Shown here piece after piece: positions 1 to 64,000 of a stretch of DNA of 64,000 bases. The number at the start of each line of letters is the position of its first letter. Within the stretch, counting starts at the first letter, position 1. The position numbers and the translations under genes were made by a program. Source of the stretch: Mimachlamys varia (taxonomy: Eukaryota > Mollusca > Bivalvia > Pectinida > Pectinidae). The stretch lies in contig OX392533.1 in the NCBI GenBank assembly GCA_947623455.1, forward strand, positions 32,610,229 through 32,674,228, given 5' to 3'. Below the pieces are notes generated by a model that was not told the DNA's origin, did no database searches, and saw only the letters and a program-made list of their open reading frames with translations.

Positions 1-600
1 CACGGTAACCCAGAACAACACGGTGAGGTCAATTTGCATTTATCCTTTATTACAGTATAGGCAAACCAAAATGACCTGTCGCGTTGACCTTGTGCATGGG
101 TGTGTTGATCTTTCATGGATTTGTCAGGGCATTGAGAACATGACGTACAATCAATGTAAGCTTAAATAGGCTCGTTCAATGCAATGTGACTTCATTTACC
201 TATTGCATCATGAAACATCAAATATACATGTGATTTGATAAGTACGGGCTCATTAGTCAGACAACAGTTAACACTGGCAGTTCTTTAAAACAATCAGCAA
301 TCGTAATACATTAATGTTTCATTACGAAGTATATACAATAACTCAGGTTACTGTGTCATACACTTGAAATGTCGTTCAATACGGGACATAACTCATAGAT
401 AAATATACATGTATATGATTACATTGCTGGTGAAATTGATCCGATATCTATATCTTATGATTATCAAAATGATAGGCCTAAATTGGAATGTTCTCCTTAT
501 ACTATCTTGTTGAACGTTGTCTCACATGTTAATAATCGAGTAATTCATGATTCACGAGGGATTTGAGTTTTGAGAAACCATACAAACTGTTATGTGCCGA
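1..600. other. Intergenic, no recognisable feature
   Basis: AT-rich sequence without a convincing ORF, tandem repeat or terminal repeat that I can see. It ends where the decayed transposase reading frame begins. Confidence 0.5.
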
Positions 601-620
601 GACGAAACAGATAGTGTTGA

Positions 621-1655
621 ATGTTACAAACGGTTAGCAAACTTATCGAATTAGACAATTTTGATGAAGGCGAAATTCGGCGAAAATCACTACCTAATGA
701 GCTACCAACTTTAAAACCGCTCATCTCGTTTAAAAGAAGAAATTTCTTTTCCTGGCAGCAAGGAAAGCTTGAGGAAAACCATGATGTTGTGAATCAATGG
801 TGCCTATTTTTACGGGGAAAAAAGGTTTCCGGGAAGAGGGTAAAAACATCATATATTTAGATGAAACATGGATAGACACTGCATATACTGCGCGCTCATG
901 CTGGCAAAGTGCTGATGAGGCAGGTGTAGTGGTCCATTTCAACAAAGGACATAGACTAATTGTTGTCAACGCAGGGGGAATACAGGGATTGTAAAAGGCG
1001 CGTTACTCATATACAAGGCAGCATCTGCATTTGGAGATTACCACAAAAAAATGAATGCGGCCAATTTTAAAAAGTGGTTAAAGGAAAACCTCTTGCCAAC
1101 GGAAACAGCGTCATAGTAATGGATAATGAATCTTATCACTCCGTACAGACAGAGAAATGCCCGTCATCGTGTACACGAAAAGCTGATATTCAAGCATGGT
1201 TTTCAAGGCATTACGTTGACTTTGACGAGTCCCTGAAAAGACCTGAATTACTACATATGGTAAAACTAAACAAACCTGCAGAAAAGTCGTACAGGACCAA
1301 CCAGATTTTGGCCGAGAGGGGACACGAGATTTTACGTTTACCACCGTATCATTGTGATTTAAATCAAATAGAACTGATTTGGGCGAATTTGAAATCAAAA
1401 GTTGTCAGACGAAATCTGTCGTACAAAATAAGTGATGATTTGAAACTTGTCAACGAGTCTGTGGATGAGATAAGAGTAACAGACTGGCAAAAGGCTGTGG
1501 AACATGTGATTAAACTAGAAATCGAGTACAGAACCAAAAATGCAATAATGGACAATGAAATAGAGCAGTTTATCATAAACCTACCAGATGATACTGACGA
1601 AATAACCGATTCCAGTGAGACAGATACAGCCAGCGAGGGTGACGACGACGACTAA
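621..1655 (+). pseudogene. Decayed DDE transposase (Tc1/mariner/IS630-like DDE_3 type)
   Basis: Relic of a cut-and-paste DNA transposase. The reading frame moves between three segments (621-860, 797-994, 1074-1655), so several frameshifts are present, near 820, 980 and 1100. The first segment has an N-terminal stretch with 'LIELDNFDEGEIRRK', which looks like the DNA-binding part. The second has the first catalytic Asp in 'IIYLDETW'. The third has the second Asp in 'VIVMDNESYH' and the acidic third position in 'PPYHCDLNQIELIW', so the D-D-E/D triad is still visible, followed by an acidic tail ending in a run of Asp. The C-terminal 193 residues are open. I did not find matching terminal inverted repeats around it. 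What is known: this motif order is that of DDE superfamily endonucleases. Inference: an inactive copy of an autonomous element; a domesticated protein is unlikely given the frameshifts. Confidence 0.8.
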
Positions 1656-1916
1656 ATGTATATCAAAAATGAAATGATCAAGCTGATATTTCACTAGTAA
1701 AAATGTAATAAACAGTAATACCCCGCTTATACGAAATTGTGTGGCTCAGTCCTGAAGTTGAAGAACAGGAAGTTTTCGACGAATGCGAAAATGTTATGTA
1801 TTTAAGACCAAACATATAAACAAGCTATATATATGTAAAAGGTACACAACAGTAGTAGCTACATACATATCGTCGATGAATGAAATCAATACTCAGACCT
1901 CAAAATCGATTACATT

Positions 1917-2065
1917 AGGGACAAAATATAAACAAAGAAAACATTAACACGGAAACCCTTATTAAACTTTAAAGTAAAAAACAAGATGTGCCAGAAGAGT
2001 AGGCGTCTTCTGCTTCATCGACGTCACCGACCATGTAAGTCAAGTTCACATCCAAAACAATGTCG
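1917..2065. repeat. Dispersed repeat, copy 1 of family W
   Basis: This segment shares several blocks with 7385-7545 in the same orientation and with 7800-7990 and 8600-8870 in the opposite one: an 'acaaag..a' start, a 'gcgt.ttctgcttc.tcg' core and a 'cacatcca' end. It is a degenerate dispersed repeat with no coding capacity. Type unknown. Confidence 0.5.
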
Positions 2066-5000
2066 TCCTCAAAGTGGGAATCGAGTCATCAATCTCAATC
2101 ACAACTAGTAGGCATATAAAGGAGTACTTTCAAAAGCATCCAGCTTCATATACAAGGATACAGAATAATTTTCAATAAGACAAAGTTGGTGACCATACAA
2201 CTTTATTATAGTCTTCCTCGACTTGTATCTCATGAATAATTATGTCGTAAGCAGCCGACATCTAACACGACAATTTCAATATTTAGAGCAAACTCTGGAA
2301 TAACGAATTAACTGCGACATGTGTGAAAGCAATCGGTTTTAGAAACAGGGATGTTGCTATCAAGAAAATCGATGGCACTATAAATCGGCAAAAGATCAGG
2401 ACTTTCGCAAGGAGGCGTACACGAGCATACCGCTGCCTCCCAAATACACACACATACAACACACGCATCCATATCGCATACACTGGGACGCCGTCCTAAA
2501 ATGATCTCTGCCGTGAATAGGACCTAAAAACCATCTAACCCCAAAACCAAATCAGGTTTCCCTGTGTTTATTTGTGTTATTACCGTACTATATTTTTCCA
2601 CAGGCCTCGAAGCAATGACGGTTAAACCATAGACCGTGTCGTTGTCCTCGGTTGGCGAAGTAACTGCCAGAAACAATGCTCCATGGTCCTTCGGCTGACG
2701 ATAGTACGTAGTTGCGTTGTTCAGACATATATCGCCTGTAAAATGTTACCTAATGAGTTTTTCGTAAACTGTATGGCCTGGACTGATTAGGTTTTTACAA
2801 GTACAAGCAACAAATCGACCGCAATTTAAACATTAATCAGAATGTACATTTTAACCATTTTTTGCACAAGAGTTACATTATGTGACTCGGGGTTATAACC
2901 TACATGTAAAGCCCCCTCACATTATAATTTCAGGCCGCTTATTCGAGAGCTCTGTTTGCTCGTGCCAAAACGATGTCGATTAACTTTTTTTGGAAGAAGT
3001 TAAATTCATCAAAAAATATGATCATGACGGATTTCGACATTTTACTATATTTCAATATGAGGGGGGGGGGGTTACATTTAATATATAAGCACGAATGTAT
3101 TTCTTTATAGATACATCATGTATCCATATTCACACCAGCAACATATCAATTTTCACACGCAAAAATGTTCAGTGTGGCTGCATCACAAAATAGCATGCAT
3201 AATGAAACGTTATTGAACAATTAATATTTGTAAACGAATTTATCTCATCGAGGAACCTTTCTACACACACTTAATAATAGAAACAACACTTTGCATCATC
3301 AGTTATTTCATTTATTGTATATAACAAAACAACTGAAACGTAACAAAACATTTCAAATATTCAACATAGACAAATTGCCTATTATTGTTTTTTGTTTGTT
3401 TGGGTTTTTTTCTTTTCTTAATTGTAATGACATTAATGACATTACAGATGAACCGAAACTAACTTAACGAGTTTAGAAGGCATTTTGCAAAGGCAAAGGT
3501 ACAAGCTATCTGATATCCGAAACGTTAAAAATTATCCCTGCATTAAATCCAACCGACCCTCTATACAAAACATATAGCGCCCTCCAACGTGACAAACCGA
3601 CCCTCTATTGAAAAATAGAGGGTCACCACGTGACGTCTCTCAACCAACGATTTCATGACATTCAAGTTCGAAGTGCGATAATCATATATATCTGCTTCAT
3701 TTTGTACAACTTTCAGACAACAGCAAAATAAACATGCAAATTATAATAGTTTAGTGAGGTAGCACTCTAAGAGTTAGCTCCGCTATATCACGAGCTGATA
3801 GCTACACCAACATACCTTGTCTCCGGCACATACACACAAGCACGCATAATAATACACACGGAGGAATGTTCTGAAATTACATTAGCTGTGGATAGATGTT
3901 GAACGTAATTAAACTAACCCGAGGGAAAAGAGTGCTCAAAATCGCACATCGCAGCCTTCAAAATACAGGCAGACACACGCAGTCAACACATACACTCGCA
4001 TTGTATTTGACTGGAAACAGCCCTTGAATTACATTAGCTATTAATGTGACACAAAACAAAATAAAACCAAATGATATAGTACTTTCCTTTTAAATCTATG
4101 GCATGCAACAGCGAAAAACAAATAAGCAAAATTAAGACAGATGTGATCTTCTCGTTCTATATTATATATTACAATGTACAATTCGGTACCTGCAAATGTC
4201 TATAATCAACCAGTAGCTCTGTGTTATTGCTACAGCTTATGACGGAATTAAAGACAAATGCAGGTAACAGATGTCTTTGAAAGCACCTTCGCAATTTAGA
4301 AGCAAATCCACAATTTAATATATAATATATTTCAAACACAGAATCCAATCATATATTTATGAATATTGATGAAATGGGGAAAAAAATCTGTTGATAAAGG
4401 AATAATTGAATAGATGCGCATACATGATATTCCATATTTAGAGATAAAATAAATTAATCTTTGAAAAGTGATAGACATGTTCTATTTAAGGAATGAAATT
4501 TATTTGTTCAACATTCATGAGGTCATAACAACATTGGCGTCTGTACATATTCCATGGTAAATATGTCCAGAAAGCCAATGTCCCAACACATACACGTCAT
4601 TTAATAATCTTCACTGTTGATCCGATGTTTAGTAAATCAAACAAAATCAATAATTATGACAGAAATCAAATTGAAGTCGCTATGCCTGTACCTGTAAAAT
4701 ACGTAACTAATACGCATTCATACACGGATGACCATAGTTCACATTGTGTATACACAAATGCCTTGCCATTGTCTACTAAAACACCTGTGTATTGTATCGT
4801 AGCGGTTTATTCTTAACACCAAAAAGGTGACCTTGATTAAGACAAAGGTGTACTGTTGTTTTTATTTAAATACGACAAAAATCTCAAACTGTCCAATCTC
4901 TCTTGCAAAATGCAGTTTTCGCTATTTCTTCTTTTCCGAATCAACTTTTTATAATCAATCATAACTTACCTACAACTATTTTGGAACAATTATATGTAGT

Positions 5001-5183
5001 GTTATAGTTTGTTTAATGCGCTATGGCCATTCAGGTGTACTGTATCGGTTCATGAATGCATGTAGCACAATACAAGATAAATAGACTGTAATTTTTGTAA
5101 ACTGGTCAATACAATTTATATATCTACGTTCTGAATGAATATATAATAGTGTTTACATTGTAAAACAGTCAGTATACAGCATT
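2066..5183. other. Intergenic, mostly unique AT-rich sequence
   Basis: No supportable gene. It contains a G run at 3061-3071 and a small perfect hairpin at 3599-3624, reported separately. Short ORFs here (for example 2283-2483 and 4625-4816) have no recognisable domain and look random. Confidence 0.45.
3599..3624. repeat. Perfect 11-bp hairpin with GAAA loop
   Basis: 'gaccctctatt' and its exact complement enclose the four bases gaaa. A second copy of 'gaccctctat' lies 45 bp upstream (3554). No gene is adjacent, and function is unknown. Confidence 0.5.
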
Positions 5184-5421
5184 ATAATTAATTTTCCATT
5201 GATTGTATGCAGAATGCGGCTTTCTGATTGGTTGAGATATTCTTTTCATACCTCTATGAGAAATAAAATCCGAAAATGGCGGGAGAAATGTGACGTCACA
5301 ATGCGGCAATTGACGTTGCGTACTGATTTGTAAAAAAGAATCCGTTGTTAGATCAGTCAAATTGTACATAAACATGTTTTAAATTTAAAAATAAGTTCAA
5401 AAATTAATTATAAGCATTGAT
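5184..5421 (+). repeat. Dispersed ~238-bp repeat with a CRE-like core, copy 1
   Basis: Nearly the same sequence recurs in the same orientation at 36042-36278: both begin 'ataattaattttccattg', carry 'gattggttgagat' and an 'atgtgacgtcacaatg' core, and end 'agcattgat'. The core holds a full palindromic cAMP-response-element octamer. No TIR or coding capacity seen. Probably a non-autonomous mobile element. Confidence 0.7.
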
Positions 5422-5429
5422 TTACTTAA

Positions 5430-6965
5430 TTTACAAACACATGTACGTATCTTTATTAGATTTACAGACACATGAACTGTATCTTTACTTGATCTACAGA
5501 CACATGTACTGTATCTTTACTAGATTTACAGACACATGAACTGTTTCTTTACTGGATTTACAGACACATGTACTGTATCTTTACTAGATTTACAGACACA
5601 TGTACTGTATCTTTACTAGATTTACAGAAACATGTACTGTATCTTTACTAGATTAACAGACACATGAACTGTTTCTTTACTGGATTTACAGACACATGAA
5701 CTGTATTTTTACTTGATCTACAGACACATGAACTGTATCTTTACTGGATTAACAGACACATGTACCGTATCTTTACTGGATTAACAGACACATGAACTTT
5801 ATCTTTACTGGATTAACAGACACATGTACAGTATCTTTACTGGATTAACAGACACATGTACAGTATCTTTACTAGATTCACAGACACATAAACTGTATCT
5901 TTTCTGGATTAACAGACACATGTACTGTATCTTTACTGGACTGACAGACACATGAACTGTATCTTTACTGCATTTACAGACACATGTACTGTATCTTTAG
6001 TGGATTTACAGACACATGAACTTTATCTTTACTGGATTTACAGACACGTGTACTGTATCTTTAGTGGATTTACAGACACATGAAATTTATTTTTTCTGGA
6101 TTTACAGACACATGAACTTTATTTTTACTGGATTAACAGACACATGTACTGTATCTTTACTGGACTGACAGACACATGAACTGTATTTTTACTGGATTTA
6201 CAGACACATGTACTTTATTTTTACTGGATTAACAGACACATGTACTGTATCTTTACAGGATTTACAGACACATGTACAGTATCTTTACTGGATTAACAGA
6301 CACATGTACTGTATCTTTACTAGATTTACAGACACATGTACTGTATCTTTACTAGATTTACAGACACATGTACTGTATCTTTACTAGATTTACAGACACA
6401 TGTACAGTATCTTTACTGGATTAACAGACACATGTACTGTATCTTTACTGGACAGACAGACACATGTACAGTATCTATACTGGACTGACAGACACATGTA
6501 CTGTATCTTTACTAGATTTACAGACACATGTACTGTATCTTTACTAGATTTACAGACACATGTACAGTATCTTTACTGGATTAACAGACACATGTACTGT
6601 ATCTTTACTGGACAGACAGACACATGTACAGTATCTATACTGGACTGACAGACACATGTACAGTATCTTTACTGGACTGACAGACACATGTACAGTATCT
6701 TTACTGGACTGACAGACACATGTACTGTATCTTCTCTGGATTCATAGACACATGTACAGTATCTTAACTGGACTGACAGACATATGTACAGTATCTTTAC
6801 TGGACTGACAGACACATGTACAGTATCTTAACTGGACTGACAGACATATGTACAGTATCTTTACTGGACTGACAGACATATGTACAGTATCTTTACTGGA
6901 CTGACAGACATATGTACAGTATCTTTACTGGACTGACAGACACATGTACGTACCTTTACCGGATT
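5430..6965 (+). repeat. Minisatellite, ~48 units of 32 bp
   Basis: Units of exactly 32 bp run from about 5430 to 6965 around the consensus 'acagacacatgtactgtat' plus 'ctttactggatt'. Variants (aactgt, acagta, ctgacag) are clustered. The last ten or so units share the 'ctgacag...acagta' type, which suggests recent local spread. Near 6400-6640 a five-unit block of 160 bp is repeated almost exactly. Short ORFs in the array are by-products of the repeat. Confidence 0.95.
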
Positions 6966-7384
6966 GACACTCTTCCATGGTATCTTTCTTTACTGTTGGT
7001 TGAATCGATGGCGTTCTTCCGATTTATTGTCAACGTTTATATTTTGCAAATAGCGCACCACTGAGCCAAAATGTTAGAGTTCCTTTGTATCCTTGTTATT
7101 ATTCAATGTTCAAAATACAAATTCATGCAGTGTCTTAATAACTGGTTGATTAATATCCGCAGTCCTGGACTGCTAAAATATTCAAAAAAATATACACACA
7201 GCCGTGTATATATTTATAAGCGACTTTTTGTGTAAATGGTGTATGAATGTTTATCATTGAAGCGGAGCGGCGACAGATTAGCACATGTGACGAAATTGCT
7301 GACTTCAGACTTTAGACGCGATACAATCACACATCGGGTAAAAAATAAATAAGAGAATACCGAAGCGTTAACAAAATCATAAAC

Positions 7385-7545
7385 CAAACCAGGGGGAAAA
7401 TATGAACAAAGGAAAGATTACCATGGAGACTCTTGTAAGAGTACAAGAGAATAAGGCCATGTGTTTCGGAGGGGTAAGCGTATTCTGCTTCGTCGTGTAA
7501 ATCTTTGTCACATCCATGTAAACATCAAGTTCTCAAAATGAAAGT
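7385..7545. repeat. Family W copy 2, left arm of an inverted pair
   Basis: This is the reverse complement of sequence at 7800-7990 and 8600-8870 (shared 'gcttcgtcg', 'agagaataa', 'aacaaaggaaagatt' blocks) and is parallel to 1917-2065. With 7800-7990 it forms an inverted pair separated by about 250 bp. Confidence 0.5.
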
Positions 7546-7799
7546 AGAGTAGAGTATACTCTGCCGGTTTAATGGCGCCACAGACTCCAGATTTTTCCCT
7601 TCATAGTGCAAAATTAAAGCACTGTAGCAGCTTTGGGTCAGTCAAAGCGACATGCAAAACATTAAAAAGCATGATTTGCCCACACAAGCAGTCTGATTCA
7701 ATTGCAGATAATTATTCTCATGTTCTCGTCTAATTTTCTACATCCTTGATTGTTTGGTATGAAGAAGGACGTTTTGAATGTGCTCTTTAGTATGCCTGC

Positions 7800-7990
7800 T
7801 TCTTGTGATTGGGAAGTATGCATCAGCTCTCTCATTGAGTCCATGTTATTTATTTGGATCTGACCTAGACTTAAATGGCGGGTGTCGTTGATGAAGCAGA
7901 AGAGGCTTACTCAGAACACCCGGTCTTAATTATCTTGTACTTTCTCCATCTTTTCTTTGTTCATATTTTGCCCTTATTTGATCGATATTG
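7800..7990. repeat. Family W copy 3, right arm of the inverted pair
   Basis: It carries the 'atggcgggtgtcgttgatga' block that recurs at 8703 with one base changed, and it is inverted relative to 7385-7545. Confidence 0.5.
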
Positions 7991-8050
7991 ATCATGGTTT
8001 TAATGACTCTTTGGTATTTTCTGATTTTTGTTCTCACACCGCTTTATCAG

Positions 8051-8439
8051 AAATCTGATTAAAATCATATCTTGATCTCCGCGCCGTTCCGTTAACTTCT
8101 CTCTGCTGCGTTAAGATCTGAGAAAATCCCATAGGGGGTAATGTCCCGATGACCTTTTGCATTAGCCAATCAAATTACTACTGGCAGAATCTTGACAGTG
8201 AAATTTGGAGGCGACAAAGCTAGCATAAACACATTTTTCCGTTTAGTCTTTTCGTCACCAAAAAGTTCGTGCGGAATAATGTGACGAAATGGTTTTCTGC
8301 AAGATGACAGGTCGTTGGAAAATTATTTTAGTGTTAAGTAAAGAGGCGACAAAGGGCATCTGGACGTGACCTCTTATGGGATTATGTCAGATCCTTGTAA
8401 AACGGAGTGAGAACAAGGATCTGTATTTTAATCAGATTG
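8051..8439 (+). mobile_element. Mutator-like MITE, copy 1
   Basis: A 389-bp element that begins 'aaatctgattaaaat' and ends 'attttaatcagattg', the terminal pair of a family also found at 10401-11172, 32168-32628 and 40944-41513. It is flanked by a perfect 9-bp direct repeat 'ctttatcag' (8042-8050 and 8440-8448). A 9-bp target duplication is the hallmark of Mutator-like elements. It encodes nothing, so it is non-autonomous. Its interior is collinear with copy 2 and shows copy 2 before interruption. Confidence 0.85.
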
Positions 8440-8504
8440 CTTTATCAGGATCTGACAACATGACATAAGAGGTCATGTTCTGGTGACATGTTTGGCCTTC
8501 TTAC

Positions 8505-8870
8505 TTCTCACTCTAGCAATATTGTCAAATTGGTGACAGTAGTGTAGAACGTCATTTCGTCACAGCATGCAATTTTTTTTTTGTGATATGAAGATGGACG
8601 TTTTTGAGTTTGCTCATTAGTGTGTTTACTTGTTGTGATGACAATGATGGCTCGGTTCTCATTTTGAGGATTGATGCTTACTTGGATGTGACCAAGATTT
8701 ACATGGCGGGTGTCGTCGATGAAGCAGAAGACGCTTACTCTTCCGGAACACCTGGTCTTATTCTCTTGTTCTTTTACGAGAGTCTCCATGTAAATCTTTC
8801 CTTTGTGCCTATTTTGCCCCTAGTTTAATCGATTTTGAGTTCGGATTATGGTTTTGTTGACGCTTTGGTA
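8505..8870. repeat. Family W copy 4
   Basis: Parallel to 7800-7990, with shared 'gcgggtgtcg.cgatgaagcagaag' and 'tattttgcccctagtttaatcgat'-like blocks. ORFs on either strand here are open by chance; none has a recognisable domain. Confidence 0.5.
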
Positions 8871-9063
8871 TTCTCTGATTTTTTTTTCTTGTGAGGAAAT
8901 GACTAAACGCACAGATGGGATTATGCAAGCTTTTTCGAATTCGGAGTTCTGGAAGAAGTTATTTGATTGGTTAATGCAAAAAGTCACCAGAACATGCCCT
9001 TATATGGGATGCGTTCATATCCTTATATTACGGAGTGATATTAAGGGTCTGCATGTTAATTAG

Positions 9064-10390
9064 ATTGCCCACCAAAGTGTCCGTAAGTATTTTTACAAAA
9101 CCCCAGGATCTGCTCCATTTTACATCGGGATGTCTATTGCTTCCCTCACTTAGCGAGATAATAATATGCTAATATAATTTTTTATGTTCTGTAGGCAAAT
9201 AAAATCTAACTGGAAAATTAATATGCATGATAAGGTCATTCATTTGTTATTTCTAATTAGATTGTCACGGCGTGGTGTACAGTGGTTGCTACCGCCATGA
9301 TAGTAAGGTATATCACAGGTACGTATAATGTAGGTTCCAAATACATATATACCATATAGCCCTTTCATTTATAAACATTATATGTCCATCAAATGGTTAC
9401 TCAGTCAAATATGTATGTCATTATAATGGACTCTTATCGCGTTCACTGCGCAATGTGGATTTTAAAAAGGAATTTTAACTACCACTTTTCTGTACAGAAA
9501 GTTTTAATCATAGAGCAGTTCCGTTTTTTGTAATTTTCTATAGTTATGGGAGCCGAGCGACACCTTATAATACGACAGACCGATAGTATGTAAACAGTAC
9601 ATAAATGAGTCTATAGTACAGTAAATTCAAACTAACAAGTGCTGCTTCCATTTTTTTTGAAAGAATAACATCGTCTCTTTTCCGTTGGAATAATTTCTCA
9701 TGTTGATTTGTACCCTGGACAGTTATTGGATCAAATAAAGTAAATGGTATTCATGACTCAAGGACCCATTACTAAAGGCCTTAAGGCCAGGGGAGCTTAT
9801 GCATCCGTCGTCCGTCATCTTTTCCCATAAACACGTTCCTCTAGAATACCTTAAGTCCTAGAGACATATTTTGCTGTTAGCTTGACCCAAACGTACACAA
9901 GATATACATGTATACTCCTTGCTGTGAGTATATCCTATGGTGTTTACATGTCGCAGGTGATTCGTTGTTCTAGGGATTGCTCTGAATATCGAGATTTTCG
10001 TGATATATGTCAACTGCTGACGAATAAACTTGCGTCACAGGGATTCGAGAGATGCAGGTTGATTAAGACAAAAAAATGAATTCGGTACTCTTATTAGCTA
10101 TTAAGCGCATCTGAAAGCTGTTCAGTGCTTAAAACGACAACGCTGTTGTTAAAAGTTAACCTGTATCTGTGAAAATTGTGTCCTTGCATGGTAAGCATTA
10201 CTCGTAAATGTAATCAATTTTGATTTATGGCTGTCATTTTGGTCAATTTTTGGCGCAATTTTCGACGTTAAGCGCTGTCACTTTACTGTCTCATAGCGCT
10301 TGACTAATTTACTATATGCATGTAATGAAGTAAGAAAGACAACTCTTGTTCATAGATGAAGCGGGCATGGCGAACTGTGAGTGGTGGATA
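9064..10390. other. Intergenic, one weak repeat fragment
   Basis: Around 9780-9850 the stretch 'gcatccgtcgtccgtcatct' and its surroundings resemble the left part of the element at 53550-55210 ('gcgtccgtcgtccgtccg'), so it is probably a short decayed piece of that family. Nothing else recognised. Confidence 0.4.
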
Positions 10391-10400
10391 GTATTTCGCC

Positions 10401-11172
10401 CAATCTGATTAAAGGCCCAACATACATAACTTACGGGAAATTTTCGTGATTCTGAAAATTTCTGAAAAAAATCCAGTTGATTACCATAAGCCTACAACGA
10501 AGTAAACCAGAGCGGTAACTAACTAACAAGAAACTCTTGACAAAAAAATCCAAAGAATTGAAAATAATTCAGGTGGGGCCCACTTCAACAACAAACCGAA
10601 GGTAGAAGACGGTTCGAAATGGACGCGTGTTTACAAATAGCGTTTTTCAACCGCTGCTGTACCGGTAACCGCGAAAGAATTGATCTTGGATATTGCTTAT
10701 ATCAGTTAATCTGAACTAAATCTATAATATAATAAGTTATTAGGCTTGATTTTCGCTTCAAGTTTTGCCGAAAGTTACGTATATTGGGCCTTTAAAGTCA
10801 TATCTTGATCTCCGCGCTGTTCCGTAAACTTCTCTCTGCTGCATTAAGATCTGAGAAAATCCCATAGGGGGTAATGTCCCGATGACCTTTTGCATTAGCC
10901 AATCAAATCACCACTGTCAGAATTTTTACAGTGAAATTTTGAGGCGACAAAGCTTGCATAATCGCATTTGTCCGTTTAGTCATTTCGTCACCAAAACGTT
11001 CATCTGGAATAATGTGACGAAATGGCTTGCTGCAACATGACAGGTCATTGGAAAAATATTTTAGTGTTAAGTAAAGAGGCGACAAAGGTCATCTGAACGC
11101 GACCTCTTATGGGATGTTGTCAGATCCCTGTAAAACGGATTGAGAGCAAGGATCTGTATTTTAATCAAATTG
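10401..11172 (+). mobile_element. Mutator-like MITE, copy 2, split by a TTAA MITE
   Basis: It starts 'caatctgatt' and ends 'aatcaaattg'. The flanking 10-bp direct repeats are 'gtatttcgcc' (10391-10400) and 'gtagttcgcc' (11173-11182), one mismatch. From 10796 on it matches copy 1 closely ('tatcttgatctccgcgc', 'gatctgagaaaatccc'). The TTAA of its left terminal repeat has been used as target by the nested element at 10413-10791. Without the insert the copy would be about 390 bp, the same as copy 1. Confidence 0.85.
10413..10791 (+). mobile_element. TTAA MITE (piggyBac-like target), copy A, nested
   Basis: A 379-bp element with ends related to 'aggcccaatatacgtaactt' at the left and 'aagttacgtatattgggcct' at the right, bounded by TTAA on both sides (10409-10412 and 10792-10795). 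The family has five full copies here (also 29572, 32180, 39994, 61947) and a left-end relative at 51558. It encodes nothing. TTAA duplication is characteristic of piggyBac-type elements, so that assignment is inferred from the target only. Confidence 0.85.
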
Positions 11173-11182
11173 GTAGTTCGCC

Positions 11183-12221
11183 CTACTCATGTCTATTTCC
11201 TCAATTAAAAAATGTTTGTCGCATACACAGTGACTCAAACACATCCTGTGTGTACCTTTGAATAAACACAATCGATATGACAGGAAGCAGGTACTTTTTA
11301 TATGAAGGATGAAAACGTATCTCATTCACGTTTTCAAACATTGAAACTTTTTGAACACGAAAAGGAAGAGACGTCTTGCTAGCACAAATCATGAGGACAT
11401 AAGGGGTATTTTCGTTCCTCAATTTGTTGGCCAACAGAAGAACTTTAAACTTCCATTCTACAACCATTTTGACGTTTTTTTATGGCAGAGGAGTATATAA
11501 AAATGATGTGGCAAAGTGTTTATTTCGTGTAGTTAAATTTAAAAAATGCTCTGTTGCTAAAACACTGACATTTTTGTCAGGTATCAGAGATGTACACACA
11601 CAGCCTTATTCATCTATTAAAAGCATATATAAATATTTTGCCTAACACCCTTTGAGTTCGTTTGATGTTTTTAATTTGCGTTTGTTTTTGTCGAGCATTG
11701 GTCGGCCCTAAGAACCTATATTCTTTGATTTGCTGAAGTGCCTTTACGTAACGATAATGATTATTAGTATACACTAGTACACGAAAAGGCTGACTTGACT
11801 TACCATAACATTTAAGGGAGAAACTCTTTAAGGGGATATGGCTGTCGCACAGTGATTTAAATTGCCACTCGTACGATAATGGTAGGTTAAAATATTTTTT
11901 TTCGTGCCGCTTTTTTATAATGATGATGGTAGGTTTGTAACATTATGGTGTTTGACTGCTACCTATAAACTATAGACAATTAGAGTTACTCCCCTTGGTA
12001 TTATGTAGCATGTGGTTACGCCATCTTGAATAAAATGTTGCAGTGAGAGCACGTGTGGTCGTCGTTCTTTGGGTCATACCCAATAACAAAACACAACAAC
12101 ATTACAATGTTAAAATAAATATTTTTTCATGCCGCTTTTTTGTCCGGAAAACCACTAGAGAATACATGTATTATGGCAGTAATACGACATACCGGTATGA
12201 TACATATGTTTTCCACGGGCA
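11183..12221. other. Intergenic, nothing recognised
   Basis: AT-rich. The two short head-on ORFs around 11201-11645 have no recognisable domain. I see no terminal or tandem repeat. Confidence 0.4.
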
Positions 12222-12305
12222 AAGGTCAATGTCGTTGTTACAAAGGTCAATGTCGTTGTTACTAAGGTCAATGTCGTTGTTACAAAGGTCATATGATGTT
12301 CAAGG
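12222..12305 (+). repeat. 21-bp tandem repeat carrying AAGGTCA
   Basis: 'aaggtcaatgtcgttgttac' recurs at 12222, 12243 and 12264, with a fourth 'aaggtca' at 12285 and a fifth near 12302. Each unit has one nuclear-receptor-type half site, and the 21-bp period places the sites on the same face of the helix. Confidence 0.8.
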
Positions 12306-13826
12306 TCATCCGAGCTATTCGAACAAGAGCACCTCAGGCGTAGGCATGATCCACCCGTCAAACCCCATCAAAAGTAAACTGGTATGGAAACATAAAAAAC
12401 ATAATATATGTTTAATAGTATAGCTTTTCCAAGTACCATACCAAATTGTAGAGGAATTGAAGAAAACACCAAAAAGTTTAGATACTTTCTACATAATTTC
12501 GATTCAGGAAAACACAACTTCGTGTCATGAAGATTAAGCCTACAAAGTTCGAATATCACTTGAAAACTGTAGAAGATCTTCGGACAAACAACAATGCATG
12601 ACATAAATATGAATGCCTATATTTTGCTGTTACACGAACAGTTGAAATAAACCCATAAATATCCATACAATTGGACTTTGAGTTTAACTGTTATGTTAAA
12701 ACTAAAGTCTGGATGTATGTTGGAAAGAGACGGGGTATGTTGGTGTACTCGATTCCTTACATTATAGAAATGACGCTACTTAGAAATATATCACTGAAAT
12801 ACCATGCCAAAGGCGCCTTGTGATAAAAGACAATTATTAGTAAGTCATCAGAGTCAAATAATTGATAAAACATAGGGCTTTTCTGAATACAACAGGGCTT
12901 CACGTCATTAAGTGTAACAGGTAGCTTGATGCCTATAAATGTGCTAATTATAGCCCTGAAAAGTAATAACCTGGAATGTTACGCATAGGGGTCAGAGATC
13001 TACTTCCGAACACCAAGTCATTACATTTACCCATCTACTGGCTGGCTTTGATTGATTTTTTTGAAATTTTAAAAAGAAATAACTTTGAACTTAATTCAAG
13101 GTCACACAGGTCGAATCTTTTAAAACTTGCAAATAACTTTTCTTTCAGACTAGAAATGTCTGCGAGACATAAATGGCCCCTTCCGATAGAAATTAGTTCT
13201 TCATGCTTATTACATATGCAAATTTCGATGATAATCGGATCGGTAGTTATTTAAATAAGCTGCATGGTAACATTACCATGGGACAGGATGGGACAGAACG
13301 AACATCGGTAACACTACATGCCCCCTCCCCCCCCCATTTCATGGCGGGGGCATACAAATAAAAGCATCTTGCTTTTCATATATGTGGCCTTTCAATGGCT
13401 TGCTTGCATTGAATACACCTAGATAGAGATATAGATATGAACTTTAACTTTAAACCCATATATTCTGAATTGCTGCAAAAGCCAGAAAAGTTGCAACACA
13501 AAACTAATTATTGATTAATTCCTTTGATCAGCTGGAGCTAAAAAACTTGCATGACAAAATTAGATACAACGCAAGTCACACAAAATTCATCACAACCGCT
13601 TTTTCCGGAGCCTATGGCATATAAACATCGTCTGTTGACTTAAAAAAAACTCCTTTTAAATCAATTTATTTTCCGTTTAATTACAATATTCAACAAGCAC
13701 ATCAAAACTCGGGTTTGAATACAATCCTACAGTCAACCCATTCTCTACTACATATACCACATGAACATGGCATCACACTAATTATCAAACATCACACCGT
13801 GGTGCACATACATACATACATACATA
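12306..13826. other. Intergenic, simple sequence only
   Basis: No supportable gene. It holds a short C run with 'ggcggggg' near 13320-13350 and a (cata)n microsatellite at about 13806-13826, into which the next element inserted. Confidence 0.4.
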
Positions 13827-14320
13827 CACTGCCATCCAAAAGTTCTGATACACATTTTCTGCAAATGCTTCATTGAAATTGAGCAAAACCCAATTTTGAA
13901 GTATGTATTACTATTTTTTTAATGGTAAAATAAACTGCTTACAATGTTTTGTTATTTTTCAACTACATGTATATATGGTTTTTGATACAATTAAAATCCT
14001 CAAAATGTGATATTTTTGCAATTTCACGTTTTAATACAAACAGTTTAATAATATATTTTTGACAGTGGAGCCCATTGTAATAATTCCATTTAATTGTGCA
14101 AATGAAAGAAAAACAGTTTTTATTCATTTTTGAACATTATCAAAAATAGACCCCTCCTTGACCCTCCCTGCAACTTCCAGGACGGTATTTTTGAAATAAA
14201 ATGCCAATTGTCACTGATGAGTGGACTATCTTTAGGAATCGCATCAGTTGTGTTCATTTTTTGATGGCTAATGGCTTAATATGTACACAACGTTTGCAAC
14301 AAAACTTTTGGATGGCAGTG
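13827..14320. mobile_element. Tc1/mariner-type MITE with TA target
   Basis: A 494-bp element with inverted ends 'cactgccatccaaaagtt' (left) and 'aacttttggatggcagtg' (right), perfect over 18 bp and flanked by TA (13825-13826 and 14321-14322). The 'CAnTG...tccaaaagt' terminus and TA target fit Tc1/mariner elements. There is no transposase ORF. It lies at the edge of a (cata)n array, which offers many TA targets. Confidence 0.8.
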
Positions 14321-15005
14321 TATATCTAGTTTTAACATTGTTGTTTATATATCCCTAAATGAATTAAGTTGTTGATGCGCTGTTGAACAACACAAAAACA
14401 AAATAAATTCAAATACATGTACCATGTAGTTAGCACTTTGAAACTAAAATAACAGTCTTAACACTTTAAATCATTTCTTGGAATGTAACCAAAAAATCTC
14501 AATTACAGTATCCATTATATTATGCATTGTGTTGTTCAAGTTGCAGACAGGGAAAGTGATATGTGTTTACATTTCAGTTGTAATCTGAAACTCGGATTTA
14601 CAATTATGTAAAATTATTCTAGATTGGATTGCAAGAAACATCTGCATTAATAAATATTCTTGACGTTTTGATCCAGAATTTTATCACACTGATCATTATT
14701 CATAGTAAATCAATACATGTACATACAAAGTATATATCAGAAACAACACATAAAATACATGATATAAACACTTTATCCAAGCCCAGCCAACACAGCCTAC
14801 TTATCAGCCACTCCACTTTCTATCACAGCCAAATCATAATACAGAAAACCCTGTGGGCACCTCATCAAAAGTTTGAGGAATACATGGTTTTCTAGTAATC
14901 TGAGGACTTGTTTGAAATGTATGAACTTGGTCCTGACCAAACAAACTGTTCGATGAATGAGGGGTGTTCGAGTAAACCGAGTTTGAGTGAGTGGCGTTTT
15001 ACTTA
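14321..15005. other. Intergenic, nothing recognised
   Basis: AT-rich. An 88-codon ORF at 14629-14895 has low-complexity composition and no recognisable domain. Confidence 0.4.
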
Positions 15006-15775
15006 TTATCCCCCTCCGACCCACTGACATTCCTCCTGCTACCCCCCATCCACCCACTGACATTCCTCCTGCTATCCCCCATCCACCCATTGACATTCCT
15101 CCTGCTATCCCCCTCCGACCCACTGACATTCCTCCTGCTACCCCCCATCCACCCACTGACATTCCTCCTGCTATCCCCCATCCACCCATTGACATTCCTC
15201 CTGCTATCCCCCTCCGACCCACTGACATTCCTCCTGCTACCCCCCATCCACCCACTGACATTCCTCATGCTATCCCCCATCCACCCATTGACATTCCTCC
15301 TGCTATCCCCCTCCGACCCACTGACATTCCTCCTGCTACCCCCCATCCACCCACTGACATTCCTCCTGCTATCCCCCATCCACCCACTGACATTCCTCCT
15401 GCTACCCCCATCCACCCACTGACATTCCTCCTGCTATCCCCCATCCACCCACTGACATTCCTCCTGCTACCCCCCATCCACCCACTGACATTCCTCCTGC
15501 TATCCCCCATCCACCCACTGACATTCCTCCTGCTATCCCCCATCCACCCACTGACATTCCTCCTGCTACCCCCCATCCACCCACTGACATTCCTCCTGCT
15601 ACCCCCCATCCACCCACTGACATTCCTCCTGCTATCCCCCATCCACCCACTGACACTCCCCCTGCTACCCCCCATCCACCCACTGACATTCCTCCTGCTA
15701 CCCCCAATCCGCCCACTGTCATTCCTCCTGCTATCCCCATCCACCCACTGACATTCCTCCTGCTATCCGCCACCA
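15006..15775 (+). repeat. Minisatellite, ~23 units of 33 bp with 99-bp higher order
   Basis: The unit is 'cactgacattcctcctgcta' followed by 'tcccccatccacc'. In the first part the variant 'cccctccgac' returns every 99 bp (15011, 15110, 15209, 15308), so three 33-bp units form a higher-order repeat. The later part is monomeric. Because 33 is a multiple of three, long open frames appear on both strands in several frames (up to 254 codons); these are products of the period, not genes. Confidence 0.95.
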
Positions 15776-16500
15776 ACCCACATTCCTACTATCCAAAAAT
15801 CACATCGCAAACTATTACTTTCCTGAATCTCCACAAACCCACTATTCACCCAACCCCCCCACAAACTTACAATTCCTCACCCCCAAATCTGCTAGCCCTA
15901 ACACCACATTTACGTCCACTTACCAATCCTCCATTACAAAACCCAATATCTCCCATACACCTCAACTACCTCCCCCCCCCCAAACACACACACCCCTATG
16001 TTCCTCCATCCTCCCTTTCACACATACATTGAATTAGAATATTTGCTAATAATACTGCAGTAATGAGGCTTTTAGTCAGTGTCTGATCCGTGCCGTCACA
16101 AAACACAGGTACACCAACATACCTCCGTCTCTAGCACACAACACACAGAGGCACCTATACCACATAAATGACCTGAACTGTTAATAAGACAAAATATTGT
16201 TAAGTACCAAATATTTCAATCAGGTTTCAAATTACTTTGGAGTGCATAATTCTTCAAAAGCTAGTTATAATAATATTGTACATGTATGTTTTGGCCTCTA
16301 ATGTCTAGCTGTGTAATTAAAATAAATGCTTAATGTGATAAAATGTGATCTAATGGTACTTTTTTTATGATTGATATAACATTTCTAATAGGTCATTTTG
16401 GCTCGACACATTTTATAAACTATCTATAATAGACAATTTGCCACTATGATCATGTCAGAATACTGGACTATAACTGCGACATCTAAAGATCCTTTTTGGG
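15776..16500. other. Intergenic, C-rich decaying edge of the minisatellite
   Basis: 15776-16020 is CA/C-rich with repeated 'cccac' and probably derives from the array. After 16030 the sequence is ordinary AT-rich DNA. Confidence 0.4.
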
Positions 16501-16502
16501 GA

Positions 16503-16600
16503 TGTTTAGTTGGCGCACTGGTAACAGTCGCAGGAATTTCTGGGTAGGCTATTTGGTGCTGGAGATCATTAGTTCGAGGCCTGGACAGTGCACGAGTCAA
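16503..16600 (+). mobile_element. tRNA-derived SINE head
   Basis: 'tagttggcgcactggtaaca' fits a pol III A box, and 'agttcgaggcctgg' about 60 bp later fits a B box. The spacing is that of a tRNA-headed SINE. The 3' body and tail are not clear. Confidence 0.5.
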
Positions 16601-16766
16601 AAATTGTCTTCCTTTGTCATTTGTGTTTCCTTGTTATTTATAAATATATCAAACACAATGTATCATAAACACTCAGTGTTGTTGATCCGAAGGTTAAAAT
16701 GGGAACTTCCTGTCGTAATTGTACAATGTTTGAAAAATAGAGGATCTTACACGAGTGTCGATGTAG

Positions 16767-17446
16767 TATGGAATTTATTAAACGAGTTAGATAATTTAAT
16801 ATCACGGTGGGGAATCACGTGGTCTGCAGTTGGTGAGTAACACGAATATAAAATGGCGGCCACCAGTGTTGAAGGTGAAAATAGAGGTAAGACACTGAAA
16901 GTACTCATTACGTAAGAATTTCATAGTGACGAGCATATACCATACTGAATTCTGGACATTTCGATACCTCATTTGTGCTGCAACGGTCCGTAGTTTTCTG
17001 TAACATTCTGACCAAAGTTTTGAATCGGAGCGATTCTCTTCGTACGAAGGGAGGTGGTTTACACGAACATTTGTTAGTTCTTGTCTAGACAAATCAAACG
17101 TACGAAATAGTAAATGTTCGTGTAAACCACCACCCTTCGTTTGAGGAGAATCGCTCCGATTCAAAACTTTGGTCAGAATTTTACAGAAAACTATGGACCG
17201 TTGCAGCACAAATGAGGTATCGAAATGTCCAAAATTCAGTATGGTATATGCTCGTCACTATGAAATGCTTACGTAATGAGTACTTTCAGTGTCTTACCTC
17301 TATTTTCACCTTCAACAATGGCGGCCGCCATTTTATATTCGTGTTACTCACCAACTGCAGACTACGTGATTCCCCACAGTGAATATGTCATGAGCCTTTA
17401 GGCGAGTGACATATTAAATTATTCAACTCGTTTAATAAATTCCATA
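16767..17446. mobile_element. Fold-back element with ~300-bp inverted arms
   Basis: The left arm from 'tatggaatttatta' and the right arm ending 'taataaattccata' are near-perfect inverted copies through almost the whole 680 bp, with a centre at about 17085-17100. The right arm has an extra ~35 bp near 17385-17415. Inside each arm lie a 'gcaacggtcc' block and an 'ataaaatggcggc' block. No ORF. I could not define a target duplication with confidence. Confidence 0.85.
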
Positions 17447-19620
17447 TAACATGGATACGATTGTAAGATTCTATTCATGACATAACTTATATTTAAAAAA
17501 ATATACAAAAAATCTCAAATTTTATATTTATCTTTAAAAAAGGCAAATTTCTTCAGTGACAGTGCGATTTTCTCTAATGAGACAATCAAATGACATCATA
17601 AAGACGTCATTTGTTTATGATGTCATAATAGTGTTACTACACGTGTGTAATACCATTTTTATGACATCGCCATATGACATGACTGAACGGGTCAGTTATG
17701 TGATAAATTGTAATTTCATATATACATGTATGAATATTATGTAATTCACACAAAAACAAAAAACTTTTTATTTGATTTTGACTTATTAATTTATCAACAC
17801 AGAACCAAACCAAGGACCATGATATGCTAGAGTTAATAATTTGAGAAATCTTGTTCTTTAACATATAACATTAAAATGCTGACATAATGAGTACGGAAAG
17901 ACTAGAGATTTAAGTATCATGTTGTATCAACAAAGATAATATTTTTTGGCTGACTTTTTTACGTCCCACTGACAAGAACAACATATACAATGTATATCCA
18001 ACAGAAAAATTCAATACTTAAACAATAATATGTTGTTTAGTTCACATCATCGAACACGATTTGTAAAATTTTTACATTTTTCAAAAAATAAAATGTAAAG
18101 TAAACAAAAGAAAATCAACAAAAAAAGTACAAGAATAAATTAAAGTACATGTATCATGGAGAAATATGTTGGATTTTATTAATCCTAAGTTTACCCTTTG
18201 TATCTTCAGTAGACTAAACCATAATAGTATATGGTTATGGGGGAGTTCATCATGGTCTATTAATGGTTCAAAAATTTAATGATTCTGAAGAAAATATATG
18301 GTCTATCTTCTGGTAACAAAACAGATTCAATTTCCTACTCTGCCTTTTAAAATTCAAGGATTCTAAAGAAGAAATCATTTTCTGAAAGTCTCTTCTTCTA
18401 CTTTGCCTTTTAAATTTCATATTTCTAAAGAAGAAATCATTTTCTGAAAGTCTCTAACGTACTGAGAAATTTCACCAAAAATGTAATATAAATAGCTCAT
18501 GGTTAACTATGGGTCATGACTCAATATACAGTGTAAAAAATAAAAGGAGATGTGCCTTGGACAAAGTAGACTACTGTATTTTACCTGGAGTAATTAATTC
18601 CCCTCTCACAAATAAAAATAAAAAATTTAACAAAACGAACAACTACATGTAGAATTTCATTACTGGTACATATGTGTACAGTGTGTTCTGAGTTCCCATA
18701 TAGTAAATTAAAACAATAGAATATCCAAGATATGTTGGATATAGTGGTGAATTTGTGAATAAGCCCCCTCCTTACTTTTTGGGGAATTGTTTTTCGCTGG
18801 GGTGGGGGCTTAATTATTCCAAGTAAAATAAGGCAGCTGACTGATAGCCATATAACAAATTTATATGGATAGAGGGCCAGTTAAATTCCTTCAGTAATGT
18901 CAAGGTTTGGACTAGAATGAGTGATTGAAAGTTAGAAAAATATATATGTTTGTCATCCTGTTTTATTTACTGTAATGAATTATATATAAATTATTTACAT
19001 TATATAATTTAAGGCATCTGAAAGTTACAATGTTACCTCCATTAAGAAATAAGGATTTTAAACAATCTTAATGAATATAAAGTCTATCATTTGATTATCA
19101 AAATGTTCATATTTGTTTTAAACAAATCATAAATACAAATGTATGATATGAAAATTAAACAGGAGTCAAGAGATGATGAAATGAATTTGCTTCTAATTAA
19201 CCATCCAAAAAAAAACCTCAGATAAAAGTCCAAACATTTTGTTACCATGTTTTACATAATGTAGTTTCTCTTGCAAAAAATCTGAGATTCCTATATAATG
19301 AAGCAAGTCTAGTCAGCCACCAATCTCTAGATATAATAAAATAAAACAAAATATATTAGATCTCTGATTAAATATATTCAATACACACACAAACACATTC
19401 AAAACACAATAAAACTGAAATCTCTAAATATTCAAAGTAGAAAACAACATAACATAAATCTATATCACAATCAATCTGGTCCCAGGTGCATTATAAAGTG
19501 TAAACAATTAAGATAAATCAACAATAACCCAATATTCCTTGTCAAAATAGTGTGTACGACAGTATATGTAATATTGTGCCAAGCTTGCTAAAACTGTAGC
19601 CGTGATTACTTATGGCAAGG
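17447..19620. other. Intergenic, local duplications only
   Basis: AT-rich, no supportable gene. Around 18340-18460 a roughly 70-bp stretch containing 'taaagaagaaatcattttct' is tandemly duplicated. Confidence 0.45.
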
Positions 19621-19622
19621 TT

Positions 19623-19739
19623 TGGTTTTTTTTTTGTTTTACAAACAACTGACCCACGGTCAGTACCTGGCAAATGCCCCATGTGGGTTTCGAACTCGCA
19701 ACCCAGAGCTCGAGGTGGAGGGCTGCGCTCCATGGGCAG
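19623..19739 (-). mobile_element. SINE fragment (tRNA head with B box)
   Basis: Read on the minus strand it holds 'gggttgcgagttcgaaaccc', a B-box-like sequence, then 'tgccaggtactgaccgt'. The same block occurs at 19857-19946, 34497-34705 and 37404-37634. Truncated copy. Confidence 0.65.
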
Positions 19740-19856
19740 AATAAACAGTATAGTTCATGCAAATTCTATACTATTACATTTATTGACCCATACCACGTTT
19801 ATTAGTTTTGAAATGAAATCTGTTTTTGAAGATGGGACTAGATATATATTGAAAAA

Positions 19857-19946
19857 CAACTGACCTTGTAACCCACGGTCAGTACCTGGCAAATGCCCCA
19901 TGTGGGTTTTGAACTCGCAACCCAGAAGTGGAGGGCTGTGCATATC
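19857..19946 (-). mobile_element. SINE fragment, second copy of the same block
   Basis: It repeats the 19645-19725 sequence 'cacggtcagtacctggcaaa' through 'gaactcgcaacccag' about 220 bp further on. Both are truncated at comparable points, so a local duplication is possible. Confidence 0.6.
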
Positions 19947-20345
19947 AAACTATTCTGCTTCAAATAATACATTTTTATGTAAAATTCCACAAGACCTGCA
20001 GCGAGATCCCCTTGATAACCATTGTTCCACAATCTATAATTATCACCTCATAACTATACTGGGACACGCACAAAATTTCTAGGACTTCAACAACAATTTC
20101 ATGTGAGCGGAGTGCAATGCAAATCCTCCAGTTTGAGACACAATTATATTGTGTGACATCATCAACAATGATATTCTAGTTCATGCAATTCTATACTATT
20201 ACATTTAATAATAGCACGTTTATTAGTTTTGAAATGAAATCTGATTTTGAAGATGGGACTATAGATATATATTGAACAAAATAGTTAGGGACCATTCACA
20301 AAAAAAATAATGTAAACGAAAGGATTAACTTTCTATTTTGTTGTT

Positions 20346-20766
20346 TTAGGTTATCTGGAGAAATATGTGTTACCCATGTTCCATTGTAGTTATACCCCTA
20401 TACTGGAGATAACTACGAATAAAATATGGGTTACCCATGTTCCATTGTAGTTATACCCCTATATCTGAGATAACTATGGATATAATATGGGTTACCAATG
20501 TTCCATTGTAGTTATACCCTTATACCGGAGATAACTATGGATAAAATATGGGTTACCCATGTTCCATTGTAGTTATACCCCTATACCGGAGTAAACTAAT
20601 GATAAAATATGGGTTACCCATGTTCCATTGTAGTTATACACCTATACCGGAGATAACTACGGATCAAATATGGGTTACCCATGTTCCATTGTAGTTATAC
20701 CCCTATACCAGAGATAACTACAGATATAATATGGGTTACCCATGTTCCATTGTAGTTATACCCAAA
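20346..20766 (+). repeat. Tandem array, seven units of ~61 bp
   Basis: Each unit contains 'atgggttacccatgttccat' followed by 'tgtagttatacccctatac' and 'ggagataacta'. Every unit contains the palindrome 'atgggttacccat'. No coding role seen. Confidence 0.9.
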
Positions 20767-22240
20767 TAACCTTAGCCAAACAGAAAGATGATCCTTAAAT
20801 AATATTTAGGTAAATACAAAATTTTAATGTAGATCTGAACAATTTATATAATTGATTGTTGAATAAAATAAGATTGTGTGTAATGTTTAATAAGTTAAGC
20901 ATGTACGTAGTATAGATAACGTTAAAAAATGTAGGAGTGTGTGTGATGCTAAAAAATGCAAGCTTGAAAGCAAAAAAAAAGCTTACTTAATATGTGTAAT
21001 ATTAATTAAAGAATGCAAGATTGTGTGTGCAATATCAAATAATGTAAGCTTGTATGTAATAACATGTATAACGGAAAAGAGTGTAGCTATATAGAGGAAT
21101 GAGTGTCCTCCTGTGCGAGGACATGTTTTGTAAATTGTGTCTATGTCAATACAATGTTTGGGGGAAAAAAGTGAAGATATCATAATATAATAACATATAC
21201 ATTTTTTACACAATAAAATTCTAAACTTCACTTAGGGACAATAAATTAAAGCACATGCTTTATGTGTAACACATGTTATTCAATATGAAAGCCATCATAA
21301 TATTACAATCTGCGAACACTGCACAACAGCTGTCTGATTCACTTCTACCTAATTATGACTATAATCGCTAACATAAACATGTATCTTTTCAGTACCAATA
21401 GAGCAGGTAAAAACAAGCATGAAAATATACAAATGTAGTCTTAAAGTTTAGATATTAAATCAACTAAATAATCAAACTTTCTCATGCGGAACTATTTATT
21501 AGTATTTTTTATTTATTTTTCTAATTATTTGAATAACAAGTATTTGTTAAGTACATATAGATAACCAATTTTTTGTCTGGTCTTGGTACCAAGCACTGGT
21601 CCCGATTTCATCACCATACAAGTACCTAGACTTGAAGAAATTCCTTAACTGCTAATCGGAGATTCTGAAAGGTTTGGTTAGATTTAATTAGCTGTTACGT
21701 TCCATTATCAGCTGAGGTAATTTAAGGACAGCCTCCCTGTGTATGCTAAGGAATATTTAGATGAAACCGCGGCCAAGTATCTAACTAATTTAATTGTACC
21801 ACAAACAAACTTTTGATGTCAACTTATGAATATTTTGCAAAAAAAAATAAAGAAATCAGCATTAAACTTGGGAATGGTGTATGTCTAAGGCTGCAAGAAA
21901 TCTCAAGCTACTTTTAAAGTATAGGAAAGTTTTCAAAAAAACATGTAATTTAAAAATAATTTTTCACTTGAATGATGATCAAGTTTAATTTGGACACATA
22001 GTGACAAAGACTGAGCTTGAAAATGATGATGTCTTATAACTCAGTCTAGATCATTTGTCTTATATAATTAATTTATACCGATATCTAAAATATCAAATCT
22101 ATATCTTTCTATTACATGATTATGATAAAGCATATACTGTGTAAGGCACAAAGTATGTACTGATGTATACATCACAAATTCACACATACATACAAAATGT
22201 AAATGAAATATCATTTTGATTATGATCTTCTCCCAAAAGG
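20767..22240. other. Intergenic, downstream of the riboflavin transporter
   Basis: Includes the presumed 3' untranslated and flanking region of the minus-strand transporter gene immediately below 22241. I saw no clear polyadenylation signal and no repeat structure. Confidence 0.4.
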
Positions 22241-22438
22241 TCAAGGGCAAGCTGGAGCACTTTGGAAAATGGTAAATGTATTAACTAAGAGATATGTCAC
22301 AAGGGCACCAATTACTGATCCCACCTGGGTCAAAGCCCCGCACCAAAGTAGAGCTTTCTTTCCTTCTTTCCTAAAGAGTGTTGCTATGGAAACTTTGGAA
22401 AAAGTCATCAGCATGGTAAAAAGGACCCAGGCTAAAAT
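22241..22438 (-). other. SLC52A3-like: SLC52A terminal coding exon
   Basis: 65 codons plus TGA. It begins 'ILAWVLFTMLMTFSKV', includes the charged 'FRKEGKKALLWCG' turn and ends 'SAPACP'. Easily missed because 1.06 kb of MITE-bearing intron separates it from the main exon. Confidence 0.9.
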
Positions 22439-24747
22439 CTGAAAAGATGAAATTAAAATAAGCATTAATCATAATTTCAGAAACATAAAATATATATTCA
22501 ATGTCTTTGCACCAATGTGATAATTCGGCAATAAAAATAAAAAATTTTGGTGAATACACAACTTATATTGTCATCATCGTCAGAAACCCACGGTACACTT
22601 CTCTGACGCTTTCGTTTCTCGTGACACTCTGGTAAATCATTTTACCTTGACCACTACTGATATATGTTGGTAGGCATGACGCCGATGTCAATCTCCATAC
22701 ATGTATACATGTAGAATGACCTTATATTCTAACACAATTGACACAATTATAACACAATCAACAAGTTTTGTTGACAGGCGGTGCTACAAATTAAACAGGA
22801 TACCCCGCTGGATGTAGTCATGGATGAAGTATCAATATAATTGGCTACCATTTTAGAGTGATAACGAGGATTTCCATCTATTTTAGCCCATGGTATATAT
22901 GCAAGTGTCAGAGAAGTGTACCGTGGGTTTCTGACGATATATTGTCGTTTAAATATACAAACCATGAGTGTCGATATTCTGAATGTATATTTTTAGGCCC
23001 GTTTTTCCTTGATACATTAAATATTTACAATAATAACCTTTATAATACCAGGATTTGTCAAACAAATGGTAACACTGAACTGGACTCCAAGTAAACCCTT
23101 CTTTGTATAGCTAATCTTGTAGATGTACAAACTTGCTTGAACATACCCCCAGTTTCCTCTGGCCCTGACACAAGACTTAATTAAGACATTTCCCACACCA
23201 AACGTCTTTCTGTAGAAATGTCTAAGTCTGGTGTCAGGGCTATAGGAAACTCAGGCTAGCTTAAAGCTTGAATTCTGCAAACACGAAACCAATATTTTCA
23301 GACCTTCAATGATCGCTCTTTAAAGTATGATTATGAGAGCAAAATGATACCTGTCATAACATTTTATTATTTGTTTGTTTATTATTTTCTCCACTATTGT
23401 ACTTCATATGTATCCTGATTATAACTGCTAATGTTTGAATAGGTTTTTCAAAGCATGGATATACACCACAAGTTGTATAGGAAAATTTACAAAATTTCTT
23501 ACCACAACAACTGGTCCAGCTTCACTATCGTACAACATTGGGGTGGGACTCTGAACGGCCGTCACCAGTATAAATGCTGCCAAGCATGTTCCTAGGAGCG
23601 TGAGCGAGTTTATAACAACACTAGTGGCTACTGGTAGTAAGAACGCAGCAAAACAAGCGACAGGGTTGGCAATACTCGACAGGGTGACCGCTAAATGATA
23701 GGCGTTGTTTCCGTAAGGGAGACAGGAATACGTCTGAACGGAAGGTAGTACACCGTTACTGAAAGCGTTGATCCAAGCAATGAGAATCAGATAATAGAAA
23801 TAGGTTGTCTTGCTTAGTGAATTAACAGATGTGGAATATGTATCAGTGCATATCGCGAGACTTGGTTTCTTCTTGTTACTCCGAACTAGTTCAGCGTCAG
23901 AATGGCCTGCCTCGGATGGGTTGTCGTAAGTGCTAGTCTGAAATGTTCCGTGATCACTGGATAGTTCGTAGTGACTATTTCTACCACTGCTTAAGCTACT
24001 AGATTCCATTTTGTCATCCATAATGTATTCCACTACATGTTCTTTCTTGCAGTAAGGGAGGTAATTCAGTAATGTAAATGCAGCTCCGCTTATTATCATC
24101 ATTGCGAAAAGGAAAAAGAAAAAGTCCTCCACTGGGAACAAAGGACTATGATAAAAGGGTTGAACTTCATAGTGAGAAATATTTGTAGTCGTATTTACAA
24201 CAGAGACATTTTGGCATGTCATCTTACCCACACCTTGCGCAAGGGCAACAAGACTCGGAATCAACCCACTCAAACCTTCTCCGATAAAATACCCCGTCAT
24301 GTACTCGACACGAAATAGCGACATGAACGGTAAAAACAATACAGATGATGTACAGTCCACGCAGGCAAGGAAAAATTGAAGGACCAGTAATGCTGTGCTG
24401 TGTTCCTCTCCAGCAATGTAGGAAGTGGCCTTCCAGAAAAAAGCAAGAAGTAGACATGCCACTGCTCCAACTGTCAGAATAAGATACACGATCGCCTTCT
24501 CATTCAACGAATCTTTGTAACATGTGTAGCCAAGTGTTACCAAAAGGGGTCCTATGTTCGCTAGTTGGATGATTACAGTTAGGTAGGATGGCAGTTTCCA
24601 ACCCTCGGGTAGGTATGGCACCATTACCGGTAGTTCTACCCACAGCCCGTTCACCGCTACCCATGATCCAACACCAAACATGGCCACAACAAAGTACACA
24701 AACACATTGATCTCGCCACATTTGAACACATCTTTTCCTTTCCCCAT
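22241..24747 (-). CDS. SLC52A3-like: Riboflavin transporter, SLC52A family (RFVT2/3-like)
   Basis: Predicted plasma-membrane uptake carrier for riboflavin. The coding sequence joins 24747-23503 and 22438-22241, giving 480 residues against about 445-470 in vertebrate SLC52 proteins. The N-terminal part has the family block 'GSWVAVNGLWVELPVMVP' followed by hydrophobic segments, an outside loop with three N-glycosylation sequons ('NVSVVNTTTNIS'), a long Ser-rich cytoplasmic loop at about residues 250-310, and further membrane segments. The second exon supplies the last membrane segments with 'ALLWCGALTQVGS', typical of the SLC52 C-terminus. The donor (G|GTAAGAA at 23502) and acceptor (TTTTCAG at 22439) join in phase 0. 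I chose the Met at 24747 because a good acceptor (TCTGTTTCAG) ends at 24768, only about 20 bp upstream, so the extra 24 codons from the Met at 24819 are probably intronic. Member number within SLC52 is uncertain. Confidence 0.93.
22576..22938. mobile_element. CATCGTC MITE, copy 1, in the SLC52A intron
   Basis: Inverted ends 'atcgtcagaaacccacggta' (left) and the matching 'gtgggtttctgacgat' (right), about 30 bp nearly perfect, with 'ctaaaat'/'ttttagcc' internal similarity to copy 2 at 43153-43664. 'atattgtc' occurs at 22565-22572 and 22939-22946, consistent with an 8-bp target duplication although three extra bases lie on the left. The 8-bp duplication suggests hAT-type ancestry. Confidence 0.8.
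23151..23252. mobile_element. Short palindromic MITE in the SLC52A intron
   Basis: 'agtttcctctggccctgaca' and a matching inverted 'gtgtcagggctataggaaact', with 'agacttaattaagacattt' also mirrored, make a ~100-bp hairpin. No coding capacity. Confidence 0.65.
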
Positions 24748-24767
24748 TCTGATCTGTCTTGGTGATG
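23503..24767 (-). other. SLC52A3-like: SLC52A exon with start codon and 5' UTR end
   Basis: Begins just after the CAG acceptor at 24768-24770 and ends at the GTAAGAA donor. Reading through the donor adds 24 unrelated residues before a stop, which is the sign that a further exon is needed. An upstream non-coding exon must lie above 24770; I could not locate it. Confidence 0.85.
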
Positions 24768-25620
24768 CTGAAACAGACAAAACACTTGTTGACAGATTTA
24801 CCATGCACAGGAGCAACATTCCAACCAGCTACAGTAATAAAGTCCCATCATACTTGATTATTATAATTAATGCCAGTTTATGATACTAGGCCTTATTGTT
24901 CTGATGAAGAATTTGTAAATAAAAAGCAATGGTTGATAGATACTGCGATTTACATGGATATATGATATTTTTTATGCCATATTATAATTAGTATTAGAAG
25001 AATTAAAATGTCTTGTGTGTGATTAAAATATGATATTTTTATGACATAGTATTAGTAGAATTAAAAAGTCTTAAAATTAAGTGCAAGTACATTTGTTGAA
25101 CATTAAGGGAACAAGTTATCAATGTTTCAAACAATTAACATTTCATACCCCCCCCTCCAATTTCCTTAATATAACCTGAACAAAAAAACAATTACAGAAA
25201 CATGTTATCATTTTTAATAAACATAAATGAACATGTATCTTCAGTTGTACTGTACATTCTGATAATTCCTGTTGAAGGCCTAATCACACAAGTCCTGAAA
25301 ATTCCCCCCCCTCCTCCACCCAAGTCAGATTGAAATTCTTACACAAGTTTTAAACTTGTATGTAAGTGAAACATAAACACATTAATATTCTATCTCTTAG
25401 CTTTACATATATCACCATGATCTACCTTCACAATATAGCTGTCACAACTAAGTATACATTGTACATGTATATCTACCATTAAATTCTAAAAGATCATTGT
25501 TATCTCAAAAACATTAATTGCAAAGATTGATATTTTAATTATGCTACATAAAATTATCATTTCAATTCTAAAAGATACATTTGTATTTGCAAACCATTAA
25601 TTTATACTGACTGTTTAAAT
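24768..25620. other. Upstream flank of SLC52A
   Basis: Presumed first intron or promoter region. 24950-25075 contains a ~60-bp direct duplication ('aaaatatgatattttt...attag.agaattaaaa'). No promoter element identified with confidence. Confidence 0.35.
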
Positions 25621-25880
25621 TAACAAGAGGCTAAGAGGGCCTGTATCGCTCATCTGGATTATGGATTAATTGGTATCTATATGTAACAAACACGGTTTCG
25701 ATACTTCATCATTTATTGTATCATGGTCATCAAATCACAATCTGTCAGTCAATCGATCAATCACGATGACGACCCCCAAAAATGGGTCAAGGGTCTAAAG
25801 ACGAAATAGTCTATCTGTTCCTCAATACATGAACATTGTGTGGACTAGCATAGCAATAACAATTATCTAAAATTCCCCGT
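25621..25880. repeat. Truncated 'aacaagaggc' repeat fragment
   Basis: Starts 'caagaggctaagagggcctg' followed by 'tatcgctca', the mirror of the end of the element at 53550-55210. Only about 250 bp remain and the far end is not found. Confidence 0.55.
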
Positions 25881-27466
25881 ACGTCAAGTCAAATCAATCT
25901 CCAACGTGTCCACTGTGAAATGTCCGCTCCTAATGGATTACGCGCCAATTTCACACAAAGACACTGACCATATAAAACCAAAACGAGGCACTTGCACTCA
26001 CTCTTACCTTACACCTACCCGTACATACATAACACAGGTAACATACATCACGTGACATGGACAGTACGTATACAGGTACGCTGACATACACAGGGCTTTG
26101 CTAATTCTGATACGCTGACATACACAGGACATTGACAATACAGGACACATACCAAATCTCACAACCCTATAATGCATACTTGAATAATAATTAAAATAAC
26201 ACATACATAATATATCAAAATATAATCCCGGTTACATATATATATATAACGTTTATCATCATGGTAAAATATTTGTAAAAAAGATGCTATGGGCATGCGC
26301 CAGGGCAGACCCAAAGAATTATCCTTGAAGTATATCTGCAAAAATTGAAGATAGATTAATGGGGGCATGGGTAGCTCAACTCACTGTTTTCAAGGTCAAC
26401 CGATCAAAGCTGGTTGCCGGCAAAAGTAGCCTGTTATTTATCTTCTTTGAACCAGTTATTTTATAAGAATTTTATATAGGTCAATACTGTAGCATGTGAA
26501 CCTTCAGCCGGCTATTCCATTCAAGTCAACCAACAATTTCAAAACTTAGTGAGAACACTGCTTACATCAATGATAATATATTAATTGTGTTTGTTTCTGG
26601 GCGTTGCAGACCCTGGGGTCAAATCTAAAATCATATTTGTGATCGTCTCTTTATGCTCAGCAATTGTATTTAGTTTTGGGATGAGGATCCCGGATCTGAT
26701 CAATCGCTTAAAAGTTATGACTAAAAAGTCAAGTTAGCAAGGGCGTGGCAGACCATGGGTTTAAATCTAAAATCATATTAATAAAATTGGTCCAAATCCG
26801 TAATATAACTGATATGAGACGGCAGTTCTAAATCAACTCTTCAATTCCGCGTTCATATATAGCTAGGCTAGTCTAGTTGTAGCTGTTATCTCAATTCATT
26901 ACCCCCTCCCAATGGTGTACATGTAGCTCAATCCGGGGCTAGCAACGGTAGATATATGGGATCAGAATAAGACTGATCGAAAAGAAAGTGTTACTTGATG
27001 TGTTGTGAACTTATATTTCCCCGTTAGTTATTCTTATCACATATAAACATGCATGATTATCGTTGCTAGCCTCTGTGCCTGTGGTATAATCTGTCAAGTG
27101 GCCAGGGCTAGCGCTGAAGCTCTGTCAAAAGTCTGTGTTGTGAAAGCAAACCATAGTTCTCTCTTAGGTTACCTTCGATCTTTTTTTCTGTTTCCTTGTA
27201 ACTGTTACACTCGAATTACCAGCAAAACACGCGTTCGTCGTTACGAAACATCTGATGCAACGTGTGTTTAGACCATTAGACAGAATAGTTACTTCCGGCG
27301 TCGTTTAAATTAAAAACCTACCGAACAATATATCCGGAATGTATCAGGTCTTATTATTTTGTAGACGAGAGCAACAAATAAAAAAAATTCAGGAAAACGG
27401 TTTATCACATTACTGACCAGCTCAGTAAGCATTATGAATATAATTTAGGCTAGGGTTTAATTAAGC
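25881..27466. other. Intergenic, imperfect direct repeat
   Basis: 'gggcgt.gcagacc.tggg' plus 'aaatctaaaatcatatt' occurs at about 26607 and again at about 26741, so a ~135-bp unit is duplicated. No gene recognised; the ORFs at 26004, 26159 and 27053 look random. Confidence 0.4.
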
Positions 27467-27494
27467 CAGGGACGTACGTGTATATACGTCCCTG
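27467..27494. repeat. Perfect 10-bp hairpin
   Basis: 'cagggacgta' and 'tacgtccctg' flank the 8-base loop 27477-27484. No neighbouring transcript to act as a terminator. Confidence 0.5.
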
Positions 27495-27923
27495 ATTAAG
27501 CATTGAACTGATTTCAGTTAGCATTCATAGGCAACATGAATGCAAACTGGACAAAGCTAAAATTAAAGCAAATCAATGAAGCGCGTTGTCCATTTGCCTT
27601 TGTCCAATTGCAATTCATAATGCCTATGAATGCCAACGAAAAGCAGTTCAATACTTATATACATTTACCAGTTTTAGAATATGTTCATCTCAAATTTTTA
27701 TTTCTCAGCATTTAGCTCGAATAAAGCATATATCGTACGTGTATTATTGTTCATTGAATAGAACAGCCATCGCCTGGGGGCGATCAGTGTTCGCCAACGT
27801 AACAATTAAGACGTCGACAATCGGTCAATAGCATCCATTGCCTTATGAATTCCAACTGAATCCAGTAGAGTTATAGTGGTAATGTCATGCAATGGTAGAT
27901 ATTGCTGGATGTGTATTTGTCCA

Positions 27924-28487
27924 CAGGGACCAGATAATTTGTTACAGCTAGTTTTGGACCTAAAATAGGGTGTTTAGAGTAATTTTACAAATTTCGGGGG
28001 TTAAGATCAATTTTCGATAAAAATGCCCCCTCAGTAGTCATAAAAGCTAAAGGATGGAAAGCTTTCCAGATCGAAAAATCGACCCCACCTACCTTTCTCG
28101 CATCAAAAACCACATTTCTAGTTGAGGTACGAAAAAACGCTTGGTACCGTTGGAAAGCCTATAATTTTTATTTTATAAACCTCCTAAATGCAAGTAAAAT
28201 GTATCCTCCTTCCGCAGAAATAATCTCCATTTCCTCCAAAAACACGCAAAATGTCCGTGTCTCAAATTAAAGTTTTCGTCGGCTTGCCGGCCACTTCGTT
28301 ACATATTCATGAAGTTGACGTCACTGCACGGGGAGGCCTTACGCTGTCATTGGATGGCGGTCTTCCTTTAAATTTAGGCATCCAATGAAAGCAAAAGACC
28401 AGCACGCGGGGTCCCAAAATGTTTAAAATTACTCTAAAGACCCTATTTTAGGTCCAAAACTAGCTGTAACAAATTATCAGGTCCCTG
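27924..28487. mobile_element. MITE with ~60-bp TIRs starting CAGGGACC
   Basis: A 564-bp element. The left end starts 'cagggaccagataatttgtt' and the right end is its inverted match ending 'ggtccctg'; matching continues through 'gttttggacctaaaataggg' and 'agagtaatttta', about 60 bp. Flanks read 'tgtatttgtcca' (27912-27923) and 'tgtatttttgtcca' (28488-28501), a long imperfect direct repeat. No ORF. Confidence 0.85.
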
Positions 28488-28552
28488 TGTATTTTTGTCC
28501 AGTTAGAAACCATATTTCATATGGATACATAGTATAAACTTTATTTATTTTA

Positions 28553-28672
28553 CAAGAGTAAATATATTTCACTCGTATGGCAGATTTTAAAAATATTTTC
28601 ACCCGTGTTACGCACTCGTGAAAATATATATATAAAAAAACTGCCATCCTCGTGAAATATATTTGATATTTA
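28553..28672. mobile_element. Palindromic MITE, ~120 bp
   Basis: 'aaatatatttcactcgtatg' at the left mirrors 'catcctcgtgaaatatattt' at the right, and the inner 'attttcacccgtg' mirrors 'cactcgtgaaaat'. It lies 65 bp from the CAGGGACC element. Confidence 0.65.
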
Positions 28673-28950
28673 ATGGGAAACCAATGAATAGCCTCTATAT
28701 ACTCTTGACAATCTTGGCATTCAACAAGTCCCTCATCTTGATCCTCTGCTATGGGGTGACGAGGATCTGCCATTCTACTAAATGTCAATATACTATAAAG
28801 GCAGTTTTAACTTTCATGAAATCAATTAAGAGGTTTGAAAAAAAAATTAGTGGATAATCTCTGCAACTGCACATGTCCCCTTTATAGAATGCTAGCTGTG
28901 AGCGCCGAAATGGCAGCACCGGTTGTATGACATTGATCAACATGCATTTG

Positions 28951-29087
28951 TTTTAGCAACAGTTGTTACAGTCCTATAACACACATTGTCATTGATAACA
29001 AACTAAGTAAAGCCCGGTAAGGTTTTATGTAAGTTTGTACGCAATAGGAACGCGTGTTATAGAACTGTAACAATATTTGCTAAAATG
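28951..29087. mobile_element. Palindromic MITE, ~137 bp
   Basis: 'ttttagcaacagttgttaca' and 'tgtaacaatatttgctaaaa' are inverted ends, with 'tcctataacacac' mirrored by 'gcgtgttatagaa'. No ORF. Confidence 0.65.
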
Positions 29088-29571
29088 TTAATTACTTATA
29101 TTTACATTTTGATAGAATTATTGTGCCTTATTTAGTTTCTTCGGACCGATTTTGAACAGCAAATCAAGTGAAGACAACAATAAAATTGATGACGTCACAA
29201 TAGCAACTACTGTCATAGTCTGAGGCACTGAGTGTTATAGGCGTATGGCAGCAATTGTTTCTTAGCATTGTGTCAATGGGAAAATGCGGAGCAAATGTAA
29301 ATATTTGCTGATAGTCAACCAATTATTTCGTGTGAAACAGTAAAACCAGTTAAAAGATATCAATGCTGAACGCTGCGTAAAGCGATTCAGGAGTTAGGGT
29401 TTATCTAAAAGGTACCAGTCCATTAGATATCAACACAATGTAGACTTCCTTAGCACCACTGACGAGATCTCGGAAGGACGAAACAGCTGTATATTGCAGT
29501 TTAATTAGATTTTTAGGCATACTGTATATATATAATGGAATTTGATGGAATTTTATTGGACACAGGCTTAA

Positions 29572-29957
29572 AGGCCCAATATACGTAACTTCAGGGAAAT
29601 TTTCGTGATCCTGAAAAATTCTGAAAAAAATCCAGTTGATAACAATGGAAAAATAAGCCTAAAACGAAGTAAACCTGAGCGGTAGCTAACAAGAAACTCT
29701 GGGCAAAAAAAAATCTAAAGAATTGAAAATAGTTCAGGTGGGGCCCACTTCAACAACAAACCGAAGGTAGAAGACAGTTCGAAATGGGCGCGTGTTTACA
29801 AATAGCGTGTTTCAACTGCTGCTGTACCGGTAACCGCGAAAGAATTCATCTTGAATATTGATGATATCAGTTAATCTTAGCTAAATCGTAAAATATAATA
29901 ACTTATTAGGCTTGGTTTTCGCTTCAAGTTTTGCCGAAAGTTACGTATATTGGGCCT
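29572..29957 (+). mobile_element. TTAA MITE, copy B
   Basis: 386 bp, ends as in copy A, TTAA at 29568-29571 and 29958-29961. Same orientation as copies A, D and E. It sits in otherwise plain sequence, unlike A, C and D. Confidence 0.87.
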
Positions 29958-30299
29958 TTAAAGCCTTTATGTTCATAAATGTATCAGTATTGAGCAAATA
30001 ATTTCACAAAAAAATACGTAAAACATATTATACAACAGAGTATTAATAATCATATACTACATCCCTGAAGTGATCATCCACTAGTTTTTCAAATTGAATA
30101 ATTGATTGAGCGTTAAAAATATGTGTTGGTAGACTATTCCATGTATCAACCACTCTATATGTGAAAAGTTCCTTCTCAGTTTTTATAGCAGTGGTTTTTA
30201 TACATCATATTAATATAATGACCCCTGGTTTGCTGGTTGATGTCAAAAGAAAATAAGTTTGAGGTTACTCTGTTATCGAAAAAAATATTTATTATTTAA

Positions 30300-31840
30300 A
30301 AAAAAACTGTAATAAAATCTCATCGCTTCCTCCTATACTTCAGTGTAGGGAGATTTAACTTCTGTAAACGCTCTCTGTAGGATAGTTCCTTCAGACCTGG
30401 GACGAATTTTGTGGCTCTTCGTTGTACATTATCATGTTGATATCCTTCTGTGTGTAGGGGTTCCATGCACACGCCGCGTATTCCAAATGCGGTCTGACTA
30501 ATGCCTTGAACAGTTGTTTGAATATACATTTATTAATGTACATAAAAGTTCTTCTGATGATGCCCAGTACCGAATTTGCTTTATTAATAGCGTATGTACG
30601 TTCGGAAGTCCAATTTATCATCTACTGATATACCCTAAATCTTTTCCAATAAAATATGCTCTAATATGATTTGTTCTCTCTTTTGTCCTTTTAATTTATA
30701 TTCACGGTGGTTAGATCCTTTTATGTTGAGTACCTTAATTTTGTGGGGATGGAGTTTCAATAACCAATTATTCGACCACTTCTGAAGTTTATCTAAATCC
30801 GATTGCAGATAACGTATATCGTTGTCATCTCCGATTTTACGGTATACTTTTGTGTCATCTGCGAATAAAGGACAAGGCGATGTTGTGTTTTCTGGAATAT
30901 CGTTTATGTCCAGAACAAAAAGAATTGGCCCAAACACACTTCCTTGAGGAATTCCGCCGAGGACGTCGTTGGATTTCGATGTGGCTTCATTAACAGCAAC
31001 TCTTTGGTGTCTATTGTTCAGGAAATTTTCTATCCATATTACAGTTTTATGACTGATTCCATATTTATACAATTTATATATGAGGCGACGATGAGGTACC
31101 TTGTCAAAAGCCTTCATAAAGTCCATGGACATTACATCTATTTCTCCTCCTGTATCCAACATCTGTGTCCATTTGTACAGAACTGTTAACATTTGGAGTG
31201 TTGTTTATCTTCCAAGCAGGAACCCAAATTGATTTTCACTGAATAATTTAAGTTATTTCTTTGCACATGTTATACAATACCGTCTTGAATAAGTTTTTCC
31301 ATTGATTTAGCTATGATACTTGTGAGACTCACCGGGAGGTATTTTCCTGGGTCGGACTTCGGACCTTTTCGTAGATGGCTGTGAAGTTTGCGTCTCCAGG
31401 GATCTACTAAATACTAGCGATAGTGGCTTTTTCAAAACATCTCTCAGTCCCTTTAATGCTTTTGGTTGCATTTCGTCTGACCCGCATGATTTGTTACTGT
31501 TCGATTTCAGCAGAAGCTTCATAATATTTTCTTCGGTGCAAGATGTATCCTGGAATGGTTGACTAATGTAACTGTCCTCTGCTCGAAGTTTGGTATTTCG
31601 CCTGGTGGTTCTTTGGTGAAGACGCTAGCAAAGAAATTTACTAGCACATCTGCCTTCTCTGCATCACTTTAAGCAATTTGTGCAGTGTCTTTAAATCTGC
31701 GATTCCTGATCTATCTTTCCCTTTTTCATTAATATATTTCCAAAACCGCTATGGTTGGTGCTTAATTAACGCTGTAGCTATGTCCTTTTCCATGTCTTTC
31801 CTTGCCTTCCTCATTCCCCAGTGGACTTGATTGAACTGTA
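30300..31840 (-). pseudogene. LINE (non-LTR) reverse transcriptase remnant
   Basis: Minus-strand remains of a non-LTR retrotransposon ORF2. From the 5' side there are a decayed piece with 'FWKYINEKGKDRSGI', then 'SNKSCGSDEMQPKALKGL' (31307-31522), the palm with 'MSMDFMKAFDKVPHRRLI', 'GGIPQGSVFGPILF' and the catalytic 'PLFADDTKVY' (30635-31192), then C-terminal pieces 'ALVRPHLEYAACAWNPY' and 'RERLQKLNLPTLKYRR' in other frames (30320-30621). Frame changes and stops occur at least near 31640, 31270, 30630 and 30430. No endonuclease domain remains, so the copy is 5'-truncated. The motif style is that of the Jockey/CR1 group of animal LINEs; the exact clade is not resolved. Confidence 0.88.
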
Positions 31841-31849
31841 TCTAGCATA

Positions 31850-32167
31850 TTGTTGATATCTTTCTGGGGTTTTACTTTCCATATATCAGTTATCATTTGG
31901 AAACTAATTTTGAAGAAATTTTTTTTTTTGCCAACAGTGTCCTTTGGAGTTGACCTTTCAACCCCAAACTCAATCCCACTATTTTACGTAACAAGTAAAC
32001 ATTGTATGAAGTTTACACCAAATCCATCAATCTTTTCTGAAGTTAATATCTGGAAACCAAGATTTAATAAAAAAAATATCAATTTTTAGCAACAGTGACC
32101 TTTGTAATTGACTTTTCGACCTCAAATTTAATCCCACTCTGAATTACCTCATAAGCTATCATTGCAT
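31850..32167. repeat. Degenerate tandem-unit repeat, left part
   Basis: Two ~160-bp units share 'caacagtg.cctttg.agttgac' then 'atcccact' and 'tctggaaacca'-type blocks. The sequence resumes at 32638 ('gaagtttcaaccaaacccat'), so the MITE at 32168-32628 interrupted it. Confidence 0.6.
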
Positions 32168-32628
32168 CAATCTGATTAAAGGCCCAATATACGTAACTTT
32201 CGGCAAAACTTGAAGCGATAATCAAGCCTAATAACCTATTATATTTATAGATTTAGTTAAGATTAACTGGTATCAGCAATATTCAAGATGAATTTTTTCG
32301 CGGTTACCGGTACAGTAGTAGTTGATTCAATGAAACACGCTATTGGTAAACACGCGTCCATTTAGAACCGTCTTCTACCTTCGGTTTGTTGTTGAAGTGG
32401 GCCCCACCTGAATTATTTTCAATTCTTTGGAATTTTCTGTGAAGAGTTTCTTGGTAGTTACCGCTCAGGGTTACGTCGTTTTAGGCTTATTTTTGCATGG
32501 TTATCAACTGAATTTTTTGTTCAGAATTTTTTTCAGAATCACGAACATTTTCCTGATGATACGTATATCGGACCTTTAAAATACAGATCACGATAGTAAA
32601 AGTGAGGATCTGTATTTTAATCAGATTG
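32168..32628 (+). mobile_element. Mutator-like MITE, copy 3, 61 bp plus nested TTAA MITE
   Basis: Ends 'caatctgatt' and 'aatcagattg', flanked by perfect 9-bp repeats 'tcattgcat' (32159-32167 and 32629-32637). Removing the nested TTAA element with one TTAA leaves only 61 bp, almost nothing but the two terminal repeats ('attaaaatacagatc' and 'gatctgtattttaat'). Confidence 0.85.
32180..32575 (-). mobile_element. TTAA MITE, copy C, nested and inverted
   Basis: 396 bp, inverted relative to copies A, B, D and E, with TTAA at 32176-32179 and 32576-32579. Its target is the same TTAA of the Mutator-like terminal repeat used by copy A. The right end has drifted ('tcggacct'). Confidence 0.85.
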
Positions 32629-32637
32629 TCATTGCAT

Positions 32638-34490
32638 GAAGTTTCAACCAAACCCATCAATCCCTTCTCAAGTTATTATCTGGAAACCAACAGCCGGAGA
32701 GACAGACGGACTGACGGAGACACTGGCAGGGGATTAATAATTGAATCACAATGCACGAGGCAGTGGAATGAAAAACGAAAATGGCCAATGAGATAAATTC
32801 CATAGTTTATTTGATATTTGTTAGCTGTCATTAATGAAAACTTCAAATCAAGGTGAATCTATTGAGCAAAGCAAATATAAGAAAATACTCATCTGAATCC
32901 TGTTAAAGCATTAGATTTATGCAAAGAAATGGAATGAACATCCTGGGAAAGGCACAGCAACCACAAGAACAGTTTATGATGAATTGGAATTTTTCTCTAT
33001 ATGATTAATTTCATCTAAGAATCATCCTATATAGACATATATATCACTAGGCGTTTGCGGGGTGTTGTTGTCAGTGAAGAAGTAAAAGTTCTGGAGATCG
33101 AAATGTGGTCCAAATAAAGATTTATTAAGGTAACTTTCTCTAGGTCGGTAGGCGATTTCTGGAGCATCCAAAATTACACCCGTATAGTCCGAGGCCTAGG
33201 TCCTAACTCCGCTTACAAGCATAATAGTTCCATTAAGCACATTGTTACAATAGCAAAAGAGAACATACAATAAGTGAGTGACATCTATCACTCAAGCAAT
33301 TGGCCTTTCAGACCCAAGCCGTACCCGATCAGGTGAGATAATTCTACCTCGCTGTCCTTTGTCCGATTCCGACCTGGTAAGACTAGTTAATCCTGTTACG
33401 CAAAAGTTAAAAGGTATACGGTATACGATGCACATAGTTGATACATAAATTAATCTGACAACAATGATTTAAACGAATTACATATCCATATTGTAACGAC
33501 TTCAAAGGAAACTTTTGTAAATAGACCTTATTTAAATTAACACGAGTTATGGAGAATTATGATACAAACAATTTACATAAAATAGTTTCTTATTAGCATT
33601 GTCAGATGGAATAAATGAAATGAAAGTTCGGAACTCTGTAGTTTAAAAAACACCAAATAAGGAATTAAATTAAAGTTCAAATAAAGCACTTTTATCATAA
33701 AATTTCTTTATGATATATATATATAATATACTTAAACCTCTCCCCATAGAGATACAGGGGACAGATAACTTGGTAACATGAAATATTCATGTACGTCTGT
33801 TTAGTTGAAGAGGAAATGGCCTCTAAGCTAGCTTTGTATTATGAATAAATATTAAAGGTATAAAATAAAAGGTACACATATATATACCATACATGTAATG
33901 TTATTATTTGTATTACAATAACATGCTTATTGTCCCTTCAACATAGGGTAGTTATTAGCTAGGTCCAACATATGGATGACAAAAATTAAACAAATGCAAA
34001 ATAAAAAAAAAACAACATCAAACTTACTCAAAGGTAATTTTAAAAGACCATGTCAATTTCAATATTTGATTTAAATGACCAACAGTTTTCAGATTGCCTT
34101 AAGTTGTGGAGACTGAAATTGAAGGGTTTTTTGTAATTGAAAATATAATATCAGACAAATAGTGTTATTTTAGAATTTTGGTTGAGTTGACTCAAGGTCA
34201 TATATCTATTTTCAATTGAACAGAAAAAATCATAATGCATGTTCAGTTGATGATTATAAAAAAATAATTTGCATGAAATTAGCATATAATATTAAGTCAA
34301 ACCTTCTCAATCTAAGCACTACTACACCATGACCAACATTTTTTAATTGTGTTAATAACATGAGAATTTGTTCTGTTGTCAAGCCACTGTTTCATGCCAT
34401 AGATAGGCTATTTTCTGTACATGTATGCCCTTATCTTGTCATCACACCCATATTTATTTAAATGCTTTTGGTGGCTAAACATTGTTTTTT
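32638..34490. other. Intergenic, nothing further recognised
   Basis: 32638-32730 is the right part of the interrupted repeat and ends in 'gagacagacggactgacgga'. The rest is AT-rich, without a supportable gene. Confidence 0.45.
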
Positions 34491-34496
34491 TTCTGT

Positions 34497-34705
34497 TTTA
34501 CGTCATATTTACACTGTGGTCATTTAAGGACATATACATGCAAAGTTTTAGGGGTGGAGGAAAGCCGGAGTTCCCGACAAAGATATTGACAGATGGTCAG
34601 TATCTGGTCTCACGTAGGCCTCAAACCTGCGACCTAAAAGGAGGAGGGCTATATAAAAAGGTAAGAGAATGTTAGACATCTTAACCATTTGGCTACCATG
34701 GCCAC
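34497..34705 (-). mobile_element. tRNA-headed SINE, diverged copy
   Basis: Minus strand: 'ggtagccaaatggttaagat' is A-box-like, followed by 'aggtcgcaggtttgaggcc' in the B-box place, then the body with 'gggaactccggctttcctcc' and 'ccttaaatgacc'. It matches the fuller copy at 37404-37634. Confidence 0.7.
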
Positions 34706-34957
34706 AGCAAAATAATCCTAATAAGAAACAATGTACATTTATGTATAGAGTGCATAAATTATCAATTTTAAGATGTGTAGCTGAAAAAAAACAGGAAGCA
34801 AAATATATAAATTTTTTTTGGCAAAAAGCGATCAAAAGAAATGCAAAGATGACTAATTTTAAAACATTTCTTTCTAAAGATCTTGTTACAAATGTAGGAT
34901 ATTTTTTTCTTTAAAACTTTCTTTTTTTAATTTTTTGTTTTTTAAATGTGAAACACC

Positions 34958-35034
34958 TTTACCCCTGAAGACACATTTGAATGCTTCCAATTAAAAGACT
35001 GGAATAGTTTATTATGAAATTTTAGGGGTTTAAT
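34958..35034. mobile_element. Short MITE related to the 61363-61452 hairpin
   Basis: Shares 'cccctgaagacacatttga' and 'ggaatagtt.attatgaaa' with the hairpin element at 61363-61452 (inverted). The outer ends here are eroded. Confidence 0.5.
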
Positions 35035-35671
35035 GGATTAATAATTCTGCATTATGAAACCGATTGTTATATATAGCACTACTTTCTGGCCTTCTGACAG
35101 TGGTATCCATATAAATGTTTTGACTGTACGATATACTGACTGACTGAACAAAATGATAGATATCAATGGAATTGTAAGTATCTTATAAATTTGAGATCAA
35201 GTAAAAATTTAACATAAACTGATTTTTCTAAATAAGTCATGAAAGCCTTTATCATAAGCCTTGCCTTATTACCTTGAGATCATCAGGGCCAGTATTAATA
35301 ATGTACTCAAACCGCCTTTCTTTCTCAAATCTGGTCAAATGATCATAAAGTCTAATGTTAACATTGAAAACAGCATCTGGCTGTGAAGTATTTTTCTTCT
35401 AATTTTTTCCCAATCATGAACAAAAAAAAAGATGATATATTATTGATTCATAGACAGAACAAGAAATTATGCTTGATCACAAAATCCATATGCTTGAGCA
35501 TGAGAACAGTTTTATGAATATGGGCATTGGAAAAAAAACTCAACATACCCTGGTTCATTATACTAAATACCAGCGATGAATGTTTTTATAATGTACATTT
35601 TACACAATTCTAATTTCATAAACAATACAATTAAAAAATGTTGCGTAAATATGTTACATATATGTATATAT

Positions 35672-35893
35672 AGGCCTTTCCGAAAGTGTTGTTATTCCCC
35701 TTGATAGACCACAATTGTGGATACAAGATGGACTTCTGGGAAGTGTTTTTGTAATGATTTGGCGCCATGTGACAATCGGATGACATAATTCCCGTTATGA
35801 CGTCATGATAACATGGCGCAAATTTACTTCCCAGTGTAGCAATGATATGGTTAACAAGGGAGAAAGCAACACTTTTGAGATAGGCCTATAGGT
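35672..35893. mobile_element. ~220-bp TIR MITE
   Basis: Left 'taggcctttccgaaagtgtt' and right 'aacacttttgagataggcct' are inverted ends. Inner blocks 'ttggcgccatgtgac' and 'aacatggcgcaaat', and 'cttcccag'/'ctgggaag', are also mirrored. The centre has 'atgacgtcatgat', a CRE-like palindrome. Confidence 0.75.
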
Positions 35894-36041
35894 ATGCCTT
35901 TTTATATATATATTTATTCAAAACCATCAATGATTTTCAGTTCTCACATGTACACTGTATATAGACTTATACATACAGTCACTTCAGTTTTAATCGCAGG
36001 TCTTCAAAGTATCATATGTATTATTACAAATGTATATGTAT

Positions 36042-36278
36042 ATAATTAATTTTCCATTGATTGTATGCAGAATGCGGCTTTCTGATTGGTTGAGATTTTC
36101 TTTTCATACTTCTATGAAAAAAATTCCGAAAATGGCGCGAAAAATGTGACGTCACAATGCTGCACTTGACGTTGCGTATTGATTTGTAAAAAAGAATCCG
36201 TTGTTAGATCAGTCAAATTGTACATAAACATGTTTTTAATTTAAAAATAAGTTTCAAAAATTAACTTTAAGCATTGAT
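36042..36278 (+). repeat. Dispersed ~238-bp repeat with a CRE-like core, copy 2
   Basis: Same orientation as copy 1 at 5184-5421 and about 90 percent alike by eye. Differences are small substitutions and one- or two-base indels ('cttctatgaaaaaaattccg' for 'cctctatgagaaataaaatc'). Confidence 0.7.
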
Positions 36279-37403
36279 GTCAATTATTTTTTAATTTCAT
36301 AGGGTTATGAAAAAAAATTTTGCTTGCTACGCGGATTCATACAGTTTGCAAACAATTTTTTTTTTCATACCCCAATGAAACTAAAAAAGATTGTCATCAA
36401 TCCTTAAATGATTATATCACTGACATGTAGTTACAGTAGACTTTATATTCCTATACATTTTTTTATGTAAAAAGGTAATTTCTTACCTAGCAAACTGTCA
36501 TATGCATGAATCATCGATTTTTATTCTAAAATGTATTAAAACAATGAAGCATGCTTTAGGAATTTTTAAAAACTGCCGTTCCCACAACACTAATGCATAC
36601 AAGTGTCTGTTGAGAGAGATAGATATATAATATAAATCAACAAAAACTCACTGCCATGTTCATTGGGTACAAGCTCTACCCTTGCATAGTACATATATGT
36701 ATGTATACAAAATCAAATAATACTATGGTAGAAACAAATAAATCTAGTCATTTCAGTACAGTGACTGTACTATTGTACATACGCCTAACAGAGTAGTCGA
36801 AATCGACCGATTTGTCATTTACCAACTCGTACACAATTTACACCTGTTGTGTGCTGATGAAGGTGACAGGGTACATGTTGTACTATTCATCGTAACGTCA
36901 CATAAAACATTTACTGGTTGTGTAAAATCATCCTAACATAAAACAAATAGGTACATTTCAAGTACTTCAACAAACCCTTATAAGGTTTTATATTGAATTA
37001 TCTTTGACCAAACATTTTTCTTTTACTCCATCCAATGTGCTTAAATATCCCATACTGACACACCAGAAATCATTAGTGTCTTTAGAACAAATCTCGATGT
37101 ACATTAAACGCCATATTATTAAATTACTAATAATTCATAAATGCCCCAATAGGAAAACAACGAACAATCCTTCTGAATGATTATATTTGCAATTCTTGAC
37201 ATAGCCTCCCCCCATTTCCCCAATCAGGGGGCCTCAAAAGACAACAAAATAGTAAGATAATAAAAATATATCCCTATGTTATAAAAAATATCCCTATGTT
37301 ATATATAGAATTACCCTTTCTTATTCAGTCAAGTTACCTAAAACATATATATATTTATATTTTAGAGGGCCTTGTGTAACGTTTGTTCTAATTTACCAAA
37401 TAC
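36279..37403. other. Intergenic, nothing recognised
   Basis: AT-rich. 36296-36395 contains a loose inverted pair ('tttcatagggttatgaa' / 'ttcataccccaatgaaa'), which may be another small MITE. No gene. Confidence 0.4.
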
Positions 37404-37634
37404 ATTTGGTTTGGTTTATTTAGTTTTACGTCCTATTAACAGCCAGGGTCATTTAAGGATGTGCCAGGCTTTGGAGGTGGTGGAAAACCGGTGTACCCGG
37501 AGGAATACCATCGGCCTACGGTCAGTATCTAGCAACTGTGCATGCCTAACATGCACGTGGGTTTCGAACTCGCAACCCAGAAGTGGAGGGCTAGTGGTAG
37601 AATGTTGGAACACCTGAACTACTCGGCCACAGCG
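37404..37634 (-). mobile_element. Full-length-looking tRNA-headed SINE
   Basis: Minus strand, from 37634: 'tggccgagtagttcaggtg' (A box, tRNA-Leu/Ser-like), then 'gggttgcgagttcgaaaccc' (B box), a body with 'ggtacac.ggttttccacc' and 'ccttaaatgaccctggctgt', and a tail 'taggacgtaaaactaaataa' rich in aa(c/a). This layout is that of bivalve tRNA SINEs; assignment to a named superfamily (for example MetaSINE or V-SINE) is not settled here. Confidence 0.8.
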
Positions 37635-38320
37635 TACATTGTACATGTATAATATTAAAATGCATATGTACAAGTAGATGCAGGCTTATAAAGTTGAACA
37701 ATGAACTAGATAAGTGACTTCAACTATTCTGGTAAATGCATAGGTACTCTTTGAATTGTACAATTATAAAATATGTGTAGTTTTAATATTCTCCAGGTAG
37801 TAGTTCTGATGTACTCTAACACAGACACTAAGTTAAAACTTAACGACTTAAAAATTACCAAAATATCAGACCCAGATGAAAATTCATCATGTTTCAAGAT
37901 CTTTGTTTAACAATCGTATAAAAATAAACAATGTTGTTACAATAAATAAACTCTTTAATGGTTTTGGTATTAAACAATTTCTTTGCCAATGACTAGTTAA
38001 AAAGTTGTCTCAAACAATTTTTCCTAATTCCAGAAAAAAAAGCTACAAAAAAAACCCAACTTTGTATAAATATTAATAGTTACAATATAATGGCAAACAG
38101 AAATAAACCAATGCTCACAAATTTATAAAACTTCTCATTCTAATAAAAACAATTAATTTGTTTTTCAATAAGGACTTTCCAGAATTAACCATTTGAGAGG
38201 GGAGGGAAGGGAGACACGTTTTCAGAGGCCCGACCATCAATCAAATATTAAAGGTGATTAATTATAAGAAATGGTGGGCAGATCTGGTTTTAGGCCCACT
38301 ACCCATGATATACATGATAA
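37635..38320. other. Intergenic, nothing recognised
   Basis: AT-rich with no supportable gene or terminal repeats. Confidence 0.4.
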
Positions 38321-39868
38321 TTGTATTTCTACCACAATACTCTGTGTTATTCCACTCTCAGACCATTGTATAAACGTGCCGAATGTTTGATGTATATAAT
38401 ATGACCTTCCGGATTTTTGATTGGTTGAGAAGTTGAACTTTGACCAGAAATCATGATTGTAGATGTCGACACAACTTGGCAAGAATATATGCGAGATTAT
38501 GCGTTTTCGCGCAAATAGTCCGCAGTACACTCCAACAAGAGGCCCATGGGCCTTAACGGTCACCTGATTTTTGACATGAAAGAGAAATATGGGAATGTTG
38601 AGATGAATATTTATAACAATACATTGTAGCATATCTGGGAGTGGAAAAAATGAATTTTTGAAATTATGTCAATTTGACCCTTTTAGGCCCCACCCCTCAG
38701 GCACCTGGGGGTCAGTCAGTGTCAATATGTGCATACTACTCAAAAGTCATGTCATATTGATAATTTCAACCAAATTTGCATCATTTCTTATGGCAATTAA
38801 ACAAATAATGCAAAAATAATGCAGAGTCATGAAATTCACAATTTTGGTAAAGAACCTTAAAACCAATCCATCTATGAAGAGTATTTGATTCCAGCATATC
38901 TGGGAGAAGAGAAGAAGATTTTTGAAATTTTTGTCAATTTTACCCTTTTTGGCGCTGCCCTCCAGCCCCTGGGGGTCAACTAGGGCCAACATGTACATAC
39001 CATCAAAGTGTCATCCCATGCTGATAATTTGATACAAGTTAGAATGAATTCCTATACAAATCCAACAAATAATAGTAAAAATGTGATTTCCCTATATACA
39101 CTATAGTAAAGTTTACCCCCTCCCCAGGGGCAAACGTGAGACCCCAGGGTCATGAAATTCACAATTTTGGCAAAGGACCTTAAGACCCTTCCATCTATGA
39201 AGAGTATTTGATTCTACCATATCTAAGAGTAGAGGAGAAGATTTTTGAAATTTTTGTCAATTTTACCCTTTTTTGCCCCGCCCGCAGGCCCCTGGGGGTC
39301 AACTAGGGCCAACATGTACATACCATCAAAGTGTCATCCCATGCTGATAATTTGATACAAGTTAGAATGAATTCAAATACAAATCCAACAAATAATTGTC
39401 AAAAATGTGATTTCCCTATATACACTATAGTAAAGTTTACCCCCTCCCCAGGGGCAAACGTGAGACCCCAGGGTCATGAAATTCACAATTTTGGTAAAGC
39501 ACCTTAAGACCCTTCCATCTATGAAGAGTATTTGATTCTACCATATCTGAGAGTAGAGGAGAAGATTTTTGAAGTTTTAGTCAATTTTACCCTTTTTAGC
39601 CCCGCCCCGCATGCCCCTGGGGGGGTGGGGACCATATAATTCACAATTTTGGTTCACCCTCAGCCATGGAAGCTCCCTGCCAAATTTCATTGAATTTGGT
39701 TCAGTGGTTTTGGAGAAGAAGTGGAAAATGTAAAAAGTTTACGGACGGACGACGGACGACGACGGACGACGACGGACAAAAGGCGATTAGAATAGGTCAC
39801 TTGAGACTTTGTCTCAGGTGACCTAAAAATCAACACAGACACTGCTGATTTAATATTGTGGTAGAAAC
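38321..39868. mobile_element. Host MITE split by the element at 38532-39827
   Basis: 'tttctaccacaata' near 38327 and its complement 'tattgtggtagaaa' near 39854 are inverted ends with the 1.3-kb element between them. A further 'tttctaccacaatac' is at 44610. This suggests a short TIR element that was later entered by the larger one. Confidence 0.5.
38532..39827. mobile_element. 'aacaagaggccc' element with ~300-bp internal tandem units
   Basis: Begins 'aacaagaggcccatgggcct' plus 'taacggtcacctga' and ends 'tcaggtgacct', so 'ggtcacctga' and 'tcaggtgacc' are inverted near the ends. Inside, a ~300-bp unit occurs about three times ('ggggtcaactagggccaaca', 'ccatctatgaagagtatttg', 'catgaaattcacaattttgg'). 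Near the right end is a (gacgacg)n microsatellite (39742-39778). Terminal parts, tandem core and microsatellite recall the pearl/Helitron-like elements described from bivalves; this is a comparison from memory. Confidence 0.7.
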
Positions 39869-39889
39869 AGGTCGAAAGATTCGTGGTTA

Positions 39890-40409
39890 TTGGATATGGA
39901 ATTTATTAATTAATTCTCGTTAATTATTTTTTTAAAGTTACAACAGACATTTGCTAAAGCTTGTGTCTTTTGTAACTTTTAAAAAATAATTAAAGGCCCA
40001 ATATACGTAACTTCAGGGAAATTTTCGTGATTCTGAAAAATTCTGAAAAAAAGTCCAATTGATAACCATGCAAAAATAAGCCTAAAACGAAGTAAACCTG
40101 AGCAGTAACTAACAAGAAACTCTGGACAAAAAAATCCAAAAAATTGAAAATAATTCAGGTGGGGCCCACTTCAACAACAAACCGAAGGTAGAAGACGGTT
40201 CGAAATGGACGCGTGTTTGCAAATAGCGTGTTTCAACTACTGCTGTACCGATAACCGCGAAAGAATTCATCTTGAATATTGCTGATATCAGTTAATCTTA
40301 GCTAAATCTATAAATATAATAAGTTATTAGGCTTGATTTTCGCTTCACGTTTTGCCGAAAGTTACGTATATTGGGCCTTTAACTTGAATGAAATAAATTC
40401 CATATCCAA
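39890..40409. mobile_element. Palindromic element split by TTAA MITE copy D
   Basis: 'ttggatatggaatttatt' at the left mirrors 'aaataaattccatatccaa' at the right, and 'ttttaaagttacaa' mirrors 'ttgtaacttttaaaa'. Removing the nested MITE and one TTAA restores a ~135-bp hairpin. Confidence 0.75.
39994..40378 (+). mobile_element. TTAA MITE, copy D, nested
   Basis: 385 bp with TTAA at 39990-39993 and 40379-40382, inside the palindromic element at 39890-40409. The ends match the family exactly ('aggcccaatatacgtaactt'). Confidence 0.87.
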
Positions 40410-40943
40410 CAGCCACTCGTTGTGTAACCTCTATTTATACAGGTGCCTCCCACCTCATGCATACAATTAATTATTGAATAGTCCTAATGAAGTCCTTCGA
40501 TTTGTACATCAACAATGATTGATGAATATATTTACAACTTACATGTCTGGAAATATATCTTTCCTTTTCTTAAATATCTCAACCACTTTCATAATGTTTT
40601 TACTACTGTAAGACAATGCCTGCACTGGATAATCCTTGCTGTTCAAGATGTCATTCATAATAAGCTATGAAACCCATGATCTCATACACCACTATTATTG
40701 CTTTCATACTGCATAATAATTACAAGACCACCTGACCAGTAATTTAAAGGGGGCGGACTAATTTCAAGATATGTTCTTGGTTTTTGGTTGAAATATATGA
40801 CATAGCGTACATGTATATAACAGAATTGGACCACCATCAGTTGACATTCACAGTCAATATGAATGCCCACTAGTAACTTATAAGTTTGACAAAAAATATG
40901 CTCAGTTGAGGTCTCTATCTTTTAAAAATTTCATACACTGAAT

Positions 40944-41513
40944 CAATCTCTTTAAAATACAGATCCTCACTATTACTATCGTGTGTAGGATCTGACAGCG
41001 ACCAGTAGAAGGTCATGTGCAGATGACCTTTATTATTTCATACTTGCCAACCCTCCTTATTTAGGAGGGAGACTCCCGATTTTGGACCCCAAAATGTTGC
41101 ATTTTCAACTTTTGAATTTGCTCAACTGTTCCTATTTTTAAATATCTGATGATTTCATCTGAAAGAAGAGCTCAAAAGAAACCATTTAAAAGTGTTATTT
41201 TTCCTCTGAATGTACATGTATACATATATGTATACAAATCAACAGATGATGTCTAAAAAGAACACACGCCTTGGCATAGAGACTGCTGAACTGGGTGCCG
41301 CCATTTTCATATATGGTTGTTCGGGTTTCCCGCTACTTTACTTTAGTTTAACGAGTGTAGAAAACAAATCAAAATTGGCTTTTCACTTTCAGAATCTGGT
41401 AAGCAGCGATTTAATTGGTGAATGCAAAGGTCATCTGCACATGACCTTCTACTGGTTGCTGTCAGATCCTACACACGATAGCAATTATGAGGATCTGTAT
41501 TTAAATCAGATTG
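40944..41513 (+). mobile_element. Mutator-like MITE, copy 4, long TIRs
   Basis: Flanked by perfect 9-bp repeats 'acactgaat' (40935-40943 and 41514-41522). The inverted ends agree for about 85-90 bp, including 'gtgtaggatctgacagc' and 'aaggtcatgtgcagatgacc'. The inside is largely another repeat (41041-41225). A 152-codon ORF at 41210-41668 crosses the right end and is not a gene. Confidence 0.85.
41041..41225 (+). mobile_element. 'cttgccaaccctcc' repeat, copy 1, nested
   Basis: 185 bp also present inverted at 49201-49384. Shared blocks are 'ggagggagactccc', 'aaaatgttgcattttcaact' and 'aagtgttatttttcctctga'. It sits inside Mutator-like copy 4. Confidence 0.75.
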
Positions 41514-42131
41514 ACACTGAATTTGATTACCAAGTTGACAGGATAGTTTATAAAGCACATAAATGTAGTTTAAGTATTGTGAAAAGACAGAATAGAATAG
41601 GAACTATTATAAACATTGGTCAGTTGTTGTGTGTTTCAAACAATCTAGATATTGAAGTACATGTGTAATAGTACATTTCAATGTAATTCTAGTAGTGAAT
41701 AATGTGTGAATTCAATATTTTCCTTCATGAATTGATGTATATAATATCCATTATAAGCATTAGGTAGCATCACATGTAGTAGTTATCATTTCTTCCAGAT
41801 ACACAGACAGTCGTATGATTTTGAGCAGAAAACTGGTATCAAGCTGGGACTAAATCTACTGTTTTCTCATGAAAACAAATTTGTAAATTTAAACTACTAA
41901 ATTGTATGTTTTTCTTGAAAAAAGTGTATAAGATTTTTCTTGTCAAAAAATCACCAGTGTAAATATGTGTAATAGAAAAAACAAGGTAAAGATGTCTTTG
42001 ATACATTACTTTTCCAAAATGATCTTAATAAATGAAATATTTCTCAAACTTGATGTATTGAAGCACCATTACAGGTGAGTACAACCCTTGTAGTAGAACA
42101 AGAATCAACAGGTATAGACATACAGGCTGAT

Positions 42132-42349
42132 TCAGGAGACCGGTACTCTTTGTAGGTTCGGTTTGAAGTGAAAGCGCTTTGTCAAAAGTGACGTAACAAG
42201 TGGAATTTCGGCAAACCTCTTGACCATTATTCCGTTGATTCTGGTCAAAAGCTTCAGAATGTCCATGTCTTCTCCGTTCAAAACATGCGTCTCGAATGCC
42301 TTTATCACAGCTGCGATATATGTAGAAGGTTTTTTCCGCTTCCAGGCCC
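42132..42349 (-). other. Pseudocaspase exon 5 (p10 end and stop)
   Basis: 218 nt after the acceptor TGTTAAATAG, ending TGA. Carries the p10 helix and 'LTRIN' strand and the C-terminal 'LLTKRFHFKPN', parallel to 'LTKELYFYH' of executioner caspases, with eight extra residues. Confidence 0.88.
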
Positions 42350-45300
42350 CTATTTAACAATAACAAATACCATGTATTACCGAGAGTATCTGGTTTAAAT
42401 TGTGTAATCTTTATAGCTGACTGAGGATTACTTTAAGTCTTTCACCCCTAAAATTTTAATATGACAAATACTGGTTCAGAAAATGATAAAATTTTCATAA
42501 TTCAAAGTCATCCAGTAAAAAAAAAAAAAGCGTCTGAAGCAATGACAGAGATAAATGCAACAGACATCAACTGATAGATATTCCGGTTATTTTCAATCTT
42601 CCGGAAATAACTGATGAAGGCTGAGTGTGACGTAACGTAATTGTGTGACGTTACGTAATTGTATGACATGTTTCCAGTTTCTCCACTGGAGGGATACTTT
42701 CAGACGAAAAAAAATCAAAGGCAATGGGTAGCAAGCAGAGGGAAAAAACTGTTGACGCACACATGTGTTAATATCTAAGGGCTTCGCTCGGGCGTCTTTA
42801 GCTGCCCATGAGCAGCGCTCTTATTGGGAACTTTTCCAAACATTCAGTTCAATTGTCTATATGGGACGAGTTATTATATAAAGTCAAAAGTATCTCGCCG
42901 TGTAAAACCTTAAACATGGTTGAGTAACTCTTAAACAAACTTTAGAATTTATTACAGGTGCTTCAAGCAGCCACTCTGTTGATTCAGGGAAAACAATTAT
43001 TCCAATTATTATAGTTATCATATATGCATAAGGTTATATGTATAGGCCATGGCGGCTTGCTTAAAAAGTTGCCGGTACGCTCGTCATAAAAAAAACTGTC
43101 TATGCGACGGAGAAATTATTGCTAGATGAAACAAAACTAGCATGTAGTGGTGCATCGTCGGAAACCCACGGTACACTGCTCTGGCGTTTGTGTCCCATAT
43201 ATGGGCTAAAACAATCGAAATACCTTGTTTCCCCGAATAGAAGTCTATTCGGAGATTTCGACCAATCAGAAAGGTTGTTTTATAGAGGCACTCGGCTAGA
43301 TCATTTTCCAATATGGTGTCTTCCAGTATAGAAGAGAGATTTAGCATCACCAGCTTTAAAGAGTTCCAGAAAAAAGCCATAGATGCGTTATTGAAGAAAA
43401 AAGACGTGTATCTTTCTGTTAAGACGATATGACTTGTTGTCCCTTATTTTGTTTAAACACAACCCACAAGTTTTCTTGGCAGGCGATGCCGTCGCCATAT
43501 TGGTTTGTTTTGCTACGTACGGGATATCCCAACCGGATGTTAGGCCATAGATGAAGGAAGCGATATGATTGGCTATTATTTTTAGTACGAAAACGACAGT
43601 TTCTTACCGTTTTAGCCCACGGGACACAAATGCCAGAGCAGTGTACCGTGGGTTTCTGACGATGGTAGTGGTGGATTAATATCTAAATTAATTGGAAATG
43701 TCGGTGTTCTGTCTAAAAATTGCACGACAGCCTCACAACAAGTAAGTTATGTGCATTGTAATTACAAATAGTTGAGAAATAACGTTGGAATACATGTACT
43801 TCCATTACATTCTGTAACATTGGGCCGCGGCTCCATTTATATATTAAAAAAAAATATATACTGACAGAAACTCAAGCAACTGTGGACAGACAGATGGACA
43901 GATGGCAGGTAAACTAATAGTCCCCCCCCCCCCCCCCCCCCCCCCGGCTTCACCGGTAGGGGTCTAAGAAATCCCCCCTCACCCCCGTTTATGTAGTGAC
44001 TGAAGTAACTACATAGAATCTCACCCTGGTCAGTTTCTGAAGAATAATGAGTGACAAAGTTACACTCTCGCGGAATTTTTCTGGTTTCAAGTTTGACAGT
44101 TGGTGCTGACTTTGGACCACCCTCTGACACATCTTCTTCCAAATAGTTGTTGTTGCCCTGGAATTACAATATATTTATTATATACTTACTATAAAATAAA
44201 GGGAAATTGTACACTGATTAAATACGTATGTTTCTAGTACATATCAGCTCACTGGGCCAAAATGGGCAATTCTTCTCTAAGTGGGCCGAATACACTGTAT
44301 CAACCCGCTTCCGAAATTGCCATGACGTCATATGATGTTTATGACGTTACGAAAATTAATAGGAGGACAGAGTCGACGTTGAAATTGGCGAAAAAGTTAT
44401 GGAGTCGATTGTATCAAGATTACTGGAGCTTGAAGAAAAAGAGACTTTGTTTTACCCAATATCGACCCTTTGGCCTTCTGCCCTCAGGCCGATATTGGAT
44501 CTCGGGTTGTTACAAGGCCTGATATGGAAATGGCCATATAATTTTCTCTATTTATTACATAACACAAGTCATTTACTGTGCAATTATTGAGGTGCAATAA
44601 AAACGATTTCTACCACAATACATGTAGGTGGGTGTTATTCAACTCAATGGGTATCAAATAATCATCACAAGTGTTGAATAATGCCTCTGCGTCAAACGCG
44701 CATATGACTAATTATTATCATTGGCGCCAATTTAATTCAAACTAAGCTGTTCCGCCAATGTCTTTTAAATGATGAAGCATATACAAACGTAGGTAATAAT
44801 CAAATTTTATTAGAAAAACTATCAATGCAATTAAGCGATAGTTCTATAGTAAAAATGTAAATACATGGATTGAAAGTATTTTTTCAACTTTCATAGTGCT
44901 ATGAAAGGTAAGCCGTTACATTCATATTTAACATGAAGCCCTAGGGGCCTTCATTCAATATGAATGTAACAGCTGACCTTTCATAGCACTATGAAAGATA
45001 AAAAAAATAACTTTCAATCCCTATATTTACATTTGTGTCAGTTCCTCTATATACATGTATTTAGGATATTTGAGCTATATTAACAATCATTTCAAAAGTC
45101 ATGTAAGCCCTGCAGGAACTCTCTGTCAACATCTGGGTTGAAACAATACAATATCTGGGTGGCGATGAAAACAAGTACTTTTTGATTTTAATCACACTGT
45201 GGGTCAAATTATTACAGAAGCTAGGTTTGAAATTCCCTTAACTTAAAGCTATAGAAGTTAGAAGATTGCAATGCTCATGTACAATTAAAACTTATAACTT

Positions 45301-48300
45301 ACCGGGTATCACACAATAAAGTACCATGCGAGACATAAAAAGAAAAATAATTGTGATTTAATTCAGTATTTCTTCTTTAAAAAGAAAATATTTTTATATA
45401 TCAGATAGGTTTAAGTCCCTAAATTATCATTTTCCAAACTTCAATTTTTATTGTTACCAGTTCAATTTGTAAGTTGACGGTACTTTGGATAAATGGCAAT
45501 TTTGGTATAACAGGACCTTGGCTCTTTGCGTACACAAACTGACAAACTTCCCATGTTGTTTTGACACATGTCTACCGTCAGGGTTGAATCTTTCAGTTGA
45601 TTTTACACAAGAAAGGCATTTTGAGTGCTAAAAACTATCTAATACTTCTCTAACAATTTACAAGATATTACAAATCATTCCGAAAATCTCCGAAAAATAA
45701 ATGATACATAATCGCAACCAAGTCAAGATTTTTTATTGTTCTTGCATAAAGTGCGCACTCCGTTCTTGACACTTTCGATTTTCCCTAAAAAAATGTGCAC
45801 TATGCGCAAAAATTACGGTAGTAGTTTTAGTGTTTTGTAAATTGGACCCTTAATAAATTTTATGTGTTTCAATAGAACAGGTAAACTTTACCATGATGAA
45901 ATAGATCTTTGGTTTGGTAGCCAAACTCTTGCAATTGTTTCCGGTAAATGGTGCTTGGATGTCTTTCAGTTCGCACCGTTCATCAGGTTGGCCGGATGCT
46001 CCAGGACAGATAATAATCCCAGGCTCGCCAAAGGACATGATTACACATAGAAAACAACCATAGTCTGTGTAGTCTTCCCCAGCAGCTGAAAGTACAAACA
46101 TAAAATAGCAGGTTCTCTATTAAAACAATATTACATGATATTGTGACTTATGAAATTTAATTAATACATGAATTCTTAATGATGTTTATTGATTATTTAT
46201 CTTTATCATACTGAAGCCTTGTCCTTTAAAATGAAGACTATGAACAATCTTTCTTCCACCTCCCCTAACTTCCTTCTTTTCATCCCTTCGGTCACTCTGA
46301 ATTGCAATGCTGTGTGGGGAGGGGAGGGTGGGTGGGTGGGTGTGTTGATAATTTTTCAAGACATTCTAGTCACCCAAGATACATGCAGTTCATCATGTTT
46401 ATATTTTAGTATCCAATGCAATGAAATTAAGTGAACACGTATTTTAACCAAATTAACAGCAGTCGTGACTTCAGATAAATTAGACTTGCATATTAGGTCA
46501 GTGGAAAAATAAAGACTACAATATACAAGAGGCCAAAAAGGCCTGAATCACTCACCTGCTATTGATCTCACACTTTTAATCTTTAATAACCACAACACAG
46601 ATACAAAATATCAGAGTCTGAGATCAAAACAAGAGGCTCAACAGGCCTTAACGTCTTAACTCATTTAAACAAACTGTTGGTAGCCCTTCATTTAGGCATG
46701 CTACAGGCCAAATATCAATAACCTTGGCATTTCGGGTATTGAGAAGAAGTTTCTTAAACATATTTACAAATTTGACCCCTGTGACCTTAAAAGTGGGTCA
46801 AGGCCATTCATTCTACCAAATTTGTTAGGCTTTCCGGTTATCGAGAAATTTAGGTTGCAGAGAGGGGTAGAATTGAACTTCTTTAGCATTTTGTGGCGAG
46901 CGGGTTAACTTTTATCTCGCCAAATTGGAAATTCGCTTGCAATTTCAGAGTGAATAATGAAAGCACTGTGATGCATTCTGAATCAGTCTAATTTACAATT
47001 TAGACAAGTGTCAACAAGACATCGCACTATTTATGCTTGTGAATGTGGTTTCTTTTCAAATTCGTTTCATACTTTCGACGACGTTTTCTGACATGTGTAC
47101 TGATTGGAATAATATATACACTTTTCATTAGGCATCATACCAACTAATATCAGTACCCTGAGTCTTTAATTGGGTTATTGAGAGGAAGTTGCTTAAAGAT
47201 TTAAAGACATTTGTTTCCCTGTGACCTTGAAAGTGAGTCAAGGTCATTCATTTGAACGAATGTAGTAGTCCTGGCATGATCCAAGCATGATATAGACTCA
47301 AAATCAGTACCCTGGGCCTAAAAGTTATTGAGTTGTTTGTGAATTGTTGATGACGGACACCGCACCATCGCAAAAGCTCATGATCTACTTGCCCTTTAGG
47401 CACATGATATGAAAATTGATTAGTAATCATATTTACCTTTTCCTATTTCAACTTTTAGTTGAGATTTCGTCAAGTTATGGCGTATTTTAATGTCATCTTC
47501 GGCAAATTTTAAATTCATCAGCAGGTTCTTAACTTTGTCTACATCAATGTGAGAGCCTTCACGTAATTCACCACCTTTTTTGGACCGTTCACCTGTAAAT
47601 TTGTCATTGTTTACTATCAAGGCTCTTCCTACAAACCGGAAATCAGGGTACTTGTCTCCTTCAAACTGTCCTCTTGTCAGTTCAGGAGTCTGTTCACTGA
47701 AAAAGAAATGACTGCAAATATGATTTCTACAGGGAGGTTCAAATTTGGGAAAACTTCTATAGACTTACATCATGCACATCTCACCAATCTCGTTTGAATA
47801 ATTTAACACAATGAAATAAATCTTGTCATTATAAAATCCGTTTCAAATAATTTTCATCCAACTGGCTTGAATAATTCAACACAATGAAATAAATCTTGTC
47901 AAATAATTTAGCACAATGAAATCCCACCCATCAGGTTTGAATAATTTATCACAATGAAATCTCATCTATCTAGTTTGAATAATTCAAAACAATGAAATCT
48001 CATCTATCTGGTTTGAATAATTGAACACAATAGAACAGTGTTTTGTGTTAATTAAGTACAAAGTTTAAAGCACCCTGTTCCTTCAGGATTTTTGAGAATG
48101 TACAGTAGCAATATTATTGTCAAAACGGATGAGAAATTCCTCATCTTTTTCTTCATCTTTGAAAAATCATGAACTTTTTTTGCTGAGGTAAGCAGCAAGT
48201 TCTCTGCTGTACAACTTAGCAAAGAATAGTCACTGTTAGTAAAATATCTTTTAAATAACATCACCTTGTTTCCCATATCTTTTATATTAGATTGTCACAC

Positions 48301-50002
48301 ATACTGTGGAGTATTACATATAGCTTAAACTCATTAGGTCCTAAAACAGAATTTCACATACATGTAACATCCTTACCCATTTTCCCTTTAAAGCATTTAG
48401 GAGGAATTAATTGAAGGCTTCAGATTTGGAGATCTAAAATTTATCATTTTCACTTTGTTAACTAACTTTGAAAAAACCAAACATGTATTTTAGGATCTTG
48501 TGATTTCCGATGAAAGTAAAAGTTCTAAAGATGGTATCCTAAAATGTTAGTTTTACCTAAATACCCGTTATGTAAATGTAGCACCTTTCACATCAGATAA
48601 CTATTTTTTTTATTTTGAGGACATAAAATCTCCATAGAAATTTCAATCTTAGGTTTATTAATTGCAAGTATGATTTCAATATGTAGCTTTCCAATTTATA
48701 AAGTAACATCCTCATACAATACAGTGTTTCCGAGATACCGTCTCTCTCTGGGTTTAAACAGGTTTTAGATACACATGATTGGGGGGAGGCGGGGGGGGGG
48801 GGGGGGGGGGGGCATGTGCACTCCCAGTGTACTGCACTGCCAAAGCATCAGTAGCAAAAAACAATATGCAAAAAGAGCGGCTGTTCCCAGATGTCATCAT
48901 AGGCATGTCTATCTACATGGTATACATGTATGTACCTGTCAGTAGAACTCTGACTGGTCTAAAATATAAACGTTTAAGTAGTTAAAGGTTTTAACAGATT
49001 TGACCTATGCGACCTTGAATATTGGTCCAGGTCATTTCATTTTGCAAACTTTGTCAGGATTCATCCAAAAAAACCTTTCAGCCAAATATCATACTTCAAT
49101 GCTTTTTGATAAATCAGGCTCCATCCAAGACACACTTGCCAACTTTTTGAATTTTTCATGGGGATATTACGTGTGCTCAGAATTGAAAACATAAATAATA
49201 TGTATACAAGTACATTCAGAGGAAAAATAACACTTTTAAATGGCTTCTTTTGAGCTCTTCTTTCAGATGAAATAATTAGATGTTTAAAAACAGGAACAGT
49301 TAAGCAAACTCCAAAGTTGAAAATGCAACATTTTAGGGTCCAAAATAGGGAGTCTCCCTCCTAAATAGGGAGGGTTGGCAAGTATGCCAAGAAAATTGCA
49401 CCCAAATATCATGCTTTTAGGCCTTTTGGTTAATCAGAAGAAGTTGTTTAAATGGAAAAGTTGACGCCGGGTGAACGACGGACGCTGCGCAACGACATCT
49501 GCATGTAAGCTCACTTAGCTAATAACTGTAATGAAACTCCTCTGATCAGGTAGTCAGTTGGTAAGAATAAATGTATTACAAATTACAGAGTTTTCTATTG
49601 AAATATTTCGCTAAAACCCGAAATAACAACGTTGGAAGAGGAAAGAAGTGAATTACTGTCACAAAATTGGTGGCAGCGGTGGGAGAATTTGAAGTATAGT
49701 TCATTGTAATATGTTGATGTAATTTGTAACTGTGAAACACGGATTGTATTTCAAAATTGTGAAAAGACCCTTGAGCAAGAATTTAGAAAAATGGCAATTG
49801 CAAAAAGTGGGAGATCTCGACATCAGTGTTAACTATAATAGTGCCAACAAATGTACATGTGGATGTTACGGCCTGCATGAGAAAGTTTCAAATGTTTGGA
49901 ACTAATAAAACATGCAATGTGATAATGAAATAATGTTTAGTCCCACTATCTATTCACATACCTTCGTCCAGCAATGCCAGAACCATCAGTTCCATCTGAC
50001 AT
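42132..50002 (-). CDS. Caspase-3/7-like pseudocaspase lacking catalytic His and Cys
   Basis: Five coding exons: 50002-49962, 47696-47437, 46085-45892, 44157-44025, 42349-42132. Phases join without frameshift into 281 residues with a very short prodomain and no DED or CARD. The p20 part has 'YPDFRFVGRALIVNN', the Arg-containing 'REGSHIDVDKVKNLL' and 'GCFLCVIMSFGEPGIII', where family members have S-H-G-E: the catalytic His is Phe. 'LATKPKIYFIM' then joins directly to 'GNNNYLEEDV', where caspases have 'FIQACRG', so Ala-Cys-Arg, including the nucleophile, are missing. The p10 part has 'IPRECNFVTHYSS', then 'AWKRKKPSTYI' in place of SWRN..GSWF, 'ILKLLTRINGIMVKRF' and 'IPLVTSLLTKRFHF'. All splice sites fit consensus. 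Known: caspases need this His/Cys pair. Inference: an inactive regulator or decoy of active caspases. A 9-nt micro-exon restoring ACR is not excluded but would not restore His. Confidence 0.9.
43153..43664. mobile_element. CATCGTC MITE, copy 2, in caspase intron 4
   Basis: 512 bp with 44-bp inverted ends that differ at two positions, starting 'catcgtcggaaacccacggt' and ending 'gtgggtttctgacgatg'. Flanked by the 9-bp direct repeat 'gtagtggtg' (43144-43152 and 43665-43673). Same family as 22576-22938. Confidence 0.88.
43921..43945. repeat. Poly-C tract in caspase intron 4
   Basis: About 25 consecutive C residues. On the minus strand it is a long G run, 80 bases downstream of the exon 4 donor. 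Confidence 0.9.
44025..44157 (-). other. Pseudocaspase exon 4 (linker and p10 start)
   Basis: 133 nt after the acceptor TGTAATTCCAG. First codon GGC (Gly of QACRG). A TAA lies in frame a few codons upstream of the acceptor, so the exon cannot start earlier and supply a Cys. The linker has 'YLEEDV', a plausible caspase-type cleavage sequence. Donor CAGG|GTGAGA. Confidence 0.88.
44158..44852. other. Caspase intron 3, near part
   Basis: Contains a mirrored 'ccaatatcgaccctttggcc' / 'ggccgatattgg' pair at about 44457-44500 and a plus-strand 86-codon ORF (44262-44522) with no recognisable domain, which I do not treat as a gene. Confidence 0.4.
44853..45034. mobile_element. Fold-back MITE, ~85-bp arms, in caspase intron 3
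   Basis: 'aaatgtaaatacatggattg' mirrors 'caatccctatatttacattt', 'actttcatagtgctatgaaa' mirrors 'tttcatagcactatgaaag', and 'gttacattcatat' mirrors 'atatgaatgtaac'. The centre is 'ccctaggggcc'. A near-perfect hairpin of ~180 bp. Confidence 0.85.
45892..46085 (-). other. Pseudocaspase exon 3 (p20, His site lost)
   Basis: 194 nt after the acceptor GTACTTTCAG. The codon at the catalytic His position is TTT in 'tcctttggcgag' (minus strand), two base changes away from a His codon. Ends with ATG at the donor ATG|GTAAAG, exactly where the QACRG block should start. Confidence 0.9.
46515..47400. repeat. Decayed 'aacaagaggc' repeats in caspase intron 2
   Basis: Two starts 'caagaggccaaaaaggcct' (46528) and 'aacaagaggctcaacaggcc' (46629) are followed by unit-like sequence ('tttgacccctgtgacctt', 'gagaagaagtttcttaaa') that matches the inverted 145-bp units of 53550-55210. 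Another repeat lies at 46862-47100. Confidence 0.6.
46862..47100. repeat. 'ggggtagaatt' repeat, copy 1
   Basis: Matches 63330-63620 in inverted orientation: 'tagaattgaac', 'ctcgccaaatt.gaaa', 'aatgaaagcactgtgatgca' and 'ctgaatcagtct' are shared. It interrupts the decayed 145-bp unit repeat. Confidence 0.65.
47437..47696 (-). other. Pseudocaspase exon 2 (p20, first half)
   Basis: 260 nt after the acceptor TTTCTTTTTCAG. Holds the 'RALIVNN' strand and the Arg of the S1-pocket region in 'LREGSHIDVD', both as in active caspases. Ends at AAAAG|GTAAAT. Confidence 0.9.
47790..48030. repeat. Degenerate ~42-bp tandem repeat in caspase intron 1
   Basis: About six units of 'ttgaataattcaacacaatg' followed by 'aaatctcatctatctgg'. 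It begins about 95 bp upstream of exon 2 in transcript sense. Confidence 0.8.
48791..48812. repeat. Poly-G tract in caspase intron 1
   Basis: About 22 G residues preceded by 'ggggggaggc'. A Gly run in an ORF here is not coding. Confidence 0.9.
48985..49520. repeat. Inverted piece of the 145-bp-unit element, with nested insert
   Basis: 'gcgaccttgaatattggtcc', 'gcaaactttgtcaggattca' and 'gccaaatatcat' match the units at 53700-55100 in reverse. The end 'gacggacgctgcgcaacgac' plus 'gtaagctcactta' is the mirrored left end of that element. It is broken by 49201-49384. Confidence 0.7.
49201..49384 (-). mobile_element. 'cttgccaaccctcc' repeat, copy 2, nested
   Basis: Inverted copy of 41041-41225 with ends 'tatacaagtacattcagagg' and 'gggagggttggcaagtatg'. 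Sequence of the host repeat continues on both sides. Confidence 0.75.
49962..50002 (-). other. Pseudocaspase exon 1 (start)
   Basis: Codes 'MSDGTDGSGIAGR' and two bases of the next codon, ending at the donor AAG|GTATGT. Context before the ATG is 'actgcaag'. Upstream on the minus strand lies a possible acceptor ('tttaataggacag', in the minisatellite), so a further 5' UTR exon is possible. Confidence 0.8.
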
Positions 50003-50028
50003 CTTGCAGTGGGTTCTTAAAGGATTCA

Positions 50029-50480
50029 AGTCTGTCCTATTAAAACAACCATTCAAGACTGTTTCAATTTATAACAACAACTATTCAAGTCTATCCTATT
50101 AAAACAAACATTCAAGACTGTCCTATTAGAACAAACATCCTATTAAAACAACCATTCACGACTGTCCTATTAAAACAAACATTCAAGATCTAGATCTATC
50201 TACATGTAGGCTGTCTTACTAAAATAAACATTTAAGACTGTTCTATTAAAACAAACATTTAGGAATGTCATAATTACATAATAAAACTAAAATTCCAGAC
50301 TTCCTATATAAAACACACATCCAAGACTGTCAAATATGTATACATGTACAAGACACGTACGTATATGCGATAATGTTCTAGAATAAACATTCAAGGCCGT
50401 CCTATAATATAAAGTATGAACAAACAAACTGTCCTATCGTCTTATGACAAGACTGTCCTATTTAAACAAATACTCAAGAT
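50029..50480. repeat. Degenerate ~28-30-bp minisatellite at the caspase 5' end
   Basis: Variable units of 'attcaagactgtcctattaa' plus 'aacaaac'. It starts about 27 bp upstream of the ATG (minus strand), so the presumed promoter or 5' UTR of the pseudocaspase is built from, or abuts, this array. Confidence 0.85.
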
Positions 50481-51553
50481 TGTCCGGATGTTGATATTTA
50501 CCTTATATTGCTACTTTTTTCTTCCCTTGTTCTAAATTAGCACACTCTTGCAATGTTAAAAGTAGAATATAGGGAATTCCCATATAGTTTCCGGGTTTTC
50601 AAGTGTTCCAAAAGCGTCAAAGTGAACAAGATTTAGGGACAACAAGCGATATGCAATCTGACCGTCAATTTGAAATAAAGTGAAAAACATCAAAGGATAT
50701 GTTGTTTTTACGACTTAAAAATGTGCATATATTACGATGTTTATTTTCAATATAAAAACCTGCATAAGAAAATAACCGAAGGACGAAAAACGTGAATAAG
50801 TTAATATTCCGGATACAATCAATCTTCTTTCTTTTGTCTATTACATACTTTGCACCATTTCCGGTAACAAAATACCCACACGTGTTGCATTGACTGGTCG
50901 TGATAACTAGATAATTGGCATGGTTTGTTGATGACATGGATTTCTCATGATCAGCTTTTTGAAGGTACATGTATATGACTGCTTTCGCACATACATATCA
51001 CAATTTTTGTTTTCATACTGACCGTTTCATGGCACCCTCTCTTTTTCTAATAAGCTAATTAGTCAACATTTATGGACATGTTTTGTGTGTATGTATATAG
51101 GCCTACTTGAGTAATTGTCGAAACTGGTAGCAATGCCCAGCAATTCTTTTAAACACTTTTTCATAGTAATTTTAATATTTAAGAGAATATTACCAAGTTC
51201 ACTAAAATGTCTACTCTATTAAGATATCTCAAAAGAGACAAGTTTTACAGACTTTTAAAAATCTGGATTTTCTTGTTCAATAAATTTGTAAATTGATAAA
51301 ATGCGTATTTTGCTCATAAAATTTTCAAAACCTAAAAATATGATTATTACCTTTATTTCACAAATAGAAAAACACATTGAAAAACATAAATTCACACACA
51401 CCTTTTATTAAGAACAAAATTGTATTATCCTTAAAATAAAAATAAAAGAGTTACACTACTTCCCTTACAAAAAAAATAAAGTTCATATCAACAAATTAAA
51501 ATATTTTTTAACTACAAGTGACATTTTTATTTTGAATCAAATGTCTTATTTGT
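50481..51553. other. Intergenic, nothing recognised
   Basis: Upstream flank of the pseudocaspase. AT-rich; the 101-codon minus ORF at 50665-50970 has no recognisable domain. Confidence 0.4.
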
Positions 51554-51557
51554 TTAA

Positions 51558-51720
51558 AGGCCCAATATCCGTAACTATCGGAGCAAAAATCAATCCTGAT
51601 CTTTGAAACATTGTAAAAAAATATTTGATGTAAAATAAACAGCTGATCTGACTGTTTTTGGGGGATAAAAAATGTTAAAAGAACATGCTTGTGACCTGTC
51701 AACAGCTGTCTTTCAGAATG
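51558..51720 (+). mobile_element. TTAA MITE relative, left end only
   Basis: After TTAA (51554-51557) comes 'aggcccaatatccgtaacta', the family terminus, then 'tcggagcaaaaatcaatcc', which resembles the 'right' end of the other copies. I could not find the second end; the right boundary given is a guess. Confidence 0.55.
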
Positions 51721-52439
51721 TGAACATGGTCGTTGTTTGTTGGGAATAATCCATTTTCTTTAGGCAATATTGATTGTCATTTGAGGCAATTAGTTTAACA
51801 GTATTTTTTCCTAATAATAAAAATAATTAATCAAACACTTCAAAAATGATAAAATACCACATTCACTGTATTGTCATCTCAGACCATCTCATGCCACGTG
51901 TTGGAAACATGCCACCATATTGGATTTTGACAGCCGTGGCAAAGCCAAACAAGAGGGGGGGCATCTTGATTTCTGACGTTTTTTCAAGAAATCCCAGAAC
52001 ACAACCCTTAAGATTTAAAATGCAGATCAAGATGACAGAGAAATGTTTAATCTACAAACTGATATATGTTATACCAGGGTAGACGTCCGGGAAATGGCAA
52101 AAAAATATTTTTGAAATATTCAAGCGGCTCTGATTTCTAACCCTTCCACATTTTTTTCCTTCTTTGTGTATTACATCATCTCGAGGTGGTCCTGGGATTG
52201 ATTGTACTATATATGGTCAAAGAACGTCATCTTACTGAAAAAAAAAGCTGGGGGAAAAAGGGGTGTTCCGGTGTACGCATCATCGCCATTTTGGAATGTC
52301 TGAAACAGAGTTATCTCACTTTTGCTTAGGCATTGCTAAAACTGGCCCCTGTATAATTTGAATCCCTGTCTGTTTTAGTCTTATTATTTGGTCTAAGCAT
52401 TTCCAACTCCTACCAAAACGGTTGGTCCCATCGACTTCC

Positions 52440-52590
52440 AGTTTAGTCACACTGTGTTGTGATCATGAACGGACCGGGAATTGAACCTGGGACCTCACGC
52501 TTGGTAGGCGAGCGTTCTAACTATTGAGCCAAAAACCTGGACGTTAGACTTGAGTTCTTAACACTGCCTAATTTTACCACATTCCTCCCC
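52440..52590 (-). mobile_element. tRNA-headed SINE, second family, copy 1
   Basis: Minus strand: 'tggctcaatagttagaacgc' (A box), 'tcgcctaccaagcgtgaggt' and 'aggttcaattcccggtcc' (B box). On the 5' side (plus-strand right) 'ggcagtgttaagaactca' recurs at the copy near 56890. Confidence 0.75.
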
Positions 52591-52598
52591 ATGCCATC

Positions 52599-52808
52599 TT
52601 AAAGGATTTGTGCAATGAAAAATGAAACTTTTATATTTGATAAAAGTATTATTATAAAACCATAATAACATGCCCTGACGATCGCATGGGGTCTGGTTTT
52701 CTTGCATTGACACGAAATTCGGGTCGTACGCCTTGGACCTCTCAAGCGAAACTAGAGATAATGAGTTCGTTGGTCACGTGATCGCGTAACGTCATCTTAG
52801 TCAAAGGA
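52599..52808 (-). repeat. 'aaaggatttgtgcaa' repeat, copy 1
   Basis: The inverted counterpart is 56460-56663: shared 'ttttatatttg.taaaagt', 'ggttttc/ggttttaaaac' and 'actaagatgacgt' blocks. The far end carries a TGACGT core. No ORF. Confidence 0.6.
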
Positions 52809-53546
52809 CTGCTCAATCTAACCTTACCTGGTTACATTCTTATATTAGGTCCGCTGATTACCGACCTAAAATACTGTAATTTTGGCAACATTCAGCATGC
52901 CAGATACATATTGTGATGTAGTTGGTATTAGAGTTTACCTTGATATTTTATCCACATAAAAAAACATGTTTATAGAGCTACAGAATTATTTGTCGCTTTC
53001 AGAGACGGACAAGTAGACATACCAGGGAAAGCGACATCAGCATAGAAAACATTGTCAACACGCATATATTACTTCAACTCGAAAAAATGTGAAATACAAT
53101 CTTACTATCTAAAAATGCTATTGTAAATTCTATATGTTTTCGGTTTAAATACGAACAAATGAAACCAGGACCCCATAAATATACATTATACATTACATCA
53201 TGTATATATTAACACGGTACAATTATGACAGGGAATTCACAACATGAATAATAATATGTATCATGTCTTTTTACGGAATTAAATTACAAGGTCGGGATCA
53301 CGGTAGATAAATGTTAATACGAAATTATTTATTTTCATTTATTTTACGTCAGCTCAGAAATGCAAACAATTTTAAGATGTGATTATTTTAGTTGTGGTAC
53401 GGATCATTCCCATCTTCGATTTGCTTCAGAAAAAACGGACTTTCGGTAGTATTCCCTTGTCGATCTCTGCGTGGGATAATTCGGGAATTTGAAGAAGGAA
53501 ATATCGCTTCTTTATTAATAATATAAGCTCCATGTCGGTGACAGTT
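52809..53546. other. Intergenic, nothing recognised
   Basis: AT-rich, no supportable gene. Confidence 0.4.
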
Positions 53547-55210
53547 TTTAGCTCACCTGGCCCGAAGGGCCAAGTGAGCTTATGTGATGGTGCAGCGTCC
53601 GTCGTCCGTCCGTCCTGCGTCCGTCAACTTTTCCCTTTAAACGACTTCTTTTAAAATACTGAAAGGCCCAGTGACATGAAATTTGGCTGGTAGATTTCTT
53701 GGAAGGAGCTGAACAAAGTTTGTGAAAAAAAATCACTTTGACCTAATTTCAAGGTCACAGGGGTCAAAAATGTCGAAACCTTCAAACAACTTCTTCTAAA
53801 ATACCGTCAGGCATAGAGACTTCATATTTGACCAGTAGCTTCCTTGGATGAAGCCAGATAAAGTTTGCGAAAAGAAACGACCTTGACCAATATTCAAGGT
53901 CACAGTGAGGTTAGATCTATTTTAACCTTTAAACGACTTCTTCTAAAATACAAAAAGCCCTGGAAGCATGATATTTGGCTGAAATGTTCCTTGGATGAAG
54001 CCCGACAAAGTTTGCAAAAAGAAATGACCTTGACCTATAGTCAAGGTCACAGGGGTTAAATATGTTAAAACCTTCAAACGACTTCTTCTGAAATACCAAA
54101 AGCCCTAGAAGCATGATATTTGGCTGAAAATTTCCTTGGATGAAGCCTGACAAAGTTTGCGAAAAGAAATGTGCTTGACTTATATTCAAGGTCACAGGGG
54201 TCAAATCTGTTAAAACCTTTAAATGACTTCTTGCGAAATACCAAAATCCCTAGAAGCATGATATTTGGCTGAAAGGTTCCTTGGATAAAGCCCGACAAAG
54301 TTTGCGAAAAGAAATGACCTTGACTTATATTCAAGGTCACATGAGTCTAAATCTGTTAAAACCTTCAAATGACATCTTCTGCAATACCAAAAGCCCTAGA
54401 AGCATGACATTTGGCTGAAAGGTATCTTGGATGAAACCTGGCAAAGTTTGCGAAAAGAGATGACCTTGATCTTTATTCAAGGTCACAGGGGTCAAATTTG
54501 TAAGAACCTTTAAACGACTTCTTCTGAAATACCAAAATCCCTAGAAACATAATATTTGGCTGAAATGTTCCTTGGATGAAGCCCAACAAAGTTTGCGAAA
54601 AGAAATGACCTTGACCTATATTCAAAGTCACAGGGGTCAAATCTTTTAAAACATTTAAACAACTTCTTCTGAAATACTAAAAGCCCTAGAAGCATGATAT
54701 TTGGCTAAAAGTTTCCTTGGATGAAGCCGGACAAAGTTTGCGAAAAAAAATGACCCTGACCTATATTCAAGGTCACAGGGGTCAAATCTGTTAAAACTTT
54801 TAAATGACTTCTTCTGAAATACTAAAAGCCCTAGAAGCATGATATTTGGCTGAAAGTTTCCTTGTATGAAGCTTGACAAACTTTGGGAAGGAAAATGAGC
54901 TTGACCCATATTAAAGGTCACAGTGGTCAAATCGGTTAAAAGATTTGAGCGACTTCTTCTGATAAACCCAAATGCCTATAGCTAGAGACATGATATTTGG
55001 CTGGTAGCGTCCTTGGATGAAGCCAAACAAAATTTGAAAATGAAAATGATGTTGTCTTATAAGGTCACAGGGGTATGATATGTTTAAATCTTAACATGTT
55101 CTTCTGAATGTCTTACAGTAAAAGATTTTAGTGGACTTTAGGGTTACACTATAATATAAGTCAGAGATTGGTACCAGGTGAGCGATGCAGGCCCGTTGGG
55201 CCTCTTGTTA
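53547..55210 (+). mobile_element. 'gctcacctggccc' element with ~10 units of 145 bp
   Basis: The left end 'gctcacctggcccgaagggc' plus 'caagtgagct' folds into a hairpin; the right end 'aggtgagcgatgcaggcccg' plus 'ttgggcctcttgtta' folds into another. A 'cgtccgtcgtccgtccgtcc' block follows the left end. The core is about ten units of 145-146 bp with 'gcatgatatttggctgaaa', 'ttccttggatgaagcc', 'gacaaagtttgcgaaaag' and 'caaggtcacaggggtcaaa'. Unit starts by the 'gcatgatatt' mark are 53966, 54111, 54256, 54402, 54547, 54692 and 54837. No transposase. The architecture resembles bivalve pearl/Helitron-type non-autonomous elements; this is inferred. Confidence 0.85.
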
Positions 55211-56455
55211 CCTATCCATCGCAACGATTTCACTACCAACGGTTTTTTTCTAATTCATATTTTTTCCAGTGAATACAAAATATATGTATAGTGGGCGTAA
55301 TAATGTACATCGCAATGTGCATTTAATTATTATCTGAGAGAATTTGACAGGGTGTCAAGCTATTGTATACCTTTCTTATGTGTTAATTGACCAGAAGTAC
55401 ATTGTATGTACCGATCGTCTTTTTACCTCTACCGGCTGCCGCGCATTCCTTTGATATCACAGGTAAGTCATTCCACACCTGTGATGACCTCAGGGGTTAT
55501 TTACATTGGGTAACTAGCAAAGATGAAGCTGAAAAATTTATGAAATATCTAAAGCTCACATCAATGATAATATTAAAAAACATGGTTTATTATTGTAACT
55601 CGGATATAGACACCCTGGATGTTCCGATCACCCCCCCCCCCCCCCCCAACCCACACACACACAAACAAAAATAAATAAAGAATAAAAGTTATTGTTCGGT
55701 CATTTTGCTTGCTATAACTCACATATAAACATACCCCCCCGGTACAACCACGGACCTAGATAGCAAAATCTAATCCAATTCCGCGATACATTTGAACACT
55801 AAACTAAATAAAATAATGTTGGATTTATATTTCATCCTATTTTCGGAATCTTCTACGTGAAATTTTCAATACACAGTACAAGTTCAAATTAGGCCCCAAT
55901 TATATACTATTTTTCATGTACCGTAAAATGCGATGGAGATAAACATTAATTCTGGTTATTTTCGTCAAATTGGTATAAATATAAAGTTGGTTGCCTGGTG
56001 TACGTGTGTATCGTTTTTATGACTCTGGTACGGGTTTCTTCGTCCTGACTGATGTCAGTATGTAGCAGTATAAAGGTAAAATGTTACCATCTACCTGTCT
56101 TATCCAGGTGAATTCACTGACCAATCAACTAGTTAGTGTCAGACTTGTGTGAGATCACTAATCTCTCGTGAATGGCACGCCCGTGACTTGTAATGTTTCG
56201 ACAGGGTGTCGATCTCTTGACTACTATATTCTTCGGGATGACGAACGAAATTAGCATTCAAATGTCCCACAAAACATCATTTTAACAAATACAAGTTAAA
56301 AAGTATGCATGGACTTTCGTTTTAAAAAGTATATTGTACGTATTGTATGTATCAGTATGTAACTATCACAACATTTGCTGTTATACACGTTATACAATGT
56401 ACATATACGATGTTTATGTAAGCAAACAGTGTAATATGGCGATAGCTTGATTTTC
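55211..56455. other. Intergenic, simple sequence
   Basis: Contains a C run and (ca)n at 55628-55666. The open frame across 55387-55674 has no recognisable domain. Confidence 0.4.
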
Positions 56456-56459
56456 CCGT

Positions 56460-56663
56460 ACTAAGATGACGTCACAGGGGGAGTGGCCTCATTCTGGGTC
56501 ACAAAATATGCATAATTTAGAAGTCGGCGAAAATGACCTTATAATCGTGTTAATACAAAGTAACCAGACCACGCTTGCACGATTGGGTGTTTGAATATGG
56601 TTTTAAAACATGACTTTTACCAAATATAAAATTTTCATTTTTCGTTGCACAAATCCTTTAATT
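56460..56663 (+). repeat. 'aaaggatttgtgcaa' repeat, copy 2
   Basis: Mirror-oriented copy of 52599-52808, ending 'gttgcacaaatccttta', starting near 'actaagatgacgtcacaggg' with a full TGACGTCA palindrome. Confidence 0.6.
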
Positions 56664-56759
56664 TTGAGGTCCTTTTTTTATCTCTTTGAGATCATACCCG
56701 TTTCGACTTAGGGTAGCGACGTCATTTCTAACAATGATCCATGCATAGGGTAAGGACAG

Positions 56760-56930
56760 TCATCACCAGATGGGGTGAAAAAATGCCATTGTTCTGACCA
56801 GACCAGGAATTGGACACGGGACCTCCCACTTGGTACATGTAGGCGAGCGTTCTAGTACCATTAAGTCAAAAGTTAGGACGTTAGACTCGAGGGCCTAACA
56901 CTGCCTACTTTTACAACAACTGTGCCTTAT
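56760..56930 (-). mobile_element. tRNA-headed SINE, second family, copy 2
   Basis: Minus strand: 'ttgacttaatggtactagaa', 'gctcgcctacatgtaccaag' and 'aggtcccgtgtccaattcct' correspond to the A and B box region of the copy at 52440-52590, with a small insertion 'acatgt' in the head. Confidence 0.7.
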
Positions 56931-57379
56931 TTGTTACCTCACAGCCTGTAAATGCCACTAAATGGTTTTTCAGGCCTTGACTTTTTCCTGCTAGACTCAC
57001 TAGAACTGACATTTGATCAGTACAGAACACAAATAAACATTAAATTATCATTGGTTATATGCTAATTTCAATTACGTGGACATGTATGAAATGGAATGGT
57101 ATTTGGCTGTTACAGAATTTCATTGATTGCAGTCACTTTCTATTCTCATGGTAGAGGGAATTTCCCTCCATTGGTACAATAGCTGATAAAAGTCAGCAAT
57201 GATACAGTATACATTTGTGGGTTCAATCACAAATGGAAGCATATGTACACTATTCTTTTTCCTGTTGAAATATAGTTTTTGTGGGGAGTCCGGTCTTTCC
57301 AATGCAATTAGCTATAGACTGTCACTGATTGCAGAGAAACATTGCATTAACAATATAATAATTGTACTACATACATGTA

Positions 57380-59887
57380 CAGTTGAGTGTAAGCTAACCT
57401 TTACACCCTAGTGCACTAGGAGTGCACTACGTTTAAACTAGTAGTGCACTACATTTAAACTACAGGTAAACTAGTAGTGCACTACGTCCAGTCAGGTGTG
57501 ACCACAAAAACCCCCATACAGGTAATGGGAGTGTCCATATCTACCTGTGTCCTTACCTGTACAGATGTAATATGATTTACCTGTATTTTTATGTTTTTAC
57601 TATTGAAGATGTGTAATGAAGAAGACTTTAGTTTGTTACTTATATAAGCAAAAGAATGAAAAATTCTGATTTTATGCCGGATGATAGTCGATCATCTTAG
57701 TAACTTGTTTTAAATTTATACGCTTCATGTCAAGATTAAATATATAATAAACAAACTTTAACTTACATACAAGTTAAATTTTGGTACAAGCAACAATGAT
57801 TCTTTTTCATTTAAATATTTACATTCTACAATTCAATCGAAAGGAATTTGTTTGGTGAAAATGGTATAATAAATGAACTATATAATACATTATGTTGTCA
57901 ATAGTTAATCTTGCTAAAAGTGTATAAAGAAACAAAGTAAACAACAGATTGTAATATAAAAGATCAGATATTAGAATAACGGATTTTGTACATAGTATAG
58001 TACGTACTTTAATGAATTTGACATTAAGCCATGCAATAATACCTACATGTACTGGCATTGGTATTTCGTTTCATTATACATTCATGTACAAATACAAAGC
58101 CATTTCCTCCTTCATACCATACAACCAATATACATTTGTACATATATACATGTACATGTAATCCAATTGACTGTTATACAATAATGTTATCGTAAATTAT
58201 CAAATTGGATCATCATTCATCAATTAGGGCCCTAGCCTATAATGAAACTTGGCCAGTGATCATGATGGCCCTGGGGGAGAGGGAGGTGAGAAATTCACAC
58301 CTGGCTAACTACAGCCAGCCTACAGGTGTGTCCCCTGAACTCTGGAAGGATGTGGCCCCGGAAGGTCAAGTACATAATTATACCTGGAGGATAAATGATT
58401 CTACCTGTAGATCTGTATCTGTCCTTCTATAGTTAGATACAAATGTATCATATAAGTCATTAGGTTAATTTAAAAGTACAATGAATGTGACTGGCATGCA
58501 TAGGCTACTTATTTCTAATATAGGCTAATCTAACTGTATATTATTTGTTTGTTGTATCACGGACTTCGCTAAGTCCGTGGTTGTATGCTTAGAAATTAGA
58601 ATTTATAATTAATTGAAATGATTCCATTACACTGACCGGGTTTTAAATTGTTCTTTTTTTTTAATAATTATTACATCTACACATAAACCTTCAATTCGTA
58701 TTTAATACATCCTGTAATTTTTTAAAATTTTTTATCCTTTTTTCTATCAATGCATTATTGAATTATTAAATGTTTTGAATGAAACAAAACAAAAATTCAT
58801 CAGAGCAGAGACGTATAAAACCAGAGCTAGTCCACAGATTATATCCACTTTTTAAATGGAAATATGAAAATATCAAATAATCTCAATGATTTTTAATTTC
58901 ATGTCATGAATGTGGTTTATAAACATGATAAACCTGAGCTAAACTTAAAATATGTATTATCATTTGATCCTGGTTATCTCCAACTGAGCCCTTTTATCAA
59001 ATTGGTTTCAAATTTGACCTGTGATAGCTAGTCAGGTGAGGAATTCACACCTCAATTGTGTCACTGACAGGCTTACGTCAGCAGGTGTTCCGAGATGAGG
59101 CTGAGACAGGTCAGGTAATTACCCGAGGCCTGAGGGTCAAATCAAAACATCTGACCCATATACTGAAAAACCTGACTAAATTAAAATTTATTGTATAACA
59201 TTTTTTTTCAAATTCAAATTCTTATATATATATCAACACTGTTGCATGTGACATACATACAGGTCTAGATATATAGAAAATTAAAAAAAAATAAAGATTG
59301 ACAGAACTCTATAACGCGTCCATGAATATACAGGTCTGAGGGACGAATGTATATAACAAAAATATATATTTAGTTTAATTAAGTAGTTATTAGTTCTTTA
59401 TCGGGAATATATATATCCTAAACAAATAATTATCAATGGATATTGCTCCAATTTTTCAATATACTTGAATTTATTAACATTTTTTTTTATTTATGTCCTG
59501 TATATATATGCAAGAAATGTTTAGGATAACTCTTAGAGTAAATATCATGATGACAAAATTTATAGTTTTGAAATGAAAAAAAGAAGCTACTTGTTTCAGA
59601 AAAATAACTACATAACATCAATATATACATTTATATATTAAAGTTATAAATATTAACTTATGATAAGCTTATAATTAAGGCAAGCTATAAGTACTACACA
59701 GGTGAGGTACAGGTAAGAATCACAGGTAGATGGGACTGCCCATTTACCTGTAGGGGTATTTGGCTTATATGGGGTTCAGGGTGTAGTGCACTACTAGTTT
59801 ACCTGTAGTTTAAATGTAGTGCACTACTAGTTTAAAGGTAGTGCACTACTAGTGCACTAGGTGTAAAGGTTAGCTTACACTCAACTG
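57380..59887. mobile_element. 2.5-kb non-coding element with ~200-bp TIRs, TA target
   Basis: The outer ends 'cagttgagtgtaagctaacc' (57380) and 'ggttagcttacactcaactg' (to 59887) are perfect inverted 20-mers flanked by TA on both sides (57378-57379 and 59888-59889). Inside each end are repeated 'tagtgcacta' palindromes spaced by 'gtttaaac'-like sequence, then 'cccatacaggtaa' and 'atctacctgtg..cttacctgta' in mirror order, so similarity runs about 200 bp. The 2.1-kb interior is AT-rich, without a transposase ORF. The CAGT start and TA target recall Tc1/mariner, but the size and long TIRs are unusual for a non-autonomous member. Confidence 0.8.
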
Positions 59888-59889
59888 TA

Positions 59890-61061
59890 AGTACATTGTG
59901 TATGTTACGTAGCCTTTGAAGTGATCATCTACAATTAAATATATTTTCATGAGTCCCTTTCAACTAGATTGCTAAAAACAATGCAATGGGTCCCAAAATG
60001 TTAAATTTAAGTGTTTCCAGAAATTCTGTGAGTCCCAGATTCCCATCATAATTTTATGAGTATGCAGGACTTGGGACTCACATATTGATCGCCATACCCT
60101 TGTTGTTATGTAGTTGTGTGTAAACTTTGTACTCCTATTTATTGTTTCATTTGTTTCATCACCATTTTGTAACACTTTAGTGAGAGGAATGATACGTATA
60201 CTTGTTTGCCCAATTTCAAACTTTTAAGGACATGGTCATGACCACTTTTATTGTGGGGGGGGGGGGGGGAGCTATATAGTTAATGACTATCAACACTGCT
60301 ACCTTTTGCATGGCTGCTGTAATGTCGGAGAGACTTGTAAGCTGAAGGTCACTATGTCATTACAGCAGCCAAGGAAATGGAGCAGTCATACATGACCATC
60401 AACACCATCATTCATATAACACTTTGTTCTAAAGGATGACTGCTACAATGATCAGTTATGATATTAGATACCTCAATTTTATTGAAGTTCTGTTCTGGCT
60501 TGGAGTGTAGATTTCAGCCTTTTGATGGTTTCATCTAACTCCTGTGAATAATAATAAAAAAATTGAGAAGCATATGGAACCGGTCAAAGGTCAAAGGTGT
60601 CATATGATTTAAAGGTTTCAGTGTACATCCTTCCAGAAAAACTAGAACTGTAAGTCAATGGCTAACTTATACCCCCAACCCGCTCCCACACCTTTGTAAT
60701 ACATACTTGTATAATGTAAAGTGACCTGGTTACCATGGTAACCAAAATGTCTGCAAATGATAACCTACATGCATATGTAAACATGGTCCCTAGTGTTCCT
60801 GTGTAGCTTCATTGAAATTGGTCCACTGGACACTGGTTTAGGATCCTAGAGGAGTTGTCTGGGCAAATTTTTCCAACAAATTTTTTTTTTAATTAGTGAC
60901 CTGGTTACTATGGTTACCTACATTTCTGTTTTCAAAAGTTCCAGTAAATCCCCTCACTTCGTTGCGGGGGGATATACTTACCAGAAAGTAATACCTGCTT
61001 TTTTATTGAATTTTTTCAGTACATCACCATAGTTAGGAGACTGATAGACTAGATTATCGCC
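59890..61061. other. Upstream region of neuroguidin
   Basis: Contains a G run at 60255-60269 and a mirrored 'gctgctgtaatg' / 'cattacagcagcc' pair at 60311-60370. A 'gtgacctggttaccatggtaac' block (60721) recurs as 'gtgacctggttactatggttac' at 60897. A possible acceptor 'gaattttttcag' ends at 61018, about 43 bp before the start codon, so the 5' UTR may be spliced. Confidence 0.45.
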
Positions 61062-61184
61062 ATGGAGGACATAGAGAGGGCTACCGAGTTACTGACAGAT
61101 GTAGAGAAGGGGACCTCAGATGCATGTCAACAGATACAGGCACTGCTGGATAAAGCTGAGAAGGGTGAAATTTCCACTTCAAAG
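61062..61184 (+). other. NGDN: NGDN exon 1
   Basis: 41 codons, 'MEDIERATELLTDVEKG' to 'GEISTSK', donor AAG|GTTGGT, a weaker than average donor. Confidence 0.85.
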
Positions 61185-63924
61185 GTTGGTTCTCATTGGG
61201 ACTTGTAATAATCAATGGACATGAAATATTCACAGTATTGTATTTGGAGGGAAGAGCGAAAGGTGAGGGGTTGGAGTTACAGAGTACATATATAGTGATA
61301 ACTCCTCTTAAACTACATAGAAACTTTGAACCAAATTGTTGTGATACAAATGTAGCGGCCTTTAACTCATTCACGCCTGAAGTTTCATAATGAACTATTC
61401 CAACCTTTGATTTGGAAGAGTTCAAATGTGTCTTCAGGGGTGAATGAGTTAAGGAATCAAGAATTACAAAAACAAAATGAATGAGACTTTATAATGCTCT
61501 AATAGATCCCCTCTAGAACTACATGTACTTACCGGGAAGGTAATTTTACCTTTATTTCCAAAATAGTCAAATGAGCCATAAATTTAGGGACTTGAGCCTC
61601 TTGTTTAGATTTAGAAATATCACCAAACTTCCTTGGCACCAAATATTAGGAAACGTTTTACTTATGATGACCATTACTATGGTTACTACAGGGGCTGAGT
61701 TTCCTGGAGATGAAGTACCAGACGTTACTGAGCTACCTCATCAACCTTACCTACGTCCTCTTACAGAAGTCTAGGGGTCGGTCGATACAGGCAGACCCTG
61801 CCATCTTCAGACTCACTGAGATACGCACGGTTTGTAAAGAGTCCCATCGATTGGTCAATATACACTGTACACACAAAATACATGACAGTGCAACCAAACC
61901 TCATTATCTACAAACACTTATAACTCAAAAAACCTGTTTAATTTAAAGGCCCAATATACGTAACTTTAGAGAAATTTTTCGTAATTCTGAAAAATTCTGA
62001 AAAAAAATCAAGTTGATAACCATGCAAAAATAAGCCAAAAACGAAGTAAACCTAAGCAGTACCTAACAAGAAACTCTTGCCAAAAAAATCCAAAAAATTG
62101 AAAATAATTCAGGTGGAGTCAACAACAAACCGAAGGTAGAAGACAGTTCGAAATGGACGCGTGTTTACAAATAGCATGTTTCAGCTGCTGCTGTACCAGT
62201 AACCGCGAAAGATTTCATCTTGAATATTGCTGATATCAGTTAATCTTAACTAAATCTATAAATATGATAAGTAATTAGGCTTTATTTTCGCTTCAAGTTT
62301 TGCCGAAAGTTGCGTATATTGGGCCTTTAATTGGTCCGGACCAAACTTTACACTAAACATTCAGTCACAATAAACTTGAAAACCTGGATAACTCAAAGTT
62401 TTCCCACGGTCCTGTTAGCTTTGTGATAACAAGGGTTGATCATATCTATTTATATAACTGTACATGTAGTTATGTTGCTATTTGCTTGAGTTCATTTAAT
62501 GCATAATAAAGAACACTGTTTATCAAATAGTGGTCTAACATATAATAACTGATGCAATTTGATTTAAGATTTTCTAGTTTTTGCTACGTTTTTATATCAA
62601 ATTAAAAACCTTGAGCTCCTGGCTTGTACATGTACAGCGCATCATTTTCTCTGAAGATTTATGTTTTAATCTGAAATTTGGTGCGAAACCCCCCCCATAT
62701 TATTTCATGTTTTGAATATTACTTCCATTGCAATATGGAATGCTCTTTGTTATTTACAATAATTAGAATATTTCATGACCACAGGTCCTGGAGAAGCTGC
62801 GTCCTATTGACCAGAAACTGAAATACCAGATTGATAAGCTCATCAGGACAGCTGTAACAGGGGATACCGGTGAGTTGAACTTTGATGACCCTCAAATTTT
62901 AATGGACTTTATTTTTTTGCTTATTTCTACCAATTGTTTGATGTTGTTTCTCAAGCTTTGGTTATGCCTTTTTTTCCAAAAAAGATCCAAATCTTCAATT
63001 TATGCTATATTTTCACAGTACTGGAAGGCTTATGTAAAATAAAAATAACAAAAACAAAAAATTTAGATTTGTAACAGGGAAGACAAATTGCACAGCTAGA
63101 CCATGGTTCGAACCCAGGACCTTCCAAACTCTAGATGGATGCTCTACTGATAAAGCTCTCAAATCGTTGACGATCAACCAAGTTCAGCTTCTCTTCTTGT
63201 CATTGCATGTTGATATCTGTAGATAAACAGATATTTAGTGGAAGTAAATTAAAAAGTAGGATTTTCTATTTTGATTGGTCATTATCAAAATGAGCTATTG
63301 TTATTCGACCTTATATCATTACATGTCAGGGTTTGAATTTAACACTCGCGCTCACGCTAAATGCGAGTTGATTTCTGAAATTGCAAGTGGAAAATTTTTG
63401 TACTTGCTTTTTTCGGCGAGTGGGTATAATGACTGTTGAAAGGTGTATATGATGTATATATATATATATATGAAAATAAGACTGATTCAGAATGCATCCT
63501 ATAGTGCTTTCATTATCAACTTCAAAATTGCGAGCAAGTTTCTAATTTGGCGAGTTAAAATTTAACCCACCTGCACAGAGTTCGAGTTGCTAGAAAGTTA
63601 AATTCTACCCCTGCATGTGTATATAACACTTATATCGTATAATAGAAATAACTGATAAAAAGGACACTAGCTGAGATAAAAAGGACACTAGCTGACGGCC
63701 CGAATTGTGTGGGTACCAATTTGTACCACTATAGATGGCCAGAACTGACCAGTATCATTGCTGAATTGTTACTCATCAGAGCTAGGCACTAAGTAGTGCA
63801 GTATTTATTACACTGATGTATTTTTTATGTTTCCATTGTGAAAGCCTAATAATCAGACATTTTGTTGACAGGTTCCACTGATCCACTGAGATTTAAGGCC
63901 AATCCAGACAACATGATTAACAAG
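61062..63924 (+). CDS. NGDN: Neuroguidin (Sas10/Utp3/C1D family), N-terminal part, runs off the window
   Basis: Four coding exons: 61062-61184, 61692-61829, 62785-62869, 63872-63924, giving the first 133 residues (human NGDN is about 315). The start is 'ATGG' after 'atcgcc', a strong context. Exon 1 is helical and acidic. Exon 2 has 'GLSFLEMKYQTLLSYL', where vertebrate NGDN has 'GLSFLEVK'. Exon 3 has 'VLEKLRPIDQKLKYQIDKL', nearly identical to NGDN. Exon 4 has 'DPLRFKANPDNM'. Splice phases agree (0, 0, 1, 0) and all introns are GT-AG. The last exon ends at AAG|GTAATG, so the C-terminal basic half lies beyond 64000. Known: NGDN is a nucleolar and cytoplasmic protein of the small-subunit processome family that also binds eIF4E. 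Role here is inferred by orthology. Confidence 0.93.
61363..61452. mobile_element. 90-bp hairpin MITE in NGDN intron 1
   Basis: 'ttaactcattcacgcctgaag' mirrors 'cttcaggggtgaatgagttaa', and the inner parts are partly mirrored ('gaactattcca' / 'tggaagagttc'). The outermost bases form TTAA on each side. A relative is at 34958-35034. Confidence 0.75.
61692..61829 (+). other. NGDN: NGDN exon 2
   Basis: 46 codons after the acceptor TACTACAG, ending 'LTEIRT' at ACG|GTTTGT. Core of the Sas10/C1D helical domain. Confidence 0.9.
61947..62326 (+). mobile_element. TTAA MITE, copy E, in NGDN intron 2
   Basis: 380 bp, TTAA at 61943-61946 and 62327-62330. It lacks about a dozen bases present in other copies after 'aattcaggtgg' (the 'gcccacttca' part). 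Confidence 0.87.
62785..62869 (+). other. NGDN: NGDN exon 3
   Basis: 85 nt after the acceptor GACCACAG, ending CCG|GTGAGT. The most conserved segment of the family ('RPIDQKLKYQIDKL'). Confidence 0.93.
63060..63182 (-). mobile_element. tRNA-headed SINE in NGDN intron 3
   Basis: Minus strand: 'agctttatcagtagagcatc' (A box), 'ctgggttcgaaccatggtct' (B box). The 3' side runs into 'gtcttccctgttacaaatct'. Distinct head from the other two SINE types here. Confidence 0.7.
63330..63620. repeat. 'ggggtagaatt' repeat, copy 2, in NGDN intron 3
   Basis: Inverted relative to 46862-47100. The ends 'cagggtttgaatttaac' and 'gttaaattctacccctg' are roughly mirrored, so it is probably a TIR element of about 290 bp. 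Contains a (ta)n run at 63458-63472. Confidence 0.7.
63872..63924 (+). other. NGDN: NGDN exon 4
   Basis: 53 nt after the acceptor TTGACAG, 'GSTDPLRFKANPDNMINK', donor AAG|GTAATG. Confidence 0.88.
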
Positions 63925-64000
63925 GTAATGATCAAAACTTCATCAAGGTTGTATGTACATGTACATGTCATCTTTGATGTGGACCAAGAAAAATAAGGAA

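Follow-up and report, generated by a model that had tools for sequence, protein, structure and literature searches.

Can a caspase gene that has lost its catalytic residues still be a working gene, and if so, what would its product do? A locus in the window, the 64-kb stretch of Mimachlamys varia DNA analysed here, raises this question. The pseudocaspase gene spans about 7.9 kb (42132..50002, minus strand), and its parts are collected in the table. As the preliminary description had proposed, five minus-strand exons with compatible phases splice to 846 nt, that is, 281 codons and a terminal TGA with no internal stops, and all four introns run GT...AG. Further caspase copies in the window were sought by tblastn (13 queries, namely the window protein and 12 homologues; E <=0.01) and rejected, since the only matches fell within the span of this gene.

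Table. Parts of the pseudocaspase gene and positions discussed in the text, in coordinates of the window.
Feature	Position	Strand	Content
Exon 1	49962..50002	(-)	Residues 1-13 and two bases; short N-terminus
Exon 2	47437..47696	(-)	First half of the p20-like part; contains Arg59
Arg59 codon	47561-47563	(-)	Equivalent of one P1-pocket Arg; 7/7 scallop-type rows
Exon 3	45892..46085	(-)	Former catalytic core; FIM immediately before the donor
Phe119 codon, catalytic His position	46030..46032	(-)	Phe in 7/7 scallop-type rows
Cys127 codon	46006..46008	(-)	Cys throughout the bivalve family
Met165 codon, end of exon 3	45892-45894	(-)	
Intron 3, at the expected QACRG site	44158..45891	(-)	1734 nt
In-frame stop (TAA) ahead of the acceptor of exon 4	44164..44166	(-)	
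Exon 4	44025..44157	(-)	GNNN start; linker; KIPREC opens the p10-like part
Gly166 codon, start of exon 4	44155-44157	(-)	
Exon 5	42132..42349	(-)	Remaining p10-like part, with the stop; most of loop L4 absent
Strand b8, residues 259-272	42162..42203	(-)	Identity 0.91, mean pairwise, six scallop-type proteins

The 281-residue product has the p20 and p10 parts of the caspase fold (Peptidase C14). The sole Pfam match at E <=1 is PF00656, at residues 37-269 (E 3e-29); no death-fold or death-effector domain (DED) was found. NCBIfam assigned no family to five homologues, as expected of a library built for prokaryotes. Only 36 residues precede the caspase domain, and caspase-7 and caspase-3 are the nearest solved structures by sequence, which agrees with the short-prodomain, executioner-like type proposed earlier, the tree described below being one without initiator caspases. 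For the closest homologue, from Mizuhopecten yessoensis, the fold is predicted to be intact. The best Foldseek matches of this model were often inhibited or zymogen caspase-7, which says nothing about the state of the protein, because the loops disordered in those structures are absent from the model. c-FLIP was absent among the best 50 fold matches listed for the same model, and the 14 viral matches at E <=0.001, most of them annotated as caspases from insect viruses and giant viruses, with 8-18% identity, were uninformative.

The catalytic dyad is gone. The motif SHGE has become SFGE, so that Phe119 occupies the position of the catalytic His, and the QACRG block is reduced to FIM/GNNN across the junction of exons 3 and 4, with Ala-Cys-Arg missing; neither the His nor the Cys of an active caspase is present. 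Translation continued past the exon 3 donor yields VKFTCSIETHKIY before a stop is reached, 13 residues on, and the in-frame codons directly upstream of exon 4 are TAA TTC CAG, a stop that blocks its extension as first described. We rejected the idea that a concealed micro-exon restores the active site: in a scan limited to single phase-0 pieces, intron 3 held no AG...GT-bounded piece of 6-60 nt with Cys as its first or second codon followed by Arg, Gly or Gln, and none of the homologues in the seven aligned scallop-type rows has a micro-exon-like Cys block. Seventeen phase-0 pieces contain Cys at any place, two of them ending in SSCRAYMTFEMI.

The apparatus for substrate binding and maturation is likewise altered. 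In place of the two Arg and one Gln of a P1-Asp pocket, scallop-type proteins keep the first Arg (7/7 rows), replace Gln by Met or Val (7/7), and have Lys, Ser or Asn for the second Arg (6/6 rows covered); because Arg59 is kept throughout, a pure loss of substrate binding is an insufficient explanation. Of the substrate loops, L2 and L4 have degenerated or disappeared. The intersubunit linker has no Asp position common to the seven scallop-type rows, although D174 is kept in five of them and linker cleavage may be conceivable in some species. The core and the dimer strands are about as near to human caspase-7 as those of active caspases, which the substrate loops are not. Strand b8, which we take to be the dimer-interface strand of caspases, is intact by sequence; dimerisation itself is a prediction.

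The same state recurs in relatives. A first search of 5.8 billion proteins, restricted to relatives sharing short words (787 candidates), returned six matches, five of them from scallop species, and all six share both catalytic changes. Identities to the window protein are 73% for the M. yessoensis homologue (by alignment), 69% for G0T523 of Azumapecten farreri, 61% for Ylistrum balloti, 60% for Argopecten irradians, 57% for a Pecten maximus 'caspase-8-like' protein whose p10 part is incomplete in the model, and 49% for P0006. With the window protein included, SFGE stands in 7/7 rows and FIM in six, the seventh (P0006) having FIV, each followed by Gly. The P. maximus entry and the four 'caspase-7-like' or 'caspase' entries from the other species carry SFGE and FIMG (5/5) like the window protein, yet their database names are those of active caspases and nothing marks them as dead. 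Since all six homologues carry both changes, chance or recent decay is very unlikely.

Constraint is spread unevenly along the protein. Among six full-length scallop-type sequences (the truncated model P0005 was excluded), mean pairwise identity reaches 0.89 in residues 111-130, 0.82 in residues 159-170 and 0.91 in b8; it is intermediate in residues 131-143 (0.63) and 144-158 (0.73), and low in residues 1-36 (0.38), residues 61-110 (0.42) and the linker (0.41). The best 60-residue segment begins at residue 111 with an identity of 0.78, above the 0.756 maximum of 10,000 shuffles. As far as sequence can tell, the former active-site core is thus conserved in its altered form.

How far does this family extend? 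A profile of the scallop-type set found 12 proteins at E <=1e-5, and a second one, from three oyster-type proteins and P0006, found 40 at E <=1e-3. Together they bring in proteins of Magallana, Crassostrea, Ostrea and Saccostrea, two from the ark clam Tegillarca granosa, and nine remoter His-bearing caspases (P0011, P0012 and P0038-P0044); some members were assigned to the oyster, scallop or ark type by sequence alone. Mussel, clam and snail proteins do not occur among the named profile-search matches, which, given the word-sharing restriction, is no proof of absence. Dead relatives exist in scallops and, which goes beyond the preliminary description, in oyster-type and ark-clam lines, and the window protein groups with the dead caspases of Magallana and Crassostrea.

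In the family alignment (37 rows, fragments included and P0007 entered as two halves), 35 rows extend over the His position, and His is absent from every one of them: scallop-type rows have Phe (7/7), oyster-type rows Tyr (23), Phe (2) or Cys (1) among 26, and both ark-clam rows Tyr, in contrast to the ten His-bearing comparison rows of the same alignment, all of which have both His and Cys. The oyster-type 'caspase-7-like' proteins (P0007-P0010, P0013-P0028) share with the window protein the lost His and Cys, the kept b8 and an equivalent of Cys127. They differ from the scallop type in their preference for Tyr, in a Cys block of QLE or QLD without deletion (21/21 rows joined there), and in lacking loop L3 rather than L4. 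Five oyster-type models read on into an apparent intron (QVSA, QVGL) and two fragments end earlier; in the read-through models the intron follows directly after Q, which, judged by eye, is the position of intron 3. The ark clam keeps the lengths of both L3 and L4, and one of its rows has QGCPY where the other runs into the intron, so one ark-clam member may retain Cys.

The replacements are themselves conserved. Cys127, eight residues past the lost His, is Cys in all 35 covered family rows, whereas active caspases have Gly, Ala, Pro or Ser there (10/10 alignment rows, 14/14 in the tree set). Arg195, in the motif KIPRE, is Arg in 7/7 scallop-type and 19/21 covered oyster-type rows, Val in both ark-clam rows, and Arg in none of the ten comparison rows; for both positions, active bivalve caspases were not among the comparison rows.

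Our tree (43 rows, 247 columns) contained seven scallop-type, 20 oyster-type and two ark-clam rows and 14 His-bearing caspases, nine from the searches and five PDB segments, with active bivalve and initiator caspases absent; the seven fragments (P0029-P0032, P0034, P0036, P0037) did not enter it, nor did the first half of P0007. One branch with support 100/99 separates the dead bivalve family from the 14 His-bearing caspases, and the same split is found at 98/93 when the His and Cys regions are removed (203 columns), with a caution from the program that the bootstrap values had yet to converge. P0011, P0012 and P0042 sit on very long branches, and the tree does not order the three bivalve lines. 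Among the sequences compared, the family as a whole shares the dead state, through its scallop-type, oyster-type and ark-clam members. We tentatively propose that a single loss of His, pre-dating the split between scallops, oysters and ark clams, founded a family of executioner-type pseudocaspases. Cys127 would have been gained, and KIPRE gained in scallops and oysters; scallop and oyster lines would each have lost the Cys block and substrate loops independently. Kept by selection, such a family could be an independent mollusc counterpart of c-FLIP, drawn from the executioner side. The idea of one ancient loss is weakened because the tree is without an active bivalve caspase, because His-to-Tyr also occurs in Cg3A, which belongs to another oyster group, so that the change may recur, and because one His-bearing member is reported in the oyster caspase-3/7-like group (PMC7836458).

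What might such a protein do? Our preferred reading, to which we give a probability of about one half, makes the product an executioner-type pseudocaspase. It would belong to a bivalve family in which proteolysis was lost and the fold and the dimer strand were kept, and would restrain an active executioner caspase by dimerisation. The single chain would stay uncleaved, and its b8 strand would pair with an active executioner procaspase. Because the linker and L2 of the pseudocaspase are aberrant, they would be unable to prop up the partner's loops as an ordinary sister subunit does; the partner would most likely be restrained, and the threshold for cell death would rise. The identity of the partner is a guess, as no active bivalve caspase was compared, and the conservation of b8 would also be compatible with homodimers. 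Besides the kept Arg59, two observations speak in part against restraint by dimerisation. Helices a4-a5 are less caspase-7-like in both types (identity 0.28 in the scallop type and 0.29 in the oyster type, against 0.41 in active caspases), and in scallops the same holds for b2-a2 (0.17 against 0.30); and the ark clam keeps the lengths of L3 and L4, with a Cys in one of its two models.

Alternatively, the protein could have left caspase regulation and become a scaffold on which the former active-site face and Cys127 engage some other partner, for instance one in immune signalling. We consider this unlikely on balance, though it deserves serious attention: the strongest conservation includes the altered His-Cys core itself (Phe119 and FI[MV]G in 7/7 scallop-type rows each, and the invariant Cys127), but b8 retains a sequence like that of active caspases, which is compatible with caspase pairing too. 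A further reading keeps the heterodimer and reverses its effect, so that the pseudocaspase would promote the active form of a procaspase and shift its substrate range with no blocking. Vertebrate FLIP(L) acts in this way on caspase-8 (PMC7586951), and by that analogy alone we hold such an activator to be improbable here.

It is very doubtful that a new active centre has formed around Cys127 in place of the old dyad. The residue is Cys in every covered family row and in none of the ten active rows, but no His is found among the 13 positions invariant across the family; His231 and His270 occur in 6/7 scallop-type rows, the exception being the truncated P0005, and are not family-wide. Equally doubtful is a recently dead pseudogene or annotation artefact: both catalytic residues are gone, and two caspase-3/6/7-like genes of Chlamys farreri, not necessarily counterparts of the window gene, are reported as silent through development (PMC8878197), but the frame is open, the splice sites are consensus, and the homologues share the dead state with strongly uneven conservation. 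P0006, moreover, is a complete 286-residue protein encoded on a 1386-nt contig, which is probably spliced RNA, because the window gene needs about 7.9 kb. In simulated neutral drift of the window coding sequence to 73% identity, stops averaged 3.9 and only 1.4% of 2000 runs remained stop-free. Since databases favour intact proteins, uneven conservation is a stronger argument for selection than this simulation. That selection holds the fold, as first suggested, fits both the uneven conservation and the state shared by homologues, and a regulator kept for a long time appears more likely than a decaying enzyme.

If restraint by dimerisation is correct, the family is a candidate brake on the large set of bivalve death proteases, which numbers 30 caspases in C. 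farreri and 40 in Crassostrea gigas (Wei et al. 2022, PMC8878197), and executioner caspases would be a source of a long-lived pseudoenzyme. Expression of 'caspase-7-like' entries may also misreport protease capacity. Dead bivalve caspases as such are already published: several without His and Cys, with catalysis possibly lost, are described by Vogeler et al. 2021 (PMC7836458), many C. farreri caspases are reported with a QACxG lacking Ala, Cys or Gly (PMC8878197), and dyad changes are named in 3 and 8 genes of Mytilus coruscus (PMC10967218). Among the open-access papers listed, surveyed by title and the start of the abstract, none concerned a dead family common to scallops, oysters and ark clams; within the literature covered, the cross-bivalve family, the conserved replacement residues and the selective loop loss are new here. 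Vogeler et al. 2021 ask whether their new oyster caspase groups are confined to oysters or present in other bivalves too (PMC7836458). Our oyster-type rows are possibly their Cg3/7-like group (Cg3/7-like A-H), matched by description only, and if so, their question has an answer in this dead family, which scallops and oysters share with an ark clam.

Known systems offer several partial likenesses. Caspase-2 of Mytilus galloprovincialis (Mg2-like) is also a bivalve caspase without His and Cys (PMC7836458) and has been proposed to be a non-proteolytic, CLARP-like regulator (PMC3037946); likened here by description only, it differs in being described as caspase-2 kin. Cg3A of C. gigas likewise has its His replaced, there by Tyr, but is described as keeping Cys (QSCRG) and as placed near vertebrate caspase-3/7 (PMC7836458). 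The parallel with C. elegans CSP-3 drawn in the preliminary description holds in part: CSP-3 is a caspase homologue without an active site, though a paralogue of CED-3, and an attempt to replicate its anti-apoptotic role failed (PMC3591282). A further likeness is to vertebrate c-FLIP(L), of which no homologue is reported to have been identified in bivalves (PMC7836458). The two proteins share the caspase fold, the loss of both catalytic residues and evolutionary retention. c-FLIP(L) is described as a caspase-8 paralogue with DEDs, in which His has become Arg and Cys has become Tyr (PMC7586951), whereas the scallop protein has no DED, is kin to executioner caspases, and has lost its dyad to a Phe and a deletion.

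The open frames in the window were scanned against Pfam, for which ten of the 59 frames of at least 85 residues were taken. The matches are listed together with an inverted repeat.

Open frames, Pfam-matching pieces and an inverted repeat in the window (window positions)
Feature	Position	Strand	Pfam	E
DDE_3 transposase-like piece	1071-1652	+	PF13358	2e-9
SLC52 riboflavin transporter family frame, 466 residues	23431-24828	-	PF06237	2.1e-140
Reverse transcriptase piece	30638-31204	-	PF00078	7.2e-20
Inverted repeat, 189 nt, arms 94% complementary	41039-41227 and 49198-49386
Sas10/Utp3/C1D family protein, exon-like piece	61671-61943	+	PF04000	2.4e-11

The reverse transcriptase piece is the remnant of a retroelement. 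One arm of the inverted repeat lies within intron 1 of the caspase gene and the other downstream of the gene, and the two are probably a mobile-element pair. Elsewhere, at about 14800-16030, the list of open frames contains recurring frames, for example HPPTDIPPAIPHPP on the forward strand and SRRNVSGWMG on the reverse, and on this pattern the region looks like a tandem repeat.

In the Pecten maximus 'caspase-8-like' protein (P0005), the p10 part ends directly after TDQG, at the position matching intron 4 of the caspase gene in the window; this shortening is either an annotation fault or a retained-intron isoform. The 493-aa Magallana gigas model (P0007) holds two dead caspase domains, which represent either merged neighbours or a fusion gene.

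The oyster-type members of the dead caspase family retain the KIPRE motif, the helices and the dimer-interface strand b8, and are without the substrate loop L3. Their p10 part could be overlooked by a motif scan, and this may explain why some oyster caspases are described as p20-only in an earlier account (Vogeler et al. 2021, PMC7836458).
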